Shown piece by piece: positions 1 through 64,000 of a DNA stretch of 64,000 nucleotides. Position numbers and translations under genes: made by a program. Source of the stretch: Tichowtungia aerotolerans (GTDB taxonomy: Bacteria > Verrucomicrobiota > Kiritimatiellia > Kiritimatiellales > Tichowtungiaceae); contig NZ_CP047593.1 in the NCBI RefSeq assembly GCF_009905215.1, forward strand, positions 3,042,900-3,106,899, in the 5' to 3' direction. The notes below the pieces were generated by a model, which saw only the letters and a program-made list of their open reading frames with translations, did not search any database and was not told the DNA's origin. How positions within the stretch are numbered: the first letter of the stretch is position 1; every line of letters begins with the position of its first letter.

Positions 1-2
1 AC

Positions 3-305
3 CGCTGGGCGCTGATGAAACTCGACGTGCTCGATGGGTTTGAAACCATCAAGGTTTGTGTGGCCTATGACTGCGACGGCGAACGGGTCGAAACCGTCCC
101 TGCCAGCATCAGCAAGTTGGCCCGCTGCAAGCCGATCTATGAAGAATTTGAAGGCTGGAACTGCCCGACCACCGGCTGCACGTCGATTGATGAGCTGCCG
201 GAACAGGCAAAAAAATATATCAAATGGATCGAAGGGCTGACCGGTGTTCCTGTTTCAATTCTGTCGGTTGGCCCGAAACGCGCCAGCACAATTGTTCTTG
301 GCTAA
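3..305 (+). CDS. purA: Adenylosuccinate synthetase, C-terminal part (cut by window edge)
   Basis: About 100 codons of a gene that begins before the window; the frame is open from base 3 and ends at TAA 303-305. The protein joins IMP and aspartate with GTP to make adenylosuccinate in AMP synthesis. The visible part matches the PurA C-terminus: the TKLDVLDG-type segment (here MKLDVLDGF), the FEGW motif, and VSILSVGP near the end, which is typical of the last residues of the enzyme. uppS starts 18 bases later on the same strand, so the two may share a transcript. Confidence 0.93.
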   Translation, partial: RWALMKLDVLDGFETIKVCVAYDCDGERVETVPASISKLARCKPIYEEFEGWNCPTTGCTSIDELPEQAKKYIKWIEGLTGVPVSILSVGPKRASTIVLG

Positions 306-323
306 TTCAAAACAACCGGGACA

Positions 324-1055
324 TTGAAACTGGAAATTCCAGAGCTCGAGACGGTGCCGACTCACGTGGCGATCATTATGGATGGGAATGGTCGCTGGGC
401 CAATGAGCGCGGGTTGCCGCGCTTGAAAGGCCATGAAGAGGGCGCGCAGTCGGTGCTTGCTGTATTGAGAGCAGCAAAGGCTGTTGGCGTCAAATACCTG
501 ACTCTTTACGCGTTCAGCACAGAAAACTGGAAGCGTCCCAAAGACGAAGTCGACGGACTGATGACGCTGCTGGGCTCTTTTATGCAGAAGCATTCCCGGG
601 AGTTTCTGAAAAATAAAATTCGTTTGCGGGTCATGGGCGAACTCGATCGGCTTCCCAGAGCGGTTCGGGGGGGGCTGTCCAAACTGATGAAGGAATCCGC
701 AAAGGATTATGAGCACACGCTGATTGTGGCGCTCAGTTACGGCAGTCGCAAGGAGATTGCAGACGCGGCCAAGGCCATTGCCCGTAAAACGGCTGAGGGA
801 GAGCTGGATCCGGACGCGATTACCGAAGAAACTTTTTCGCAGTATTTGTATCTGCCTGACGTGCCGGATCCGGAACTGATGATTCGCACCAGCGGCGAGT
901 TGCGGTTGAGCAATTTCCTGCTCTGGCAGCTGTCGTATGCTGAATTTTATGTCACTGATACCTACTGGCCGGATTTTCGTGAAAAGGAATTTTTCCAGGC
1001 CTTGGAAAGTTTTGGTAAGCGGGGCCGGCGTTTTGGCGGCATCGTGACGCAATAA
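324..1055 (+). CDS. uppS: Isoprenyl transferase (undecaprenyl diphosphate synthase)
   Basis: This enzyme adds isopentenyl units to farnesyl diphosphate to make the C55 lipid carrier for peptidoglycan, LPS and exopolysaccharide. The 243 residues compare with 253 in E. coli. The cis-prenyltransferase signature MDGNGRWA starts at residue 19 with catalytic Asp20. FSTENW follows near residue 70, and RTSGE with SNFLLWQ near residue 190. The start is TTG at 324; the next in-frame ATG would cut into the MDGNGRW motif, so TTG or another upstream start is needed. cdsA starts 8 bases after the stop. An exact TTTCCA-N5-TGGAAA palindrome lies inside the gene at 992-1008. Confidence 0.95.
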   Translation: MKLEIPELETVPTHVAIIMDGNGRWANERGLPRLKGHEEGAQSVLAVLRAAKAVGVKYLTLYAFSTENWKRPKDEVDGLMTLLGSFMQKHSREFLKNKIRLRVMGELDRLPRAVRGGLSKLMKESAKDYEHTLIVALSYGSRKEIADAAKAIARKTAEGELDPDAITEETFSQYLYLPDVPDPELMIRTSGELRLSNFLLWQLSYAEFYVTDTYWPDFREKEFFQALESFGKRGRRFGGIVTQ

Positions 1056-1063
1056 GGAGCTGT

Positions 1064-1912
1064 ATGGATAAAAAACGAATTTTGCTTGGCCTGACGATTG
1101 CGGCCGTGCTGATTACGCTGCTGCTGATTGTGCCGGCCGGGAATCCGGCCGCTCTGGTTGTCTTTTTGGCGATTTGTGCTTTGGCGATGCGCGAGATTTA
1201 TGCGCTGATGGCTAAAGGGAATATGCCGGCATCTACAGGGATGGGAATGACCAGCGGTCTGGTCTTTGTTGCGTTGACCTGGTGGGTATCCCGCTCGGAC
1301 CAATGGACGGATAACGCATTATGGGCACTGCTGCTCGCGATTTTGATTGTTAATTTTTTCCGGTTGCCGCTCAGTCAAAGGGATGCGCTGAGGGCGATTC
1401 GCAATGCGCTGGGAACCTTGTTCGGTTTTATTTATGTTGCCTTTTTCTGGAGCTTTTTCGTGCGGCTTTATATGGAAGGGGACATCAGCGAGCCGGCTCG
1501 GGTTGCGTTTTATCTGCTGCTCGCGGTTAAGTGGGGCGATGCCGGGGCGTACTTCATCGGTTCCAGGTTCGGCAGGCACCGTCTTGCTCCTTCGGTTTCT
1601 CCGAAGAAGAGCTGGGAGGGGTTGTTGGGTGGCATTCTTTTCTCATGCGTGGTCGGGGTCATTTGGTGGATTGCCACCGATGGGACATTGGGACCATATT
1701 CTTTTCCGCTGTACCATGTGCTGATTCTGGGAGTGGTGCTTCCAATTATTGGAACGATGGGGGATTTGGTGGAGTCGTTATTTAAGCGGGCTGTGGACGT
1801 GAAAGATTCCGGGGCCATTGCACATGGTATGGGCGGCATGCTTGATATGATTGACAGTCTGCTTTTTACCGCGCCCTTTATGTACATCTACATTCAGATT
1901 TTCTTAGATTAG
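1064..1912 (+). CDS. cdsA: Phosphatidate cytidylyltransferase
   Basis: An integral membrane enzyme that makes CDP-diacylglycerol from phosphatidate and CTP, the entry to phospholipid synthesis. The 282 residues contain about eight hydrophobic segments and the CdsA signature near the C-terminus: SLFKR, KDSGA and HGMGGMLDMIDS. The family usually has Asp-Arg-x-Asp in the last element; here the Arg position is Met. The start is ATG 1064 with AGGAG seven bases upstream. It lies between uppS and rseP as in many bacteria, but dxr, which often sits between cdsA and rseP, is absent. Confidence 0.94.
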   Translation: MDKKRILLGLTIAAVLITLLLIVPAGNPAALVVFLAICALAMREIYALMAKGNMPASTGMGMTSGLVFVALTWWVSRSDQWTDNALWALLLAILIVNFFRLPLSQRDALRAIRNALGTLFGFIYVAFFWSFFVRLYMEGDISEPARVAFYLLLAVKWGDAGAYFIGSRFGRHRLAPSVSPKKSWEGLLGGILFSCVVGVIWWIATDGTLGPYSFPLYHVLILGVVLPIIGTMGDLVESLFKRAVDVKDSGAIAHGMGGMLDMIDSLLFTAPFMYIYIQIFLD

Positions 1913-1919
1913 GATCCTC

Positions 1920-3335
1920 ATGCTAGACATTCTTCTTTCCGGCTGGACGATTTTTTACAGTGTTGTTCTCGCGCTTTTCCTGTTCGGGGTGACCGTGTTT
2001 GTGCACGAATTCGGTCATTTTATCGTGGCGCGCAAATGCGGGCTGAAAGTTCTTACATTTTCGATCGGCTTCGGACGGGGAATCGTTCAGTGGGAACGCG
2101 GCGGCATCCATTATAAAATCGGATGGATTCCGTTTGGCGGCTATGTTTCGCTGCCGCAGCTCGATCCCTCAGGTATGGAACGGCTGCAGGGATCGGAAGA
2201 CGCCGAGCCGCTGCCTCCGATTTCTCCGTGGAAAAAAATCGCGGTCGCGGTTGCCGGCCCGGTTGGGAATATTATTCTGGCCTCCTTGATTGCTGTGGCT
2301 ATTTGGCTGGTGCCTGGTGATGATGCCGGATCTCAAATCCGCTCGCTGGTTGGTGCAGTTGAGACGAACAGTGCCGCTTATGCTGCTGGCTTGCGTGCTG
2401 GCGATGAAATCATTGCGGTTAATGGGACGACCGTTAAAACCTGGTACGATTTCAGTGTCGAGACTTTGTTGCAGGCCGAAGATACTGCTGCGTTGACTGT
2501 TTTGTCGGATGGCGTCGAAAAAACAATTGCTCTTCCTGTTGTAGAACGCGAAGGGGGGGAGCGTTTGGTGGATGGAATCTCTCCTGCGGTGCCATGCGTG
2601 TTTGGAGCTGTTTATTCGGACACTCCTGCCGAGCGTGCCGGATTGTTCCGTGGGGATGAGGTGCTCGCATTCAATGACGACCCAATCATCAGCTGGGATG
2701 ATTTTACTGAGCGGATTCAGTCTATGAAGCCCGGCGAAAGTGCGAAGCTTACTGTCGTCCGGAAAGGAGAACCGCAGGTCCTGTCTATTGCCCCGGAATA
2801 CAACGAAGAGTATGACCGCATGATGATTGGTGTTCAGCTGGGTGGCGGAAGCGGTATGCCCTGGATGCAGTACAAAAACCCGCTTGATCAGATTAAATAC
2901 GATGCGCTGGCAATTGTTCGTGTGCTGCAGGCTTTGACGTCTCCGTCCGAGGCTCCGCAGGCCGCCAAAGGCCTGGGGGGGCCTGTGGCTATTTTTGATA
3001 TGTTGATGCTGTCCATTAAAATGGGACTTCTTAATACGCTGGGGCTGATTCGCTTTTTAAATATCAACCTTGCCATTCTCAATTTGATGCCGATCCCAGT
3101 GTTGGACGGTGGGCATATTGTCTTTTCCCTGTGGGAGGGAATTACCCGTCGTAAAGTGAATGCAAAGGCGCAGGCCATTCTGGTGAATGCCTGTGCCATT
3201 CTGTTGATCGGAGCCATGCTTTTACTGACGGTTAACGATATTGACCGGAAGTTTCAGTTTAAGAAATTTTTCAGCAACCTGATCACCGGTCAGGCCGAAA
3301 CAGTGAAGGACAGCGCTCCAGCAGAGGGAGAGTAA
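1920..3335 (+). CDS. rseP: RIP metalloprotease RseP (site-2 protease)
   Basis: A membrane zinc protease that cuts substrates within the membrane, such as anti-sigma factors and remnant signal peptides. The 471 residues show the HEFGH zinc motif at 29-33 in the first membrane segment and two consecutive PDZ domains (about 120-210 and 215-300), each with an AGLxxGDE core. The second motif, NLMPIPVLDGG, is at 388-398 with zinc ligand Asp396. A basic and acidic tail follows the last membrane span. The start is ATG 1920, seven bases after the cdsA stop. Confidence 0.95.
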   Translation: MLDILLSGWTIFYSVVLALFLFGVTVFVHEFGHFIVARKCGLKVLTFSIGFGRGIVQWERGGIHYKIGWIPFGGYVSLPQLDPSGMERLQGSEDAEPLPPISPWKKIAVAVAGPVGNIILASLIAVAIWLVPGDDAGSQIRSLVGAVETNSAAYAAGLRAGDEIIAVNGTTVKTWYDFSVETLLQAEDTAALTVLSDGVEKTIALPVVEREGGERLVDGISPAVPCVFGAVYSDTPAERAGLFRGDEVLAFNDDPIISWDDFTERIQSMKPGESAKLTVVRKGEPQVLSIAPEYNEEYDRMMIGVQLGGGSGMPWMQYKNPLDQIKYDALAIVRVLQALTSPSEAPQAAKGLGGPVAIFDMLMLSIKMGLLNTLGLIRFLNINLAILNLMPIPVLDGGHIVFSLWEGITRRKVNAKAQAILVNACAILLIGAMLLLTVNDIDRKFQFKKFFSNLITGQAETVKDSAPAEGE

Positions 3336-3336
3336 T

Positions 3337-3705
3337 TTGGCCCGGTTTTATAAACCCGGAATTTTTCATGGCATGTCCAAAGGGCAGGCCGTTGGGTTTC
3401 TGGTGCTGATGGGGTTTGTGCTGTTTGTAGCCCTGCGGATTTTTACTCCGCCAACCGAAGTGGTTCAGCGGATTTCGTCGCCGGACGGCAGCCGCGAAGC
3501 GCGCCTGATGCTGGTTTATTACTATTCAGACCCCGGATACAAGATTGCGACCCGTTCCGGGCTGCTCTGGCATACGCGTCTGTATATGCCGGAATACAAA
3601 GACGGTTCCGCTGCAAAGCGAGAGGCCCTTTTGCGCTGGAGTGATGATTCTAAACAGCTTTTTTTTGAAATCAACGGGAAGCTGATTTGGAGCGACCGGT
3701 TTTAA
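3337..3705 (+). CDS. Uncharacterised single-span membrane protein
   Basis: A 122-residue protein whose family I do not recognise. It has a short basic N-terminus, one membrane segment at about residues 18-35, and a C-terminal part of about 85 residues rich in aromatic and charged residues (ISSPDGSREARLMLVYYYSDPGY) that looks like a small beta domain. TTG 3337 is chosen because GGGAG lies just upstream; the alternative is ATG 3373. It follows rseP by one base and is probably co-transcribed with it. Its end overlaps the convergent gene at 3702 by four bases. Confidence 0.7.
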   Translation: MARFYKPGIFHGMSKGQAVGFLVLMGFVLFVALRIFTPPTEVVQRISSPDGSREARLMLVYYYSDPGYKIATRSGLLWHTRLYMPEYKDGSAAKREALLRWSDDSKQLFFEINGKLIWSDRF

Positions 3706-4094
3706 TCTAAGCTTAGGTCGCCGTAGATGCGGATGAGGTTGTTGTCTGTTGAGACATGCAGCTTTTTGCCGGGGAAGGCGGACGGGAGCTTCTTCTCTAA
3801 TGATTGAAAGACCTGATTTTTGATCTGATCGCGGACTTCTGCAGGAATGTGTTTGAGTGTGGAAATGCGGATTTCGACGGTGTAGCCGGGGCCGTGTTTC
3901 GAGCCGATTCCTGTGGAGAATGCGGCGCCGATATTGAAGAGGCCGTCCTGTTCGGGGTTGGATGTGGTGCCTTCTTTCGGGCGGGAAGGGTGCAGCGGCC
4001 ATTGGTCGTCATACTGCGCCTCCAGCTCACGGTCGATTTCATCAAATACTCCCTTGAGCGTTTGCTCCCACTGCATGGCTTTGTTGTGTCTCAT
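3702..4094 (-). CDS. Uncharacterised soluble protein
   Basis: A 130-residue protein with no signal peptide and no family I can name. The N-terminal 35 residues are helical and charged (MQWEQTLKGVFDEIDRELE). A Pro/Gly-rich middle is followed by an alternating hydrophobic region (YTVEIRISTL) and a final strand (LIRIYGDLSLD), so an alpha/beta fold is likely. No clear ribosome binding site precedes ATG 4094; ATG 4076 is an alternative. Codon use and composition match the neighbourhood, which supports a real gene. Confidence 0.6.
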   Translation of the reverse strand: MRHNKAMQWEQTLKGVFDEIDRELEAQYDDQWPLHPSRPKEGTTSNPEQDGLFNIGAAFSTGIGSKHGPGYTVEIRISTLKHIPAEVRDQIKNQVFQSLEKKLPSAFPGKKLHVSTDNNLIRIYGDLSLD

Positions 4095-4207
4095 GATGTT
4101 AAATACTTCAGATCGATGATTTCATGGAGTGACTGCTTGGTGTTACCAGGAGAATCAGCAGTGCGACCGTGCTGATACCGGGAATAAACAGCAGAATCAG
4201 AGCATCT

Positions 4208-4798
4208 TTAGTGAGTCCCGCGAGGGATGCAGATGTGACTAATGTAGTAGAGCATTCCGAAACACATAACCCCGATGAGAGTGTATAGGACAGCTACTAT
4301 TATTGCGATCAAGGAGGGCCATGGAAGCTCCGCTAATGATTCATTTCCTATCAGAAGCAAAGGCGAAGTAATCAGCAGAGAAGAGAGGTTTATGAGAATC
4401 AAATAGACAAGTATCCTCCAGATGAATCCTCCGCGAGGAATGTATCGTGGAAATAGAAAGGCGTTTTTTAAGTCGTATGGACGATATTGCCTTTTGGGCT
4501 GTGGTGGGATTTTTATTTTCTTTAACTTGGCAAGCAGTATTAGCCCGAACCCAAGAGTGCATAGCATGAATATGATAACTGTTGCCCAAATGAGCGTGCG
4601 TTTATTGAGAGGATCTGAAATAAAATGCAGTAGCAGGCCGAATATAGCGCTTAGGACGCCTCCGACTGTTAATGTGGTTAGGTAAGCATAAATGCGCCAT
4701 AAAACCGCATTTTTGTTTCGTTCTGTTGCAAGTTCTCCTGCTTTGTACATTACATAGATGATCGGCAGAAAAATGTAAGAAGCAAGCAGACTGTTCAT
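4208..4798 (-). CDS. Uncharacterised multi-span membrane protein
   Basis: A 196-residue protein with about five hydrophobic segments: residues 5-20, 38-60, 70-90, 130-150 and 163-188. A basic loop lies between the third and fourth (KLKKIKIPPQPKRQYRP). I do not recognise the family. The gene is visibly richer in A and T than its neighbours and uses more Ile and AUA-type codons, which suggests a different origin. The leader is strongly AT-rich and shows no Shine-Dalgarno sequence before ATG 4798. Confidence 0.6.
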   Translation of the reverse strand: MNSLLASYIFLPIIYVMYKAGELATERNKNAVLWRIYAYLTTLTVGGVLSAIFGLLLHFISDPLNKRTLIWATVIIFMLCTLGFGLILLAKLKKIKIPPQPKRQYRPYDLKNAFLFPRYIPRGGFIWRILVYLILINLSSLLITSPLLLIGNESLAELPWPSLIAIIVAVLYTLIGVMCFGMLYYISHICIPRGTH

Positions 4799-4864
4799 GC
4801 TTTAAAATTATATTAAATTTTATAGTGGAAACAGTTCTTTTCGTTCCGAAGCTATCTGCACTGC

Positions 4865-5347
4865 CTACATCGTGTGACGGCGCATGGCGCGCCGGGCTTC
4901 CATGTCGGCGCTTTTCTTTTTGAGAGTCTCGCGTTTATCGACGGTGTCTTTCCCTTTGCAAAGCGCGATCTCGACTTTTACCCGACCGTTTTTCAGATAG
5001 ACCTTGAGCGGAACGAGAGTCAGCCCTTTTTCACTGATTTTACTCTCGAGGCGCAGGATTTCTTTTTTGTGCATCAGCAGACGGCGAGGACGGGTCGGAT
5101 CGTGGTTGAAGATATTTCCGTGCTCGTAAGGCTGTACGGTCATTTGGTGCAGTTCGGCCTGACCGTTTTTAATCTGCACATAGGCTTCGTCCACCCGAAG
5201 ATGCCCCTGGCGAATGGATTTAACCTCAGTGCCGCACAGTTCAATGCCGGCCTCGAGTTTGTCCATCACATGGTAATCCCGAAAGGCCTTGCGGTTGGAG
5301 GCCAGTATGCCGGGGCCGGAGCCTGATTTTTTTTTCTTGGAAGCCAT
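4865..5347 (-). CDS. smpB: SsrA-binding protein SmpB
   Basis: SmpB binds tmRNA and delivers it to stalled ribosomes for trans-translation. The 160 residues match the family over their length: NRKAFRDYHV, then GIELCGTEVKSIR, then QPYEHGN with RPRRLLMHKKEI, then the basic C-terminal tail KKKSADMEARRAMRR that enters the mRNA channel. The start at ATG 5347 lies only a few bases after the T-run of a hairpin-type terminator and has no visible Shine-Dalgarno, so expression probably depends on read-through from rpoZ or on the hairpins themselves. Confidence 0.96.
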   Translation of the reverse strand: MASKKKKSGSGPGILASNRKAFRDYHVMDKLEAGIELCGTEVKSIRQGHLRVDEAYVQIKNGQAELHQMTVQPYEHGNIFNHDPTRPRRLLMHKKEILRLESKISEKGLTLVPLKVYLKNGRVKVEIALCKGKDTVDKRETLKKKSADMEARRAMRRHTM

Positions 5348-5350
5348 ACA

Positions 5351-5400
5351 ATAAAAATGCCGGGTCAGGTGACCCGGCCTACAGGGGAGCCGTGTAGGCC
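5351..5400 (-). terminator. Overlapping hairpins with T-run between rpoZ and smpB
   Basis: Read on the minus strand, a first inverted repeat (GGCCTACA / TGTAGGCC, bases 5400-5376) is followed by a second (GCCGGGTC / GACCCGGC, bases 5378-5359) and then ATTTTTAT. The second hairpin plus T-run is a good intrinsic terminator for rpoZ. The two hairpins share three bases (5376-5378), so they compete partly, as in attenuators. smpB starts four bases beyond the T-run. Confidence 0.65.
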
Positions 5401-5430
5401 ACGTGACCTCACGCGGCGCTCCATCTGTCT

Positions 5431-5700
5431 TTAGAGAACCACAGCAGGACCGTCATCCTCGGCGCCGGCGTCAAGATCTCCGAAAATATCGTCCGGCGGC
5501 TCAACGCCCATTTCAACGGTCAGTTTTCCTTCAACAATTTCTTTCAGGACAATGTCGTGGTTGTCCTGTTCCGGGTGGTCAGGTTTGACCATCGGGCGGG
5601 CACCGCGATTGAGCTGGCGGGTGCGGTACGAAACCAGGTTCACCAGTGTCGGCACGTTGCCGATTTTTTCCTGTGCTTTGGTCAGATATTCAAAATTCAT
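5431..5700 (-). CDS. rpoZ: RNA polymerase omega subunit
   Basis: The omega subunit helps the beta-prime subunit fold and assemble. The 89 residues fit the family: an N-terminal helix, then LVNLVSYRTRQLNRGARPMV and the segment DIVLKEIVEGKLTVE, which are the conserved omega blocks. The acidic C-terminal tail (DLDAGAEDDG) is lineage-specific. A clear ribosome site (GAGGAAG) precedes ATG 5700, and a strong promoter lies 38-66 bases upstream. A terminator follows the gene. Confidence 0.9.
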   Translation of the reverse strand: MNFEYLTKAQEKIGNVPTLVNLVSYRTRQLNRGARPMVKPDHPEQDNHDIVLKEIVEGKLTVEMGVEPPDDIFGDLDAGAEDDGPAVVL

Positions 5701-5737
5701 GAGATTCTTCCTCTCCTATGGGGCATAAAAGCGAGAG

Positions 5738-5766
5738 ACTATAGGGTTTCGGACGTGTTGAGTCAA
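5738..5766 (-). promoter_or_regulatory. Sigma-70-type promoter of rpoZ
   Basis: On the minus strand TTGACT (5766-5761) and TATAGT (5743-5738) are separated by 17 bases. This is close to the consensus and is placed about 38 bases upstream of the rpoZ start. Confidence 0.75.
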
Positions 5767-5841
5767 CCCATCCGTACTGCGTATTACGTATTTATTATTG
5801 CCTGCGGTGGAGCAGAATACGCAGCATTTTATGCGCAATAG

Positions 5842-5875
5842 AAAACCCCGTCCGCTGTAAGACGGACAGGGTTTT
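5842..5875 (-). terminator. Intrinsic terminator after groEL
   Basis: An A-rich, G/C and T-rich inverted repeat: AAAACCC(C)GTCCG pairs with CGGAC(A)GGGTTTT around a short loop. It lies 23 bases beyond the groEL stop and works in either direction. Confidence 0.75.
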
Positions 5876-5897
5876 CCAATGGTCGGAACCGAACGGC

Positions 5898-7559
<1,662 letters not shown>

Positions 7560-7572
7560 TTAAATTTAAAGG

Positions 7573-7860
7573 TTAGCCGATCACTGCGAGAATGTCGTCT
7601 TCACGCATGATCTGATATTCTTTACCGCCCATTTTGACTTCGGTTCCGCCGTATTTCGGCATCAGAACGGTGTCGCCTTTTTTGACGTTGAACGGAACAA
7701 CTTTTCCATCATCGTCGAGTTTGCCGGTTCCGAGCGCAACCACAACGCCTTCCTGCGGCTTTTCTTTTGCGGTGTCGGGGATAATGATTCCGCCTTTTTT
7801 CACTTCCTCTTCTTTGAGAGGCTCGACCAGTACGCGGTCACCTAACGGTTTAATCTTCAT
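7573..7860 (-). CDS. groES: Co-chaperonin GroES (Hsp10)
   Basis: The 95-residue lid of the GroEL chamber. The start [14 protein letters not shown], the mobile loop region ([23 protein letters not shown]) and the end block [16 protein letters not shown] are typical. AGGAGG lies upstream of ATG 7860. It is the first gene of the groES-groEL pair and lies 106 bases after the dnaK stop; that gap may contain a weak promoter but I found no clear one. Confidence 0.97.
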
Positions 7861-7966
7861 GGATGTTACTCCTCCTTTTTGGGGTTATTGGTTAGCCGTT
7901 ACTGACAGCCGGTCGCCGACAGATCAACGGTTGCTGATCGCCTGCAGCCGGCCGCCATTAACTAAA

Positions 7967-9892
7967 TTATTTCTCGTCGTCCATTTTGTAGTCAGCGTCG
8001 ATCACTTCGCCGTCGGCCTGTTTTTCGCCGGCCGGTTCGTCGGCATCCGGGGCACCCTGCGGGGCGTCCTGCGGAGCTTCCTGCTGGGCCTGCGCATACA
8101 TTTCGCTTGCGGCGGCCTGCATGGCGGCGTTCAGCGCTTCCATGGCGGACTTGATCTGCTCATCATCGTCGGCTTTCAGGGCTTCCTTAACCGGCTCGAC
8201 CATCTTCTCAACTTCCGCTTTTTTCGCATCATCGAGTTTGTCGCCGTTTTCCTTCAGGAATTTTTCAGTCTGGAAGACCGCGGCATCCGCCTGATTGCGC
8301 AGATCGATTTTTTCTTTCGCCTTTTCATCTTCCGCGGCATGGGCTTCAGCGTCTTTTACCATTTTATCGACTTCGTCGTCGGACAGTCCGCTGGACGCGG
8401 TAATGGTGATATGCTGTTCCTTGCCGGTTCCGAGATCTTTGGCTTTCACGTTCAGGATGCCGTTGGCATCGATGTCAAAGGTCACTTCAATTTGCGGTAC
8501 ACCGCGCGGTGCCGGCGGGATGCCGTCGAGCTGGAAGTGTCCGATGGTTTTGTTGTCCCGGGACATTTTCCGTTCACCCTGAAGCACGTGGATATCTACT
8601 GCAGGCTGGTTGTCGGCAGCCGTCGAGAACACCTCACTCTTCTTGGTCGGGATCGTGGTGTTGCGTTCGATGAGCGGGGTGGAGATTCCGCCGAGCGTTT
8701 CAATGCCGAGCGTCAGCGGAGTGACGTCGAGCAGAACCACGTTCTGGTTTACGTCTCCGGAAAGGATTCCGCCTTGAATCGCGGCGCCGGAGGCGACCAC
8801 TTCATCCGGGTTGACTCCTTTGTGCGGATCCTGTCCAAAATGTTCTTTAACCATTTCCTGAACGCGCGGGATCCGGGTTGATCCGCCGACCAGAATCACT
8901 TCGTGGATGTCGCTGCCGGATACTTTGGCGTCGGTCATACAGTCGTGAACCGGTTTCTTGGTGCGGTCAACCAATGCGTCAACAAGCTGCTCGAACTTGG
9001 AACGGCTCAGGGAGACATTCATGTGTTTCGGGCCGGAGGCGTCTGCCGTAATGAACGGCAGGTTGATGTCGGTGTTCTGCGAGCTGGACAGTTCGCATTT
9101 GGCTTTTTCGGCAGCTTCCTTCAGGCGCTGCAGGGCCATCGGGTCAGAGGACAGGTCCACGCCCTGTTCGCTTTTAAACTCGGCCACGAGCCAGTCAATG
9201 ATTGCCTGGTCGAAGTCGTCACCACCGAGGTGCCCGTCGCCGTTCGAAGCGTTTACTTCGAAGAATCCGTTATCGATGTCGAGAATGGACACGTCGAAGG
9301 TTCCGCCCCCGAGGTCGTAGACCACCACTTTTTCTTCGTTTTCTTTGTCGAGGCCGTAGGCGAGGGTGGCGGCGGTCGGCTCGTTGACGATACGCAGTAC
9401 TTCGAGACCGGCAATCTTACCGGCGTCTTTGGTTGCCTGACGCTGGGAGTCGTTGAAGTAAGCCGGAACGGTAATGACGGCCTGTGTGATTTTTTCGCCG
9501 ACATAGGCTTCTGCATCCGCTTTCATTTTCTGCAGGATCATTGCAGAGATTTCCGGCGGGGCATAGGTTTTGCCGTTGATTTCAATGTGGGCATCACCGT
9601 TTTTGGCTTTGACCACTTTGTAGGGCACCAGGTCGATTTCATGGGCAACTTCTTCGAACTTTCGGCCCATGAAACGCTTCACTGAAAAGATCGTGTTGGT
9701 CGGGTTGGTTACCGCCTGACGTTTCGCGGCCTGACCCACCAGTCGTTCGCCGTCTTTGGTAAATGCCACCACAGAAGGGGTGGTCCGTCCGCCTTCAGCG
9801 TTCGGAATGACAGTGGATTCCCCACCTTCCATAATCGCCATACAGGAGTTGGTTGTCCCGAGGTCGATTCCCAAAACTTTACTTGCTGCCAT
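7967..9892 (-). CDS. dnaK: Chaperone DnaK (Hsp70)
   Basis: The ATP-dependent Hsp70 chaperone. From ATG 9892 it has 641 residues. The nucleotide-binding domain opens with [17 protein letters not shown] and carries [13 protein letters not shown] and [13 protein letters not shown]. The substrate domain has the linker-side [13 protein letters not shown], and the C-terminal lid ends in an acidic, Gln/Ala-rich tail. The frame is open 19 codons further upstream, but AGGAAG sits before ATG 9892 and the protein start fits the family. dnaJ and grpE are not adjacent; groES-groEL follow. Confidence 0.97.
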
Positions 9893-10096
9893 AATTGCAC
9901 TTCCTTTCTTAATAAATTCAATTGGACCGCTGGTCGAATTACGCCCCACTAGAAAGCACGAGGCGTGCCTGTTTGTGCGTGTTTGTTGTTAGTTTCTATC
10001 TGACAGTTGTTTATAATTTTGTTGGTTCCGGAGGTTGGAAAATTAATCGCGCAATATGTCCCGCATTGATCAGCTTGCGAGTCAAAATGGCGCACA

Positions 10097-10113
10097 TTTC
10101 CAAGGTTTGGAAA
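10097..10113. repeat. Dispersed palindrome TTTCCA-N5-TGGAAA, exact copy
   Basis: An exact copy of the window-wide element, lying between the DUF2164 gene and dnaK. Its arms are extended by CGCAC on the left and GTGCG on the right, so the whole of 10091-10121 can fold as one hairpin with an AGGTT spacer. Confidence 0.8.
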
Positions 10114-10137
10114 AAGTGTGCGAGCCTATGCAATAGG

Positions 10138-10362
10138 CTATTTTTCGAAAATGGCGTCGAGATCTTCGAGCTGATTCAGCAGGTAGGCCTTCATGTCCTG
10201 AATGGCGGTGTTGTAGATCTCCGGACCGAGCTTTTCGACGAATGCATCGAGAATCTGATCGGCTTTGAAATCGCTGAGTTCTTCGTCGAAGTCATCCAGA
10301 AACATGGCGATGAGTTTTTGGCGAAGCTTATTTTTTTGCTGCGGAGAGAGTTTTATTTCCAT
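10138..10362 (-). CDS. DUF2164 family protein
   Basis: A 74-residue protein resembling the DUF2164 family: it opens with IKLSPQQKNKLRQKL, has FLDDFDEELSDFKADQILDA in the middle, and ends with GPEIYNTAIQDMKAYL and a DLDAIFEK tail. The function is unknown. It begins 18 bases after the PIN-like gene and probably shares its transcript. No strong ribosome site is visible before ATG 10362. Confidence 0.8.
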   Translation of the reverse strand: MEIKLSPQQKNKLRQKLIAMFLDDFDEELSDFKADQILDAFVEKLGPEIYNTAIQDMKAYLLNQLEDLDAIFEK

Positions 10363-10380
10363 TATGGGTCATTTGAATGA

Positions 10381-10995
10381 TTAGGGTTTCTGAGGCAGTT
10401 TGTATGAAATGTTTCCGTCGTTGACCGTGATATAGCGTTTCCGTTTGAGCTCATCAATCAATGCGTTCAGCTCTTTTTCCTGAAGCTTTTCTGTGAACAG
10501 TGAATTAATCGTATTGCGCAGGGTTTTCTCTTTCCGGGGTCTGGATTGTCCGCGCCCGGTCAGGTTTTTGACGATCGCGGAAATTTTTTCATCACTGCTG
10601 GTGGCGGCCGACATGCGCAGGACCGGAATTTCGGCCAGATCCTTTTCCCGCTGAATATGGATTTTGCGGGCTTTGAAATGTTTGATGAGCGGGTCGAAGC
10701 CGGTGTCTTTGGAAATGATATGGAAATAAGCTGACGGATCTTTCGCGGCCAGTTCTCCGATGTAGGCGGCAATGTGAAAGTCGAGGGCATTTTTTCCGTT
10801 GCCGGCAATCTTGATGTACCTGGCATTTTGGCCGAGCCGCTGCATGGCTTCGGCAAGGTCGTACGGAACCTTGGCCTGGTTGGCGCCGACAAAAACCAAA
10901 ACCCGGAAGGGATGTTTGGAAAGAATCTCCAGATTCTTCGGTTGAACATTTTCGAAGTCGATCAGTACATAATTCGCTGAATGTCCGTTATTCAT
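10381..10995 (-). CDS. PIN-like domain protein
   Basis: A 204-residue protein with an N-terminal PIN-like nuclease fold (about residues 8-120). YVLIDFENVQPKN carries the first acidic residues, and KNALDFHIAAYIGELA and IISKDTGFDPLIKHF carry the later conserved Asp residues that would bind metal. The remainder is basic, with a winged-helix-like end (ELKRKRYITVNDGNISYKL). It may be an RNase, but the target is unknown and no antitoxin partner is visible. GGAGG precedes ATG 10995. Confidence 0.72.
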   Translation of the reverse strand: MNNGHSANYVLIDFENVQPKNLEILSKHPFRVLVFVGANQAKVPYDLAEAMQRLGQNARYIKIAGNGKNALDFHIAAYIGELAAKDPSAYFHIISKDTGFDPLIKHFKARKIHIQREKDLAEIPVLRMSAATSSDEKISAIVKNLTGRGQSRPRKEKTLRNTINSLFTEKLQEKELNALIDELKRKRYITVNDGNISYKLPQKP

Positions 10996-11319
10996 CTGAA
11001 CCTCCGCAGGTTGTTGCCGCGCAGATTACAGGCTTTTTCCAAACATTGGAAGCCGGGGTTTCCCGTTTAAAAGAAACAGGTTTTCAGACCTTAATATTCA
11101 ATCTAGGCTTTGAATGGCAGCCTGGCGGACGGACTCTTCGGAGAGGGTGTCGCTAAAATTCCATCAGGAGGCAGAATTCGTTGACCCGGAAGGGTGTCAT
11201 GTCTGATTGTCTTAAATCTTTCAGGGAGTGTGTCCAAGCTGTTTTTTAAAAATCCACCTCGGGGCTTTGATTCCGGAGCGGATTTGTCTATCGTTGCGGG
11301 CTTTTTGATGGGGAAAACC
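10996..11319. other. Divergent intergenic region between the PIN-like gene and cimA
   Basis: No gene is supported here. It holds a near-exact copy of the dispersed palindrome at 11036-11052 (TTTCCA-AACAT-TGGAAG, flanked by GGC/GCC) and a possible cimA promoter (TTGATT 11267-11272, TATCGT 11289-11294, 16-base spacer), which is weak. Confidence 0.5.
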
Positions 11320-12909
11320 ATGAGTGTAAGAAACATAGCGGTATACGACACAACGCTTCGCGACGGAGCGCAGGCGGAAGGAGTTTCTTTTTCCGCAGTC
11401 GCCAAAGTTCAGGTTGCCAAACGGCTCGACGAGTTCGGCATTACCTACATTGAGGGCGGCTTTGCTGCGTCCAACCCAAAAGATATGGAGTTTTTCCGGC
11501 TGATTAAAACGGTGCCGCTTAAACACTCAAAAATTGCGGCATTCGGATCGACTCGTCGCGCCAATACAGCTCCCGAAGAGGATAAGGGCCTCGCGGCGCT
11601 GCTGGAGGCCGATACGCCGGTCTGCACCATTTTCGGAAAAAGCTGGCTGCTGCATGTGACCGAAGTCCTGCATACCACTCCCGAAGAAAATCTGGCGATG
11701 ATTGCCGACAGCGTCCGCTTCCTGAAGGAACACGGCAAAGAGGTGATCTACGATGCCGAACATTTTTATGACGGATATAAGGATGATCCGGAATATGCGA
11801 TGGCTGCGCTGAAAGCGGCGGCAGATGCCGGAGCGGATTGCCTGGTGCTGTGCGAAACCAACGGCGGTGCGCTGCCGGAAGAAGTTGCGCAGATTACCAA
11901 AGCAGTGGTTGATGCATTCGGGATCCCGGTGGGGGTTCATACGCACAATGACGGCGAACTCGGCGTCGCCAATGCGCTGGCCGGCGTGAATGTCGGAGCT
12001 GTTCATGTGCAGGGAACAATCAATGGAATCGGCGAGCGGGTTGGAAACTGCAATCTCAGTTCGGTGATTCCGAACCTGATGCTCAAAATGAATCTGGAAT
12101 GTCTTCCGAATGCGAAAAATCTCAAACAGCTGCGGGCGCTCAGTCAGTTTGTGTATGAGCAGGCTAATATGCGGCCGTTGACTAAACAGCCGTTTGTCGG
12201 CGAGAGCGCTTTTGCGCACAAAGCGGGAATGCATGTGGATGGCGTGCGCAAGGTGTCGCAGAGCTTTGAGCACATCAATCCGGAGTTGGTGGGCAATCAG
12301 CGGCGCATTCTGATTTCCGAGCTCTCCGGTGCCAGCAATGTGTTCCTGAAGGCCATTGAAATGGGACTTGAGGTGGATCGCAAGTCGCCGGAAGTCAAAA
12401 AGGTGCTTAAGCAGCTCGAGCAGATGGAAAAAGAGGGCTACGAATATGAATCTGCCGATGCCTCGTTCCAGATGCTGATTAAAAAAGTCCTCAAGAAGCA
12501 TAAGCCGTTTTTCGATCTGGAAGGGTTCCGTGTGATTAATGAGCGGCACGATCCGGAAGAGGGGTGTCTGTCCGAGGCGACCGTTAAGTTGCGCGTCGGG
12601 GACGATGTTGAATTTACTGTGGGTGAGGGCGATGGTCCGGTGGATGCATTGAACCAGGCGCTGCGCAAGGCGCTGGTTCGTTTCTATCCGGTGATTGCCG
12701 ATGTGGTGCTCAAGGATTATTCCGTACGCATCCTTGATCCGGAAGAGGCGACGGCCGCCAAAACCCGTGTGCTGATTGAATCCGGAGACGGCTCAAACAC
12801 CTGGGGAACAGTGGGCGTTTCGGAAAATATTATCGAAGCCTCATGGGAAGCCCTCGTGGATTCCGTTGAGTACAAACTGTTCCTTGAAGAGGAAAAGAAT
12901 AAGAACTGA
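11320..12909 (+). CDS. cimA: Citramalate synthase (LeuA-like)
   Basis: Condenses pyruvate and acetyl-CoA to (R)-citramalate, giving a threonine-independent route to isoleucine. The 529 residues have the HMGL-like TIM barrel with YDTTLRDGAQAEG at 9-21, metal-site HTHNDGELGVANAL, and NGIGERVGNCNL. The C-terminal LeuA dimer/regulatory domain spans about 400-525. The N-terminal block and the overall length favour CimA over isopropylmalate synthase. ATG 11320 is chosen over upstream in-frame starts because the protein then begins just before the conserved barrel. leuC, leuD and leuB are not nearby. Confidence 0.88.
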   Translation: MSVRNIAVYDTTLRDGAQAEGVSFSAVAKVQVAKRLDEFGITYIEGGFAASNPKDMEFFRLIKTVPLKHSKIAAFGSTRRANTAPEEDKGLAALLEADTPVCTIFGKSWLLHVTEVLHTTPEENLAMIADSVRFLKEHGKEVIYDAEHFYDGYKDDPEYAMAALKAAADAGADCLVLCETNGGALPEEVAQITKAVVDAFGIPVGVHTHNDGELGVANALAGVNVGAVHVQGTINGIGERVGNCNLSSVIPNLMLKMNLECLPNAKNLKQLRALSQFVYEQANMRPLTKQPFVGESAFAHKAGMHVDGVRKVSQSFEHINPELVGNQRRILISELSGASNVFLKAIEMGLEVDRKSPEVKKVLKQLEQMEKEGYEYESADASFQMLIKKVLKKHKPFFDLEGFRVINERHDPEEGCLSEATVKLRVGDDVEFTVGEGDGPVDALNQALRKALVRFYPVIADVVLKDYSVRILDPEEATAAKTRVLIESGDGSNTWGTVGVSENIIEASWEALVDSVEYKLFLEEEKNKN

Positions 12910-12910
12910 T

Positions 12911-12968
12911 TTTCCAATGCCTGGAAACTCTGGTGCATAGAGGCGCATGTTTTTCCGGACATTGGAAA
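12911..12968. repeat. Pair of inverted dispersed palindromes between cimA and valS
   Basis: An exact copy (12911-12927, spacer ATGCC) and a one-mismatch copy (12952-12968, spacer GACAT). The second is close to the reverse complement of the first, so besides two small hairpins the pair can fold as one 17-bp stem with two mismatches. It fills the whole gap and could weaken read-through from cimA into valS. Confidence 0.7.
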
Positions 12969-12984
12969 CAAAGGGATTTTTAAG

Positions 12985-15660
12985 ATGAGCGAATTATCAA
13001 AAAACTACGAACCGAAAAGCGTTGAAGAAAAGTGGTATGCCAAATGGCTGGAGGATAAAGCGTTTGCGGTGCAGCCGTCGGACGAAAAAGATCCGGCCAC
13101 GATTGTGATTCCGCCGCCGAACGTGACCGGCATTCTGCACATGGGCCACGCCCTCAACAACACGATTCAGGATGTGCTGATTCGCTGGTGGCGCATGCAG
13201 GGTAAAAATGCGTTGTGGGTTCCGGGAACCGACCACGCCGGAATTGCCACGCAGAATGTCGTTGAGCGCAAGCTGGCCAAGGAAGGCAAAAGCCGCCATG
13301 ACCTCGAGCGAGAACCGTTTCTGAAAGAAGTCTGGGCATGGAAAGAGGAGTACGGCAGCACGATCATCAACCAGCTCAAGAAGCTCGGCTCTTCCTGTGA
13401 CTGGGACCGCGAGCGCTTTACGATGGATGAAGGTCTCAGTAAAGCCGTTCTTGAAGTGTTCTGCCGTCTCTACGACAAGGGGCTGATTTATCGCGGTAAT
13501 CGTATTATCAACTGGTGTCCGCGCTGCACGACGGCTCTTTCCGATGAAGAGAGCGAGCATGTGGAGTCGGAAGGTGCGCTGTATCACATCCGCTATGCGG
13601 TTAAAGACGAAAAACATAAAATTGTGGTGGCAACGACCCGCCCGGAAACGATGCTGGGTGATGTTGCCGTTGCGGTCAGTCCGCGCGACAAACGCTACGC
13701 GGATCTGGTCGGCAAAACGCTGATCCTTCCGATTCTGAATCGCGAGATCCCGGTCATTGCCGACGAATACGTTGATCCGGAGTTCGGAACCGGCTGTGTG
13801 AAAATCACGCCGGCCCATGACCCGAATGACTTTGAAATGGGACTGCGCCATGGACTGGAGCAGATCAATGTGATGGACGACCACGGTGTGATGAATGCCG
13901 AGGCCGGGCCGTATGAGGGAATGGACCGTTTTGAATGCCGCAAGCAATTGGTCGAAGACCTGAAGGCTGGCGGGCTGCTTGAGAAAGTGGATAAGCATAT
14001 TCATGCAGTCGGCCATTGCTATCGCTGTTCAACCGTCGTCGAGCCGCGCCTGTCGCCGCAGTGGTTTGTCAAAATGGAGCCGCTGGCCAAACCGGCGATT
14101 GAAGCGGTTCGCACCGGGAAGATTCGTTTCGTTCCCGAACGCTGGAACAAGGTGTATCTTGAATGGATGGAAAATATCCGCGACTGGTGCATTTCGCGCC
14201 AAATCTGGTGGGGACACCGTATTCCGGTTTTTTACTGCGACAGCTGCGGTCATGAATGGGCTGCCAAAGACACTCCTGCGACCTGTCCGACTTGTGGCGT
14301 GCACAACATCCGTCAGGATGAAGACGTGCTCGACACCTGGTTCTCATCGTGGCTTTGGCCGTTCAGTGTGTTTGGCTGGCCGGAACAGACCGAGGATCTG
14401 AAGCATTTCTATCCGACCCAAACCATTGCGACTGCCCCGGAGATTCTGTTCTTCTGGGTGGCGCGCATGATTATGGCCGGTCTCGAATTTATGGGTGAAA
14501 TTCCGTTCGATACGGTTTATTTCCACGGGACTGTTCGCGACGATCAGGGGCGTAAAATGAGCAAGTCGCTCGGCAACTCGATCAACCCGCTCGATATTAT
14601 TGAAAAGTACAGCGCCGACGCGCTGCGTTTCAGCCTGATGATGCTGACGGCGACCGGGCAGGATGTGTACATCAGTGACGAAAAATTTGAACTCGGCCGG
14701 AACTTCTGCACCAAAATCTGGAATGCCGCACGCTTCATGCAGATGAATGCCACATCGGATGTTCCGGTTGATCCGGAGCAGATCGATCTCGGTGCGATGT
14801 CGCTCAGTCCGGACGATCAGCATATTATCGCCAAACTCAGCGAAGCGGTGAAGAAGACAGAAACCGCTCTGGAACGCCACCGCTTTAACGATGCTGCTCT
14901 GGCAATGTATGACTTTATGTGGCATGACTACTGCGACTGGTACGTTGAGTATTCCAAAGGAATTTTCCGGGGCGAAGATCTGCAGCGGAAACAGGATGTT
15001 GAGCAGGTGATGCACTATGTTTTCTCTTCTGCAGTTCGCCTGCTGCATCCGTTCATCCCGTTCATCACGGAAGAGCTGTGGCATGGGATGGGATATAACA
15101 TTTCCAGTGAGTCGGTGCAGACGGCACCGTGGCCAAAAGCATTTTCGTATGAAGACCTGTCGGGCTTCGGTGTTGTGAAGAAAATGGTTGAATACGTTGA
15201 TGCGAAACACGATCTGATCCGCACCGGCCGCACCTTGCGCAGCGACTACAACCTGACTCCGAGGCAGCAGGCGAAGTTTGTAATCCGTCCTCCGAAAAAA
15301 GAGATCGGGGATCTGCTGCGGGCTGATCTGGTGTCTGTTTCTGCACTGCTCGGTGCGGAAAGCATTGAGGTGGACCGCGACTACACCCCGGAGGGGGCGA
15401 TGCCCAGCGGAATCAGTCAGCTCGGCGCAGTTTATATGTCGATCGAAGGGCTCGTTGATGTGGAGGCCGAAGTGGCGAAGCTCCAGAAGCAGCTCGCCAC
15501 GGTTGAAAACGGAATTTCCGGAATCAGCAAAAAGCTTTCCAACGAAAACTTTGTCAAAAAAGCTCCGGCCGATATCGTTGCCGGCGAAGAAAAGCGCAAG
15601 GCGGAACTGCTTGAAAAACGTGATAAAATCCAGAAGCTGATCGATACGCTGTCTGCCTGA
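12985..15660 (+). CDS. valS: Valyl-tRNA synthetase
   Basis: Charges tRNA-Val; class I synthetase of 891 residues. The ATP motif is HMGH at 52-55 (GILHMGHALNN) and the KMSKS loop is at 524-528. The editing domain includes TTRPETMLGDVAVAV. A small zinc-ribbon-like insert (CDSCGHEW and CPTCG) sits around residues 415-435, followed by DTWFSSWLWP. The C-terminal coiled-coil arm (VEAEVAKLQKQL) ends the protein. AAGGGA precedes ATG 12985. Confidence 0.97.
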   Translation: MSELSKNYEPKSVEEKWYAKWLEDKAFAVQPSDEKDPATIVIPPPNVTGILHMGHALNNTIQDVLIRWWRMQGKNALWVPGTDHAGIATQNVVERKLAKEGKSRHDLEREPFLKEVWAWKEEYGSTIINQLKKLGSSCDWDRERFTMDEGLSKAVLEVFCRLYDKGLIYRGNRIINWCPRCTTALSDEESEHVESEGALYHIRYAVKDEKHKIVVATTRPETMLGDVAVAVSPRDKRYADLVGKTLILPILNREIPVIADEYVDPEFGTGCVKITPAHDPNDFEMGLRHGLEQINVMDDHGVMNAEAGPYEGMDRFECRKQLVEDLKAGGLLEKVDKHIHAVGHCYRCSTVVEPRLSPQWFVKMEPLAKPAIEAVRTGKIRFVPERWNKVYLEWMENIRDWCISRQIWWGHRIPVFYCDSCGHEWAAKDTPATCPTCGVHNIRQDEDVLDTWFSSWLWPFSVFGWPEQTEDLKHFYPTQTIATAPEILFFWVARMIMAGLEFMGEIPFDTVYFHGTVRDDQGRKMSKSLGNSINPLDIIEKYSADALRFSLMMLTATGQDVYISDEKFELGRNFCTKIWNAARFMQMNATSDVPVDPEQIDLGAMSLSPDDQHIIAKLSEAVKKTETALERHRFNDAALAMYDFMWHDYCDWYVEYSKGIFRGEDLQRKQDVEQVMHYVFSSAVRLLHPFIPFITEELWHGMGYNISSESVQTAPWPKAFSYEDLSGFGVVKKMVEYVDAKHDLIRTGRTLRSDYNLTPRQQAKFVIRPPKKEIGDLLRADLVSVSALLGAESIEVDRDYTPEGAMPSGISQLGAVYMSIEGLVDVEAEVAKLQKQLATVENGISGISKKLSNENFVKKAPADIVAGEEKRKAELLEKRDKIQKLIDTLSA

Positions 15661-15668
15661 GGTTGCTT

Positions 15669-16532
15669 ATGAGTACACTACGACCTAAAGCCCAGCGGCT
15701 TCCTCAATGGTTGCGGCGCCCGATTTCGACCGATCAGGATTATCCCGATGTGAGCAAGCTGCTGGGAAGTCTTCAGCTCAATACGGTTTGTGCCAGTGCG
15801 AAATGCCCGAATCGGCATGAGTGCTGGAACCGCGGGACCGCCACGATCATGATTCTGGGCAATACCTGCACGCGCAACTGTCGCTTTTGCAATGTCAACA
15901 CCGGACGGCCGGAGCCGATCGATACGGATGAGCCGGCCCGGGTTGCAGAAGCAGCTAAGCGGCTGAACCTGCGGCATGTGGTGATTACCAGCGTGACCCG
16001 GGATGATCTCCCGGACGGTGGAGCGCAGATTTTTGCCGACACCATTCGCGCGATCAAAGGCGTGTTGCCCGAGGCTTCGGTGGAGGTGCTGACTCCTGAC
16101 TTTGTGGAACATCTGGATGTTGTTCTGGATGCCGAACCGCTGGTGTTTAATCACAATTTGGAAACCGTCAGGCGGTTGCAGGAAACGGTTCGGCCTCAGG
16201 CCAGCTACGAGAAATCTCTGAAGACACTGCGCTATGCAGCAGAACGAGGCGGTGTGCTGGTGAAATCCGGACTGATGCTCGGATTGGGAGAAACCGATGA
16301 AGAGGTTTTTCAGGCATTGGAAGATTTGTATTCTGCCGGCGTCCGCCTGTTGACGCTGGGGCAGTATCTGGCTCCGACCCGCGAACATCATCCTGTTGAA
16401 CGCTTTATTTCTCCCGAACATTTTGATGAACTGGCAGCACGAGCCCGGGAGATGGGATTTGAAGGCGTGGCGGCCGGTCCGCTGGTCCGGTCCTCCTATC
16501 GGGCGGATCAACTGGTAGCGAAAGAAAACTGA
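15669..16532 (+). CDS. lipA: Lipoyl synthase
   Basis: A radical-SAM enzyme that inserts two sulfur atoms into octanoyl groups on lipoyl proteins. The 287 residues carry both clusters: the auxiliary cluster ligands C41, C46 and C52 (CASAKCPNRHEC) and the radical-SAM CxxxCxxC at C67, C71 and C74 (CTRNCRFC). ATG 15669 is preferred to the upstream TTG because GAGG lies seven bases before it. The stop overlaps the next start as TGATG. lipB is not present in the window. Confidence 0.96.
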   Translation: MSTLRPKAQRLPQWLRRPISTDQDYPDVSKLLGSLQLNTVCASAKCPNRHECWNRGTATIMILGNTCTRNCRFCNVNTGRPEPIDTDEPARVAEAAKRLNLRHVVITSVTRDDLPDGGAQIFADTIRAIKGVLPEASVEVLTPDFVEHLDVVLDAEPLVFNHNLETVRRLQETVRPQASYEKSLKTLRYAAERGGVLVKSGLMLGLGETDEEVFQALEDLYSAGVRLLTLGQYLAPTREHHPVERFISPEHFDELAARAREMGFEGVAAGPLVRSSYRADQLVAKEN

Positions 16533-17275
16533 TGGGAACTATTCTTCAGCGGAAAGAGGTTGAACGGGTCGCGGTGCTGATCCCCGCTTTCCGGGAAGAA
16601 AACAGTGTCGCGGAAGTTGTGATCGAAGCGCGCCGTTATCTGCCCGATGTCATTGTGGTGGATGACGCTTCCGGAGACGAAACCGCACAGCGCGCGGAGC
16701 AGGCCGGGGCCACCGTAATTCGTCGCGCGATCAATGGCGGAAAGGGCGCTGCGCTGACTGAGGGGTTTCAGTATATTCTGGATCAGGGCTTTGATGCCGT
16801 GATTGCATTGGATGCTGATGGCTTTCATGATCCGAACCAGATTCCAAAGTTTCTGGAAACCTATCATCGAACCCGCATTCCTGTGTTGATCGGGAGCCGG
16901 ATGGCAGAACCTCAAAAGGTCCTGCCGGTACGGCGCTGGAGTATTCGGATGATGAGTTACTGGCTGAACCGGTTAATGCATGTGTATGTGCCGGACCCAC
17001 CCTGCGGGTTCCGTTTTTATCGTTGTGATGTGCTGCCGTTTCTTCTGGAAACCGGTTCATCGCTGCCGGCGGAGTTTGAAACGCTGTTGCATATTGCTTC
17101 GCGCCGGATCCGGGTTGGTTCTGTGCGGATCACAAAAAAACCGCATCGTCATAAAAGCTGGATTTCGCCGTTTCGAGACATCATCCGGTTTTTTAAGGTT
17201 CTGCGGAATTTCTACCGAAAGAAACGGGAAGAAGCAGCCCGGCTTCGCGCTGCTTCCGAAGAAGACAGAATTTAG
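16532..17275 (+). CDS. Family 2 glycosyltransferase (DPM1/polyprenyl-type)
   Basis: A 247-residue GT-A fold enzyme. It shows VLIPAFREENSV near the start, VVDDASGDET at 42-51, NGGKGAALTEGF around 69-80 and the DxD motif ALDADGFHD near 86-94. The C-terminal part is basic and probably membrane-associated, without clear spans. It resembles transferases that move a sugar onto a lipid phosphate or glycolipid; donor and acceptor cannot be read from sequence. It overlaps lipA by one base and ends against the convergent DUF368 gene with a four-base overlap. Confidence 0.82.
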   Translation: MGTILQRKEVERVAVLIPAFREENSVAEVVIEARRYLPDVIVVDDASGDETAQRAEQAGATVIRRAINGGKGAALTEGFQYILDQGFDAVIALDADGFHDPNQIPKFLETYHRTRIPVLIGSRMAEPQKVLPVRRWSIRMMSYWLNRLMHVYVPDPPCGFRFYRCDVLPFLLETGSSLPAEFETLLHIASRRIRVGSVRITKKPHRHKSWISPFRDIIRFFKVLRNFYRKKREEAARLRAASEEDRI

Positions 17276-18180
17276 TTTTTGCGGGCAGCAGCAGTCTCTA
17301 CGAGAATGATAGCAATGATTCCCAGAGCCATCATAAGCAGAGCGCAGGCGGTCGCTCCGCTGAGCTGAGGCAGGCTGTAGGTGTAGCCAACCACCTTTTC
17401 TTTGACCGCGTCGCCATCCTGGAAGATTGTGACAACAGCTTCTTTCCATGGCCACAGCACGGCCAGGGACCCGAAAATAAATCCGGTCAGCAAAGAAACA
17501 GTCTGGTCATGAAACCGCTTGAATACCCATGAGAGAAATCGGGCAAACAGAAGGAGTCCCGTTCCGGCTCCGACGGCAACGGGCAGCAAAACCGCGAGGT
17601 TAAGATCGTTGACCGCTTCGATCATGACCAGTTGGTAATTTCCCATCAGCAGAAGAACATAAGATCCGGAAAGCCCCGGAAGGATCATGCTGCACATCGC
17701 AATCACGCCGCAGAGAATCAGATAGGGGATCGATGCATTTTCTGCCGCCGGCTCCATGAATGCAATCGCTGCCGCCAGAGCTGTTCCGGCGATGAACAGC
17801 AGAACCACCGGCAATGTTACCCGCTTGATCCGTTTGCCGACAAACCAGACGGAGGCCAGAATCAGCCCGAAAAAGAAGGCCCACACTAATACCGCATAAT
17901 GGTCGAAAAGATATTCAAGCAGTCGGGCAATACTGAGAATACTGACGACAATGCCGATTCCTACCGGGATGAGGAATCCCAGATTTGTATGTGTTGCAAA
18001 CTCGCGGAATTTTCCGGAGGCAATCAGTTTCAATGCCGTCAGGTCGAACGATTTGATGGCATAGATGAGAGGTTCGAAAATACCGGTCAGTAAAGCCATC
18101 GTTCCGCCGGAAACTCCGGGAATTACATTTGCTGCGCCCATCAGCATGCCTTTGGCGGTCAGGGAAACTTTTTCTTTCAT
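17272..18180 (-). CDS. DUF368 membrane protein, probable undecaprenyl-phosphate translocase (PopT type)
   Basis: A 302-residue membrane protein with about nine spans. The family marks are two related motifs, NVIPGVSGGTMALLTG near residue 18 and MILPGLSGSYVLLLMG in the second half, consistent with an inverted-repeat carrier. DUF368 proteins have been reported to return undecaprenyl phosphate to the cytoplasmic face. That fits a genome rich in lipid-carrier-dependent polysaccharide genes; the specific assignment is inference from the family. AAAGG precedes ATG 18180. Confidence 0.85.
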   Translation of the reverse strand: MKEKVSLTAKGMLMGAANVIPGVSGGTMALLTGIFEPLIYAIKSFDLTALKLIASGKFREFATHTNLGFLIPVGIGIVVSILSIARLLEYLFDHYAVLVWAFFFGLILASVWFVGKRIKRVTLPVVLLFIAGTALAAAIAFMEPAAENASIPYLILCGVIAMCSMILPGLSGSYVLLLMGNYQLVMIEAVNDLNLAVLLPVAVGAGTGLLLFARFLSWVFKRFHDQTVSLLTGFIFGSLAVLWPWKEAVVTIFQDGDAVKEKVVGYTYSLPQLSGATACALLMMALGIIAIILVETAAARKN

Positions 18181-18438
18181 GAAACCTTTCGCGTGATTAA
18201 AAGGCTCAGTAGTACGGGGTTGACGTCAGAAAGTCAATCTGTGATCTTTTCAAGTTATGTGGGCTAGCAGGGGCCGGTTCGTCCAGAAGGTTCCCGTTCT
18301 CTTAAGCTGCTTGGAAAGATGCCGGCGACGCGGTTTTTCTGCCACAGCCGCTATGAACAGCGATGAAAATGGCTGTTGAATGTTTTTTGACTTGGGTGAG
18401 TGGATTGATTAGCTTTTTACCAATCAAGGAGCAGGAAT

Positions 18439-18690
18439 ATGAATGACGAACAGATTTTAGAAGCGGTTGAGAAGATCATGGCAGAGGAAGTCAGTCCGGC
18501 ATTGGCCAGTCATGGCGGCGGAGCTGAAATCGTAACCGTGAAAGACGGCAAGGTGTATGTGGAACTGCAAGGCGGCTGCCGCGGATGTATGGGGGCTCGT
18601 ATGACGATGAAAAACGGAATCGAGCGACTGCTGAAAGAGCGCGTGCCGGATGTTGTGGAAGTGATTGACGCAACCGACCACGACGCATAA
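18439..18690 (+). CDS. NifU C-terminal-domain Fe-S scaffold protein
   Basis: An 83-residue stand-alone NifU/Nfu domain that carries or delivers iron-sulfur clusters. The CRGC motif (C47 and C50 in GGCRGCMGAR) is the cluster site, followed by the typical helix MKNGIERLLKERVPDVVEV. AGGAG precedes ATG 18439. It stands alone and is followed by a terminator. nifS or other isc/suf genes are not adjacent. Confidence 0.92.
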   Translation: MNDEQILEAVEKIMAEEVSPALASHGGGAEIVTVKDGKVYVELQGGCRGCMGARMTMKNGIERLLKERVPDVVEVIDATDHDA

Positions 18691-18696
18691 ACCGTT

Positions 18697-18757
18697 TTTC
18701 CAATGCTAGGAAAAAGTTGAGCCGGAAGTTTCCAGTGTCTGGAAAATCCGGCTTTTT
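18697..18757 (+). terminator. Terminator after the NifU-like gene built around the dispersed palindrome
   Basis: A stem AGCCGGA (18720-18726) / TCCGGCT (18747-18753) is followed by TTTTCTTTT. The tip of this hairpin is itself an exact TTTCCA-GTGTC-TGGAAA (18729-18745). A second, one-mismatch copy (18697-18713, TTTCCA-ATGCT-AGGAAA) lies just upstream. So the repeat family is used as part of a terminator here. Confidence 0.8.
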
Positions 18758-18781
18758 CTTTTCGGAATGCCGGGAGCGGGC

Positions 18782-19966
18782 TTAGTCAAGGCGGTCTTCA
18801 AGCGAGCGCGTGTTGCCAAAGTGTAGAGGGTCCAGTTTGGTCCGGTAGATATCTTCAGCGGCATCTCCAGCGAGTGTGGTTCCAAATGTGTCGATGGCGT
18901 CTTTGATGACATCCCGGAAAAAAGCAAATTTTTTCGGAACGGCGTAGACGATGTCGCCCGGTTGGAGTTGAACATCCAAAGATCGCCCGCTGAGGATTTT
19001 GAAAACCCGCGCCTTCTTTGAGTCAAACTGGGACATGTCCATAAGCATGACTTTCGGGCTGACATGATTACCGCGAACGATGAGGATATGACCGTCGGAA
19101 GTATCTTTGTTCATACCGCCGGCCTGAATGATTGCATTCATCAGTGAGAGGCTGGAGTGTGCGAACTGGACGCCTTGAGGGCTGTTGAATGATCCCAAAG
19201 CATATATTTTTCGTTCCAGGGCCGATGGGACGAAAATGATGTCGCCACTCTGGATTTCCAGATTTTGTGTAGCATCGGCTTCATAGACCAGTTTTTCGAA
19301 GTCAACAGGAATGACCTGACCGCGTCGAACCAGCGTGGCATGGGCCAGATCGTGAATGTCTGCAGTGACATTGCGGATGTCACCGAGTTTCATGCCGCCG
19401 GCCTGAGCAAGGGCATCAAGCAGGTGCATTCGGCCGGTGAGTTGGTAAACCTGAGGGGCGTTCATCTGTCCAAGGACCGTGAAGGTCTGGCTTCCAAAAC
19501 GGGCTGGTGTAATGTTGAGAATGGCATAGTTGAGCTCTTTGCTCAGGCGGGAACGCATGTCTTCGGTGAGTTCATCAATGGTCCGGCCTGCTGCCGGAAC
19601 TGTTCCGAGCAGCATATAGGTGATATTGCCGGAAGGATCGATGGGTAATGTACGCTGGTTCTGAGTGTCATCGTAACCGTAGAGAGTGATTTGAAGTTGG
19701 TCTCCGACGCCTAGTCGGTAGGGGCCCGTGTCGCGTTCGGTGAGGAGTTTTGAGTCAACGGTATCTTCCGGGCTTAATTGAACCCAGACTCCGGTTTCCA
19801 TTTCTTCCAGCGTCAGATCTCCGGCTTTAGGGAGTTCCATTACATTGGCCGGAAGCAGTTCTTTATTGTTTTCAAGGCGGGGTTCATTCCTCAGCGATGT
19901 GCAGCCTGCTGCAAGAACGACGAGTGCGATCAGGATGGTGGATGGAATCAAACGAGAGCTCATCAC
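18782..19966 (-). CDS. Polysaccharide export lipoprotein (OPX/Wza-like), locus 1
   Basis: A 394-residue outer-membrane polysaccharide export protein. It has a lipoprotein signal with lipobox LAAGC (Cys22). The Poly_export domain starts around residue 80 with YRLGVGDQLQITLYG and PIDPSGNITYMLLG. Two SLBB-type repeats follow: FTVLGQMNAPQVYQL with DALAQAGG, and IYALGSFNSPQGVQF with NAIIQAGG. The C-terminus could form the outer-membrane helix. GTG 19966 gives a four-base overlap with the preceding gene; ATG 19963 is equally possible. It is last in a run of four genes. Confidence 0.88.
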   Translation of the reverse strand: MMSSRLIPSTILIALVVLAAGCTSLRNEPRLENNKELLPANVMELPKAGDLTLEEMETGVWVQLSPEDTVDSKLLTERDTGPYRLGVGDQLQITLYGYDDTQNQRTLPIDPSGNITYMLLGTVPAAGRTIDELTEDMRSRLSKELNYAILNITPARFGSQTFTVLGQMNAPQVYQLTGRMHLLDALAQAGGMKLGDIRNVTADIHDLAHATLVRRGQVIPVDFEKLVYEADATQNLEIQSGDIIFVPSALERKIYALGSFNSPQGVQFAHSSLSLMNAIIQAGGMNKDTSDGHILIVRGNHVSPKVMLMDMSQFDSKKARVFKILSGRSLDVQLQPGDIVYAVPKKFAFFRDVIKDAIDTFGTTLAGDAAEDIYRTKLDPLHFGNTRSLEDRLD

Positions 19967-21036
19967 GGGGTGGTCTCCTGCGGGAAGAAGTATTTACGAT
20001 TGATATCGGAGGCGAATTCACCGGCGAATGTGGAGACGAACGTGCGGATCATGGATTTTGCGAGGTTGCGGGTGAACAGGAATGATTTTTCAGGTACGTA
20101 TACGATGTCTCCAGCTTCAAGAAACACATCATGTTCTTTGCCAAGCAGAATATCTCTCAGATTGATTTTAAATACTTTCGGAGCGTTCATGGCATCGCGC
20201 AGCAGTACAACACGTTTGATGTCAGCAGAGTCTTCGAGGTAGCCGCCGCTCCCCTGGTCAATTCCGGTAATCAGCTGAACCAGCGTCATGCCGGAGGTGT
20301 ACGGCTGAGACTGCTGGTTGTTGACTTCTCCCATGAGGTATACTTCGCGGCCAAGTGCCGAGGCAATATAGATGACATCTCCGGGGCGAATGTAGATGTC
20401 TTCTGAGAAATCATTTTCTTTCATCAACCGTTCAAAATCGACGGGTATTTTCTCTGTGCCGCGCAGAAGCCAGCTGTCTGTGTAGTTATGGATTTCGATG
20501 GTGTTGTCGTGATAGCGCCCCTGGGCAATTCCTTTGGCTCTGGCAATGGCCTGTCGTACGGTGATCGGGGTTTCAAGAGGATAACTGCTGGCGCTGTCCA
20601 CTTTTCCGAAAATGGAGAACCGGTTGGAGATGAACTGCTTTGGAATAATGGAAACCTGCGGGTTGTTAAACAGGTTTCTCAGTTGCTCTTCCATCTCTTG
20701 GGAGACGTCTTCGGGAGTGCGCCCTTCCGCAGGGATACCAGGCAGAAACATGTAGTAAAGTTTTCCATCCGGAGCAATGGGGATGCCCTGAGCAATGGTG
20801 TCGCGTTGGCCGAAGATGCTGACTTCAACAACATCCCCAACCTGTAATGTTCGGTTTTCAGGTGTGTGGGGAACAAAATACTCCGGCGGAAATTTAGATT
20901 TCTTCTGGGTCAGGGTCAGTTGTTCCAGACTTACTGTTGCGTCCGTTTCCGCGGAGGGTATCTCTGCAAAAAGCACGATTTCGGAAAAAAGGAATAGCAG
21001 AAAAATGAGTTTGCAGAGTTTAAGTCCGTTTTTCAT
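19963..21036 (-). CDS. Polysaccharide export protein (OPX/Wza-like), second copy in locus 1
   Basis: A 357-residue paralogue of its downstream neighbour with the same order of domains. There is a cleavable-type signal at residues 1-24 without a lipobox, then LQVGDVVEVSIFG with IAPDGKLYYMFLPG. SLBB-like repeats are FSIFGKVDSASSYPL and VYLMGEVNNQQSQPY. Because one copy is a lipoprotein and the other is not, they may form a mixed or two-tier export channel. It overlaps the Wzc-like gene by 17 bases, so the genes are translationally coupled. Confidence 0.86.
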   Translation of the reverse strand: MKNGLKLCKLIFLLFLFSEIVLFAEIPSAETDATVSLEQLTLTQKKSKFPPEYFVPHTPENRTLQVGDVVEVSIFGQRDTIAQGIPIAPDGKLYYMFLPGIPAEGRTPEDVSQEMEEQLRNLFNNPQVSIIPKQFISNRFSIFGKVDSASSYPLETPITVRQAIARAKGIAQGRYHDNTIEIHNYTDSWLLRGTEKIPVDFERLMKENDFSEDIYIRPGDVIYIASALGREVYLMGEVNNQQSQPYTSGMTLVQLITGIDQGSGGYLEDSADIKRVVLLRDAMNAPKVFKINLRDILLGKEHDVFLEAGDIVYVPEKSFLFTRNLAKSMIRTFVSTFAGEFASDINRKYFFPQETTP

Positions 21037-23713
21037 GGGTGCCGGGTTCCTCTTCGGACGGTTGATTATGTTTTTTCGATTTATTCATCCACTCAATAAA
21101 AGACAGTTCTTCTTCCTCTGACATTTCTTCAAACCCCGGGGTTTCTTTGATTTCCTCGGGCGCAGTTTTCTGAGAGAAGGAAGGGGCTTCAGGCTCTGTG
21201 GTGTGTTCCTGAGATTCTCCTGGAACGGGCTCCATGAACTCAGGTGCCGATTCCTTGCTTTTTTGGACGCGATCAAACAGTCCCGCAATAAGGCCGCGTT
21301 GATCGGGCAGGCTGCGTATGACACGCTGCTGGCGGACATCTTCCAGATAGTAAGGGTTTACCTTGTTGAAAACCAGAGCCCTCGGCGCCAGTCCGCGGTC
21401 TTCCAGAAACTCCAGCCCTGCATCGACAAGTTTTCGGTCACTGACTGGAGAAGCAATCACATAAATCAGCTCGTCTTGGAATGCGCTTACGGTTCCGGCC
21501 AGAGGGTTGTCCAGTACCGAGGGGATTTCTGTGATGATGAGATCATAGCTGCTGCAGAGCAGATCCCGGAGTCTTGGCATGGATGGTCCTTTGGCGAGAT
21601 CGAGGAGATCGGAGCGCATCTGGTTGACGCGAACCACATCGACACCGTGCACCGTTAAAAGCATATCTGATAATTCTGCCTGGTCACTAAGATAATCTTC
21701 GAGGCCCATTTGAGGCCATGCGGTATCGGCCAGATCCGGCAGGCACGGATTTGATTTTGTGTCAAAGCTGACGAATAGAACTCTGAGATTCAGCGAACTG
21801 TAGTAGCGCGCCAGATTGAACGATATGATGCTTTTTCCCTCGTCATCGAGAGAGCTTGCAAATCCGAACATTTTAGCCTTTTTTCCTCGCAGAAGAACAT
21901 TCAGGCGGTCTGAAATCTCTCGAGTAGAAGGAAGCAGAAGCTCGTACGCATCATATTGTTCAAAATTCGGAATTTCTACAATCGATGCAAGGCAGGGAGC
22001 ATCATACGCTTTTTCCAGCTGGTGCAGTGTGCGGATTTTTCCATCCAGCAGTTCGATCAGAAGAATAATAGCGATGCCGCCGAAAAAACCGAAAACAAAC
22101 CCTGCGATTGGAATCACCCTCCCGAGGAGTGATGATCCACCGGGCTCGGCACTTGTGGCTGAGCTGAACAGACGAAAATCGGACAGGCTTGCGGTCATGG
22201 TTGCATGAGCCGATTCTTCGCTGGCTTTAAGCTGTTTGTAGCTGGCATCCAGAGTAGAGCGTTTTTCGAGCAGCCGGGCATATTCTTTTTCCAGTCCGGG
22301 CAGTTTCTGGAAATGGGCATTCAGTTTGTCGAGATCATTTTGAAGCGCCGCCACCTGTTGAGCGGCCACTTGCTCTTCAGATCTCAATTTCATGAGTTCG
22401 CCTTCGAGCTGTCCTTTGAGCGGGTTGGAAATATATGTCCTTTCGCGCGTTTCATCAAAGGTTCCGCTTTGGAGCATTTTGCGCAGCTCTTCGAGTTCTT
22501 TTTCCTGACGCTGGATTTTCGGGTTGTCGGCTGCGTATTGAATGCGTGCCTGAAGCAGGGCGGCTTCGGCGTTGGAGATTCTTCGTTTGAGCGGGTTGTC
22601 CTCCTGCGCTTCGTCGAGAATCTCATCCGGAAGATCCGCTATCATTTTCTCGTAATTGTTGATTCGGACCAGTAATCCTTCGTGCGCGACTCTGGCGACA
22701 CTTAACCGGTCTGCGGCTGCAGTTTTTGACGAAAAATAGTTCTCGTATTGTGTGTTGAGTTCCAGCAGTTCATTTTTTCGTTGGAAGTTTTCAACGGCCT
22801 CCGTTGCGGCCTTCAGTTCTTTTTCCACGTTTTCTCTTTGCGTATGATATTGTTCGTACGCAGCAGAAGCCAGGTCCCGATAAAATTTTGCATTGCTGCT
22901 GATGATGATTTCGGCAAGTTTGTTGACGGCCTGGATGGCTGTCTTCTCATCAGGCATGTCGTTAACCTGAAGGGTAATGATGTCCGATTTTCTTTGGCTG
23001 TCGTAAGAAATGCTTTGTTCCAGAGGTTCAAATCCTGTGAATTGCTCCAGGGAGGTGATGTTGTCTGGCGACAGCAGCATATCGAGTAATGTGTCTTCAG
23101 AGAGAGGTCGCAGCATGAAGGACGATCCCTGAGAATCGATTTGTTTCTGAGACGGGTTGGTGTAAATGATTTTTGCCTGGGCAGTGTAGGAGAAGCCTCC
23201 CTGAAGATGGCGCGTTGCCGACAGCAGGATCATCATTAAGCCGAAAGCGCAGGCCAGAGCAATCCAGAAGCGACGATAAACACCACGCATAATTTTAACG
23301 ATGTCCAGATTTCGGAAAAAGTCCTGAAGATCATTCTCGCGTCGAATGCTTGTTGCCGGATCTGAGGAGTGGTCTGGAAGTCCTGCCCCCAAAACCGGAG
23401 TATTGGACGGTTTGGCTTTTTTTCGGCCAAGTGTCTGGTGGATGGTGTTCAGGTCTTCGAATTGGTCTTTAATTCGGAATGCCTGTTCCGTGCTGTGCCG
23501 GGGGGAGGCGGAGGATGGAGGAGTGAATGAATTTGTTTCCGATGTTTCATTCTGTTTGACGGCATCTGTTTTCGGAGTGGCGTCCGGTTCCTGTTGAGGC
23601 CGGGAGGGCGATGAGCCGGTTTCCTCCTGAACGGGGGCATCGGACCTTTCTTTTTCAGCCAGTTGCTCACGAGGCTGTCCGAAGGTCAGATTTTCTTCCG
23701 GTTTATCTCTCAT
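21020..23713 (-). CDS. Wzc/GumC-like polysaccharide co-polymerase with degenerate BY-kinase domain
   Basis: An 897-residue inner-membrane protein. Residues 1-145 are a long, disordered, acidic and Pro/Ser-rich N-terminal extension. The first membrane span is at 149-166, the periplasmic Wzz/GNVR part with long coiled coils at about 170-530, and the second span at 533-554. A P-loop domain follows: Walker A at 619-629 (SSLDDEGKSII) keeps Gly-Lys-Ser. Walker A-prime (LFVSFDTKS, 645-653) and Walker B (LIITEIPS, 725-732) lack the usual Asp residues. The tail is acidic and lacks the tyrosine cluster of Wzc. Phosphotransfer is therefore doubtful; ATP binding may persist. Confidence 0.85.
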   Translation of the reverse strand: MRDKPEENLTFGQPREQLAEKERSDAPVQEETGSSPSRPQQEPDATPKTDAVKQNETSETNSFTPPSSASPRHSTEQAFRIKDQFEDLNTIHQTLGRKKAKPSNTPVLGAGLPDHSSDPATSIRRENDLQDFFRNLDIVKIMRGVYRRFWIALACAFGLMMILLSATRHLQGGFSYTAQAKIIYTNPSQKQIDSQGSSFMLRPLSEDTLLDMLLSPDNITSLEQFTGFEPLEQSISYDSQRKSDIITLQVNDMPDEKTAIQAVNKLAEIIISSNAKFYRDLASAAYEQYHTQRENVEKELKAATEAVENFQRKNELLELNTQYENYFSSKTAAADRLSVARVAHEGLLVRINNYEKMIADLPDEILDEAQEDNPLKRRISNAEAALLQARIQYAADNPKIQRQEKELEELRKMLQSGTFDETRERTYISNPLKGQLEGELMKLRSEEQVAAQQVAALQNDLDKLNAHFQKLPGLEKEYARLLEKRSTLDASYKQLKASEESAHATMTASLSDFRLFSSATSAEPGGSSLLGRVIPIAGFVFGFFGGIAIILLIELLDGKIRTLHQLEKAYDAPCLASIVEIPNFEQYDAYELLLPSTREISDRLNVLLRGKKAKMFGFASSLDDEGKSIISFNLARYYSSLNLRVLFVSFDTKSNPCLPDLADTAWPQMGLEDYLSDQAELSDMLLTVHGVDVVRVNQMRSDLLDLAKGPSMPRLRDLLCSSYDLIITEIPSVLDNPLAGTVSAFQDELIYVIASPVSDRKLVDAGLEFLEDRGLAPRALVFNKVNPYYLEDVRQQRVIRSLPDQRGLIAGLFDRVQKSKESAPEFMEPVPGESQEHTTEPEAPSFSQKTAPEEIKETPGFEEMSEEEELSFIEWMNKSKKHNQPSEEEPGTHEKRT

Positions 23714-24027
23714 ATTCTGTTCCGCCTTTATTATACAGTCGTTTGCTTTGCGTTCATACTGTGTCCACTGTATCGTACAGATAAGTAACGGTTATAATCA
23801 CCAATTTATTACGCTTTTTTAATGTAAATGGCAATAGAGGGACGTGTATCTCCTGACGTTCTTTTTTGTTCGCTGGCTCCATGGCCTGGCCCCAAAGAAT
23901 AGGGTTGTACAGCCCCGGACATCTTTTCCAGAAATACAGATAACTCCATAACAGTCATAGTGTGGAGTTTATTAAAGGAAAAAAGATCAGTGATGATTGC
24001 TGCAGTAGGCGTCAGAGGATTTTTGGC
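23714..24027. other. Gap between the ExeA-like ATPase gene and the Wzc-like gene
   Basis: No open frame with coding character is seen. The AT-rich part at 23790-23830 probably holds the promoter of the minus-strand export genes, but no clear -35/-10 pair could be fixed. A short inverted repeat (AACTCCA 23942-23948 / TGGAGTT 23963-23969) has no T-run. Confidence 0.4.
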
Positions 24028-24867
24028 TTATCCAAAATGTTTTTCAATGTCGCGCACAATCATTCGAATCATCTCCGCATCAATTCGATCCTTTTTCATC
24101 AAACATGCCCGGTCAACTGCCAGTTTGCAGACCCGGTTGATCTGGCGAGGGCATCCGCCTGAAAAAGAAAACAGCGGGTCGATACTGTCTTCTTCGAATA
24201 TATCCAGTTTCTCGGCACCGGCAGTTTTCAGACGGTGCTGGAGGTACGGGGCGACTTCTTCGTAGCGCAGGTTTTTCAAATAGCAAAACATGCCCAGTCG
24301 CTGATAAATCTGCGGCAGGGAGCTCAGTTTCTCTTTCAGCTCTGGCTGACCGGAAAGGATGATAGTCAGGAGAGATTCCTGTTGGTTGTAGTTCGTCAGG
24401 CATTTCAGCTCATCAAGACACTCTTTACTCAGGAACTGAGACTCATCGAGGACCAAAATCAGGTGTTTGCCAATGGCGCCCACTTTGTTATGAAGCATGC
24501 CTTCAAACTCTTTGAGCTGGTAATATTTATCATTATTTCCAGGAGCATCGCCTGAGCCGCGAAGCTGCTGGTTGATTTCGGCTAGAATGTGCTCAAACGG
24601 CAGGTGAGCCGTATGGAGCTTGATCGTTGTGTATAGGTCTTTGCGAAGACGGGACCCCAGAACATTTAACACCATGGTTTTTCCGCTGCCGATTTCGCCG
24701 GTCATGGCGCCCATGCCCATCCCGCGGTCGGAAACCAGGTAAAGCAGACGTGCCAGCGCCTCGCCATGCGCTTCGCTTTCATAAAAAAACTGAGCGTCAC
24801 AGTTTGACTCAAATGGCGGTTGTCTCATTTCCCAGAACGATAAATATTCCATAATATGGGCTTTCAC
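24028..24867 (-). CDS. AAA ATPase of the ExeA/GspA type (exosortase/EPS-associated)
   Basis: A 279-residue ATPase beginning in the manner of ExeA: YLSFWEMRQPPFE with YESEAHGEALARLLY. Walker A is GEIGSGKT at 57-64 and Walker B is LILVLDESQF with D141/E142. The sensor region includes IILSGQPELKEKL, and the C-terminal helical lid has GGCPRQINRVCKLAVDRA. This form is common beside PEP-CTERM/exosortase exopolysaccharide loci, where it is annotated as an XrtA-associated ATPase; its role there is not settled. The frame starts at GTG 24867; ATG 24852 is an alternative and neither has a strong ribosome site. Confidence 0.83.
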   Translation of the reverse strand: MKAHIMEYLSFWEMRQPPFESNCDAQFFYESEAHGEALARLLYLVSDRGMGMGAMTGEIGSGKTMVLNVLGSRLRKDLYTTIKLHTAHLPFEHILAEINQQLRGSGDAPGNNDKYYQLKEFEGMLHNKVGAIGKHLILVLDESQFLSKECLDELKCLTNYNQQESLLTIILSGQPELKEKLSSLPQIYQRLGMFCYLKNLRYEEVAPYLQHRLKTAGAEKLDIFEEDSIDPLFSFSGGCPRQINRVCKLAVDRACLMKKDRIDAEMIRMIVRDIEKHFG

Positions 24868-25154
24868 TACTTGGCCGGGAGGATAGGTAAACCGATTTCC
24901 TGTTTAAAGAAAAACCTGCAAGTAATTGGGCTTTAATAAAATCCTGATAAATGACTGGTACTTGGGGGGTAAGTTTTCGTTTTGTGGTCAGTCGAAGGGG
25001 AGTGCAACTGGAATCGGCAGTTTGCCCTTTGAGTATTTTTCTGAATTCGGAATCGTCAATCTTCGCTTTTTATACTGTATAAACGGATAGTTTTCTTGTC
25101 ATTTTTTTATTTCTTTTAATATTCTGTTCGCCCGTGTGGATTCGGCTGAAATGA

Positions 25155-25745
25155 TGGAGAAGGGAGTCTCATCAATTTATATTGGTTGTCGGTGTGCTGG
25201 TGGCATGCCCCGTTTGGGCACAAACACCACAGGAAATGATTGAGTCGCATTTCTCGGGGTGACAGGAATCCGTTAAAATGACGACCCATACGGAGGTTTA
25301 TAAGAAAACCCCTCAGGGAAATTTGACACTGCGGGTTTTCCTGAAAGGATCGTCCTACTGTTGTTTTCTTTTATGGCGGCGGTTGGAAGAGAGGCTCTGT
25401 TACTCAGTTGATCAAACAGAGTGGTTGATGGTCTCGCACGGTTACGTAGCAATTACGCCTCAATATCGTATAGGGAAAGGGCTCGGTACTAGGCCGCGTG
25501 AATCCGTAATGGACGCTAAACCCTGCATCCGCTGGGTAAGAAGCCATGCGATTGATTTAGGGATTGATCCGAATCGGTTGATGGTCGGAGGCGGATCGAC
25601 CGGAGGTCTTCTGGCCGCTGCGTGTGCTTCGGTTGCAAAGATCAATCTAAGGATATTGAGACGGTGGACGGCGACCTCATCCGTCTCAAAAGATGGACAC
25701 AAATTGCCCGCGAGAACATCAATGATGTTTGGCTGTGACAAACTC
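25155..25745 (+). pseudogene. Decayed secreted alpha/beta-hydrolase (acetyl-esterase type)
   Basis: Pieces in different frames add up to one esterase. A signal-like stretch (LVVGVLVACPVWAQ) ends in an in-frame TGA at 25260-25262. KMTTHTEVYKKTPQGNLTLRVFL follows from 25275. A frameshift near 25350 then moves the oxyanion segment VVFFYGGGWKRGS to the next frame. The original frame resumes near 25420 with SHGYVAITPQYRI, DAKPCIRWVRSH, LGIDPNRL and the nucleophile elbow GGGSTGGLLAA. The catalytic Asp/His part is missing. The family removes acetyl or related esters from carbohydrates. Confidence 0.75.
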
Positions 25746-25826
25746 TAGTCTGCAAGGTATTCGAACCTTGGAAACAGAATAAAGGCGTATTTCTTCATTC
25801 GAGTCTGTTAAGCACAAACGCGAACG

Positions 25827-26045
25827 TTAGCGCCATATGGATCCGCGGAGTCCGGCGTCCAGCAGGTCCAGGCGGATTCCTGTGGTAATTGCTATGATCA
25901 GGCATGCAATCATTATTGCAATGAGTCCGGTAATCAGCATAGCCAGCACCATTGGGTGCATAGTGAGCTGGTGAATCGGATGCAGATAAATTGCATGCGT
26001 GTGCGAAAAGTGCATTCCGTGATCTTCTGGCAGATGCTGTTTCAT
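25827..26045 (-). CDS. Small His-rich single-span membrane protein
   Basis: A 72-residue frame with a His-rich N-terminus (HLPEDHGMHFSHTHAIYLHPIHQ, seven His), one long membrane span at about 32-55 (MVLAMLITGLIAIMIACLII) and a short basic end. A purine-rich site (GAAGGTGAG) lies eight bases before ATG 26045, and the hydrophobic pattern is too regular for chance, so a real small gene is plausible. No family is recognised. The His cluster could bind metal, which is only a guess. Confidence 0.45.
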   Translation of the reverse strand: MKQHLPEDHGMHFSHTHAIYLHPIHQLTMHPMVLAMLITGLIAIMIACLIIAITTGIRLDLLDAGLRGSIWR

Positions 26046-26223
26046 CGTTTTCTCACCTTCTCCCGTTCCGGTTTTCTTATACTATTTTTCCGGAAGAAAA
26101 GCGATTTTTTAGATGATTTTTGTATTAATCCGACGAGCTAAAAACGCCGTTCCTTAACGTCGAAGGACAGCAACATTCACTGGTCCAATCCTTGGAGCTT
26201 TTTTTCAGCCTTTGGGAAAATAG

Positions 26224-26239
26224 GTACAGGCTTCGCCTG
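26224..26239 (-). terminator. Hairpin after argS
   Basis: A compact inverted repeat ACAGGC-TTC-GCCTGT directly after the argS stop. Read on the minus strand it is followed by ACCTATTTTCCC, so the T-run is short and termination would be weak. Confidence 0.45.
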
Positions 26240-27973
26240 TTAGATCCGTTCCGGCGTTTCGATTCCCAGCAGCGAGAGGCCGTTTTTGAGGACGGCAGCG
26301 GCGAGAGCGCAGATGCGGATGCGGCTTTCGCGCGGGCCTTCATCGGCTTTGAGGAACGGGACGTTCTGGTAGAAGGAACTGTAGGCCTGCGAGAGGTCGT
26401 AGAGGTAGTCAGCCATGATGCTGGGGCGGTGGAGGCGCACGGCGGCTTCAACGGCGGACGCAAAGCGTGTAAGCTTCAGCGCGAGTCGACGTTCCTGTTC
26501 TTCGGTCAAAATGATCGGGAAGTCTTCTGGATTTGTGTCCGGGAATTGCGCGGCGTATTTGTCGCGCACGGAGGCGATGCGGGCGTAGGCGTACTGAAGG
26601 TACGGCGCGGAGTTGCCGTCCATGGCGAGCGCTTTTTCCCAGGTGAAGGTGACGAGGCTCTGCGGGTTCTGGCTGAGGTCGGTGTATTTGATGGCGCCGA
26701 TTCCGATCGCGCGGGCGACTTCGCGCTGCTGAGCTTCGTCCATGTCCGGGCTGGAGGCTTTAACGACTTCGAGCGCGCGTTTCTCGGCTTCGTCGAGCAG
26801 GGCTTCGAGCTTGATGACGTTTCCTTCGCGGGTGGAGAAGGTGGCTTCAGGCAGGCGCATGAGGCCGAACCAGACGTGGGTGAGTTTGGTATCGATGCCC
26901 AGCTTTTTGCAGATGTGGAAGAACTGTTTGAAGTGCAGCTGCTGGCGTTCGTCGGTGACGTAAATGATTTCTGAAGGTTGGAACTCTTCGGTGCGCGAGG
27001 CGACGGTGGCGATGTCGGTGGTGGTGTAGTTGTAGCCGCCATCCGATTTGCGGACGATGGCGACGTTGAGGTTGTCGTCTTCCAGATTGCAGATGAGGGC
27101 ACCTTCGGATTCTTCGCAGAGTTTTTCAGCCTGCAGACGGTCAATGACGCTGGCGAGATCATCGTTGTAGTAGCTTTCGCCGCGATAGAGGTCGAAGGAT
27201 ACATCGAGACGTTTGTAGATTTTGTTGAATTCGCTGAGGGTCAGTTCGATGAATTTTTCCCAGAGCGCGCGGTTTTCTGCGTCGCCTTGCTGGAGCTTGA
27301 CGAGTTCGGCTTTGGCGCGATCTCGCCAGGTGTCGTCGTCCTTGGAGCGGTTGTAGCTTTCGACGTAGATGCGTTCGAGTTCTTCGACCGGTGCGGTTTT
27401 CAGGGCTTCCTGATCGGCGAATTCGCGGTAGCCGAGGATGATGAGGCCGAACTGGGTTCCCCAGTCGCCGAGGTGGTTGTCGGCGATGACGTTGTATCCG
27501 AGCGCACGGTAAAGCCGGTCCAGTGAGTTTCCGATGACGGTGGAGCGGATGTGGCCGATATGCATCGGTTTTGCCACATTGGGGCTGGAGTAGTCGATGA
27601 TGACGGTTTGGCCGTTTCCAATGTTTGGAAGGCCCAGGGTGTCGTCGCCGAGCATTGCATCGAGTTGGGCTGAGAGCCCTTCATTTTTGAGGAAGATGTT
27701 AATGAATCCGGGGCCGGCGATTTCGATTTTTTCGACGACGTCGGGGAGGACGGCTTTGTCGATGAAGGCCTGCCCAATGGCGCGCGGATTGTTTTGGAGC
27801 GCTTTGGCGAGTTTCATGGCGGCTTCGCACTGGTAGTCGCCGAACTGTTCTTTCTTCGATTCAATCACCCCGAGATGAATGCTGGAGAGATCTGTCTCCG
27901 GGAAACAGGCGGTGAAGGTTTCGGAGCACCAGTCGGAAAGCTGTTTTTCAATCAATGTAATCTTGTTGTTCAT
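26240..27973 (-). CDS. argS: Arginyl-tRNA synthetase
   Basis: Charges tRNA-Arg. From ATG 27973 the protein has 577 residues. The N-terminal additional domain (1-110) is followed by NVAKPMHIGHIRSTVIGN with the HIGH motif at 138-141. DNHLGDWGTQFG, LRxGESYYNDD-like and STREGNVIKLEALLDEA (which replaces KMSKS in this enzyme) follow. The C-terminal anticodon domain ends with SFYQNVPFLKADEGPRESRI. The frame is open 34 codons further upstream but the family start is at 27973. A copy of the dispersed palindrome lies at 27615-27631 inside the gene. Confidence 0.96.
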   Translation of the reverse strand: MNNKITLIEKQLSDWCSETFTACFPETDLSSIHLGVIESKKEQFGDYQCEAAMKLAKALQNNPRAIGQAFIDKAVLPDVVEKIEIAGPGFINIFLKNEGLSAQLDAMLGDDTLGLPNIGNGQTVIIDYSSPNVAKPMHIGHIRSTVIGNSLDRLYRALGYNVIADNHLGDWGTQFGLIILGYREFADQEALKTAPVEELERIYVESYNRSKDDDTWRDRAKAELVKLQQGDAENRALWEKFIELTLSEFNKIYKRLDVSFDLYRGESYYNDDLASVIDRLQAEKLCEESEGALICNLEDDNLNVAIVRKSDGGYNYTTTDIATVASRTEEFQPSEIIYVTDERQQLHFKQFFHICKKLGIDTKLTHVWFGLMRLPEATFSTREGNVIKLEALLDEAEKRALEVVKASSPDMDEAQQREVARAIGIGAIKYTDLSQNPQSLVTFTWEKALAMDGNSAPYLQYAYARIASVRDKYAAQFPDTNPEDFPIILTEEQERRLALKLTRFASAVEAAVRLHRPSIMADYLYDLSQAYSSFYQNVPFLKADEGPRESRIRICALAAAVLKNGLSLLGIETPERI

Positions 27974-28156
27974 GGTTTCTCTTTCGTCAAAAGCAGGCGG
28001 GATGCAATCATATTTCCGGATGCAGATAAAGTGCCTTTTGTTAGAGATCAATAAACCTAAACAATTTGGTTGCATTAAAAAACAACAAGATTAATCTGCC
28101 CTTAGAAAGCGGGCCAGTCCGCGTTTATTTGTGACAAAAAACAACGGGGGAAACCG

Positions 28157-28444
28157 ATGGCTGCGAAAAAAACAGCAAAAAAAGCATCAGCGAAGAAAGT
28201 AACCAAAAAAGCGGTTGCCAAAAAAGCTCCGGTCAAGAAGGCCGTTGCTAAAAAAGCTCCGGCCAAGAAAAAGGTCGCAAAGAAAGCGGCTGCGAAAAAA
28301 ACAGTTGTAACCAAAGAAAAATTCTATTCGATGGTTAATGAAGCGGCCTATTTTGCTGCCGAAAATGACGGCAATGCTAAAAGCGCTGTTGATTACTGGA
28401 TGGAAGCCGAAGCGGCAATTTCATCTAAGTTCCAAATTAAATAA
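28157..28444 (+). CDS. Lys/Ala-rich histone H1-like protein with DUF2934 domain
   Basis: A 95-residue basic protein. Residues 1-52 are tandem Lys-Lys-Ala-type repeats (AKKAPVKKAVAKKAPAKKK) like the C-terminal tail of histone H1 and bacterial Hc1/AlgP proteins. Residues 53-95 form a small helical DUF2934-like unit (AAYFAAENDGNAKSAVDYWMEAEAAI). The basic part should bind DNA without sequence preference, so a nucleoid role is likely; the job of DUF2934 is unknown. The gene stands alone with its own terminator. Confidence 0.8.
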   Translation: MAAKKTAKKASAKKVTKKAVAKKAPVKKAVAKKAPAKKKVAKKAAAKKTVVTKEKFYSMVNEAAYFAAENDGNAKSAVDYWMEAEAAISSKFQIK

Positions 28445-28744
28445 GCGACTGAACGATTGCTTCCCGGTTTGCCCGGATAAAAAAGGACTGCTTGCTGTCC
28501 TCAGATTGTTCAAAACCCTGTCGTCCGGCAGGGTTTTTTGTTTTGCAGGATCAGCAGGACACGGCTGAGGAACAAACCGTTTGTTTTCACTTTGCGACGA
28601 TGTATTGAAAAAGCCGATCAGAATGAGACTTTCAGAGTCTGCTTATAAGCGGTCTGTACGTATTGCGGCGCACAGAGGTCCCTGCGGGAGTCTTTTCGGA
28701 TGTTTTGTGTTTTTTACGAGTAAATTTCCCGTATCCTCGGCGGG
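28445..28744. other. Intergenic stretch between the DUF2934 gene and tgt
   Basis: Contains the terminator at 28512-28540 and, further on, the tgt leader. No coding frame is supported, and I could not identify a convincing tgt promoter. Confidence 0.4.
28512..28540 (+). terminator. Intrinsic terminator after the DUF2934 gene
   Basis: AAAACCCTG pairs with CAGGGTTTT around an eight-base loop and runs into TTTTTTG. Confidence 0.85.
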
Positions 28745-29869
28745 ATGAAATTTGGATATGAAAAACTGAAACAGGATGGTGCGGCACGGCGCGGAACGAT
28801 CACAACGGCGCACGGCACAATCGATACGCCGGCCTTTATGCCGGTCGGTACAGCGGCGACGGTAAAAGGAATGCTTCCTGAGCAGGTGGCCGAGACCGGT
28901 GCACAGATTCTGCTTGGAAATACCTATCACCTGATGCTGCGTCCCGGCGCAGAGCGTGTGGCCGAACTGGGCGGCCTGCACACGTTTATGAATTGGGACA
29001 AACCGATTCTGACCGACTCCGGCGGCTATCAGGTAATGAGCCTTTCCAAGCTTCGGAAAATCACCGAGGAGGGGGTGACTTTTCAGTCTCATGTTGACGG
29101 CAGCCGCCAGCATTTGAGTCCTGAACGTTCTATCGAAATTCAGCATCTGCTCGATGCGGATATTACGATGGCTTTTGACGAATGTACGCCGTTCCCGGCG
29201 GATGAGGAGACCGCTGCCGAATCGATGCGGCTTTCCATGCGCTGGGCGGTCCGTTCTAAAGAGGCCTTTCAGCAGCGCGACGGATACGGACTGTTCGGTA
29301 TTGTGCAGGGCAGTATTTATCCCGAGCTTCGCGAAGAGTCGGCCGAGGCGCTGAAGGAAATCGGTTTCGACGGCTATGCCATCGGCGGTCTTGCGGTTGG
29401 CGAGGGACAGGAACTGATGTTCCAAACCTTGGAAAAAACAATTCCGCACCTGCCGGAGGATCGGCCGCGTTATCTGATGGGCGTCGGTAAACCGCCGGAT
29501 CTGGTCGGAGCAGTTATGCGCGGCGTGGATATGTTTGACTGTGTTCTGCCGACCCGTTCGGGGCGCACGGCCCAGGCCTTTACGCGGCGAGGAACGATCA
29601 ATCTGATGAATGCCCGCCACGCGGCCGATCCGCGGCCGATAGATCCCGATTGTCAGTGCTATGCCTGCCGAAACTATTCGCGAGCCTATATCAACCATTT
29701 GCTGAAGTGTCAGGAAATGCTGGGGCCGATGCTGATCACCCGCCATAACCTGCATTATTATCAGGAACTGATGGCCGGAATGCGCAGCGCGATTGAACAG
29801 GGTGCGCTGCAGCAGTTTGCTGTCAATTTTGAAGCGCAGTACACCGGCGGTGACATTCCGGAAATTTGA
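28745..29869 (+). CDS. tgt: tRNA-guanine transglycosylase (queuine tRNA-ribosyltransferase)
   Basis: Exchanges guanine-34 for the queuosine precursor preQ1 in tRNAs for Asp, Asn, His and Tyr. The 374 residues contain [28 protein letters not shown], the catalytic-site [28 protein letters not shown] and the metal-binding CxCxxC with a later His ([17 protein letters not shown]). The queH gene follows, so two steps of queuosine synthesis are adjacent. A near copy of the dispersed palindrome is at 29419-29435. Confidence 0.96.
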
Positions 29870-29879
29870 AACTGGAAAC

Positions 29880-30446
29880 TTGAAATTGGGAACTCCAATA
29901 ACCAATAACGAATCTCCAGGAACCGGCAGCGGTAAGCTGCTGTTGCATACCTGCTGCGCGCCGTGCGCGGCACCGTCGGCGGAGCGGATGGTGCTGGCCG
30001 GGCGCGAGGTGATTCTTTTTTTCAGTAATTTTAATATTCATCCTGAAACGGAATATCAGAAACGGCTGGAGCACGCCCGCAAGCTGGCGAGGCGGATGAA
30101 TCTGGTGATTGAAGAGGACCAGTACGACCACGCTGAATGGCTGAAGCATATCCATGGTTTGGAAAACGAACCAGAGAAGGGCAGGCGTTGTGAGAAATGT
30201 TTCGAGTTTTCGCTGGCACGGACCAACCAGATGGCTGAACGACTTGGCATTGAAGCGTTTGCCACCACGCTGACGCTCAGTCCACACAAGGTTTCGCGGA
30301 TTATTTTTGAGATCGGCGCGCAGTTTCCGCGGTTCGAACCGATCGATTTCAAGAAGCAGGGGGGATTTCTGCGCAGCATTGAACTGAGCGAGGAATATGG
30401 CCTTTACCGCCAGAATTACTGTGGCTGTGAGTTTTCCCGGCGCTGA
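29880..30446 (+). CDS. queH: Epoxyqueuosine reductase QueH
   Basis: Reduces epoxyqueuosine to queuosine in tRNA, the last step of the pathway; QueH is unrelated to QueG. It shows KLLLHTCCAPCAAPS with the double-Cys site near the N-terminus, FFSNFNIHPETEYQKRLEH, GRRCEKCFEFSLART with a second Cys pair, TTLTLSPHKV and the terminal YCGCEF. The start is uncertain. TTG 29880 or TTG 29886 lies just after the tgt stop; an in-frame TTG 29793 would overlap tgt by 77 bases. None has a strong ribosome site. Confidence 0.88.
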   Translation: MKLGTPITNNESPGTGSGKLLLHTCCAPCAAPSAERMVLAGREVILFFSNFNIHPETEYQKRLEHARKLARRMNLVIEEDQYDHAEWLKHIHGLENEPEKGRRCEKCFEFSLARTNQMAERLGIEAFATTLTLSPHKVSRIIFEIGAQFPRFEPIDFKKQGGFLRSIELSEEYGLYRQNYCGCEFSRR

Positions 30447-30652
30447 TAGCAAACGATCGCGAGATAAATGGCTCATCGGAGAATTGCTGCTTGTAGGCGC
30501 CGGGGCTTGAAATCTCTACTTTGCTCGATACAATACGATTTTAAATACCACTTGGCGACTCATGTTTCAGTTCTTTTCAGAGTTGGATTTGGAGCGACTG
30601 TGGATACTTGCTGATTGTTTTCGGTGGCATTTCTTTAATTTAGGGAGAAACA

Positions 30653-31873
30653 ATGAAGATACATAAAATAGTTGATGAGATTTATCATCTGTCGGTGAAC
30701 ATTGAGGAAGAAGGATACCTTTTTGAGGGAATCTGGCCGATTCCGAATGGCGTGTCGATTAACGGCTATCTGATTAAAGGGGATAAGAATGTTCTGATTG
30801 ATCTGACGCAGGACATCATGGACTTTCCGGCAGCGGTTTCCCGGCAGATTGAGTCTGCATCGATCGGTGTTGAGGATATTGATATTCTGGTGGTGAACCA
30901 CATGGAGCCGGACCACAGCGGCTGGCTGCGGGATTTCTGCAGGCAAAACACAAAGGCGGTTATTTACTGCACCGAAAAAGCGGTTCCGTTGCTGGAGGCA
31001 TTTTCCGGAGTTCCTGCCGATCGCGCTGTTGCGATTACGGATGGTATGACGCTGGAGCTGGGCGATTACGAACTCCAGTTCTTTAACACGCCGAATATTC
31101 ACTGGCCGGAAACCATGATGACCTATGAAAAGAAGCGCGGAATTCTTTTCTCCTGCGATGCCTTCGGTTCCTACGGCTCGCTGGATGAAGATGCTGTGTT
31201 TGACGATCAGGTTTCTGACGAAAAGCATGCGTTTTATGAAAACGAGGCCCTCCGCTATTACGCCAACATTGTGGCCAGTTTCAGTCTGCCGGTTCTAAAA
31301 GGTCTGGAGAAGCTGAGCGGACTGGACATCAAGATTATCTGTCCGTCTCACGGAATCATCTGGCGCGAAAATCCCAGTGTGATTGTTGACCACTACAAAC
31401 GTTATGCGGAGTACAGCAAAGGGCCGGGCGAAAAAGAAGTGACGCTGGTCTGGAGCAGTATGTACGGCAACACTAAAAAGATTGTCAGCACGATTATTGA
31501 GGTTCTGCGCGGTCGTAAAATTCCAGTGCATGTTTACCAGGTTCCGGGCGATGACGTGGGACATATTCTTGGGGATGCATGGAAATCCCGCGGGCTGATT
31601 TTCGGGATGCCGACCTATGAGTACAAAATGTTCCCGCCGATGGCGCATGTGATCGAAGAGCTCATCATGAAGAAGGTCAAAAACAAAAAGGTCTTCCGCT
31701 TCGGCTCCTATGGCTGGGTCGGCGGTGCTCAGCGTGACTTCGAAGCCAAAACCGAAAAATCCGGTTGGGATGTGGTCGGTTGTTTCGAGTGGCAGGGTGC
31801 GGCTACGGAAGCGGATCACGATGCAATCCGCAAAGCGGTCGGAGCCTATTGCGACAGCCTCGAGGAAGCGTAG
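30653..31873 (+). CDS. A-type flavodiiron protein (oxygen/NO reductase)
   Basis: Reduces oxygen to water, or NO to N2O, protecting an anaerobic or microaerobic cell. The 406 residues have an N-terminal metallo-beta-lactamase fold with the diiron ligands H83-x-E85-x-D87-H88 (HMEPDHS), followed by NIHWPETM, FSCDAFGSYG and CPSHGIIW. The C-terminal flavodoxin domain (about 260-406) binds FMN through SSMYGNTKK. No rubredoxin domain is fused and none is encoded nearby. AGGGAG precedes ATG 30653. Confidence 0.93.
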   Translation: MKIHKIVDEIYHLSVNIEEEGYLFEGIWPIPNGVSINGYLIKGDKNVLIDLTQDIMDFPAAVSRQIESASIGVEDIDILVVNHMEPDHSGWLRDFCRQNTKAVIYCTEKAVPLLEAFSGVPADRAVAITDGMTLELGDYELQFFNTPNIHWPETMMTYEKKRGILFSCDAFGSYGSLDEDAVFDDQVSDEKHAFYENEALRYYANIVASFSLPVLKGLEKLSGLDIKIICPSHGIIWRENPSVIVDHYKRYAEYSKGPGEKEVTLVWSSMYGNTKKIVSTIIEVLRGRKIPVHVYQVPGDDVGHILGDAWKSRGLIFGMPTYEYKMFPPMAHVIEELIMKKVKNKKVFRFGSYGWVGGAQRDFEAKTEKSGWDVVGCFEWQGAATEADHDAIRKAVGAYCDSLEEA

Positions 31874-31897
31874 CTCTCGACGGTAATGATCTAAAGA

Positions 31898-31935
31898 AAA
31901 CAGGCGGCAGGACTTTTCCTGCCGCCTGTTTTTTT
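31898..31935. terminator. Bidirectional terminator between the flavodiiron gene and thiC
   Basis: A perfect 15-bp stem, AAACAGGCGGCAGGA / TCCTGCCGCCTGTTT, with a four-base loop, A-run on the left and T-run on the right. It can serve the plus-strand flavodiiron gene and the converging minus-strand thiC. Confidence 0.9.
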
Positions 31936-31965
31936 GTTCAGGTTTCGAAGGTTTGGAATGCCTGA

Positions 31966-33609
<1,644 letters not shown>

Positions 33610-33650
33610 AAACCGTAGTATATCGGAGCCGAACAGCGATCAAAGCCTTT

Positions 33651-34205
33651 TCAGAACTCTTTTTTCCATTGGATGGTGGCTTTGTAGTTTTCGTTGTCCA
33701 TTTCCAGCTCATATCCGGCCTCAAGACCGCTTTGTGGAAGGCTTAGGGCTCCGCCGGAAATTCGGTATTGGTCGGTTTCCGGATCTTTGACCACCCGGAG
33801 CCTGAGTTCCGGAAGAGTCCGGTTCGGGAACAGATAGGGTGTTAGCCAACTGCTCTGGAGTTCTGTAGAGAACGATCCATCGTTCTGAAACAGGTCGGAT
33901 AGATTTGTGTAGCTGCCTGTGCGGCTTTGCAGTGTATTGGTCAGTGGAGAACTGAACAGGCGGTCCTGCAGTGACGGAGGGGCGGGCGATTCGTCCAATG
34001 CCGGCAGGTTGGATGCAGCTGTCTGGTAGAACGGAACGGGCAGGCTGAGCTCTTCGTGGAAAACGTTGGTTAGGTTTTCCTGTGTGGCTGTCGGGGTCGG
34101 CTCTGTTTTTTCAAGGGTTGGAACCGATTGCTCGGGTGTCGGCACGAAAACCAGCAGTCCGGTCAGGACCAGCAAAATCAGTAAAACTGTTGTTTGGTTA
34201 CGCAT
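33651..34205 (-). CDS. Uncharacterised anchored or secreted protein
   Basis: A 184-residue protein with an N-terminal membrane anchor (TVLLILLVLTGLLVFVP), a Pro/Thr-rich linker, and a C-terminal part ending in alternating hydrophobic residues (ELRLRVVKDPETDQYRISGGAL, then YELEMDNENYKATIQW). The family is not recognised. The ribosome site before ATG 34205 is weak. It lies upstream of the thiC riboswitch on the same strand, apparently as a separate unit. Confidence 0.6.
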   Translation of the reverse strand: MRNQTTVLLILLVLTGLLVFVPTPEQSVPTLEKTEPTPTATQENLTNVFHEELSLPVPFYQTAASNLPALDESPAPPSLQDRLFSSPLTNTLQSRTGSYTNLSDLFQNDGSFSTELQSSWLTPYLFPNRTLPELRLRVVKDPETDQYRISGGALSLPQSGLEAGYELEMDNENYKATIQWKKEF

Positions 34206-34393
34206 TGTATCTGCCGTTAATGATGAAAGACTCTAATGTGACTGTAAATGAAAACCTTTTGCAATACCCGGCCCGGAGGCTGTTAGCAATGTCTGGCATG
34301 TTTTGCTGCCGTGCCAGGGCGGGAATTATCTCGTATTCGGCGGTCTGTATTCCTTATCGTGTATGTTTTAGCCTTAGGATTGTAAGAGGTTTT

Positions 34394-34864
34394 ATGAGCG
34401 AGCAGAAAAACAAACGTCCCGGATGGGATGAATATTTTATGGATATCGCCCATGTGGTGGCGCGACGGGGAAACTGTTCGCGGCGGCAGGTCGCAGCGGT
34501 GATTGTGCGTGATCGGCGGATTGTTTCGACCGGTTATAACGGAACCCCGCGTGGAATCACCAACTGCTGTGATGGTGGTTGCGCGCGCTGTGCGTCCGAT
34601 GCTCCCTCGGGCGGAAGCCTTGGCGACTGCATCTGCTGTCACGCAGAGGAAAATGCGATTGTGCAGGCGGCCTATCACGGGATTTCAGTTAAGGACGGAG
34701 TACTGTACTGCACAATCAGCCCCTGCCTGATGTGTACCAAAATGATGATCAACGCGGGCATCTCCGAGGTTGTTTACGAGCGGGAATATCATTTTAACGA
34801 TCAGGCCCGGGCTTTGTTCAAAGAAGCGGGAGTTGTGTGCCGGCAGTTTGTCAGAGAGGGGTGA
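34394..34864 (+). CDS. Cytidine/deoxycytidylate deaminase family protein (dCMP deaminase type)
   Basis: A 156-residue zinc deaminase. The catalytic signature is CHAEENAI (His and Glu) with the zinc cysteines in SPCLMCTKMMINAG. Extra Cys and His residues in CCDGGCARC, as in dCMP deaminases and ComEB, suggest a second zinc site. The likely reaction is dCMP to dUMP for thymidylate supply. AGAGG precedes ATG 34394; the frame is open further upstream, but those codons do not resemble the family. Confidence 0.88.
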   Translation: MSEQKNKRPGWDEYFMDIAHVVARRGNCSRRQVAAVIVRDRRIVSTGYNGTPRGITNCCDGGCARCASDAPSGGSLGDCICCHAEENAIVQAAYHGISVKDGVLYCTISPCLMCTKMMINAGISEVVYEREYHFNDQARALFKEAGVVCRQFVREG

Positions 34865-34868
34865 TGTT

Positions 34869-35672
34869 TTGACGCGGCGGTTTCCCATTCGACGCAGCTT
34901 TAGGCAGGCAATGCTTGGAACTTTACTGCTGGCCTCAGCGGTTCTGGGCGGAGATCTTCCGTTTCCGGTCGGCGAGGAGCTGGTTTATTCCGTGAGCTGG
35001 AACGGCATCCGGGTTGCTACGGCTATCGCCAGCACGTCCATGGAAATCATGGACGGCCGCGAAGTGCTGGTGCTGCGCCAGCACACGGAGACCTATGCGG
35101 TTTTTAAGGTGTGGCCGGTCGATGATAACCACGAAACCCTGGTCGATCCGAAGACCTTTCTGCCGATTCAGTATACGAAAAATATCAAGGAAGGCGGGTA
35201 TCGCTGCCACGAGATAACGACGTTTGATTTTAAAGAAAAAGTGGCGCGCTATGAGCATCAGACCAACGGGAGCCAAAAAGAGTATCCGATCGAGGCAGAC
35301 ACCCGTGATATTCTAAGCTTTCTTTATTTCATGCGTTCCAGTCCGCTGGAACCGAACCAGGTGCTGAAGCGCCAGGTGATGGCCGATGAAAAGCTCTATG
35401 ATCTGATCGTGACCACCGAAGAGGAGGAGGAGGTCCGGCTTCCGGACTATAAACGCAAAATTCCGAGCCTGAGGATGGTGCCGGAAGCGATGTTTGACGG
35501 CTTGTTTGTGCGCAAAGGAAAGGCTACGCTGTGGGTTTCGCGTGATTCCCGCCGACTGCTGACCTTTGCCAAGGTTCATGTCCCGCTGGGCAGTGTGCGG
35601 ATTAAGCTTCAGAAGGTAAATGGTCCGGGAGACGATTTCTGGATTAAGGAAAAAAAAGACGATGACGATTGA
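34869..35672 (+). CDS. DUF3108 domain protein, exported
   Basis: A 267-residue protein with a signal peptide (MTRRFPIRRSFRQAMLGTLLLASAVLGG) and the DUF3108 beta fold: PVGEELVYSVSWNGIRVA, then the mid-block ARYEHQTNGSQKEYPI with DILSFLYFMRS, and RDSRRLLTFAKVHVPLGSVRIKLQ at the end. DUF3108 proteins are periplasmic or outer-membrane-facing, of unknown function. The start is TTG 34869 with AGAGGGG upstream. It overlaps kdsB by 11 bases, so the two are coupled, hinting at an envelope role. Confidence 0.82.
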   Translation: MTRRFPIRRSFRQAMLGTLLLASAVLGGDLPFPVGEELVYSVSWNGIRVATAIASTSMEIMDGREVLVLRQHTETYAVFKVWPVDDNHETLVDPKTFLPIQYTKNIKEGGYRCHEITTFDFKEKVARYEHQTNGSQKEYPIEADTRDILSFLYFMRSSPLEPNQVLKRQVMADEKLYDLIVTTEEEEEVRLPDYKRKIPSLRMVPEAMFDGLFVRKGKATLWVSRDSRRLLTFAKVHVPLGSVRIKLQKVNGPGDDFWIKEKKDDDD

Positions 35673-36432
35673 AAACAAACGGGTGGTCGGCGTGATTCCG
35701 GCGCGGTGGGCTTCGACCCGTCTGCCGGGTAAACCGCTGGTGATGATTGCCGGAAAGCCAATGATTCAACGAGTCGTTGAGCGCGTGGTGCAGGCAAGAA
35801 CGCTGAGTGCGGTGATTGTGGCGACTGATGACCAGCGCATTGTTGATGCGGTGGCATCGTTTGATATCCCTGATGTCAAAGCCGTGATGACGCGTGCCGA
35901 CCATCCGTCCGGCACGGACCGAATCGCCGAGGCCGTTGCCGGCGAGGAGTGTGATGTGGTCATCAATATTCAGGGCGACGAACCGTTGATGGATCCAGCG
36001 CTGATCGACCGGCTGGGACAGGTGATGCTTTCCGGCGATTGGGATATGGCGACTGCTGCCACCCCGATAAAAACCGAAGCCGACCTGAAAAACCCTGCTG
36101 TGGTTAAAGCGGTGTTTGGTCGCGACGGGCAGGCTCTCTATTTTTCGCGCGCGCCGATTCCGTATGTGCGCGATGAGGGAACGGACGTTGCTGATGCTCA
36201 CTTCCGCCATCTCGGAATTTATGCTTATACCCGTGAATATTTAATGACGCTGGTTGCAGAGCCGCCGTGTCTTTTAGAAAACCTCGAAAAACTCGAGCAG
36301 CTTCGCGCGCTGAATATCGGCTGCAGGATGAACGTTTTGAAAGTGGAGGATGTCGGTATTGGAGTCGACACGCCCGAGGATGTTGCAAAAGTAGAAGCCA
36401 TTTTGGAGTGCGGTGTTAAAAGCGAAGCGTAA
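35662..36432 (+). CDS. kdsB: 3-deoxy-manno-octulosonate cytidylyltransferase
   Basis: Activates Kdo with CTP for the LPS inner core. The 256 residues show GVIPARWASTRLPGKPL with the nucleotide-binding loop, VATDDQRI, MTRADHPSGTDRIAEA and INIQGDEPLMDP. The C-terminal GVDTPEDVAKVEAI is normal for the family but is followed by a short odd tail (LECGVKSEA). A fragment resembling a second kdsB end lies 80 bases downstream. ATG 35662 lies inside the end of the DUF3108 gene. Confidence 0.95.
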   Translation: MTIENKRVVGVIPARWASTRLPGKPLVMIAGKPMIQRVVERVVQARTLSAVIVATDDQRIVDAVASFDIPDVKAVMTRADHPSGTDRIAEAVAGEECDVVINIQGDEPLMDPALIDRLGQVMLSGDWDMATAATPIKTEADLKNPAVVKAVFGRDGQALYFSRAPIPYVRDEGTDVADAHFRHLGIYAYTREYLMTLVAEPPCLLENLEKLEQLRALNIGCRMNVLKVEDVGIGVDTPEDVAKVEAILECGVKSEA

Positions 36433-36487
36433 CGCCGCTTTTGAAAAGGGTTTATGTGAACATGAAACGAAATGATGAAAAAGCGTT

Positions 36488-36562
36488 CTGACCCCATTGT
36501 GCTGACCCCATTGCGAGGATGTCGAAAAAGTGGAACAGATTTTGAAAAATATAGGCGGATAA
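36488..36562 (+). pseudogene. Remnant of a second kdsB 3-prime end, with a 12-bp direct repeat
   Basis: Bases 36515-36562 read EDVEKVEQILKNIGG-stop, closely matching the EDVAKVEAIL end of the intact kdsB just upstream. It has no body and no start. In front of it CTGACCCCATTG occurs twice (36488-36499 and 36502-36513). This looks like the scar of a duplication or of recombination with another kdsB. Confidence 0.6.
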
Positions 36563-36587
36563 AAGCAATTGTTGAGGAGGAGACTGC

Positions 36588-37046
36588 GTGAAAAGATGCA
36601 AATATTGCAGCAAGAAGAGGGTAGCGGATGATGTGTGCGGTTTTTGTAATCTTCCCCAGTCAGTGAAGTATCGGAATTTACCAAAAGATGAAAAGAAGAA
36701 GGCTAGTAATTATCGAAATATAGGCGTGCTGGGATTATTATTGTTTTTATTAGGGTCAATGGTTCTTCTTGATCATTTCTCGCGCTATATGGCAGTAAAT
36801 CACATTGAAAATGTAGATGTCCCCAGCCCATTTGAGACTTTTAGGTATATTGTATATTTCAGTGCGGGTATTTTTATGGGATTGAGAGCCCGGGGAGGGT
36901 ATTTGTTGGGATTAATTGCGTCAGTATTTTTAATTCAACGAGGAATCCCCACATATAATTTAACAGCAATATTGTTTGGTTTTGCCGTTTTATTGCTTGT
37001 TGCCCCGCATGTGAAGGAAATGGTGGTACGCCCAGGCAAAGAATAG
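36588..37046 (+). CDS. Zinc-ribbon membrane protein of unknown function
   Basis: A 152-residue protein with an N-terminal zinc-ribbon-type motif (CKYCSKKRVADDVCGFC: two CxxC pairs, residues 4-20) and three to four hydrophobic spans from about 45 to 140. The start is GTG 36588 with GAGGAGG upstream. It is AT-rich compared with kdsB and kdsA on either side and interrupts their usual adjacency, so it may be an insertion into the Kdo cluster together with the kdsB fragment. Confidence 0.65.
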   Translation: MKRCKYCSKKRVADDVCGFCNLPQSVKYRNLPKDEKKKASNYRNIGVLGLLLFLLGSMVLLDHFSRYMAVNHIENVDVPSPFETFRYIVYFSAGIFMGLRARGGYLLGLIASVFLIQRGIPTYNLTAILFGFAVLLLVAPHVKEMVVRPGKE

Positions 37047-37161
37047 ATGATTTGTCATCAGGATAAGCCTATAAATACGCATGCGCATTTTACTTATCAT
37101 GAAAATAGCCAGTTGCTCGCCGGAGTAGGCGGCATAGGGTTTTAAGTTTACGGGAGAAAAA

Positions 37162-37977
37162 ATGACTAAGACGATCAATGTAAAAGGCGTGAAATTCGGC
37201 GGAAGGAGTCCGCTGGCGCTGATTGCCGGGCCGTGCGTGATTGAAAGCCGCGAAGGTTGTATGGCGATTGCCGATAAGCTGGTGAAGCTGTCGAAAAAAC
37301 AGAATATTCCGCTGGTGTTTAAGGCGTCATACGATAAGGCGAACCGTACGTCGATCAACTCCTACCGCGGGCCGGGCATCGCCAAGGGCCTCGAAATCCT
37401 TTCGGAGATTAAGGAGAAGTACAACGTGCCGGTGTTGACGGACGTTCACAGCGTGGAGGAAATCCATATTGCATCTAAAGTGGTCGACATCATTCAGTTG
37501 CCGGCGTTTCTGATCCGGCAGACCGACATCGTGGTGGCTGCCGGCGAAAGTGGCGCTGTGGTGAATGTGAAGAAGGCGCAGTTTGCTGCGCCGTGGGACA
37601 TGGCCCAGGTGGTCAAAAAGATTGAGTCGACCGGTAACACGAAAATCATGCTGACGGAGCGCGGTGCAAGTTTCGGCTACAACACGCTGGTGGCGGACAT
37701 GCGCAGCCTGATTATTATGCGCGAACTGGGCTATCCGGTGATTTTTGATGCGACGCATTCGGTGCAGTCGCCGGGCGGAAAGGGGGACAGTTCGGGCGGC
37801 GACGGCCGTTTCGCACCGTATTTGGCGAAGGCCGCGGCGGCGGTCGGCGTGGACGGTATGTTTATTGAAACGCATCCGGATCCGGAAAATGCGCTGTCCG
37901 ACGGTCCGAATATGATTCCGACGAAGGATCTTTCCAGGCTGTGGAAAAAACTGAGCGCAATTGATGAGGTGAAATGA
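37162..37977 (+). CDS. kdsA: 3-deoxy-8-phosphooctulonate synthase
   Basis: Joins arabinose 5-phosphate and phosphoenolpyruvate to Kdo 8-phosphate. The 271 residues contain LALIAGPCVIES, FKASYDKANRTSINSYRGPG, VLTDVHSVEE, QLPAFLIRQTD, AQFAAPWDM and VIFDATHSVQ with PGG, all typical KdsA blocks. It overlaps the next gene by four bases (ATGA). An exact copy of the dispersed palindrome is at 37931-37947. Confidence 0.97.
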   Translation: MTKTINVKGVKFGGRSPLALIAGPCVIESREGCMAIADKLVKLSKKQNIPLVFKASYDKANRTSINSYRGPGIAKGLEILSEIKEKYNVPVLTDVHSVEEIHIASKVVDIIQLPAFLIRQTDIVVAAGESGAVVNVKKAQFAAPWDMAQVVKKIESTGNTKIMLTERGASFGYNTLVADMRSLIIMRELGYPVIFDATHSVQSPGGKGDSSGGDGRFAPYLAKAAAAVGVDGMFIETHPDPENALSDGPNMIPTKDLSRLWKKLSAIDEVK

Positions 37978-38846
37978 TGAATTCTTTCGCTTTTTCCAAT
38001 GTTTGGAAAGTTGCCGTGCCGGCGGTTTTGTTGTCGCTGAATGCGGCGGCGCAGATCGAAGGAATGGAGATTTCCGGCTTTCGTGTGCCGGAGTATGACG
38101 AGCAGGGGCAGATGACGTCGCAGCTGTTCGGAGATCATGCCATCATGGGCGCGGACAACAAGGTGAAGATCGAGGGGGTGCGCCTTGAGTTTTACAATGA
38201 CGGCGAGGTTTTACTGCATGCGGAGTCTCCGTACTGTTTCTATGACCGTCAGGCCGGTATGGCGCACTCGGATGCTCCGGTGCATGCGGAAATGGACGGT
38301 GTGGTGCTGGACGGAAAGGGATTTGAGCTGAAGGCCGGAGAGCGCACGGTGCATGTGCTGGACGATTGCCGCGTGGAAATCAGTGATGTGATGCAGCAAG
38401 CCGATATTCACCCGAGCGATGACGATGCTGCGTTGTCGAACAGCGTCACGGTGATTACGTCCAAAGAGCTTTTTCTAAACTATGAGGGCCGAAGTGCCCG
38501 GTTTGTCGATATGGTTCATGTGGATGATTCTCAGCTGGAAATGGACTCTCAGTCACTTGAAATTCGGTTTGGCGAAAACAGTGAAATTGACTGGATAGAG
38601 GCGTTAACCGACGTTAGAATCCTGCATGAAGGACGGGAAGCGTATGCGGATAAGGCCGTTTATGATGTTAAAACTGATGAGTTTGTGCTGGAAGGCAATC
38701 CCCGGCTGTCCGATGGAGATAATATGCTGATGGGCGATCGCATCCGTTTTTGGAGGGCCTCGGAGCGCATGGTTTGCGAGCCGGAAGCTAAGTTGGTGAT
38801 TTACCCGGATCAGAAAATAAATACGGAACTTTTTGAGAAGAAATGA
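37974..38846 (+). CDS. LPS export protein of the LptC/LptA (OstA-like) type
   Basis: A 290-residue exported protein with an N-terminal signal or anchor (VWKVAVPAVLLSLNAAAQ) and a long series of short beta strands: KVKIEGVRLEFYNDGEVLLHAESPYC, LNYEGRSARFVDMVHVDD and AYADKAVYDVKTDEFVLEGNPRL. These are OstA/LptC-type repeats. It is longer than a typical LptC or LptA and may combine both roles, since only one such gene precedes lptB. An exact palindrome copy (37993-38009) lies inside the signal region. Confidence 0.75.
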   Translation: MMNSFAFSNVWKVAVPAVLLSLNAAAQIEGMEISGFRVPEYDEQGQMTSQLFGDHAIMGADNKVKIEGVRLEFYNDGEVLLHAESPYCFYDRQAGMAHSDAPVHAEMDGVVLDGKGFELKAGERTVHVLDDCRVEISDVMQQADIHPSDDDAALSNSVTVITSKELFLNYEGRSARFVDMVHVDDSQLEMDSQSLEIRFGENSEIDWIEALTDVRILHEGREAYADKAVYDVKTDEFVLEGNPRLSDGDNMLMGDRIRFWRASERMVCEPEAKLVIYPDQKINTELFEKK

Positions 38847-39577
38847 TGAGCGAAGATTATCTGGTTCGTACGGAAAAGCTTGTAAAGAGCTATCGCGGGA
38901 AGACAGTGGTTAATGGAGTGGATGTGAATGTCCGCTTGGGAGAAATTGTTGGGTTGCTGGGCCCCAACGGGGCCGGAAAAACCACAACGTTTTATATGGT
39001 GACCGGGCTGGTTCATCCGACGGGTGGACAGGTCTTTTTCAAGGATCGGAATGTTTCCAAGGTTCCGATGTATCAGCGCGCCCGTATGGGAATGGGATAT
39101 CTGTCTCAGGAACCTTCCATTTTTCGAAAACTGACAGTGCAGGAAAATGTAATGGCGATTCTTGAAACGCTTCCGATTTCGCGTCGCGAACGCCGCGAAC
39201 GGCTGGAGTTTCTGCTGAGTGAACTGAAGATTTCCCACCTGGCCAAACAGCGGGCCTATACGTTGTCGGGGGGAGAGCGTCGTCGCCTCGAAATTACGCG
39301 TGCACTGGTGACCAATCCGTCACTTATTTTGCTCGATGAGCCGTTCAGCGGAGTGGATCCGCTGGCGGTTTATGAGGTGCAGGAAATCATTAAGGAGCTT
39401 CGTGAGAAAGGTCTCGGGGTGCTGATTACCGACCATAACGTTCGCGAGACGCTGGCGGTTGTGGACCGGGCCTATCTCATGTGCGAGGGGAAAGTGCTGC
39501 GCGAAGGAGCCAGCTCTTTCCTGGTGAACGATGAAGTGAGCCGGGAGCTCTATTTGGGGCCGCGGTTCAGTATGTAA
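38843..39577 (+). CDS. lptB: LPS export ABC transporter ATP-binding protein
   Basis: The ATPase that powers LPS extraction and transport to the outer membrane. The 244 residues have Walker A GPNGAGKTT at 40-48, the Q-loop GYLSQEPSIFRKLTV, the signature LSGGERRRLEI, Walker B LILLDEPFSGVDP and switch His in ITDHNVRET, all in the exact LptB form. It overlaps the preceding gene by four bases. The permease genes lptF and lptG are not in the window. Confidence 0.97.
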   Translation: MMSEDYLVRTEKLVKSYRGKTVVNGVDVNVRLGEIVGLLGPNGAGKTTTFYMVTGLVHPTGGQVFFKDRNVSKVPMYQRARMGMGYLSQEPSIFRKLTVQENVMAILETLPISRRERRERLEFLLSELKISHLAKQRAYTLSGGERRRLEITRALVTNPSLILLDEPFSGVDPLAVYEVQEIIKELREKGLGVLITDHNVRETLAVVDRAYLMCEGKVLREGASSFLVNDEVSRELYLGPRFSM

Positions 39578-39594
39578 CAAGAAGGGAGAAGCTC

Positions 39595-39885
39595 ATGCAG
39601 GTGCATATCACAGGACGGCATGTTGAGATCACTGAAGGAATCCGGGAGCATATCTATGCGAAGGCAGATCGTTCCTTGAGCGGGTTGTCGCGGATTCAGG
39701 ACGTGCAGGTTGTTCTGGAGCTTCAGAAACGGATGCATACCGCAGAAGTGGTAATTAAAGGAAAAAACCTTCATGTGGAAGCGGAGTCAACATCGCAAAA
39801 CATGTACACATCGATTGACGAAGCGATAGAAAAAGCGGAACGTCAGTTGCGCAAACTGCGCGAAAAAGTGCAGGATCATCATTAA
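39595..39885 (+). CDS. hpf: Ribosome hibernation-promoting factor, short form
   Basis: A 96-residue protein that binds the 30S subunit in slow growth. It matches the family: MQVHITGRHVEITEGIREHIYAKADRSL, then VVLELQKRMHTAEVVIKG, LHVEAESTSQNMYTSIDEAIEKAERQLRKLREK. It lacks the C-terminal dimerisation domain of long HPF. The placement between lptB and a PTS-type gene is like the proteobacterial lptB-rpoN-hpf-ptsN cluster, but without rpoN. GGGAG precedes ATG 39595. Confidence 0.92.
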   Translation: MQVHITGRHVEITEGIREHIYAKADRSLSGLSRIQDVQVVLELQKRMHTAEVVIKGKNLHVEAESTSQNMYTSIDEAIEKAERQLRKLREKVQDHH

Positions 39886-39900
39886 GAAGGAGTTGGCGCT

Positions 39901-40839
39901 GTGTCGATTACGTTGAAAGATTTCTGGGAACAGGGCCGCGGTCGGCTTTCGCTCGAACTGGTTACTGGGGAGAATGCTCTCAAAAGACCGGTCGAAGAAA
40001 AGGCGATCAACCGTCCGGGGTTGGCTTTAACCGGATTTTTTCAATACTTTGCGCAGCGCCGCCTTCAGGTGTTCGGTCTGGCTGAATTCACTTATTTGAA
40101 AAGTCTGGATTCAGATGAACGCGTATCCCGGTTGCGCGGGATTTTTGAAAAAAATATTCCCGGCATTGTCATTGCCCGGAACCGCAACCCCTTGCCGGAG
40201 TTTTTGACGTTAGCTGAAGAGTATTCGGTTCCGCTGTTTCGAACGACCATGATTACCAGTCATTTTATCAATGAATCCACTTTGTTGATCGAAGAACTGA
40301 CTGCTCCGCGCGGGCGGGTGCAGGGGACGATGCTGGAAATTATGGGGGTCGGTGTTCTGCTGCAGGGAAAAGCCGGAATTGGAAAAAGCGAAACCGCATT
40401 GTCTCTGATTGAGCGGGGGTACTGTCTGGTGGCGGATGATGTCACTGAGGTGGTACGTGACAGTCGCGAACGGGTTGTGGGGTATGCAAACGAACTGACC
40501 CGCTATCATATGGAAATTCGCGGTGTGGGGATTGTTCATGTGCCCAGCCTGTTTGGTGTGGCGGCGATTCGTCGGGAGAGTGAGCTGGATCTGGTGATTG
40601 AGCTTCATCCGTATCAACATGACCGCGAAGAAGAACGAACCGGAATTAAACCGAGCGAAATTGAGATTTTGGATGCGAAATTTCCATACTATTCTCTTCC
40701 GGTGAGTCCGGGAAGAGATATGGCCAACATTGTGGAAGCCACAGCATTGAACCATAAACTGAAAACGCTTGGGCATGATGCTGCAAAAGAACTGGATGAA
40801 AAAGTTATCGGATCATTTCTTCGCAGGGCAGGTGCGTAA
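39901..40839 (+). CDS. hprK: HPr kinase/phosphorylase
   Basis: Phosphorylates and dephosphorylates the regulatory Ser of HPr. The 312 residues have the N-terminal Hpr_kinase_N domain (about 1-130) and a catalytic domain with the P-loop GKAGIGKS at 156-163. ERGYCLVADDVTEV provides acidic residues, EIRGVGIVHVPSLFG is the HprK signature, and the C-terminal YSLPVSPGRDMANIVEAT follows. The start is GTG 39901 after AAGGAG. HPr follows with a one-base overlap. Confidence 0.95.
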   Translation: MSITLKDFWEQGRGRLSLELVTGENALKRPVEEKAINRPGLALTGFFQYFAQRRLQVFGLAEFTYLKSLDSDERVSRLRGIFEKNIPGIVIARNRNPLPEFLTLAEEYSVPLFRTTMITSHFINESTLLIEELTAPRGRVQGTMLEIMGVGVLLQGKAGIGKSETALSLIERGYCLVADDVTEVVRDSRERVVGYANELTRYHMEIRGVGIVHVPSLFGVAAIRRESELDLVIELHPYQHDREEERTGIKPSEIEILDAKFPYYSLPVSPGRDMANIVEATALNHKLKTLGHDAAKELDEKVIGSFLRRAGA

Positions 40840-41120
40840 TGGGCGATACAAAAAAAATTGTTCGCGAGTTTACGGTGGAGAACCAGTATGGAATTCATGC
40901 CCGCCCGGCCGCATTACTGGTAAAAGCTGCCGGGAAATACTCCTCGGAAATTCTGATTGGTAAAGAAGGATCTGAGGTTTCTGCTAAAAGTATTATGGGG
41001 CTGTTGACTATAGAAGGGCATCAGGGTGCCTGTTTGTCTGTTCAGACCGTTGGCGAAGACGCAGAAGAAGCCATGGCTGAAATCGCAGAGCTGTTCGAAA
41101 ACAAATTTTTTGAGGAGTAG
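40839..41120 (+). CDS. ptsH: HPr phosphocarrier protein
   Basis: A 93-residue HPr. The site phosphorylated by EI is H20 in GIHARPAALLV (His15 of model HPr) and the site used by HprK is S51 in KSIMG (Ser46). Both are present, so the protein can be regulated both ways. It starts within the hprK stop codon and ptsI follows immediately. No EII components are in view. Confidence 0.95.
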   Translation: MGDTKKIVREFTVENQYGIHARPAALLVKAAGKYSSEILIGKEGSEVSAKSIMGLLTIEGHQGACLSVQTVGEDAEEAMAEIAELFENKFFEE

Positions 41121-41121
41121 T

Positions 41122-42900
41122 GTGTCTGTAGAAGCCTCAGAGGGCCTGGAAGAGCTGGTTCTTCAGGGAATCGGAGTTTCTCCCGGTGTAGCTGTGGGCG
41201 ATGCTGTTGTTTTTGCTTCTGAAGGTTTTGCGGTTCCTGAGCGGAATATCAGCGAAAGTGAAATTCCCCTCGAAATTGCGCGGTTTGAGGAGGCCCTGAT
41301 CAAAACCCGGCACCAGATCTCGGAAATCCAGCATAATGTGGAGATAATGCTGGGATCGGAACATGCGGGCATCTTTGATGCGCACTTGCTGGTTGTGGAC
41401 GACCGGTATTTCATCGAAGAGGTCATTCGTAGTCTTCGCGAAAACCGTCGCAATGTTGAATCCATTGTGAATGAAGTGTCCGGTAACTATACCAGTATGC
41501 TGGCAAAGGTTGAGGACGATTATCTTCGCGAACGGGCTGCTGATGTACACGATGTAACCCGGCGTATTGTTAAAAACCTGGCCGGGGAGGGAATGGATCG
41601 ACTGAACTGCCTGGAGCATCCCTGCATTGCTGTGGCTCATGATTTTTCTCCATCGGACACGGCAGGAATGAATCGGGATATCGTGCAGGCGTTGGTGGCG
41701 GATATCGGCAGCTCGACATCGCATGCTGCCATTATGGCTCGGGCTTTGGAGGTTCCTGCGGTCGTGGGTTTGCATGACGTCAGCACACGAATTAACGCCG
41801 GCGATACGGTGTTGGTGGATGGAGCCAAAGGGGTGGTTGTTATTCGTCCATCGTCGGCAACACTGTTGACCTATGCTCAGCGGGCCGAAGAGCTGAAGAT
41901 GATTCTTGGCGAGTTGGAAACGCTTAAGGATGAGCAGTCCGAAACCAAGGATGGATATTGCGTCCCGATCGCAGCCAATATTGAACTGCCGAACGAAATT
42001 GTTTCGATTGATCGTTTCGGTGCTCAGGGTATCGGGTTGTTTCGTACAGAATTTTTATTCCAGAAAAAACAGCTGCCTGATGAAGAAACGCAGATACAGG
42101 TTTACAGCGAGGCGGCAGATCAATGCGGTGGAAATGAAGTAGTCATTCGCACGCTTGATTTAGGGGGGGATAAATGTTCTGCCGGAATTCGGGTTGATCA
42201 GGAAGCCAACCCGTTTCTCGGCTGGAGGGCAATTCGTTTCTGCCTGGGCAGTGTAAAGCTGTTTAAGGTTCAGTTGCGGGCAATCCTGCGTGCAGCAGCG
42301 GGGCGCAATATTGCCATGATGTATCCGATGATCAGCTGCGTGAGTGAGGTGCTGGAGGCGAACACCCTGCTTGAGGAATGTCGGCAGGAGTTGAAATCGG
42401 AAGGACTTCCCTGTGCCGACCGCATTAAAATCGGAGTATTGATTGAGGTGCCTTCGGCAGCATTGACAGTGGATCTTATTGCTCCTCACGTCGACTTCTT
42501 CAGTATCGGAACCAATGACCTTATTCAGTACACCTTGGCGATTGACCGTGTGAATGAAAAAGTGGCTCATCTTTATCGCCCTACACATGCTTCGGTTATT
42601 CGTCTGATACATCAGGTCGTTCAGACAGGACAGCAGTATCGGATTCCGGTAATGGTTTGCGGACAGACGGCAGCATCGCCGGAGTTGGCGCCTTTGCTGA
42701 TCGGGCTGGGAGTCAATCGGCTCAGTATCAGTCCGCCATCGGTTCCAATGATCAAAGACGTTATTCGAAATCTGCATTATTCGGACTGTCGCCGCCTGGC
42801 GGAAGACGCTCTGAGGATGTCCTCTTCTGAGGATATTGCTGCCGAATGCCGTGCCTTGCTCAAAAAAACCTCTCCGGAAATTCTTGAGCTGATCAGCTGA
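41122..42900 (+). CDS. ptsI: PTS phosphoenolpyruvate-protein phosphotransferase (Enzyme I)
   Basis: Transfers phosphate from phosphoenolpyruvate to HPr. The protein has 592 residues from GTG 41122, which has GAGGAG upstream and lies two bases after the ptsH stop. The N-terminal domain includes LQGIGVSPGVAVGDAV, and the active-site His201 is in IGSSTSHAAIMARAL. The PEP-binding barrel has GIGLFRTEFLF, VIRTLDLGGDK, RAIRFCL, MYPMIS and FSIGTNDLIQYTLAIDR. Cys in MVCGQTAASPEL is the usual conserved residue. Confidence 0.95.
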   Translation: MSVEASEGLEELVLQGIGVSPGVAVGDAVVFASEGFAVPERNISESEIPLEIARFEEALIKTRHQISEIQHNVEIMLGSEHAGIFDAHLLVVDDRYFIEEVIRSLRENRRNVESIVNEVSGNYTSMLAKVEDDYLRERAADVHDVTRRIVKNLAGEGMDRLNCLEHPCIAVAHDFSPSDTAGMNRDIVQALVADIGSSTSHAAIMARALEVPAVVGLHDVSTRINAGDTVLVDGAKGVVVIRPSSATLLTYAQRAEELKMILGELETLKDEQSETKDGYCVPIAANIELPNEIVSIDRFGAQGIGLFRTEFLFQKKQLPDEETQIQVYSEAADQCGGNEVVIRTLDLGGDKCSAGIRVDQEANPFLGWRAIRFCLGSVKLFKVQLRAILRAAAGRNIAMMYPMISCVSEVLEANTLLEECRQELKSEGLPCADRIKIGVLIEVPSAALTVDLIAPHVDFFSIGTNDLIQYTLAIDRVNEKVAHLYRPTHASVIRLIHQVVQTGQQYRIPVMVCGQTAASPELAPLLIGLGVNRLSISPPSVPMIKDVIRNLHYSDCRRLAEDALRMSSSEDIAAECRALLKKTSPEILELIS

Positions 42901-42963
42901 AGTGGATATATTCCAAATCCATAAATCCGGATAAACGAATTTATTGGATAGGGATTTTAATAA

Positions 42964-44148
42964 ATGAGCAAAATTAATGCCGATCATGTTTTTACCTCCG
43001 AGTCTGTTTCGGAAGGACATCCTGATAAAGTATGCGATCAGATCTCGGATGCAATTCTGGACGCCTGCCTGGAAAAAGATATTCAAAGCCGTGTTGCCTG
43101 TGAAACCCTGGTAACCACCGACCTGGTTGTCAACGCCGGGGAAGTTACCTGCAGCGGGTGGGATCAGATCAATCCGGAAGCGATTGCTCGCAAAGTGGTT
43201 CACGACATTGGATATGACCATGAGGCCCTTAAATTTTGCGCTGATACCTTCGAATATATTTGCCGTCTGCACGAGCAGTCGGCTGATATTTCTCAGGGGG
43301 TTACAGAGGGTCAGGGACTGTTTTATGAGCAGGGTGCTGGGGATCAGGGCATGATGTTCGGATATGCTTCCGACGAAACCGATGCGTTGATGCCGGCTCC
43401 GGTCCATTACAGTCATTTATTGCTCGATGAGCTGCAGAAGATCCGTAAAGCCGGGACTATTCCGTATTTGCGTCCCGACTCAAAATCACAGATTTCCATC
43501 AAGTACGTAAACGGTCGTCCCGATCATATTACATCGGTTGTGTTGTCCCATCAGACCGACGATGTGCCATTGGAACAGATTCAGGCGGACCTTAAAAAAG
43601 TTGCTCAGGAAGTCCTGGCGCCGACCGGCCTGCTGAATGATAATGTGGAATACTTCATTAACCCGACCGGTAAGTTTGTGATTGGTGGCCCGCATGGTGA
43701 TGCTGGACTCACCGGGCGCAAAATTATCGTAGACACTTACGGAGGAGTTGGCAGTCACGGTGGCGGAGCTTTCTCAGGCAAAGACCCGTCAAAAGTTGAC
43801 CGGTCTGCTGCTTACTACGCACGTTATGCTGCCAAGAATATTGTCGCTTCCGGTTTGGCAAAAAAATGTGAGGTTCAGGTGGCCTATGCTATCGGCGTCT
43901 CAAAGCCGCTCAGTGTTAATGTTGATACGTATGGCACCGGCAAGCTGGAAGATTCCCGTCTGGAGTCGATTGTTTCTTCCGGAGAAATTTTCGATTTCCG
44001 CCCGGCATCGCTCATTGCGGAGTTGGGATTGCTGACTCCAAAAGGCTGGAGTTATCGCGAAGCGGCTTCTTATGGGCACTTCGGCAGGCCTCAGTTTCCT
44101 TGGGAAAAAACCGATAAAACCGAGGCATTGCTGGTCGCAGTAAAATAA
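42964..44148 (+). CDS. metK: S-adenosylmethionine synthetase
   Basis: Makes S-adenosylmethionine from methionine and ATP. The 394 residues begin [21 protein letters not shown] with the ATP motif and contain [16 protein letters not shown] and the phosphate loop [20 protein letters not shown] short imperfect stem lies between ptsI and metK (AATCCATAAAT / ATTTATTGGAT, 42916-42949). I see no SAM riboswitch in the 63-base gap. GGGA precedes ATG 42964. Confidence 0.97.
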
Positions 44149-44205
44149 TTGTTTTTTGCTGTTGATTCGTTCCCTCGAACAGCTTACCTTCTCTGCTTTC
44201 TTGAT

Positions 44206-44282
44206 GCACCCGTAGCTCAATTGGATAGAGCACCTGACTACGAATCAGGAGGTTTCAGGTTCGACTCCTGACGGGTGCGCCA
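44206..44282 (+). tRNA. tRNA-Arg(ACG), CCA encoded
   Basis: Acceptor stem GCACCCG (44206-44212) pairs with CGGGTGC (44272-44278), discriminator G, then encoded CCA at 44280-44282. The anticodon stem CCTGA/TCAGG holds the loop CTACGAA, anticodon ACG, so A34 should be changed to inosine. A possible promoter (TTGATT 44162-44167, TACCTT 44185-44190) lies upstream. Its terminator has been split by an insertion sequence. Confidence 0.97.
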
Positions 44283-44292
44283 CTCTTTTAAG

Positions 44293-44299
44293 GCCGGAA
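44293..44299 (+). terminator. Left arm of the tRNA-Arg terminator, split by the IS
   Basis: GCCGGAAC (44293-44300) would pair with GTTCCGGC (45602-45609), which is followed by TTTTTT. Joined at the IS target site CTTATGTT they form a perfect 8-bp stem with loop TTAT and a T-run. The right half lies on the far side of the IS, about 1.3 kb away. Confidence 0.8.
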
Positions 44300-45604
44300 C
44301 TTATGTTGGCTCTTCCCCAAAGACGGGGGCAAGGGCGAATTTTTATTAACCACACATCACAATTACTCTCAATCTGTAATTGTCGAAATTCCTGAAGCCA
44401 TAGGCTCTTCTCTGAATCAGCTCCATCTTGGTATGGAAGCCTTCTGTAATGCCGTTGTTGCGGGTGAACCTCCACATCCGGGCGATCTCATCGCGCCAGG
44501 AACTCAATGTGGCCCCCAGCGTGCGCAACGGCTCGAATGGACTGTTGCGCAGCTGATCGATCCAGTACAGCAGGCGTGAGATTAGCGGCCGGCAATCCTT
44601 TTGTGTTCGATGCTTCTGGTTAAGCAGTTCGCATAGCTCCTCTTTGGCCTTGTACACCATACCAATCGCTGGGTTCTGCTCAAAATATCGCTCCAGACGG
44701 GCCTGTTGGTCTGGATGCAGATTGCCGCTTTTTCGGCGCATCAGCGATAGCAGCCCACGGTTTTTACGCCCTACAGGGTCAAGTAGCTTCCATGTGTCGA
44801 GGAAATGGCGGATGACGGTGCGCACGACATGGAACCGGTCGCTTACGATCAGGGCATTCGGAAAGTATTGCTTTACCAAGGCCCGGTAGCTTGAAGACAG
44901 ATCGATGCAGACCACCTGAACCCGTTCCCGGCCTTTCATTCGCATCAGAGCGCTATGCAGGGAGTGCTCCGATCGTCCCTTGGCTACCTCGAATATCCGA
45001 TGTTTCTGCAGGTCACAGAAGGTCGTTGCGTATCCCTGCTTCTTGGTGAAGAAGTGTTCATCAATACCCAGAACCGTCGGGCACAACCGGCTGGAAAACA
45101 TCTTCTCTTTAAGCTCCAGATGGTCATGAAACCACCGCTCGACAGTAGCGGATCCGATCTTTCGCCGACGATGCAGCTGTTGCTGGCTGATGCCGTCACG
45201 GTGATCCATAAAGATCTCCTGACGGAACATCTCGGTACTGCGCCGGTACGGCAGCAGGCCGGGCACTCGGGCCCTAAAATAGCGTCTGCAGTCTTCGCAG
45301 CGATATTTACGCAGCGTCAAGTACAGCCAGGTGTTTTTCGTTCCAATGCTTTCATGACGCAGCTTCCGTACAAATCGATCCTTAGTGCGCAGCTGCTCTG
45401 AACTGCATTGCGGACAGGCCACCGGGCCAACGTACTCGGCATGAATCATCACGCCACCGTGGCGGACTACGGAATGAACCTTGATGCCGGGGCCGACCAG
45501 GTCTATCTTCTCTTGGGGCATAGCGATCTCCTTTTTATTCCAACTGCTACCTTAGCAGTCAGGGATCGCCCTTGCCCCCGTCTTTGAGGAAGAGCCCTTA
45601 TGTT
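44300..45604. mobile_element. ISL3-family insertion sequence, complete, with 8-bp target duplication
   Basis: The element spans 44308-45596 (1289 bp). The ends are 31-bp inverted repeats starting GGCTCTTCC and differing at one base (CCCC against CCTC). Both sides carry the 8-bp duplication CTTATGTT (44300-44307 and 45597-45604), identical, so the insertion is recent and the unit intact. It holds a single transposase gene on the minus strand. The 31-bp ends, 8-bp duplication and transposase type all fit ISL3. Confidence 0.93.
44346..45521 (-). CDS. ISL3-family transposase
   Basis: A 391-residue DDE transposase. The N-terminal zinc finger is CPQCSSEQ with CEDCRRYF. The helix-turn-helix region (SQQQLHRRRKIGSATVERW) is followed by the catalytic Asp in VLGIDEHFF, a second in VCIDLSSSY and the final Glu in GITEGFHTKMELIQRRAYGFRNF. 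The frame is uninterrupted, so it is probably active. Purine-rich AGGAG is present before ATG 45521. Confidence 0.93.
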   Translation of the reverse strand: MPQEKIDLVGPGIKVHSVVRHGGVMIHAEYVGPVACPQCSSEQLRTKDRFVRKLRHESIGTKNTWLYLTLRKYRCEDCRRYFRARVPGLLPYRRSTEMFRQEIFMDHRDGISQQQLHRRRKIGSATVERWFHDHLELKEKMFSSRLCPTVLGIDEHFFTKKQGYATTFCDLQKHRIFEVAKGRSEHSLHSALMRMKGRERVQVVCIDLSSSYRALVKQYFPNALIVSDRFHVVRTVIRHFLDTWKLLDPVGRKNRGLLSLMRRKSGNLHPDQQARLERYFEQNPAIGMVYKAKEELCELLNQKHRTQKDCRPLISRLLYWIDQLRNSPFEPLRTLGATLSSWRDEIARMWRFTRNNGITEGFHTKMELIQRRAYGFRNFDNYRLRVIVMCG

Positions 45605-46384
45605 CCGGCTTTTTTGTTATTTTCTAGCGTTCTTGCGTGTTTGTGGTGAATCGAGTTGATGCGTCTATGTGCTTATGTTTTCTCATATGTTTACAAAAAA
45701 TCATGTCTCATTGATGGGGAACGCTTGCAGGATGTTCAAAAAGAAGAACTCGTCATCCCGGTAATGATAAGCCGTTAGCCTGAGCGCTTTGATCTTGTTG
45801 TTAATGCCTTATAGAGACTAGAGTGAAAGGTCCGCAGATATGAGAGATGACATAGCAGGAAGGCGAGTGGCTTGATGCTGCTTTAAATCGTATGTTTGTG
45901 CCAATGTTAAAAAACCGACCGAGTTTGTTGGGGGCGCCGCTCTCTAAGGTGGGCCTTCAGTCGGGTTCAGGTTTTGTTCGGGAGGGCTTCGAACGATCCA
46001 TGGCACCTTGCAGCAGGCTGGATGAGTATCTTTGCGGTGCAGCGATGTTATGGTCGCAAATTAATCCATGGCCGGCAGCTCGACTTTTTCGAGATTAATT
46101 GGTCCGGTTTGCGTTGCGAATAAAGTTTTCGATGCTCTTCACCATTCTCCGGCTGAAGCAGCATTCGGCTGTACCATATGTATGTGAAGCAACCCGGCGA
46201 CATCGGGTTGCTGACCTCTCGCAGTGGCGAATAAGGTGCGAGTAGGATTCGGGGCTTCTGGAGCGCTTTCTGCTAGGATTCGCGTTTGGGAAAGAGGGTG
46301 TCGCCGTGTGATCAGCTGCCCAGTTGATTTCGTCTGCTCATCATACAGGGTTTACTGCCCTGATTTTGAAATCAGCCCTTGTTC
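45605..46384. other. Long stretch without a convincing gene between the IS and recR
   Basis: It begins with the right half of the tRNA-Arg terminator and then a transposase remnant (45701-45814). The remaining 570 bases have short frames only, of poor coding quality, a perfect 8-bp hairpin at 46189-46211 (GCAACCCG / CGGGTTGC) without a T-run, a direct repeat TAGGATTCG near 46243 and 46273, and a weak 7-bp hairpin at 46360-46375. Structured RNA cannot be excluded, but I see none of the conserved motifs of SRP RNA, RNase P RNA or tmRNA. Confidence 0.4.
45701..45814 (-). pseudogene. C-terminal remnant of another ISL3-type transposase
   Basis: On the minus strand the frame reads GINNKIKALRLTAYHYRDD followed by EFFFLNILQAFPINET and a stop. 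This resembles the C-terminus of ISL3/IS1165-type transposases, where NNKIK, then AYGYRD, then an FFxLxI strand are typical. A stop codon sits immediately before it, and the rest is missing. The sequence differs from the intact IS, so it comes from a different element. Confidence 0.6.
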
Positions 46385-46987
46385 TTACAGGCGTTGACGG
46401 CCTTGGATGGCGCGCTGCAACGTGGTGGTGTCGGCATACTCTACCGCGCTTCCGGAGGGAAGGCCAAAGGCGAGTCTGGAGACGGTTATGTCGCGGCTGT
46501 GAAGGACCTCGGCAATGTAGCTGGCGGTTGCTTCGCTTTCTACATCGGTTCCGAGAGCGAGGATTACTTCCTGAATTTCTTCCGGCTGCAGGCGGGTGAG
46601 CAGTTCGTTTACACGCAGGTCGGAGATGCCTTTTCCTAGAGCTGGAGAGAGATGGCCACCAAGGACGTGATAGCGTCCCTGGAAGCTGTGCGATTTCTCA
46701 ATTTTCATGATGTCGCCTGGCCGTTCCACCACGCACAGAAGGCCGGAGGCCCGCCGTCCGTCTGTGCAAATGGCACAGGGGTCTTCCTTCGTTATTGTGA
46801 TACTGCCGCAACGCGAGCAGGTTCCAACCTGCTCATCGGCAGCAAGCAGGGCTTCCGCGAGACGACGTGCAAGTCCGTCACGGCTTTGCACAATGGCCAT
46901 CGCCATACGTTCTGCTGAGCGTTTCCCAATGCCGGGAAGTTTTTCAAACGCTGCGACCAGATCATCTAATGGAAGGAAGTGTTTCAT
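46385..46987 (-). CDS. recR: Recombination protein RecR
   Basis: Works with RecO and RecF to load RecA at gaps. The 200 residues show the helix-hairpin-helix FEKLPGIGKRSAERMA, the zinc-finger CSRCGSITITKEDPCAIC, and the Toprim domain with VVERPGDIMKIEKS, YHVLGGHLSP, VILALGTDVESEATA and SRLAFGLPSGSAVEYAD. It lies after ybaB/ebfC-type and dnaX genes in the common dnaX-ybaB-recR order. No strong ribosome site precedes ATG 46987. Confidence 0.97.
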   Translation of the reverse strand: MKHFLPLDDLVAAFEKLPGIGKRSAERMAMAIVQSRDGLARRLAEALLAADEQVGTCSRCGSITITKEDPCAICTDGRRASGLLCVVERPGDIMKIEKSHSFQGRYHVLGGHLSPALGKGISDLRVNELLTRLQPEEIQEVILALGTDVESEATASYIAEVLHSRDITVSRLAFGLPSGSAVEYADTTTLQRAIQGRQRL

Positions 46988-47063
46988 GAGAGAGTTGTTA
47001 GGTATGAATTATGAAGGTGGAAGGTGCCTGGTTCATATTTCATACTTCATTTTTCCGTTCAAT

Positions 47064-47366
47064 TTAGAACGGGAGGTTGAGTCCGGCAGTGAGGCTTTTC
47101 ATTTCCTTGGCAGCTTCGGACTGGGCCTGGTTGATTGCTCCTTTAACGGCGTCGACCACTGCGATTTCCAGCTGTTTGATTTCGGCGGGATTGACGATTT
47201 CTGGCTGGATCTGAACGCTTTGGATCTTCATGTCACAGCTCATTTTTACAGTAACTGCACCGTTCTTGCTGGAAAACTCGACCGTTTGTTTGGCCAGCTG
47301 CTTTTGCTTTTTCTTCATGTCTTTCTGCATGCTGGCGGCCTGCTTCATCATCTTCATCATATCCAT
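47064..47366 (-). CDS. YbaB/EbfC family nucleoid-associated protein
   Basis: A 100-residue small DNA-binding protein with the usual helix-sheet-helix form: MDMMKMMKQAASMQKDMKKKQKQL, then KNGAVTVKMSCDMKIQSVQIQPE and a terminal helix LEIAVVDAVKGAINQAQSEAAKEM. ATG 47366 is chosen because GAGGAG lies upstream. It is the middle gene of dnaX-ybaB-recR and 16 bases after dnaX. Confidence 0.93.
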   Translation of the reverse strand: MDMMKMMKQAASMQKDMKKKQKQLAKQTVEFSSKNGAVTVKMSCDMKIQSVQIQPEIVNPAEIKQLEIAVVDAVKGAINQAQSEAAKEMKSLTAGLNLPF

Positions 47367-47382
47367 AATAGATCTCCTCAAG

Positions 47383-48978
47383 TTATTTTCTTACGTCTTC
47401 AATATCGCCGCTGAAGTGTTCCAGAACGCTTCGGACGGCAGGGTTGTTTTTATAATCTTTTTTATTCAGTCCTTGTTTCGCGGGGCGGTCTGTCGGCAAA
47501 GGCTTGTTGGCGGCGGTTCCCTCTAATGTTTGGAAGTTGACCGAAACGGGTCTGTTTAAAAATCCTTCGAGTGTTTTCTGGACCAAAGCAATGGTTCGCT
47601 GGTTTTCGAGACTTTCTTTTTCCTGTGCGAATTCGGGATCAATACCAATTGTGACATGTGTTTCTGTGGCTTTGATCGGAGCGGTATCAATCAGGTATTG
47701 ATGTGCTTGCGGAAGTGCCTTGGTGAAGCGTTCGATTAACTGCGGCCAGGCGCTTTTTAGTCGGTTCAGATCATCACAGGGCTTTTTTTTTACGCTGTAG
47801 TCCGTTGTTGCAGTTTCCTTTACGGCTGTTGCCCCTTCGCGTCCTTTTAGGGCGGCGACTTGCTGCATTAATTCGTCAACGGTCGCTACGGTGGCTGCAC
47901 GCGAGGCCCGGATCAGGGCGGCTTCGAGCAGAGTGCGTTTAGAGAGTGCATAGCGCATACGTCCGTCGGCTTCAATCAGCAGATCAATAATGCGGAGGAG
48001 GCGTCCATCCGATGTCTTTTCTGCCTGCTGTTTCAGGATATCAATCTGGGTGGAGGGAATATCGAATGTCTCGAGATCCTTGCCGGCGTGCATGACGATG
48101 AGCAGGTTTCGGAAATGATCGAGCAGTTCAAGAACAACACGCTGCATGTCTTTGCCGCTGCTGTCGATGGCGGCGACCGCCCCGAGAATGACGGGAATAT
48201 TACCGGTCAGGATGCCGGTTGCCAGACCTTCGAGCTGCTCGCGGCTGATGAGCCCAAATACAGACAGAACGTCAGCTTCTTCGATGTCCTTGCCGCGGAA
48301 TGAAACGAGTTGGTCCAGGGCACTCTCTGCGTCGCGCAGACCACCTTCGGCTCCGCGGGAAATCGCGAGCAGGGCATCGTTATTGATGTTGATTCCTTCC
48401 GCTTTGGAAATTTTCTGCAGCTGACCGGTAATGTCCGCTACGGAAATTCGTCGTAAATCAAAGCGCTGGCAGCGTGACAGGATCGTAGTCAGCACCTTTT
48501 GCGGTTCTGTGGTCGCAAAGAAAAATTTGACATGCGCCGGCGGTTCTTCGAGCGTTTTGAGGATGGCGTTGAATGCCTCTCGCGTGAGCATGTGCACTTC
48601 GTCAATGATATAGATTTTGAATGGGCCGCGTACCGGCGCGTAGCGTACATTGTCACGCAGTTCCTGCACGTCGGCAATCCCGCGATTGGATGCTCCGTCG
48701 ATTTCAATTACGTCCAGACTGCTGCCGGTCATAATTTCCTTGCAGGAGTCGCATTCGTTGCAGGGTTCGGAGCCCTGTCGGTTTTGGCAGTTGAGTGCTT
48801 TGGCCAGAATGCGTGCTGTGGTTGTTTTGCCGGTTCCGCGGGGGCCGACAAACAGATAGGCGTGCGCCAAACGTTCCGTTTGGATTGCATTGTGCAGGGT
48901 TTTCGTGACGTGGTCCTGTCCCACCACATCTGCAAAAACCTGCGGTCGCCATTTTCGTGCTAAAACTTCATAACCCAT
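47383..48978 (-). CDS. dnaX: DNA polymerase III subunit gamma/tau
   Basis: The clamp-loader ATPase. From ATG 48978 it has 531 residues, beginning YEVLARKWRPQVFADVVGQDHV. Walker A is GPRGTGKTTTA, the zinc module is CQNRQGSEPCNECDSC, Walker B IIDEVHML and sensor FFFATTEPQKV. The C-terminal third is variable. I see no obvious A-run slippage site for a gamma form, although TTTTTTTT occurs around 47786. A weak degenerate palindrome is at 47524. The frame is open 17 codons upstream, but the family start is here. Confidence 0.95.
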   Translation of the reverse strand: MGYEVLARKWRPQVFADVVGQDHVTKTLHNAIQTERLAHAYLFVGPRGTGKTTTARILAKALNCQNRQGSEPCNECDSCKEIMTGSSLDVIEIDGASNRGIADVQELRDNVRYAPVRGPFKIYIIDEVHMLTREAFNAILKTLEEPPAHVKFFFATTEPQKVLTTILSRCQRFDLRRISVADITGQLQKISKAEGININNDALLAISRGAEGGLRDAESALDQLVSFRGKDIEEADVLSVFGLISREQLEGLATGILTGNIPVILGAVAAIDSSGKDMQRVVLELLDHFRNLLIVMHAGKDLETFDIPSTQIDILKQQAEKTSDGRLLRIIDLLIEADGRMRYALSKRTLLEAALIRASRAATVATVDELMQQVAALKGREGATAVKETATTDYSVKKKPCDDLNRLKSAWPQLIERFTKALPQAHQYLIDTAPIKATETHVTIGIDPEFAQEKESLENQRTIALVQKTLEGFLNRPVSVNFQTLEGTAANKPLPTDRPAKQGLNKKDYKNNPAVRSVLEHFSGDIEDVRK

Positions 48979-49117
48979 AAGCCAGACAAGGTAGCGGTCT
49001 GGGGCTGCAATGGCAAGTGGGAACAGCATTCAGGGAGCCGGATGGTAAATTATCGTAAATATCTTGAGGCGGGCGGGGGGTTCAATTAGCCTTCCAGGCA
49101 ATTCGGGAGGAATCAGT

Positions 49118-49483
49118 ATGCGTTTTTTAGCAGTGTTGGCTGTTGTCGTTTTTGCCTGTTTCAGGACTGCTCCGGCGGAAGAGGTCGCTGGACATAAACT
49201 GTCAGAAGCCGAGGAGATAGTTCAGGATATGTCCTCTAAGTTGAATCGGGGCGTTGTTAATATTTTGACCGGGTGGGGCGAGATTCCCCGCCAGATGATC
49301 AAATCCGGCAAAAATCAAGGCTGGTGGGCGGCTCTTCCGGTCGGTCTCCCGTCGGGAGCCATAATGACGGTTGTGCGTACCGGAACTGGTGTTTTTGAAA
49401 CCGTAACGTTCATGGTTCCAATCAATGATTCTTATGGACCGCTGATTGATCCCGGGTTTGTCTGGCAGAAAGTCTCTGAATGA
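49118..49483 (+). CDS. Exported protein of the TIGR04073 exosortase-associated type
   Basis: A 121-residue protein with a signal peptide (MRFLAVLAVVVFACFRTAPA). The mature part matches what I recall of TIGR04073: KLNRGVVNILTGWGEIPRQM, then a GWWAALPVGLPSGAIMTVVRTGTGVFETVTF segment that may lie in or on the membrane, and a closing YGPLIDPGFVWQ. The family occurs in exosortase-bearing Verrucomicrobia and Lentisphaerae; the function is unknown. GGGAGG precedes ATG 49118, and surE starts in its stop codon (ATGA). Confidence 0.75.
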   Translation: MRFLAVLAVVVFACFRTAPAEEVAGHKLSEAEEIVQDMSSKLNRGVVNILTGWGEIPRQMIKSGKNQGWWAALPVGLPSGAIMTVVRTGTGVFETVTFMVPINDSYGPLIDPGFVWQKVSE

Positions 49484-50241
49484 AAATCCTGATCAGCAAT
49501 GATGACGGGATTCATGCTCCGGGGATTTCCGCGTTGTATCATGCCGTGGGGGAGCTGGGAGACCTGACTGTTGTGGCTCCGGATGTGGAACGCAGCGCTG
49601 CCGGCCATTCCATTACGCTGAGTGATCCCATTAAATGCATTCCGGTCGAAAAAGAGGATGGGGTTTCCGGATATGCGATCAGCGGTACGCCGGCGGATTG
49701 CATTAAGCTTGCCGTTCGTGCGCTGATGGAAGACGCTCCGCCGGATCTGGTGCTGAGCGGCATTAATCTTGGCTCCAACACCGGTATCAGCGTTCTTTAT
49801 TCAGGAACAGTCTCGGCTGCTACCGAAGGGGTGATTCTAGGCATTCCCGGCGTTGCGTTTTCGCTTTGCACCTATCGGGATCCGCAATGGGATATGGCAA
49901 AGAGGGTTGCTTTGGAGATTACGCGGAAGCTTATGAAGCATCCGATTCCGCCCGGTTTATTGCTGAATGTTAATATGCCCAATCTGCCATATGACGAGCT
50001 AAAGGGAGTCAAGGTGACCCGAATGGGGCGCTCGCGCTTTATTGAAAAATTCCATAAACGGCTGGATCCGCAGGGGCGTACTTATTACTGGCTGGATGGG
50101 GATTTGGAAGTGCAGGACTCAGGTGATGACATTGATATTCATGCTGTGCGCGATGGATATGTCTCAATAACGCCGATTCATTTCGATCTAACCGCTCGGG
50201 AGCACCTGGATTATTTCCAGTGTTTGGAAGAAAGGGCCTGA
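49480..50241 (+). CDS. surE: 5-prime-nucleotidase SurE
   Basis: A metal-dependent phosphatase of nucleoside monophosphates and polyphosphate, linked to stationary-phase survival. The 253 residues begin MKILISNDDGIHAPGI with metal ligands Asp8 and Asp9, then PDVERSAAGHSITL, SGTPADCIKLA and LSGINLGSNTG. The gene starts in the stop of the preceding gene. A one-mismatch palindrome copy lies at its 3-prime end (50214-50230). Confidence 0.96.
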   Translation: MKILISNDDGIHAPGISALYHAVGELGDLTVVAPDVERSAAGHSITLSDPIKCIPVEKEDGVSGYAISGTPADCIKLAVRALMEDAPPDLVLSGINLGSNTGISVLYSGTVSAATEGVILGIPGVAFSLCTYRDPQWDMAKRVALEITRKLMKHPIPPGLLLNVNMPNLPYDELKGVKVTRMGRSRFIEKFHKRLDPQGRTYYWLDGDLEVQDSGDDIDIHAVRDGYVSITPIHFDLTAREHLDYFQCLEERA

Positions 50242-50289
50242 TTTTTTGGCGTTTCGGTCGCGATTTCTAAAAGATTGTAAAAAAGCGGT

Positions 50290-50317
50290 TTGACACCGCG
50301 GAGAATCTCATTATGCT
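50290..50317 (+). promoter_or_regulatory. Promoter of tRNA-Val
   Basis: TTGACA (50290-50295) and TATGCT (50312-50317) are 16 bases apart. The -10 ends 21 bases before the first tRNA base, the expected distance for stable RNA genes. Confidence 0.75.
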
Positions 50318-50338
50318 CTGCGCTTCCTTTTAGGCAAA

Positions 50339-50415
50339 GGGCGGTTAGCTCAGCTGGTTAGAGCATCTCGTTTACACCGAGAGGGTCGGGGGTTCGAATC
50401 CCTCACCGCCCACCA
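50339..50415 (+). tRNA. tRNA-Val(TAC), CCA encoded
   Basis: Acceptor stem GGGCGGT (50339-50345) pairs with ACCGCCC (50405-50411), discriminator A, then encoded CCA (50413-50415). The anticodon stem TCTCG/CGAGA holds the loop TTTACAC, anticodon TAC. The T-arm contains GGTTCGAATCC. An IS fragment begins 22 bases after the CCA. Confidence 0.97.
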
Positions 50416-50436
50416 CTTTTCGGCTCTTCGGCTCTT

Positions 50437-50825
50437 GGCTCTTCCCCAAAGACGGGGGCAAGGGCGAATTTTTATTAACCACACATCACAATTACTCTCA
50501 ATCTGTAATTGCTGAAATTCCTAAAGCCGTAGGCTCTTCTCTGAATCAGCTCCATCTTGGTATGGAAGCCTTCTGTAATGCCGTTGTTGCGGGTGAACCT
50601 CCACATCCGGGCGATCTCATCGCGCCAGGAACTCAATGTGGCCCCCAGCGTGCGCAACGGCTCGAATGGACTGTTGCGCAGCTGATCGATCCAGTACAGC
50701 AGGCGTGAGATTAGCGGCCGGCAGTCCTTTTGTGTTCGATGCTTCTGGTTGAGCAGTTCGCATAGCTCCTCTTTGGCCTTGTACACCATACCAATCGCTG
50801 GGTTCTGCTCAAAATATCGCTCCAG
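50437..50825. mobile_element. Truncated second copy of the ISL3 element
   Basis: 389 bases aligned without gaps to the first 389 of the intact IS (44308-44696), with about six substitutions, then an abrupt end after GCTCCAG. One inverted-repeat end is intact and the other is lost, so it cannot move by itself. The flank repeats GGCTCTT in tandem just before the IS end. Like the intact copy, it sits just downstream of a tRNA gene. Confidence 0.93.
50475..50825 (-). pseudogene. Truncated ISL3 transposase, C-terminal part
   Basis: Encodes only the C-terminal third of the intact transposase, from ERYFEQNPAIG through the terminal RVIVMCG, including the Glu-bearing GITEGFHTKMELIQRR. It lacks the zinc finger and both catalytic Asp residues, so it is non-functional. 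Confidence 0.9.
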
Positions 50826-51069
50826 CGTGAGCAGCGGATCGAACGAGTTGAGAACTCTCTGCCCAGCAGGCGGAAAGCCAACAGTTTTGCATTTTCTGTG
50901 ATTTTTGTTGTTCCCTCATAAGGCTTTTGGACAGCAGGAATTTGATAGAAGGACTGTTTCTCTGGATTCCGTGGTAAAGCTTTTCAGGGTTTTTGTTGGA
51001 AAAAACGGGAAGCAGGGGATACATTGCCCCGCTTTGAGCGAACAGGATGATTTTTCAGGAGCTGAAGAG

Positions 51070-51423
51070 ATGCAGCTGACAATGCTAAAATCGAAGATTC
51101 ATATGGCGACTCTGACCGGTACGGAGCTGTACTATCAGGGGAGCATTGCTATTGATCAGGATTTGATGGATGCCGCCGGCATGCTGCCGAATGAACAGGT
51201 TCATGTGCTGAATGTGAATAACGGCAGTCGTTTGGTGACCTATACGATCGCCGGAGAACGAGGGTCTGGGATTATCGAACTGAACGGTCCTGCCGCCCAT
51301 CTTGGAGAAACCGGGGATCAGGTGGTCATCATCAGCTATGCCCAGATGGGCGAGGAGGAAGCCGCGGCGCACACGCCGGTGGTTGTCCATGTTGATGAAC
51401 AAAACGCCATTCGGACGCTTTAA
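51070..51423 (+). CDS. panD: Aspartate 1-decarboxylase
   Basis: A pyruvoyl enzyme that makes beta-alanine for pantothenate. The 117 residues match the family: MLKSKIHMATLTGTELYYQGSIAIDQDLMDAAG, with self-cleavage between Gly24 and Ser25, then VLNVNNGSRLVTYTIAGERGSG and GPAAHLGETGDQVVIISYAQM. ATG 51070 follows AGGAG; ATG 51082 is possible. panB and panC are not nearby. The convergent cls ends 17 bases on. Confidence 0.95.
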   Translation: MQLTMLKSKIHMATLTGTELYYQGSIAIDQDLMDAAGMLPNEQVHVLNVNNGSRLVTYTIAGERGSGIIELNGPAAHLGETGDQVVIISYAQMGEEEAAAHTPVVVHVDEQNAIRTL

Positions 51424-51440
51424 ACGCCGTTTGAGGCGGG

Positions 51441-52913
51441 TTACAGCACCGGCGCCATCAGCAACGCGAGATTTTCCAGCAGACGGCGGTATGCGGGACG
51501 ACGCCGCCATTCTGTGAGCGCGATTTCGGTGCTGGAGTCGATATCTTCATGAATCAGGTTTTTCATGGTATCGGCAAAATTTTCACTGTAGACGACGACT
51601 GAGGTCTCGTAGTTCAGGCTGAGGCTGCGGTTGTCGAGATTCGCGGTTCCGATCAGAGACAGCTCTCCATCCACCACCAGGGCTTTGGCGTGCATAAACG
51701 GCGGATGGCGCTCATAGATCCGGACGCCGGCCAGCAGAAGTTCTTCATAAAGCGCGCGGCTGGCGAAACCGGCGTAGCGGTGGTTGTTTTTTTGGGGTAC
51801 AATCAGCCTCACATCCACGCCGCGCAAAGCGGCGGAATGTAATGCCCGAAGGATATCTGCCGGAGGTACAAAGTAGGGCGTGACAGCCAGGATTTGTTTT
51901 TCAGCCAGGGTGATAGCATTGAAGAAGGCTTCGATGGCTACGTCTTTTTCAGTTGAAGGGCCGCTGTTGATCAACCGGGCGGTTACTTTGCCGGCCTGAT
52001 CCGACTGAGGGAACAGTTCCTCTGTCAGTAATCCGGCCGGATCTTCGTGTGTAATGAAGTGCCAGTCGCGCAGGAATGAATACTGGAGTTCCTGAACCAT
52101 GGGGCCTTCTACGCAGAAGTGATAGTCGCGAATCGGTCCGTTTGGATTGGACGCTGTGTTTTCCGCATGGATATTAATTCCGCCGAAAAAGGCTTTCTTA
52201 CCATCAATAACAAGCGCTTTGCGATGGTTGCGAAGGTTGATCTGGAATTGCCGTTTGAACGGATTCGCCTGTGTCCATCCTTCGATATGAACGTTTTCAT
52301 GACGTCCATATTTGCGGAAAAAGCCGCTCAAATGGGCGCGGGTGGAGCCGAAGCGATCATAGAGCAGGCGTATTTGAACGCCAGCGGCGGCCCGTTCAGC
52401 GAGAGCGTCCATGAATTCCCGGCTGATGGAGTCGCGTTCAATAATATAGCTTTGCAAGTGAATATGTTTCTTCGCAGCACGAATTGCGGCGAGCATCTCC
52501 ACGTAGGCTTCGTCGCCGCCAACCAGCGGAGTAATGCGGTTGCCGGGATGAACGGGGTGGTCTGAGAGAAGCGCATCCAGAATTCGGTCCATATTACGCT
52601 GCAGATAGCTGTCGTTCGGCGCTGCCACCGGATTATGCCAATAGGCGAACGGGGCGGTTTCTTTCGTGGTTGCCCGGACGGTCAGAAGGGTTTTGTCGGT
52701 CAGGAATTTTTCAAATCCACGGTCGGGGATTCGGTCGACGCCGAAGCAGAGATAGAGGAGAGGTCCGGCAACGGGAAACGACCATGCCGCAAAAATCCAG
52801 AGGATGGTGGAGGACGCATTGCGTTTGCGCTGCAGGCTGTGAAGGGCGACCAGCACGAACGCCAGAATATGCAGGACAGAAGTGAGCGCAAGAATAACCG
52901 GATGAGTGAACAT
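51441..52913 (-). CDS. cls: Cardiolipin synthase (phospholipase D family)
   Basis: Joins two phosphatidylglycerols to cardiolipin. The 490 residues have two N-terminal membrane spans (PVILALTSVLHILAFVLVAL and ILWIFAAWSFPVAGPLLYLCFG). Two HKD motifs follow: HRKALVIDGKKAFFGGINI and HAKALVVDGELSLIGTANLDNRS, each with a trailing Gly-Asn-type tail. The order and spacing match bacterial ClsA. No clear ribosome site precedes ATG 52913. A one-mismatch palindrome copy lies upstream at 52959-52975. Confidence 0.93.
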   Translation of the reverse strand: MFTHPVILALTSVLHILAFVLVALHSLQRKRNASSTILWIFAAWSFPVAGPLLYLCFGVDRIPDRGFEKFLTDKTLLTVRATTKETAPFAYWHNPVAAPNDSYLQRNMDRILDALLSDHPVHPGNRITPLVGGDEAYVEMLAAIRAAKKHIHLQSYIIERDSISREFMDALAERAAAGVQIRLLYDRFGSTRAHLSGFFRKYGRHENVHIEGWTQANPFKRQFQINLRNHRKALVIDGKKAFFGGINIHAENTASNPNGPIRDYHFCVEGPMVQELQYSFLRDWHFITHEDPAGLLTEELFPQSDQAGKVTARLINSGPSTEKDVAIEAFFNAITLAEKQILAVTPYFVPPADILRALHSAALRGVDVRLIVPQKNNHRYAGFASRALYEELLLAGVRIYERHPPFMHAKALVVDGELSLIGTANLDNRSLSLNYETSVVVYSENFADTMKNLIHEDIDSSTEIALTEWRRRPAYRRLLENLALLMAPVL

Positions 52914-53283
52914 GCGTTGATTATGGACATCCGACGGCAGTTTGCGAAGCCGGAAAAGCTTCCAGAGTTTGGAAAAGTGACCGTACGGCCCTGCGCGATG
53001 AGAAGACGGTGTGGCGCCGTATGTCCTTTGTTTTCACGTTTGCGATCCAAACCGATAACTCTACAGGGACTAAATACGATTAAGCGCTTCCAGACCGATT
53101 GATTGAACAGTCTATCGTTTCAAAAAGTGCGATTTTTAAGGAGTTTGTTGAAATCAGCAGATTAGGCATTAAATGCCTAATACTCATAGGTATTTCCCGC
53201 AAAAAGAATAGGCATTTTAACTGCTTCTACTTCATGTGAAACCGCGGAAAACCCGCGAAACCAGAAGGAGTGGAACAGATAAA
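52914..53283. other. Region between cls and the secreted-protein gene, with repeats
   Basis: No gene is supported. It holds a copy of the dispersed palindrome (52959-52975), a near-perfect inverted repeat ATTAGGCAT-TAA-ATGCCTAAT (53161-53181) with a further AGGCATTT at 53210, and a G/C-rich hairpin CGCGG-AAAAC-CCGCG at 53243-53257, close before the ribosome site. The last two may regulate the secreted protein. Confidence 0.55.
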
Positions 53284-53997
53284 ATGACTAATACGGTATA
53301 TAAATTCATCGTTCTTGTTTTGTTTGCTATGGTTGCATTTGGACAGGCTGTTACTGTAACCGTGGAATGGGATCCGGCTTCAACGACTGTTGATGGTGAA
53401 GCACTGGAATATGTTCATTGCTATAAAGTGTTTTATGGGGATACCTCCGGAGTTTATACGGATTACGTAGTGGTGACTAATGCCACCAGTGCCGAAGTGG
53501 AGCTGGAATATAACAAAACACACTATTTTTCAGTGAAAACCTGCACGCATGATGCAGAGAGTGATTATTCTGAGGAGTTGGTTTGGATGGCACCGGTGAT
53601 GGCTGACAAGGATGCAGACGGTCTTTCCGATGATTGGGAGATGGCTTATTTCGGCACCCTGGACGCGGCTAGCGGTACCAGTGACTACGATCACAACGGA
53701 ATTTGTGACGTGACTGAGTTTATTGCAGGAACCGACCCGACCGATCCGCTTGATTCTCCGGCGCTGGTTTCTCTAGGACGCGGTATTGTTGCCTTTGAAG
53801 CTCGGTCTGCAGTTGGTGATGGCTACGAAAACCGGGCCCGCAGCTATTCCCTGCAATACTGCGAAGATCTCGCTTCCGGAGCCTGGATTCCAGTTTTTGG
53901 TATGGATCAGATTGATGCTGAAGGGCAGGTTGTGGAATACGCTGTTCCTGAAGGGGGACTGCACGGATTTTACAGGACTCAGATTCAGCTGAATTAA
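53284..53997 (+). CDS. Secreted protein with fibronectin-like and Ca-loop repeats
   Basis: A 237-residue exported protein. A signal peptide (FIVLVLFAMVAFGQA) leads to an Ig/FN3-like part (residues 22-115: VTVEWDPASTTVDG with VHCYKVFYGD). Then comes a thrombospondin-3-like calcium loop pair (DKDADGLSDDWE and DYDHNGICDVTEFIAGTDPTDP) and a C-terminal module ending GFYRTQIQLN. This architecture is frequent in Verrucomicrobia-type genomes; no PEP-CTERM sorting signal is seen. GAAGGAG lies 13 bases before ATG 53284. Confidence 0.82.
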   Translation: MTNTVYKFIVLVLFAMVAFGQAVTVTVEWDPASTTVDGEALEYVHCYKVFYGDTSGVYTDYVVVTNATSAEVELEYNKTHYFSVKTCTHDAESDYSEELVWMAPVMADKDADGLSDDWEMAYFGTLDAASGTSDYDHNGICDVTEFIAGTDPTDPLDSPALVSLGRGIVAFEARSAVGDGYENRARSYSLQYCEDLASGAWIPVFGMDQIDAEGQVVEYAVPEGGLHGFYRTQIQLN

Positions 53998-54434
53998 CGA
54001 ACATTTATTTTTCTTCTTCATAAGCCGGAGCTCGACAGTCAGTCGCGCTCCGGCTTTTTTGATTTTTTAAGAATAGGTCCATAGCGTGGCTTTCGGGACC
54101 TCTTTGCCTGTCTGTTTCCAATATTGCGAAACCGGACCTTTTTGCTCACATAAGGGATTCCCTTACCGTCAAAACCGGGTTCACCCGATTGTGCAAATCT
54201 GCCGGAAGTAGCAATCTTCCCTTGTCGAAGCGAACAGGGCATATACCGGTTAATAACAAGGATTATAAAGGAAAACCGGCTCGAAGACGATAAATATGAC
54301 TAAAACAGTTTTAAATTGAGCGCTAAGTTATGGCTGAGAACATCGGATAGAGATGCGCATGCAAAGAGAAGAGACTGGATCGAGAAAAAACAAGAAAAGA
54401 AAATTCCATCCTAACAGAGGAACTGGAGGTTTTT
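53998..54434. other. Leader of polysaccharide locus 2
   Basis: Apart from the terminator, no gene is supported. There are short inverted repeats (AAGGGATTCCCTT near 54150) and a partial dispersed palindrome at 54115-54131. The 370 bases between the terminator and the first gene of locus 2 are long for a leader and probably hold its promoter and control sites, but no promoter could be fixed. Confidence 0.45.
54022..54060 (+). terminator. Intrinsic terminator after the secreted-protein gene
   Basis: AAGCCGGAGC pairs with GCTCCGGCTT around a 15-base loop and runs into TTTTTTGATTTTTT. Confidence 0.85.
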
Positions 54435-55556
54435 ATGAAAGATGAAATTAATGTCGGAGTCGTGGGATGCGGCTACTGGGGACCGAATCTGATTCGAAAT
54501 TTTGCTTCGCTCAAAGGGTGTAAGCTCAAGTCAGTCTGTGATCAGGATGAATCCCGGTTGGATCTGATTGCAAGCAGGCATCCCGGAATCGAAACGTTTA
54601 CCCGTTTTGACGTATTTCTGGACGATGAGGACCTCGACGCGGTGGTGATTGCGGTTCCTGTCCGGTTTCACTTCAATCTTGCGTTCCACAGTCTGAAGGC
54701 CGGGAAACATGTCTTTATTGAAAAACCGATGGCTGCTTCCGTGGAAGAGTGTAATGCACTGATTGAGCTGGCGGATGAAAAAGGCCTGATTCTGATGGTG
54801 GGACACACCTTCCTGTATTCTCCAGTGGTCCGGAAGATTAAAGAAATCGTGGATTCGGGCGAGATTGGAAAGATTCAATACATCAGTTGCCGACGACTGA
54901 ACCTGGGATTGTATCAGCAGGATATCAATGTGGCATGGGATTTGGCGCCGCATGATTTGTCCATCATCCTTCATCTGATCGACTCCAATCCGGTGGAGGT
55001 CAACTGCCGGGGGAAAACGAATTGCAATACAACGGGGGCCGGTTGTGAGAACCGAAGAAACTGCCGGGCGAACATTCCGGATGTGTCCAATATGACTCTG
55101 GTCTTTGATGACGGCTGTTTTGCCACAGTGCATAACAGCTGGCTGGATCCGCGCAAAGTCCGTGATATGGCCATTATCGGCGACCGGAAGATGATCGTTT
55201 ACGACGAACTTCAGGACTACGAAAAGGTCAAGATTTTCGATCGACGTATTGAGCCTCCGGTGATGCCGGATGAGTCACGAATTGCCTACCACTACGGGGA
55301 TATGTGGGTGCCGTATATTCCGCCGGTTGAGCCACTGCATGTTGAGTGCTCTCACTTTATTGAATGCATTCAGACCGGACAGACTCCGCTCACGGACGGC
55401 CGGGCCGGACGGGATCTGGTGGAGATTCTGACGTTGGCTTCGGAATCAATGTACAACAGCGGAAACAACATGTTGATCGGCAAGTACCGGACGCTGTCAT
55501 GCGGTGAAGTCACAGAAGGAGATACGTCATGTCAGAAGTGTCTGGAAACCGCCTGA
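54435..55556 (+). CDS. Gfo/Idh/MocA-type oxidoreductase (WbpB/WlbA-like)
   Basis: A 373-residue NAD-dependent sugar dehydrogenase. The Rossmann motif VGVVGCGYWGPNLIRN is at 7-22, the catalytic EKP at 96-98, and the C-terminal domain has WDLAPHDLSI. Its neighbours, a WbpD-like acetyltransferase and a WbpE-like aminotransferase, suggest it oxidises C3 of UDP-GlcNAcA in the path to UDP-2,3-diacetamido-2,3-dideoxy-glucuronate; this is inferred from context. A short insert with Cys197, Cys204 and Cys210 (C-x6-C-x5-C) beside Cys191 is unusual for the family. GGAGG precedes ATG 54435. Confidence 0.85.
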   Translation: MKDEINVGVVGCGYWGPNLIRNFASLKGCKLKSVCDQDESRLDLIASRHPGIETFTRFDVFLDDEDLDAVVIAVPVRFHFNLAFHSLKAGKHVFIEKPMAASVEECNALIELADEKGLILMVGHTFLYSPVVRKIKEIVDSGEIGKIQYISCRRLNLGLYQQDINVAWDLAPHDLSIILHLIDSNPVEVNCRGKTNCNTTGAGCENRRNCRANIPDVSNMTLVFDDGCFATVHNSWLDPRKVRDMAIIGDRKMIVYDELQDYEKVKIFDRRIEPPVMPDESRIAYHYGDMWVPYIPPVEPLHVECSHFIECIQTGQTPLTDGRAGRDLVEILTLASESMYNSGNNMLIGKYRTLSCGEVTEGDTSCQKCLETA

Positions 55557-56035
55557 TTTCAGCGAATGTCAAGCTGGGTGAAGGAGTCAAAATTTATGAC
55601 TTCACCAACCTGTACGGCTGTGAAATCGGAGACGAAACCAAGGTCGGAACTTTTGTGGAAATCCAAAAAGGAGTTCGGGTGGGAAGCCGCTGCAAGATTT
55701 CCAGTCATACATTCATTTGTGAAGGCGTCTCGATTGAAGACGGGGTGTTCATTGGGCACAACGTGACGTTTATCAACGACCGTTTTCCTCGTGCCACCGC
55801 CGGAGACGGATCTTTACAGGATGAAAGTGACTGGGAATGTATTCCCACCCGGATTTGTAAAGGCGCCTCAATCGGTTCCAGTGCCACGATCCTTTGCGGG
55901 GTGACGGTTGGGGAAAAAGCCATTGTCGGGGCCGGCAGTGTTGTGACCCATGATGTGCCGCCGGGAGCGGTTGTCGCTGGAAATCCCGCCCGCATTTTAA
56001 AAACAAATACAGAACAGAAAGAAGGGACCCTATGA
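55529..56035 (+). CDS. N-acetyltransferase of the hexapeptide-repeat family (WbpD-like)
   Basis: A 168-residue left-handed beta-helix acetyltransferase. The hexapeptide turns run from VKLGEGVKIYDFTN through IGDETKVGTFVEIQKGVRVGSRC and end with IGSSATILCGVTVGEKAIVGAGSVVTHDVPPGAVVAGNPARI. HNVTFINDRFPRA and SHTFICEGV are typical of WlbB/WbpD, which acetylate the 3-amino group. It overlaps the preceding gene by 28 bases, and AAGGAG lies before ATG 55529. Confidence 0.87.
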   Translation: MSEVSGNRLISANVKLGEGVKIYDFTNLYGCEIGDETKVGTFVEIQKGVRVGSRCKISSHTFICEGVSIEDGVFIGHNVTFINDRFPRATAGDGSLQDESDWECIPTRICKGASIGSSATILCGVTVGEKAIVGAGSVVTHDVPPGAVVAGNPARILKTNTEQKEGTL

Positions 56036-57177
56036 AAGTGCCATATCTGGACCTGAAAGCTCAGTACGCGGATCTCCGCAACGAGCTGAATGGAGCGATT
56101 GAGCAGGTCATTTCCAATACCGCCTTTGCCGGAGGACCGTATGTTTCGGCTTTCGAAGAGGAATTTTCTGCTTATTGCCAGTGTGCTTATGCGGCCGGCG
56201 TCAGCAGTGGAACCAATGCGATTCATCTGGCTCTGCTGGCTCTGGACATTGGTCCGGGCGATGAGGTGATTACCGCTGCCAACACATTTATTGCAACAGC
56301 AGAAGCGATCAGCCATTGCGGCGCAACACCGGTGTTTGCCGACTGTGATCCGGAAACCTATACGCTGGATCCGGCATCCGCGGAAGCCGTGATTACGCAT
56401 CGAACCAAAGCCATTATTCCGGTTCATCTTTTCGGCCAGGCGGCCGATATGGATGCGTTCATGGCTCTGGGGAAAAAATACGGGGTCTATATTCTGGAAG
56501 ATGCCAGTCAGGCTCACGGAGCCGAATATAAAGATATTCGGGTTGGCTCCATTGGAGTTGCCGGCTGTTTCAGCCTGTATCCCGGTAAAAATCTTGGCGC
56601 CTACGGCGATGCCGGAATCGTGGTGTCCAATGATCACGGTTTAATTGAACGAATCAAGCTGCTTCGGGATCACGGCTCGGTGCGGAAGTATGAACATATG
56701 GTGGTGGGGTGGAACTCCCGGATGGATGGAATCCAGGGTGCGATTTTGAGCGTTAAACTTCGCTACCTGGATGAAGGCAACAACCTCCGGAGAAAAAATG
56801 CCCGTTATTATACGGAGCTGCTCGCAGATTGCCCGGAAATCCATTTGCCGAAAGAACATCCGGACTGCAAGCACGTCTATCACATCTATGCCATCCGTTC
56901 GGATCGTCGCGATGAACTGCTTAAATATCTTCCGGAACAGGGCATCGGGTGCGGCATCCATTATCCAAAGCCCCTGCATCTGCAGCCTGCCTATTCCCAT
57001 TTGGGTAAAGGACGGGGGGCTTATCCGGTGGCCGAAGCTGCATCCAGCCGCTATCTGTCACTGCCGATGTTTCCGGAACTGACGGAAGAACAGATCCGGT
57101 ATGTAGCAGACACCGTTCGGGAAAAAATCGTGCAGGGTACGGCATCGAGCCGGACAACAGAGCCGGTGCTTGCTTAA
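56032..57177 (+). CDS. DegT/DnrJ/EryC1-family PLP aminotransferase (WbpE-like)
   Basis: A 381-residue PLP enzyme that puts an amino group on a 3-keto nucleotide sugar. It begins VPYLDLKAQYADLRNEL, has GVSSGTNAIHLALLAL and LEDASQAHGAEY, and the PLP lysine is K186 in FSLYPGKNLGAYGDAG. HGSVRKYEH and GWNSRMDGIQGAIL follow, and the C-terminus has the usual GCGIHYPKPLHLQPAY. With the two genes before it, it completes a WbpB-D-E module. It overlaps the acetyltransferase by four bases. Confidence 0.9.
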   Translation: MKVPYLDLKAQYADLRNELNGAIEQVISNTAFAGGPYVSAFEEEFSAYCQCAYAAGVSSGTNAIHLALLALDIGPGDEVITAANTFIATAEAISHCGATPVFADCDPETYTLDPASAEAVITHRTKAIIPVHLFGQAADMDAFMALGKKYGVYILEDASQAHGAEYKDIRVGSIGVAGCFSLYPGKNLGAYGDAGIVVSNDHGLIERIKLLRDHGSVRKYEHMVVGWNSRMDGIQGAILSVKLRYLDEGNNLRRKNARYYTELLADCPEIHLPKEHPDCKHVYHIYAIRSDRRDELLKYLPEQGIGCGIHYPKPLHLQPAYSHLGKGRGAYPVAEAASSRYLSLPMFPELTEEQIRYVADTVREKIVQGTASSRTTEPVLA

Positions 57178-57200
57178 ACAAAAGAAAGAAGGAGGAGGCC

Positions 57201-57938
57201 ATGAAGATATATTCATCGGGTATTTCCCGAGTTATTGTCGCTGTTGCGGCAGTACTTCTTGCGGGGTGCAAGACTCCGGACAGCCAGTTCGTCAAAATCG
57301 GCGGAGTTTCGGCGCCGGATACCCGGGTGACTCTGGCTCCCGGAGATCAACTCGACATTCGGTTCTTCTATACGCCGGAGTTGGGTGACATTCAGGAAAT
57401 TCGCGCAGATGGCAAGATTACGCTTCAGTTGATTGGAGATGTAGACGCCGCGGGATTGACCCCGCCGCAGCTGCAGAAAAAACTCGAAGAGAGTTATGCA
57501 GGACTCATTGAAAAACCATCCGTTGCTGTCATTGCCCGCAAACTGAACCATCGCAACATTTATGTGGCCGGATCTGTAAAAACCCCCGGTTTGCTGCCGA
57601 TGCCGGGACATCTTACGGCACTGGAAGCCATCATGCAGGCGGGCGGTTTTGATATGAAAGAAGCTGACAGCAGTGAGGTTGTTGTGATTCGTAACAACAG
57701 AGGAGTGCGCACGTCCTATGTGGTTGATCTCAGTAATGCGATCAATGGCAAGGCTCCGAGCAAACCGTTCTATCTTCATGCACAGGATATCGTCTACGTT
57801 CAACGGACCGGTGCGGTGAAGGCTGCACAGTGGATCAATCAGCACGTTACACAGCTGATTCCACAGGCTGGATTCACATACTTCTATAACTCAGGCACTG
57901 GAGACAGCACGATTGGTGTGGATACCTCGGCCCGATAG
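57201..57938 (+). CDS. Polysaccharide export lipoprotein (OPX/Wza-like), locus 2
   Basis: A 245-residue outer-membrane export protein. The signal peptide ends in a lipobox (LAGC). The Poly_export domain has LAPGDQLDIRFFYTPEL with IRADGKITLQLIGDV, followed by one SLBB-like repeat (IYVAGSVKTPGLLPMPGHLTALEAIMQAGG). The C-terminal end has the amphipathic AAQWINQHVTQLIPQAGFTYFY. It is shorter than the locus 1 copies, with a single SLBB. GGAGG precedes ATG 57201. Confidence 0.9.
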   Translation: MKIYSSGISRVIVAVAAVLLAGCKTPDSQFVKIGGVSAPDTRVTLAPGDQLDIRFFYTPELGDIQEIRADGKITLQLIGDVDAAGLTPPQLQKKLEESYAGLIEKPSVAVIARKLNHRNIYVAGSVKTPGLLPMPGHLTALEAIMQAGGFDMKEADSSEVVVIRNNRGVRTSYVVDLSNAINGKAPSKPFYLHAQDIVYVQRTGAVKAAQWINQHVTQLIPQAGFTYFYNSGTGDSTIGVDTSAR

Positions 57939-57977
57939 GCCTGTTTGAATATCGTGGCTCAAATCAGGGAATGGATT

Positions 57978-60020
57978 ATGAACAACCCGGCAACTGAAAA
58001 AACGACCCGTCCATTGCGGGACCTTGTCGAAACGCTTTTCAGGCACAAACGAAAAGCGGCCGCTTTTCTCTTTGCTGTGGTGTTTTCAGCTCTGATTGTT
58101 CTGGCGTTTACGCCGGTCACCTATACATCGACATCCAAGTTGATCGTCCATCGAGGACGTGAAAGCGTTTTTGTGGATCCGTCGGCGGGTGGAGCCACGC
58201 TGCCTCTCTATAAAGAATGGGAGAGTGAAATCAATACGGAGCTGGAGATTTTGAACAGTCGGGAGCTGGTTGCTCAGGTCGTTGAGTCAATGGGCGCTTC
58301 CGTTTTCCTGAAGGAGGGGCCTCCGGATGAAACCGGGCGGCTGGGTCCGATTCGGAAACTGTTCAATCCGCTCCGCCTTTTCTTCCGAAAAATTACGCAG
58401 GCTCTGGCACCGGGCGGTGTGTCGGAAAAAAGCGGAGGGCGTCTGAAGCAGGTAAACAAAGCCATTCAGATTGTCGAAAAAGGTCTGGCGATTGGTGTTC
58501 GTCCGAAAAGCGACATCATCACGGTTTCGTATACCGCGAAAGATCCGGAGATCGCTCGGCGGGTGGTGGCCGAACTGATCAGCAATTATCTCGAACGACG
58601 GATTGACCTGCATCAGATTCCGGGGGGATATCAGTTCTTCTCCCAGCAGACGGAACTGCTTCGGGAGGAGCTGGAGGACATTGCCGCTCGGATTCTGACC
58701 GTAAAAAAAGAGGGCAATATTGATTCCGTCACAGACGAACATGCTGTTGTGCAGACTGCGATTGAAGAAATGCAGATATCCCGGCTGCAGGTGCAGTCCG
58801 AACTCGCCGCCGCCAGTGCCCGGGTTGACTCAATCCGTTCCATGTTGGCTCAAGACCCCTCAGACAGTGCCGGTCCAAAAAACAACGCGATTCTTGATCC
58901 GGTTGAATATAAAAAACTTCAGGCAACTTTGCGGCTGGAGGAAGCCTCTCTCGCGGCACTGATTGCTCAAAACCAGGAGGTCGGCAGTCAGTTGGATCAG
59001 TTGCGGACGAATCTCCGGACCATTGAAAAGAACGAACCGACGATTCGCCGGCTGCAGCGCGAACAGGAACTGCTCGAAGAAAAATATCGCAAGTATTCAG
59101 AGAACCGCGAGCAGGCTCGGATCAATCAGGAGCTGGAAACCAAAAAGATTTCCAATGTAACGATTGTTCAGCATGCGACTTTGCCGGAAGAGTCCAACCC
59201 ATCTGGAAAAATGATCAAACTTGCGGCGGCTCTTTTCCTTGGGTTGTTTGGCGCAGTCGGTATTGCGTTCGGTGTGGACTTTATCGATCCGAGTCTGCAT
59301 TCGGAAGCGGATGTCACGGCTCATGTGAACCGCAAGACACTGATTGAGCTGCCTCTTCTTCGGGGAAAACAGCTCGATCCGGCCTTCAGGCCTCCGCTCC
59401 GGAAGGAGCGTAAGGCCCGCTGGATTCTTCACTCCGGTAAATATGCTGTTGTCGATGGGGACAGTTGTTTTCAGGAGCTGTGTCTGCGTTTTCTGACGGA
59501 AAAACCGCCGGAAGGAAATTCCCCGCTGGTGATTGGGTTAACCAGCAGTGTCGGAGGGGAGGGGGTCAGTACGGTGGCCGGGAAGCTGGCTGCTGTGTTC
59601 TCTCGAGATGACCGCTTTACCAAAGTTCTGCTGCTGGATGCAAACCTCACGGAGCACTCCGTTCAGTTGATCCGCAAGCGCACAGATCTACCGTTTTCCT
59701 ATCATAAAATTCGGAATGAGGATGGAGATGATGATTTGTCGGTTAATGCTTCAACGATTACCCGCTACCTCGAACAGGTTCGGCGTGAATCATACGATGT
59801 GGTCATCATTGATATTCCTCCGATGGAGGAGGGAAACTATGCCGTTCGTGTTGCTGCGCAAACCGACCGGATCGGTCTTGTTGTCGACTGCGGTCGGACT
59901 CCGTGGCGTACGGTGAAACGTTCGGCCGGTCTGCTGGAAGATATCGGCGCAGAACTGTGCGGCATCATTTTGAACCGGCAGCAGTATACCATGCCTAAAT
60001 GGCTTTACAGGAAACTTTAA
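57978..60020 (+). CDS. Wzc/GumC-like polysaccharide co-polymerase with defective P-loop
   Basis: A 680-residue inner-membrane protein. The Wzz domain starts with the first membrane span at 28-46; the periplasmic region carries long coiled coils (220-400), and the second span is at 412-434. The C-terminal ATPase domain keeps Walker A-prime LLLDANLTE (551-559) and Walker B VVIIDIPPMEEG (608-619). But the Walker A SSVGGEGVST has Val530 where the family has the essential Lys. There is no C-terminal tyrosine cluster. ATG 57978 with AGGGA is preferred to TTG 57945. Confidence 0.87.
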   Translation: MNNPATEKTTRPLRDLVETLFRHKRKAAAFLFAVVFSALIVLAFTPVTYTSTSKLIVHRGRESVFVDPSAGGATLPLYKEWESEINTELEILNSRELVAQVVESMGASVFLKEGPPDETGRLGPIRKLFNPLRLFFRKITQALAPGGVSEKSGGRLKQVNKAIQIVEKGLAIGVRPKSDIITVSYTAKDPEIARRVVAELISNYLERRIDLHQIPGGYQFFSQQTELLREELEDIAARILTVKKEGNIDSVTDEHAVVQTAIEEMQISRLQVQSELAAASARVDSIRSMLAQDPSDSAGPKNNAILDPVEYKKLQATLRLEEASLAALIAQNQEVGSQLDQLRTNLRTIEKNEPTIRRLQREQELLEEKYRKYSENREQARINQELETKKISNVTIVQHATLPEESNPSGKMIKLAAALFLGLFGAVGIAFGVDFIDPSLHSEADVTAHVNRKTLIELPLLRGKQLDPAFRPPLRKERKARWILHSGKYAVVDGDSCFQELCLRFLTEKPPEGNSPLVIGLTSSVGGEGVSTVAGKLAAVFSRDDRFTKVLLLDANLTEHSVQLIRKRTDLPFSYHKIRNEDGDDDLSVNASTITRYLEQVRRESYDVVIIDIPPMEEGNYAVRVAAQTDRIGLVVDCGRTPWRTVKRSAGLLEDIGAELCGIILNRQQYTMPKWLYRKL

Positions 60021-60042
60021 TCGATGGACGGACAGGGATTTT

Positions 60043-61242
60043 ATGAAAAAACTGTTCCAGAAAGATGGAATAAAATATCTGGATTCCAGCGGGCAGCAGG
60101 GAGTGTTCGATGAGAAAACGTTTCGGTTTATTCTGCGGCGTGAACGCTCCCGGTCTGACCGGACAGGACGGCAGTTCTGCCTGATTGTTTTGCGTCTTCC
60201 GGAACGACGGAGCAGATGTTCCGACCGCTGGCTGCTCAATGCACTGGCCCGGCGGATTCGTATTACCGATACAATCGGTTGGGTGGATTCTGTTTCCATA
60301 GGAATTCTGCTGCCGGATACTCCCGCAGACGGTGCTGTGGCCTTCTTGGAGAAAATCATTCCGATTATTTCGGATGCGGGAACTGTTCCGGATATCAAAG
60401 TTCATACCTATCCGGAAACACCACAGTCCGGCGATGCAGAAGAGAAAGAACTGACCGGAGGACGGACTGCAAAGTTTATTCCCGAATCTGCAACCGATTC
60501 GAGTTTGTTCTTTGCAGATGTGCTGGCGGTTTCTCCACCGTTCCCGGTTCGTCTGGTTGAGAGAAGCCTTGCCGGTATTGCACTGCTGGTTCTGTTTCCT
60601 CTGTTTCTTCTGATCGCGCTGGTCATCCGGATCAGTTCCGCCGGCCCTATATTTTTTCGACAGGAACGGATCGGTCAGAAGGGCGAGACCTTCTATTGTT
60701 ATAAATTCCGAACCATGCGTCTCAAGTCTGAAACCCAGACACATGAAGACTATTTCAGTTACTTGATGCAGAACGCGGTTCCCATGAAAAAGCTGGATAA
60801 CAACGGCGACTCACGCATTTTTCCTGCCGGACATCTGCTGCGGGCTTCATCGTTCGACGAGCTGCCGCAGCTGATCAACATTTTTAAGGGCGAAATGCGG
60901 TTGGTTGGGCCGCGCCCCTGCACGCCGCACGAATTTGAACAATATCTGCCATGGCATCGGCATCGTGTTGATGCTCCGCCCGGCCTGACCGGCCTCTGGC
61001 AGGTCAGCGGAAAGAATAAAACCACGTTCGCTGAGATGATCCGGCTGGATTTGCGTTATATTCGTGAACGGTCTGCCTTTATGGATCTGTGGATCATCCT
61101 GAAAACCATTCCGGTCACCATTGGCCTGTTTTTTGAAGATCGTTTAGCGCAGGTGAGCGACGCCGCAACCGGAAATGCTTTGGATGATGCTCCCTTTCTG
61201 AATGCATCACAACACACAGATAAACTTTCCAAAAACTCCTGA
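60043..61242 (+). CDS. Polyprenyl-phosphate sugar transferase with N-terminal GGDEF-like domain
   Basis: A 399-residue initiating transferase. Residues 170-380 are a standard bacterial sugar transferase: membrane segment RSLAGIALLVLFPLFLLIALVIR, then SAGPIFFRQERIGQKGETFYCYKFRTM, LRASSFDELPQLINIFKGEMRLVGPRP and PPGLTGLWQVSGKN. It should place the first sugar phosphate on undecaprenyl phosphate. Residues 20-118 resemble a degenerate GGDEF fold (FDEKTFRFILRRERSRSDR, then ALARRIRITDTIGWVDSVSIGILLPDT); the GGDEF signature itself is missing. Confidence 0.86.
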   Translation: MKKLFQKDGIKYLDSSGQQGVFDEKTFRFILRRERSRSDRTGRQFCLIVLRLPERRSRCSDRWLLNALARRIRITDTIGWVDSVSIGILLPDTPADGAVAFLEKIIPIISDAGTVPDIKVHTYPETPQSGDAEEKELTGGRTAKFIPESATDSSLFFADVLAVSPPFPVRLVERSLAGIALLVLFPLFLLIALVIRISSAGPIFFRQERIGQKGETFYCYKFRTMRLKSETQTHEDYFSYLMQNAVPMKKLDNNGDSRIFPAGHLLRASSFDELPQLINIFKGEMRLVGPRPCTPHEFEQYLPWHRHRVDAPPGLTGLWQVSGKNKTTFAEMIRLDLRYIRERSAFMDLWIILKTIPVTIGLFFEDRLAQVSDAATGNALDDAPFLNASQHTDKLSKNS

Positions 61243-61247
61243 ATGCC

Positions 61248-63209
61248 ATGAACCGTTTGAATAAACAGAGTGTCAGAAAGAAAAAGCCGTTCCTGAACAC
61301 GGTGGCTGTAACAGCCTTTTCAGCGTGGTTTTTCTGCGGGACAGCGTTTGCGGCCCGTGTGGTGTTTTTTTCTGCGAATCCTTCAAATCCGACAGTGGAG
61401 GAGCGCTTAAAGCTGGCTTGCCGTTTTTACGGAATTGATCTGGTGTATGGAGCGGACGCTGCCACAGATGAAACGCCGACAGCAGCCGTCATTGAAGCGG
61501 GAGCATTGGGGGCCTTATCTCCTTCGGATCTTCCTGCCAACAATCGTGCATTGCTAATCGCGGGGATTACTTTCCAAACGTCGGAAAAAAAACTGAGAGA
61601 ATGGGCCGGCGAACCGGTGGCTTCCGGCAGGCAGGTGATCAGAAATGCCGTCGGTTCGTTTGTGACGGTTTCGGCGAAGAACCGAGAACTGGCTGCCGAA
61701 CTCGTCGGGCAGAAACTTCCGGTCGATATTGCCGAAGGATATCAGCTGACTACTGTATCCGGGCAGCCCGTTATTTCCTATCAGGATGGACGTCCACTGT
61801 TTGTCCGCGTCGGCAGTCCAGATCAGCCGGTGTTTTTGCTGGCCGACCTTTCTGTGATTGATCCGCCGAATTCTTCCATTCGGTTTTATGACCAGGGTTT
61901 CTTTGCGGAAATTGCTCCATATCTGATGTTTCTCCGGAACACCTTCCGGGAGTACGGATGGCACGCCGACCATGATTACGCAAACCTGACGATTGATGAT
62001 CCATGGTTGTGCAGGAGTTACGGAAACCTGGATTTCCAGGAATTGCTGAACGAAATGGGGTTGGCTGATTTTCATACAACGATCGCCTATATTCCGTGGA
62101 ATTATGATCAGAAATCTGCTCCTGAAGTATTGAAAATGTTCAGAGACCGGCCGGATCGTTTTTCTCTCTGCGTTCACGGCAATAATCATGACCATCGCGA
62201 ATTTTACAGTTATGAGCCAAGGCCGGATGCCGAGTGGCCTGCCCGCCCGCTGGCGGATCAGGATGCGGATCTGCGTCAGGGACTGGCTCGTATTGCACGG
62301 TTTGAGCAGGGCAGCGGGCTGTCGGTTGACCGGGTCATGGTTTTTCCCCATGGAATTGCACCGGACCCAACCCTCGGTCTGCTTAAGAGATACAATTATA
62401 AAGCCACATCCAATGCGGGGTATGTTCCGCTGGATACTCCTCCGCCGGAAGATTCTTTGTTCTGGCTGCGTCGAGTGAGTGACCGCTTCGGCGGCGGATT
62501 TGCCTCATTGGACCGCACGGAGCCGGCAAATCGAACTTCTGCCGATATTGCCATCGATCTGTTTTTGGATAACCCCGTTCTGTTCGTCGAGCATTTGCGC
62601 TTCTTTTCCGGAAGCCGGGCTGCGTTCAATCCATTTGCACGGGAGGTGAATACCATTCAGCCCGATGTGCACTGGGTCGGACTCGGCTCGCTGATTGAAC
62701 ATTTGTACCTGATGCGTCTGGAGGATGACGGCACATGGACGGTTCATTCGTTCTCGCCGGAGATTGTGCTCGAAAACCCTGACGGACAGTCTCGACGGTA
62801 CCGCGTTTTGAAATCTGATGATGGACGTGTTCCTGTGGCACAGGTTTTGGTCGATGGGGCTGATGCTGAGTTTACCTGGAACCATGAGGGGCTGCTGGTG
62901 GTAGACCTTTCTGTTCCTCCTTACCAGCAGCGGCGCATACAGATTGTTTTCGAGAACAATTTCGCAGTAGAAAATGAAGACCTTTCCAAACCGGATCGGC
63001 GGGTCAATATGCTGCGCTATTTGTCCAGCATTCGCGATCAATACCTGACGGCAGGTCCGCTGGGCGCATTGATTGATCGCTATTATTACAATTCAAATCT
63101 CTATCACTTCGGAATGAAAATTCTGTTGCCGGTCGCAGCTGTTCTGCTGCTGCTTCCGGTGCTCCTGTTTGTCTTTGTCCGTAAAAAAATGAAACGACGT
63201 CATGGTTGA
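61248..63209 (+). CDS. Membrane-anchored polysaccharide deacetylase-like protein
   Basis: A 653-residue envelope protein. A signal or anchor at residues 14-36 is followed by about 200 residues of unknown fold, then a deacetylase-like (CE4/NodB-type) barrel. This has the acidic motif NLTIDDPWL (247-254), LCVHGNNHDHREF (308-320) carrying candidate metal ligands, and VMVFPHG near 366. A beta-rich region follows (QVLVDGADAEFTWNHEGLLV). The C-terminal span at 626-643 ends in a basic tail. The position in the locus suggests it removes acetyl groups from the polymer. The motif pairs are atypical for CE4, so the activity is inferred. Confidence 0.72.
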   Translation: MNRLNKQSVRKKKPFLNTVAVTAFSAWFFCGTAFAARVVFFSANPSNPTVEERLKLACRFYGIDLVYGADAATDETPTAAVIEAGALGALSPSDLPANNRALLIAGITFQTSEKKLREWAGEPVASGRQVIRNAVGSFVTVSAKNRELAAELVGQKLPVDIAEGYQLTTVSGQPVISYQDGRPLFVRVGSPDQPVFLLADLSVIDPPNSSIRFYDQGFFAEIAPYLMFLRNTFREYGWHADHDYANLTIDDPWLCRSYGNLDFQELLNEMGLADFHTTIAYIPWNYDQKSAPEVLKMFRDRPDRFSLCVHGNNHDHREFYSYEPRPDAEWPARPLADQDADLRQGLARIARFEQGSGLSVDRVMVFPHGIAPDPTLGLLKRYNYKATSNAGYVPLDTPPPEDSLFWLRRVSDRFGGGFASLDRTEPANRTSADIAIDLFLDNPVLFVEHLRFFSGSRAAFNPFAREVNTIQPDVHWVGLGSLIEHLYLMRLEDDGTWTVHSFSPEIVLENPDGQSRRYRVLKSDDGRVPVAQVLVDGADAEFTWNHEGLLVVDLSVPPYQQRRIQIVFENNFAVENEDLSKPDRRVNMLRYLSSIRDQYLTAGPLGALIDRYYYNSNLYHFGMKILLPVAAVLLLLPVLLFVFVRKKMKRRHG

Positions 63210-64000
63210 TTACTCATACATTCTGGTTTCTGCCGCGCGCAATGAAGCGGATCATATTGGATATACCATCCAGTCTGTTGCGTCACAGACTCATCGACCG
63301 GACCGCTGGCTGATTGTCAGTGACGGTTCGACCGACGCGACCGATCAGATCGTTTCCGAGGCTGCGCAATGGTATCACTTCATCGAACTGTTGCGGGTTG
63401 ATGCGGATTCCGACCGGAACTTCGGGTCGAAAGCAGCCGCGATCAACGCCGGTTACAAACAGATTGCTTCACTTCCGCACGATTTTATCGGGGTGCTCGA
63501 TGCTGATGTCTCATTTGGCCAGGACTATTATGAGCAGGTGCTCGCTCGTTTTTCTGCCGATCCGAAACTCGGTATTGCCGGCGGTGTTTTGACCGATATT
63601 GTAGACGGGAAACCGGTACGCCAGCTGACGGATCCGGAGTGGAGTGTCAGTGGTCCGGTGCAGATGTTTCGGCGGGAATGTTTTGAGCAGATTGGCGGCT
63701 ATCTGCCACTGCGCGGCGGCATTGATGCCGCGGCGGAAGTGATGGCTCGGATGCGCGGCTGGCGTGTTCGTGCGTTCCCGGAAATATCAGCTCTGCATCA
63801 TCGTCAGACCGGAAAGGAAAACCACAGTCGTCTCGGGATCTTTTTCCATCGCGGTCTGGAAGATTTCCGTCTGGGATACCATCCGCTGTTTTTTGCTGCC
63901 CGGGCATTGCTTCGGTTTCGGGAAAAACCGTTTGTGCTCGGCGGGCTGACGATGCTCGGAGGCTATCTCTGGGCCGGGCTGACCCGGTCGAAGAAGAAGG
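63202..64000 (+). CDS. Family 2 glycosyltransferase (cut by window edge)
   Basis: At least 266 residues; the frame stays open to the end of the window. It starts MVDYSYILVSAARNEADHIG, then VSDGSTDATDQI with the nucleotide-binding Asp, the GSKAAAINAGY segment, and the metal motif VLDADVSFG. DPEWSVSGPVQMFRRECFEQIGGY and ARMRGWRVRAFPE follow; a membrane span (PFVLGGLTMLGGYLWAGL) begins at the right edge. It overlaps the deacetylase gene by eight bases and probably extends the repeat unit of the locus 2 polymer. Confidence 0.85.
   Translation, partial: MVDYSYILVSAARNEADHIGYTIQSVASQTHRPDRWLIVSDGSTDATDQIVSEAAQWYHFIELLRVDADSDRNFGSKAAAINAGYKQIASLPHDFIGVLDADVSFGQDYYEQVLARFSADPKLGIAGGVLTDIVDGKPVRQLTDPEWSVSGPVQMFRRECFEQIGGYLPLRGGIDAAAEVMARMRGWRVRAFPEISALHHRQTGKENHSRLGIFFHRGLEDFRLGYHPLFFAARALLRFREKPFVLGGLTMLGGYLWAGLTRSKKK

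Follow-up and report, generated by a model that had tools for sequence, protein, structure and literature searches.

Co-polymerases of the PCP-2a type fused to a BY pseudokinase domain are a kind of protein already proposed in print. SMc01795, BCETI_6000729, Mlr8439 and VV1_2305 are named as such, after Cuthbertson et al., in sections of PMC12004946, with a transmembrane/periplasmic part and an inactive kinase domain on one chain. The same sections describe EcpK/EpsV of Myxococcus xanthus and HfsB/HfsA of Caulobacter, in which a kinase-like fold has lost its catalytic residues and tyrosine tail, and give the proposal that EcpK and HfsB serve as scaffolds without phosphorylation. Literature searches returned nothing on a polysaccharide copolymerase with a degenerate Walker A tyrosine kinase and, for Tichowtungia with exopolysaccharide, cultivation work only.

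The window analysed here, 64,000 nucleotides of Tichowtungia aerotolerans contig NZ_CP047593.1, encodes a co-polymerase, a membrane protein involved in making and exporting a surface polysaccharide, that resembles both groups (Table 1). The catalytic parts of its tyrosine-kinase domain were lost long ago and the domain itself has been retained by evolution.

Architecture and motifs of the co-polymerase

The chain has the predicted layout of a PCP-2a protein, in which two spans, taken from the helices of a weak full-length model (pLDDT 59.5, pTM 0.34, low Foldseek TM-scores), flank a periplasmic helical domain and are followed by a cytoplasmic kinase-like domain. Since the full-length model is poor, claims about the fold of the kinase-like part rest on a separate domain model (pTM 0.74), whose best Foldseek match was the unphosphorylated octamer of Wzc K540M (E = 5.1e-12). 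The initial annotation had placed about 145 extra residues ahead of the first span, in agreement with the low pLDDT of residues 1–140 and a first long helix at 138–170. Family models were matched weakly: TIGR03007 gave 103.5 bits over residues 230–583 (curated cut-off 278.85) and TIGR01007 gave 50.6 bits over 603–786, also below its curated cut-off. No Pfam family was found at E 0.001, hence no Wzz domain over cut-off, and a Wzz search of the genome matched only the other two Wzc proteins. Profile matches to PDB chains were 4jmp, 3bfv and 7nhr. PslE was a weak sequence match (E = 2.8e-05), and an open-access article about Psl assembly yielded no passage on kinase or Walker motifs.

Table 1. 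Features of the co-polymerase gene and its surroundings, in window positions; residue numbers refer to the co-polymerase.
Feature	Positions	Strand	Basis or remark
DUF368 undecaprenyl-phosphate translocase-like gene	17272..18180	-	domain search; adjoins the unit, same strand
OPX2, second SLBB export protein	18782..19966	-	domain search; lipobox-like start, 4-base overlap with OPX1
OPX1, SLBB polysaccharide export protein	19963..21036	-	domain search; overlaps co-polymerase gene
Fusion of Wzc-type polysaccharide co-polymerase and BY pseudokinase domain, 897 aa	21020..23713	-	direct ORF reading
Acidic tail where Tyr cluster would be	21023..21328	-	sequence; pLDDT <50 for 777–865 and 879–897
BY pseudokinase domain and linker, residues 561–795	21329..22033	-	domain model, Foldseek
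Y788-Y789, invariant tyrosines at tail base	21347..21352	-	9/9 orthologues
Walker B, YDLIITEIP, residues 723–731, Asp to Glu (E729)	21521..21547	-	Glu in 8/9, Asp in L017
Walker A', VLFVSFDTKS, residues 645–654, S649 in place of first Asp, second Asp retained as D651	21752..21781	-	alignment
Walker A, ASSLDDEGKS, residues 619–628, kept	21830..21859	-	E625, G626, K627, S628 invariant in 9/9
PSTREISDRLN at site of ExxRxxR in BY-kinases, motif absent	21899..21931	-	alignment
Two-span co-polymerase part and periplasmic helical domain, residues 146–560	22034..23278	-	model helices and strands, Foldseek to Wzc
N-terminal cytoplasmic extension, residues 1–145, predicted disordered	23279..23713	-	pLDDT <50 for 1–140, weak model
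FRIKDQF, conserved N-terminal motif, residues 79–85	23459..23479	-	pattern scan
Glycosyltransferase gene remnant	23706..23861	-	tblastn 7.4e-07, stop inside match
ExeA/GspA-like AAA ATPase, TIGR03015-like, with intact Walker A (GEIGSGKT) and Walker B (LDESQ)	24028..24867	-	profile match, sequence
Second Wzc-like protein, differently degenerate, P-loop Lys to Val	57945..60020	+	sequence, tree

Profile alignment with solved BY-kinases puts S649 in the column of the first Walker A' aspartate, D651 in that of the second and E729 in that of the Walker B aspartate, which bears out the initial reading of these positions and of a retained P-loop lysine. That reading did not list the change of the Walker A' arginine to lysine, nor the loss of ExxRxxR, the oligomerisation motif of active BY-kinases, which on our reading of the alignment is not formed (LPSTREISDRLN). 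Likewise unlisted were Y788 and Y789, the tyrosines left at the tail base. The last 60 residues contain no tyrosine, and the 103 residues after PYYLEDVR comprise 23 Asp/Glu, 13 Lys/Arg and no Tyr.

Among nine orthologues, this protein included, the P-loop and the second Walker A' aspartate are always kept, and the first is always replaced by Ser, Gly or Asn. Of the features of an active BY-kinase, a Walker A with its lysine is present (9/9); DxDxR, the Walker B aspartate (except in L017) and the C-terminal tyrosine cluster (0/9) are missing, as is ExxRxxR in the present protein. After PYYxxDVR there is no tyrosine in seven of the nine, and one each in L020 and L021. The tail is acidic in the same number, so the proposed exchange of the tyrosine cluster for an acidic tail describes this protein well but not L020 and L021, whose short tails are basic. 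Judged from sequence and domain model, the protein would be a BY pseudokinase of the EcpK type, having the BY-kinase fold with neither catalytic residues nor tyrosine tail; the P-loop sets it apart from a form devoid of all Walker motifs.

The degenerate state is common to the orthologues, seven further ones from the genus having the same motif pattern, which rules out sequencing error as its cause. Mean pairwise identity among the eight genus orthologues is 76.8% for the pseudokinase domain and linker, 71.4% for the co-polymerase part, 52.7% for the N-terminal extension and 40.3% for the acidic tail. Across seven genomes the pseudokinase domain averages 75.8%, compared with 70.3% in the co-polymerase part of the same protein, and hence looks selected; as it is conserved no less than the remainder of the chain, the degenerate domain has not lost its motifs through decay. 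For the intact kinase of the same seven genomes the corresponding values are 92.5% and 77.0%, a clearly higher conservation of the intact domain than of the pseudokinase domain. A FRIKDQF-like pattern is present in 12 of 16 sequences that group as relatives, and the other Wzc-like proteins of the 54-row set all lack it. Of the distant relatives, L093 keeps a full DxDxR as DFDSR, L097 and L098 lack a P-loop, and the N-terminal motif is absent from L097–L099.

Gene unit and other kinases of the genome

The order ATPase, co-polymerase, OPX1, OPX2 recurs in L043, L045–L048 and the distant L093–L095, the last three stretches taking in just part of OPX2. In relatives the ATPase and co-polymerase genes are separated by a glycosyltransferase gene, of which a remnant is left here. 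The DUF368 gene was not seen beside the unit in L043–L049 and so probably lies outside it. Both Walker motifs of the ATPase are intact in 11/11 loci, with frames picked by similarity alone. This ATPase paralogue is present in all eight genus genomes with the co-polymerase and in none of the six without, a co-occurrence that partly reflects linkage, since the two genes are adjacent in most genomes. A second TIGR03015 paralogue follows exosortase rather than the co-polymerase unit, and in this genome the other TIGR03015 paralogue adjoins a protein that we label GspB-like from its N-terminus. No exosortase lies within the unit, the only one found being about 30 kb away. Exosortase was considered as the unit's specific partner and rejected, as it occurs in 12 of 14 genus genomes, including 8/8 with the unit and 4/6 without.

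About 60 kb from the pseudokinase locus (G000:C1:3126919-3129039) the genome encodes an intact Wzc with motifs GGAGEGKSTT, VDADLRRP, IFDTPP and YYYYYHSYYSNYYYYR, a fused kinase with its own OPX. The remainder of the seven TIGR01007 matches in this genome are two degenerate Wzc proteins and Mrp/ParA-type proteins; a stand-alone Wze/CapB-type partner, which would have spoken against phosphorylation independence, is not among the seven. G010 and G007, two genomes that lack the co-polymerase, encode free-standing kinase-like proteins (232 and 234 aa). Three proteins of the LMW phosphatase family are encoded, two of them nearest to arsenate reductase models, both below cut-off; a single match to the PHP phosphatase CpsB/CapC scored 19.3 bits, below the 27-bit cut-off. 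The second degenerate protein has EGVS and LDANLT, keeps its Walker B DIPP and has no tyrosine cluster, so the claim that two loci lost different kinase residues stands. In the tree it is a long branch and does not group with the co-polymerase studied here.

The initial annotation had further suggested a lineage whose export no longer depends on tyrosine phosphorylation by Wzc, to be recognised by the absence of intact BY-kinases and LMW phosphatases. An intact BY-kinase and proteins of the LMW phosphatase family are present, and with kinases above the TIGR01007 cut-off in 12/14 genus genomes a kinase-free lineage is rejected. The idea survives at the level of the locus, where loss of the catalytic aspartate and of the tyrosine substrate tail is conserved and phosphorylation independence is supported, as far as sequence can indicate.

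How the pseudokinase might act

From the observed residues, their conservation, the fold and the gene order we infer, with a probability of roughly 0.7, a PCP-2a protein whose conserved BY pseudokinase domain is inactive towards tyrosine but binds nucleotide, and which acts as a scaffold to two OPX proteins. The domain would most likely still bind nucleotide, and it has no tyrosine cluster to phosphorylate; the co-polymerase would link inner-membrane polymerisation to its two dedicated OPX proteins. We favour a mechanism in which the adjacent intact ExeA-like ATPase docks on the N-terminal FRIKDQF-type motif and takes the role in assembly that phosphorylation has in Wzc. Against this count the conserved Y788/Y789, the missing P-loop of L097/L098 and missing N-terminal motif of L097–L099, the lower conservation of the pseudokinase domain than of the intact one, and the linkage of the ATPase and PCP genes; the Walker B aspartate of L017 and the full DxDxR of L093 also leave room for weak activity. 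That an ATPase cycle replaced the phosphorylation cycle throughout a Verrucomicrobiota co-polymerase family, with the ATPase driving ring and paired OPX assembly from a FRIKDQF-type motif and the pseudokinase as a nucleotide-sensing scaffold, is a speculative extension and rather doubtful.

The system might still be kinase-dependent if the genome's intact Wzc phosphorylated the protein in trans or controlled its oligomer. A kinase above the TIGR01007 cut-off in seven of the eight genus genomes with the pseudokinase fits this idea, as does the invariance of Y788/Y789. However, the tyrosine cluster is absent, the intact Wzc comes with an OPX of its own, and the lack of ExxRxxR makes mixed rings with it look unlikely. 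G005 has the pseudokinase and no detected intact kinase (genome 87% complete), and sections of PMC12004946 argue that M. xanthus EcpK is independent of active kinases, all of which leaves this explanation improbable. We give similarly low odds to an ATPase or kinase of unusual chemistry, in which Mg-ATP hydrolysis needs no more than the Walker B glutamate and Asp651, the substrate being some other residue. The invariant P-loop and second Walker A' aspartate, the conservative nature of the Asp-to-Glu change and the DFDSR of L093 would suit such an enzyme, but the first Walker A' aspartate is replaced in 9/9 and there is neither tyrosine cluster nor ExxRxxR. Hardly credible is decay of the gene once this genome had lost a polysaccharide pathway: the glycosyltransferase remnant next door and the variable tail and N-terminus point that way, but the frame is open, the gene order overlapping, the motif pattern recurs in seven more orthologues of the genus, and the domain is as well conserved as the remaining protein.

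Comparison with known systems

Canonical BY-kinases (Escherichia coli Wzc and Etk, Staphylococcus CapAB) have fold and topology in common with the co-polymerase but carry the catalytic aspartate, ExxRxxR and tyrosine tail that it lacks. A natural family with the fold and the P-loop, minus a catalytic aspartate and the substrate tyrosines and beside an intact Wzc, makes it possible to test directly what purpose the phosphorylation cycle serves, and the conserved N-terminal motif and neighbouring ATPase provide a concrete, testable alternative.

TIGR03007, TIGR03015 and TIGR03027, of XrtA/PEP-CTERM loci, are the nearest NCBIfam models of the co-polymerase, ATPase and OPX1. All three matches fall below curated cut-offs, TIGR03007 as given above and TIGR03015 with 173.4 of 324.5 bits, and the unit has no exosortase; it is not an XrtA system by these measures. 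A gene for an AAA ATPase next to that of an inner-membrane protein whose cytoplasmic N-terminus is short also recalls the GspA/ExeA–GspB secretin-assembly pair as described in part of PMC9239104, by analogy only, since here the partner is a co-polymerase and the channel an OPX rather than a secretin.

According to sections of PMC12004946, EcpK and HfsB are stand-alone pseudokinases, whereas the domain here is fused; EcpK is described without any Walker motif, whereas the P-loop is kept here; and the EcpK C-terminus is a basic helix in place of an acidic tail. With the fused SMc01795, BCETI_6000729, Mlr8439 and VV1_2305 the comparison is by name and description rather than sequence, and those sections mention no ATPase, paired OPX or N-terminal motif. 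What distinguishes the present protein from these relatives is its retained P-loop, the syntenic ATPase, co-polymerase, OPX, OPX unit and the FRIKDQF-like N-terminal motif.

Motifs and conservation of a probable pseudokinase co-polymerase

The Wzc-type co-polymerase had no Pfam match at E 0.001, and its nearest NCBIfam models are TIGR03007 (XrtA chain-length family; residues 230–583, 103.5 bits) and TIGR01007 (BY-kinase family; residues 603–786, 50.6 bits), with both scores below the curated cut-offs. A profile of its family matched the solved BY-kinases CapAB (4jmp, E 9.9e-15) and Wzc (7nhr, E 3.7e-12), and an AlphaFold2 model of residues 556–804 (pLDDT 70.1, pTM 0.74) found Wzc K540M as its top Foldseek match (E 5.1e-12, query TM 0.68, rmsd 5.3). 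Confidence is low for the full-length model (pLDDT 59.5, pTM 0.34), in which residues 1–140 and most of the tail score below 50; Wzc is again its best match, with low TM-scores.

In the sequence, the Walker A motif reads ASSLDDEGKS, the A' motif VLFVSFDTKS and the Walker B motif YDLIITEIP. When the profile is aligned with CapAB and Wzc, S649 falls in the column of the first catalytic Asp, D651 at the second and E729 at the Walker B Asp. The last 60 residues contain no tyrosine. The sequence and this alignment bear out the motif description in the initial annotation, whose list omitted the replacement of the A' Arg by Lys and the invariant pair Y788/Y789 at the tail base. It also passed over ExxRxxR, the oligomerisation motif of BY-kinases, which is not formed in the region where intact kinases carry it.

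Features of the window and of related stretches (L, locus; G, genome)
Feature	Location	Strand	Remark
OPX2	window 18782-19966	-	
OPX1	window 19963-21036	-	
Co-polymerase ORF	window 21020-23713	-	open frame, 897 codons
Glycosyltransferase-like gene remnant	window 23706-23861	-	3' end of the second of two extra genes carried by L043, L045, L046, L047
Unit ATPase	window 24028-24867	-	
Alpha/beta-hydrolase piece	window 25278-25748	+	156 aa, PF20434; probably a gene fragment
HPr kinase/phosphorylase and PtsI	window 39901-42900	+	downstream of Kdo/Lpt gene run
ISL3-type transposase gene	window 44346-45521	-	
Second degenerate Wzc	window 57945-60020	+	
Intact Wzc	G000:C1:3126919-3129039		own genome
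Exosortase	L051:6717-8437	+	TIGR02602, 158 bits
Glycosyltransferase-like paralogue	L131:6497-7447	-	
Second TIGR03015 ATPase	L131:7683-9073	+	own genome; adjoins GspB-like protein

A protein search across 58 relatives gave matches in 27 genomes. Orthologues, at 579 bits or more, occur in nine of these (this one, seven others of the genus and one of the order), and all other rows score below 37 bits. All nine keep the P-loop EGKS and the second A' Asp, and all nine have Ser, Gly or Asn for the first; Walker B carries Glu in eight and Asp in L017. Beyond the PYYxxDVR stretch, seven possess a long acidic tail of 96–128 residues devoid of tyrosine; in L020 and L021 the tail is short and basic (35 and 25 residues, one tyrosine each). 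Judged from these sequences, the gene is conserved and not decaying. Across the seven genomes in which an intact Wzc accompanies this protein, mean identity is 75.8% for the pseudokinase domain versus 70.3% for its own co-polymerase part, and 92.5% versus 77.0% for the corresponding parts of the intact Wzc. On these means, the dead domain looks to be under selection, though less tightly than the live one.

Distant relatives and the N-terminal motif

Searching 288 genomes of the phylum with a profile (threshold E 1e-20) gave matches in 12, five within the genus and seven outside it. The distant relatives L093, L094 and L095, which are 29–31% identical to the co-polymerase, have EGKS or DGKS in the P-loop and retain the first A' Asp (DFD, and the full DFDSR in L093); Walker B is already Glu in all three, and the Tyr cluster is already absent. 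L096 has a stop inside its frame with GKS present, L097 and L098 lack the P-loop, and L099 shows SGKT at the aligned position. In a tree of 45 of the 54 rows, 15 of the 16 grouped as relatives form one clade (support 100/99) that excludes every intact kinase. The exception is L099; both it and the second degenerate Wzc lie on long branches whose placement is unsure. Because of the residues in L093–L095 and the tree pattern, the tail and Walker B changes look older than the loss of the A' Asp, an order that we infer from sequence comparison.

The N-terminal pattern [FY]x[VI][RK][DE]Q[FLM], derived from the very sequences counted, is present in 12 of the 16 relatives (the nine orthologues and L093–L095). 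It is absent from L096–L099, the open piece of L096 starting within the periplasmic part, and matches no other Wzc-like protein among the 54 rows. Surrounding open frames of at least 60 codons, 364,441 residues in total, gave matches in the co-polymerase family alone; in 2000 shuffles of each N-terminus, no more than 0.05% matched.

The gene unit and its ATPase

The co-polymerase, OPX1 and OPX2 genes overlap in the window. The order ATPase, co-polymerase, OPX1, OPX2 recurs in L043 (where OPX2 is divided between two frames), L045, L046, L047 and L048, and in the distant L093, L094 and L095, whose short stretches cover only part of OPX2. Among the other stretches in the neighbour comparison, which covered L043–L049 and L093–L096, those of L044 and L049 end inside the unit, and co-polymerase and OPX1 alone are visible in that of L096. 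Two extra genes separate ATPase from co-polymerase in L043, L045, L046 and L047, the first encoding a PF24793 GINT1_N-like protein (L045, L046) and the second a glycosyltransferase-like protein with no Pfam match. In the window, all that can be recognised of the two is a 3' remnant of the glycosyltransferase-like gene, and L048 has just a 350-base gap, with a non-significant match to that gene. A distant paralogue (29%) of this lost protein is encoded divergently from the second ATPase. The hydrolase piece adjoins the unit ATPase.

Within the genus, identity is 77–89% for the unit ATPase versus 57–63% for the co-polymerase, and Walker A and Walker B of the ATPase are intact in all 11 loci (eight of the genus and L093–L095). 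The genus has two TIGR03015 paralogues, neither of which reaches the model cut-off in any genome. That of the unit (172–179 bits) is found in all eight genomes with the co-polymerase and in none of the six without it; the second (285–304 bits) is found in 12 of the 14, the same 12 that have the exosortase. The GspB-like neighbour of the second begins MSLIQEALKRKSEEE at its N-terminus (sequence noted as MSLIQEALKRKSEEEREK). The window starts about 11 kb after the exosortase gene, which is close to an EpsI-like gene and glycosyltransferase genes.

Kinases elsewhere and known systems

Loss of kinase residues at two loci had been taken to suggest a lineage whose polysaccharide export no longer depends on tyrosine phosphorylation by Wzc. 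We reject this reading because an intact Wzc is present in the same genome and kinases occur across the genus. The genome contains seven TIGR01007 matches (the intact Wzc, the co-polymerase, the second degenerate Wzc and four Mrp/ParA-type ATPases), only one of which exceeds the cut-off: the intact Wzc, a 706-aa protein with a Tyr-rich tail encoded about 60 kb from the co-polymerase gene (163.3 bits). Matches above the cut-off occur in 12 of 14 genus genomes and in seven of the eight bearing the pseudokinase, the exception being G005, which is 87% complete; the best score in G012 is 101.9 bits, slightly below. For LMW phosphatases, whose absence had also been proposed as a check, the candidates are three family proteins. 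Two are nearest to arsenate reductase models in the NCBIfam scan, both below cut-off (155 of 174.3 bits for one; 85 of 215 for the other, which scores 53.4 of 243 against Wzb), and the third, outside that scan, has the loop CTANRTRS. There are four OPX genes, two in the unit and one next to each other Wzc.

The second degenerate Wzc has Val for the P-loop Lys (EGVS), keeps Walker B and has no Tyr cluster; compare L023, from another genome of the genus, with GVT where others have GKT. Stand-alone kinase-like proteins of 232 aa (L071, G010) and 234 aa (L082, G007), from genomes without the co-polymerase, keep EGKS, have VVFDGDS or VIFDGDS at Walker B and carry few tail tyrosines.

In Wzc, as described in parts of PMC8285477 (also PMC11986026), the octamer falls apart once the tail is autophosphorylated and needs the phosphatase to re-form, while K540M forms a stable octamer. 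Part of PMC12004946 proposes phosphorylation-free scaffolding by EcpK and HfsB in place of such a cycle and already names fused pseudokinase co-polymerases; on its sequence, the window protein fits this proposal. Unlike EcpK, it keeps the P-loop and has its pseudokinase domain fused to the co-polymerase, and the available part of that account mentions neither an ATPase neighbour nor an N-terminal motif. Assembly work might be supplied by the unit ATPase, a role modelled purely by analogy on GspA/GspB in secretin assembly, as described in part of PMC9239104.
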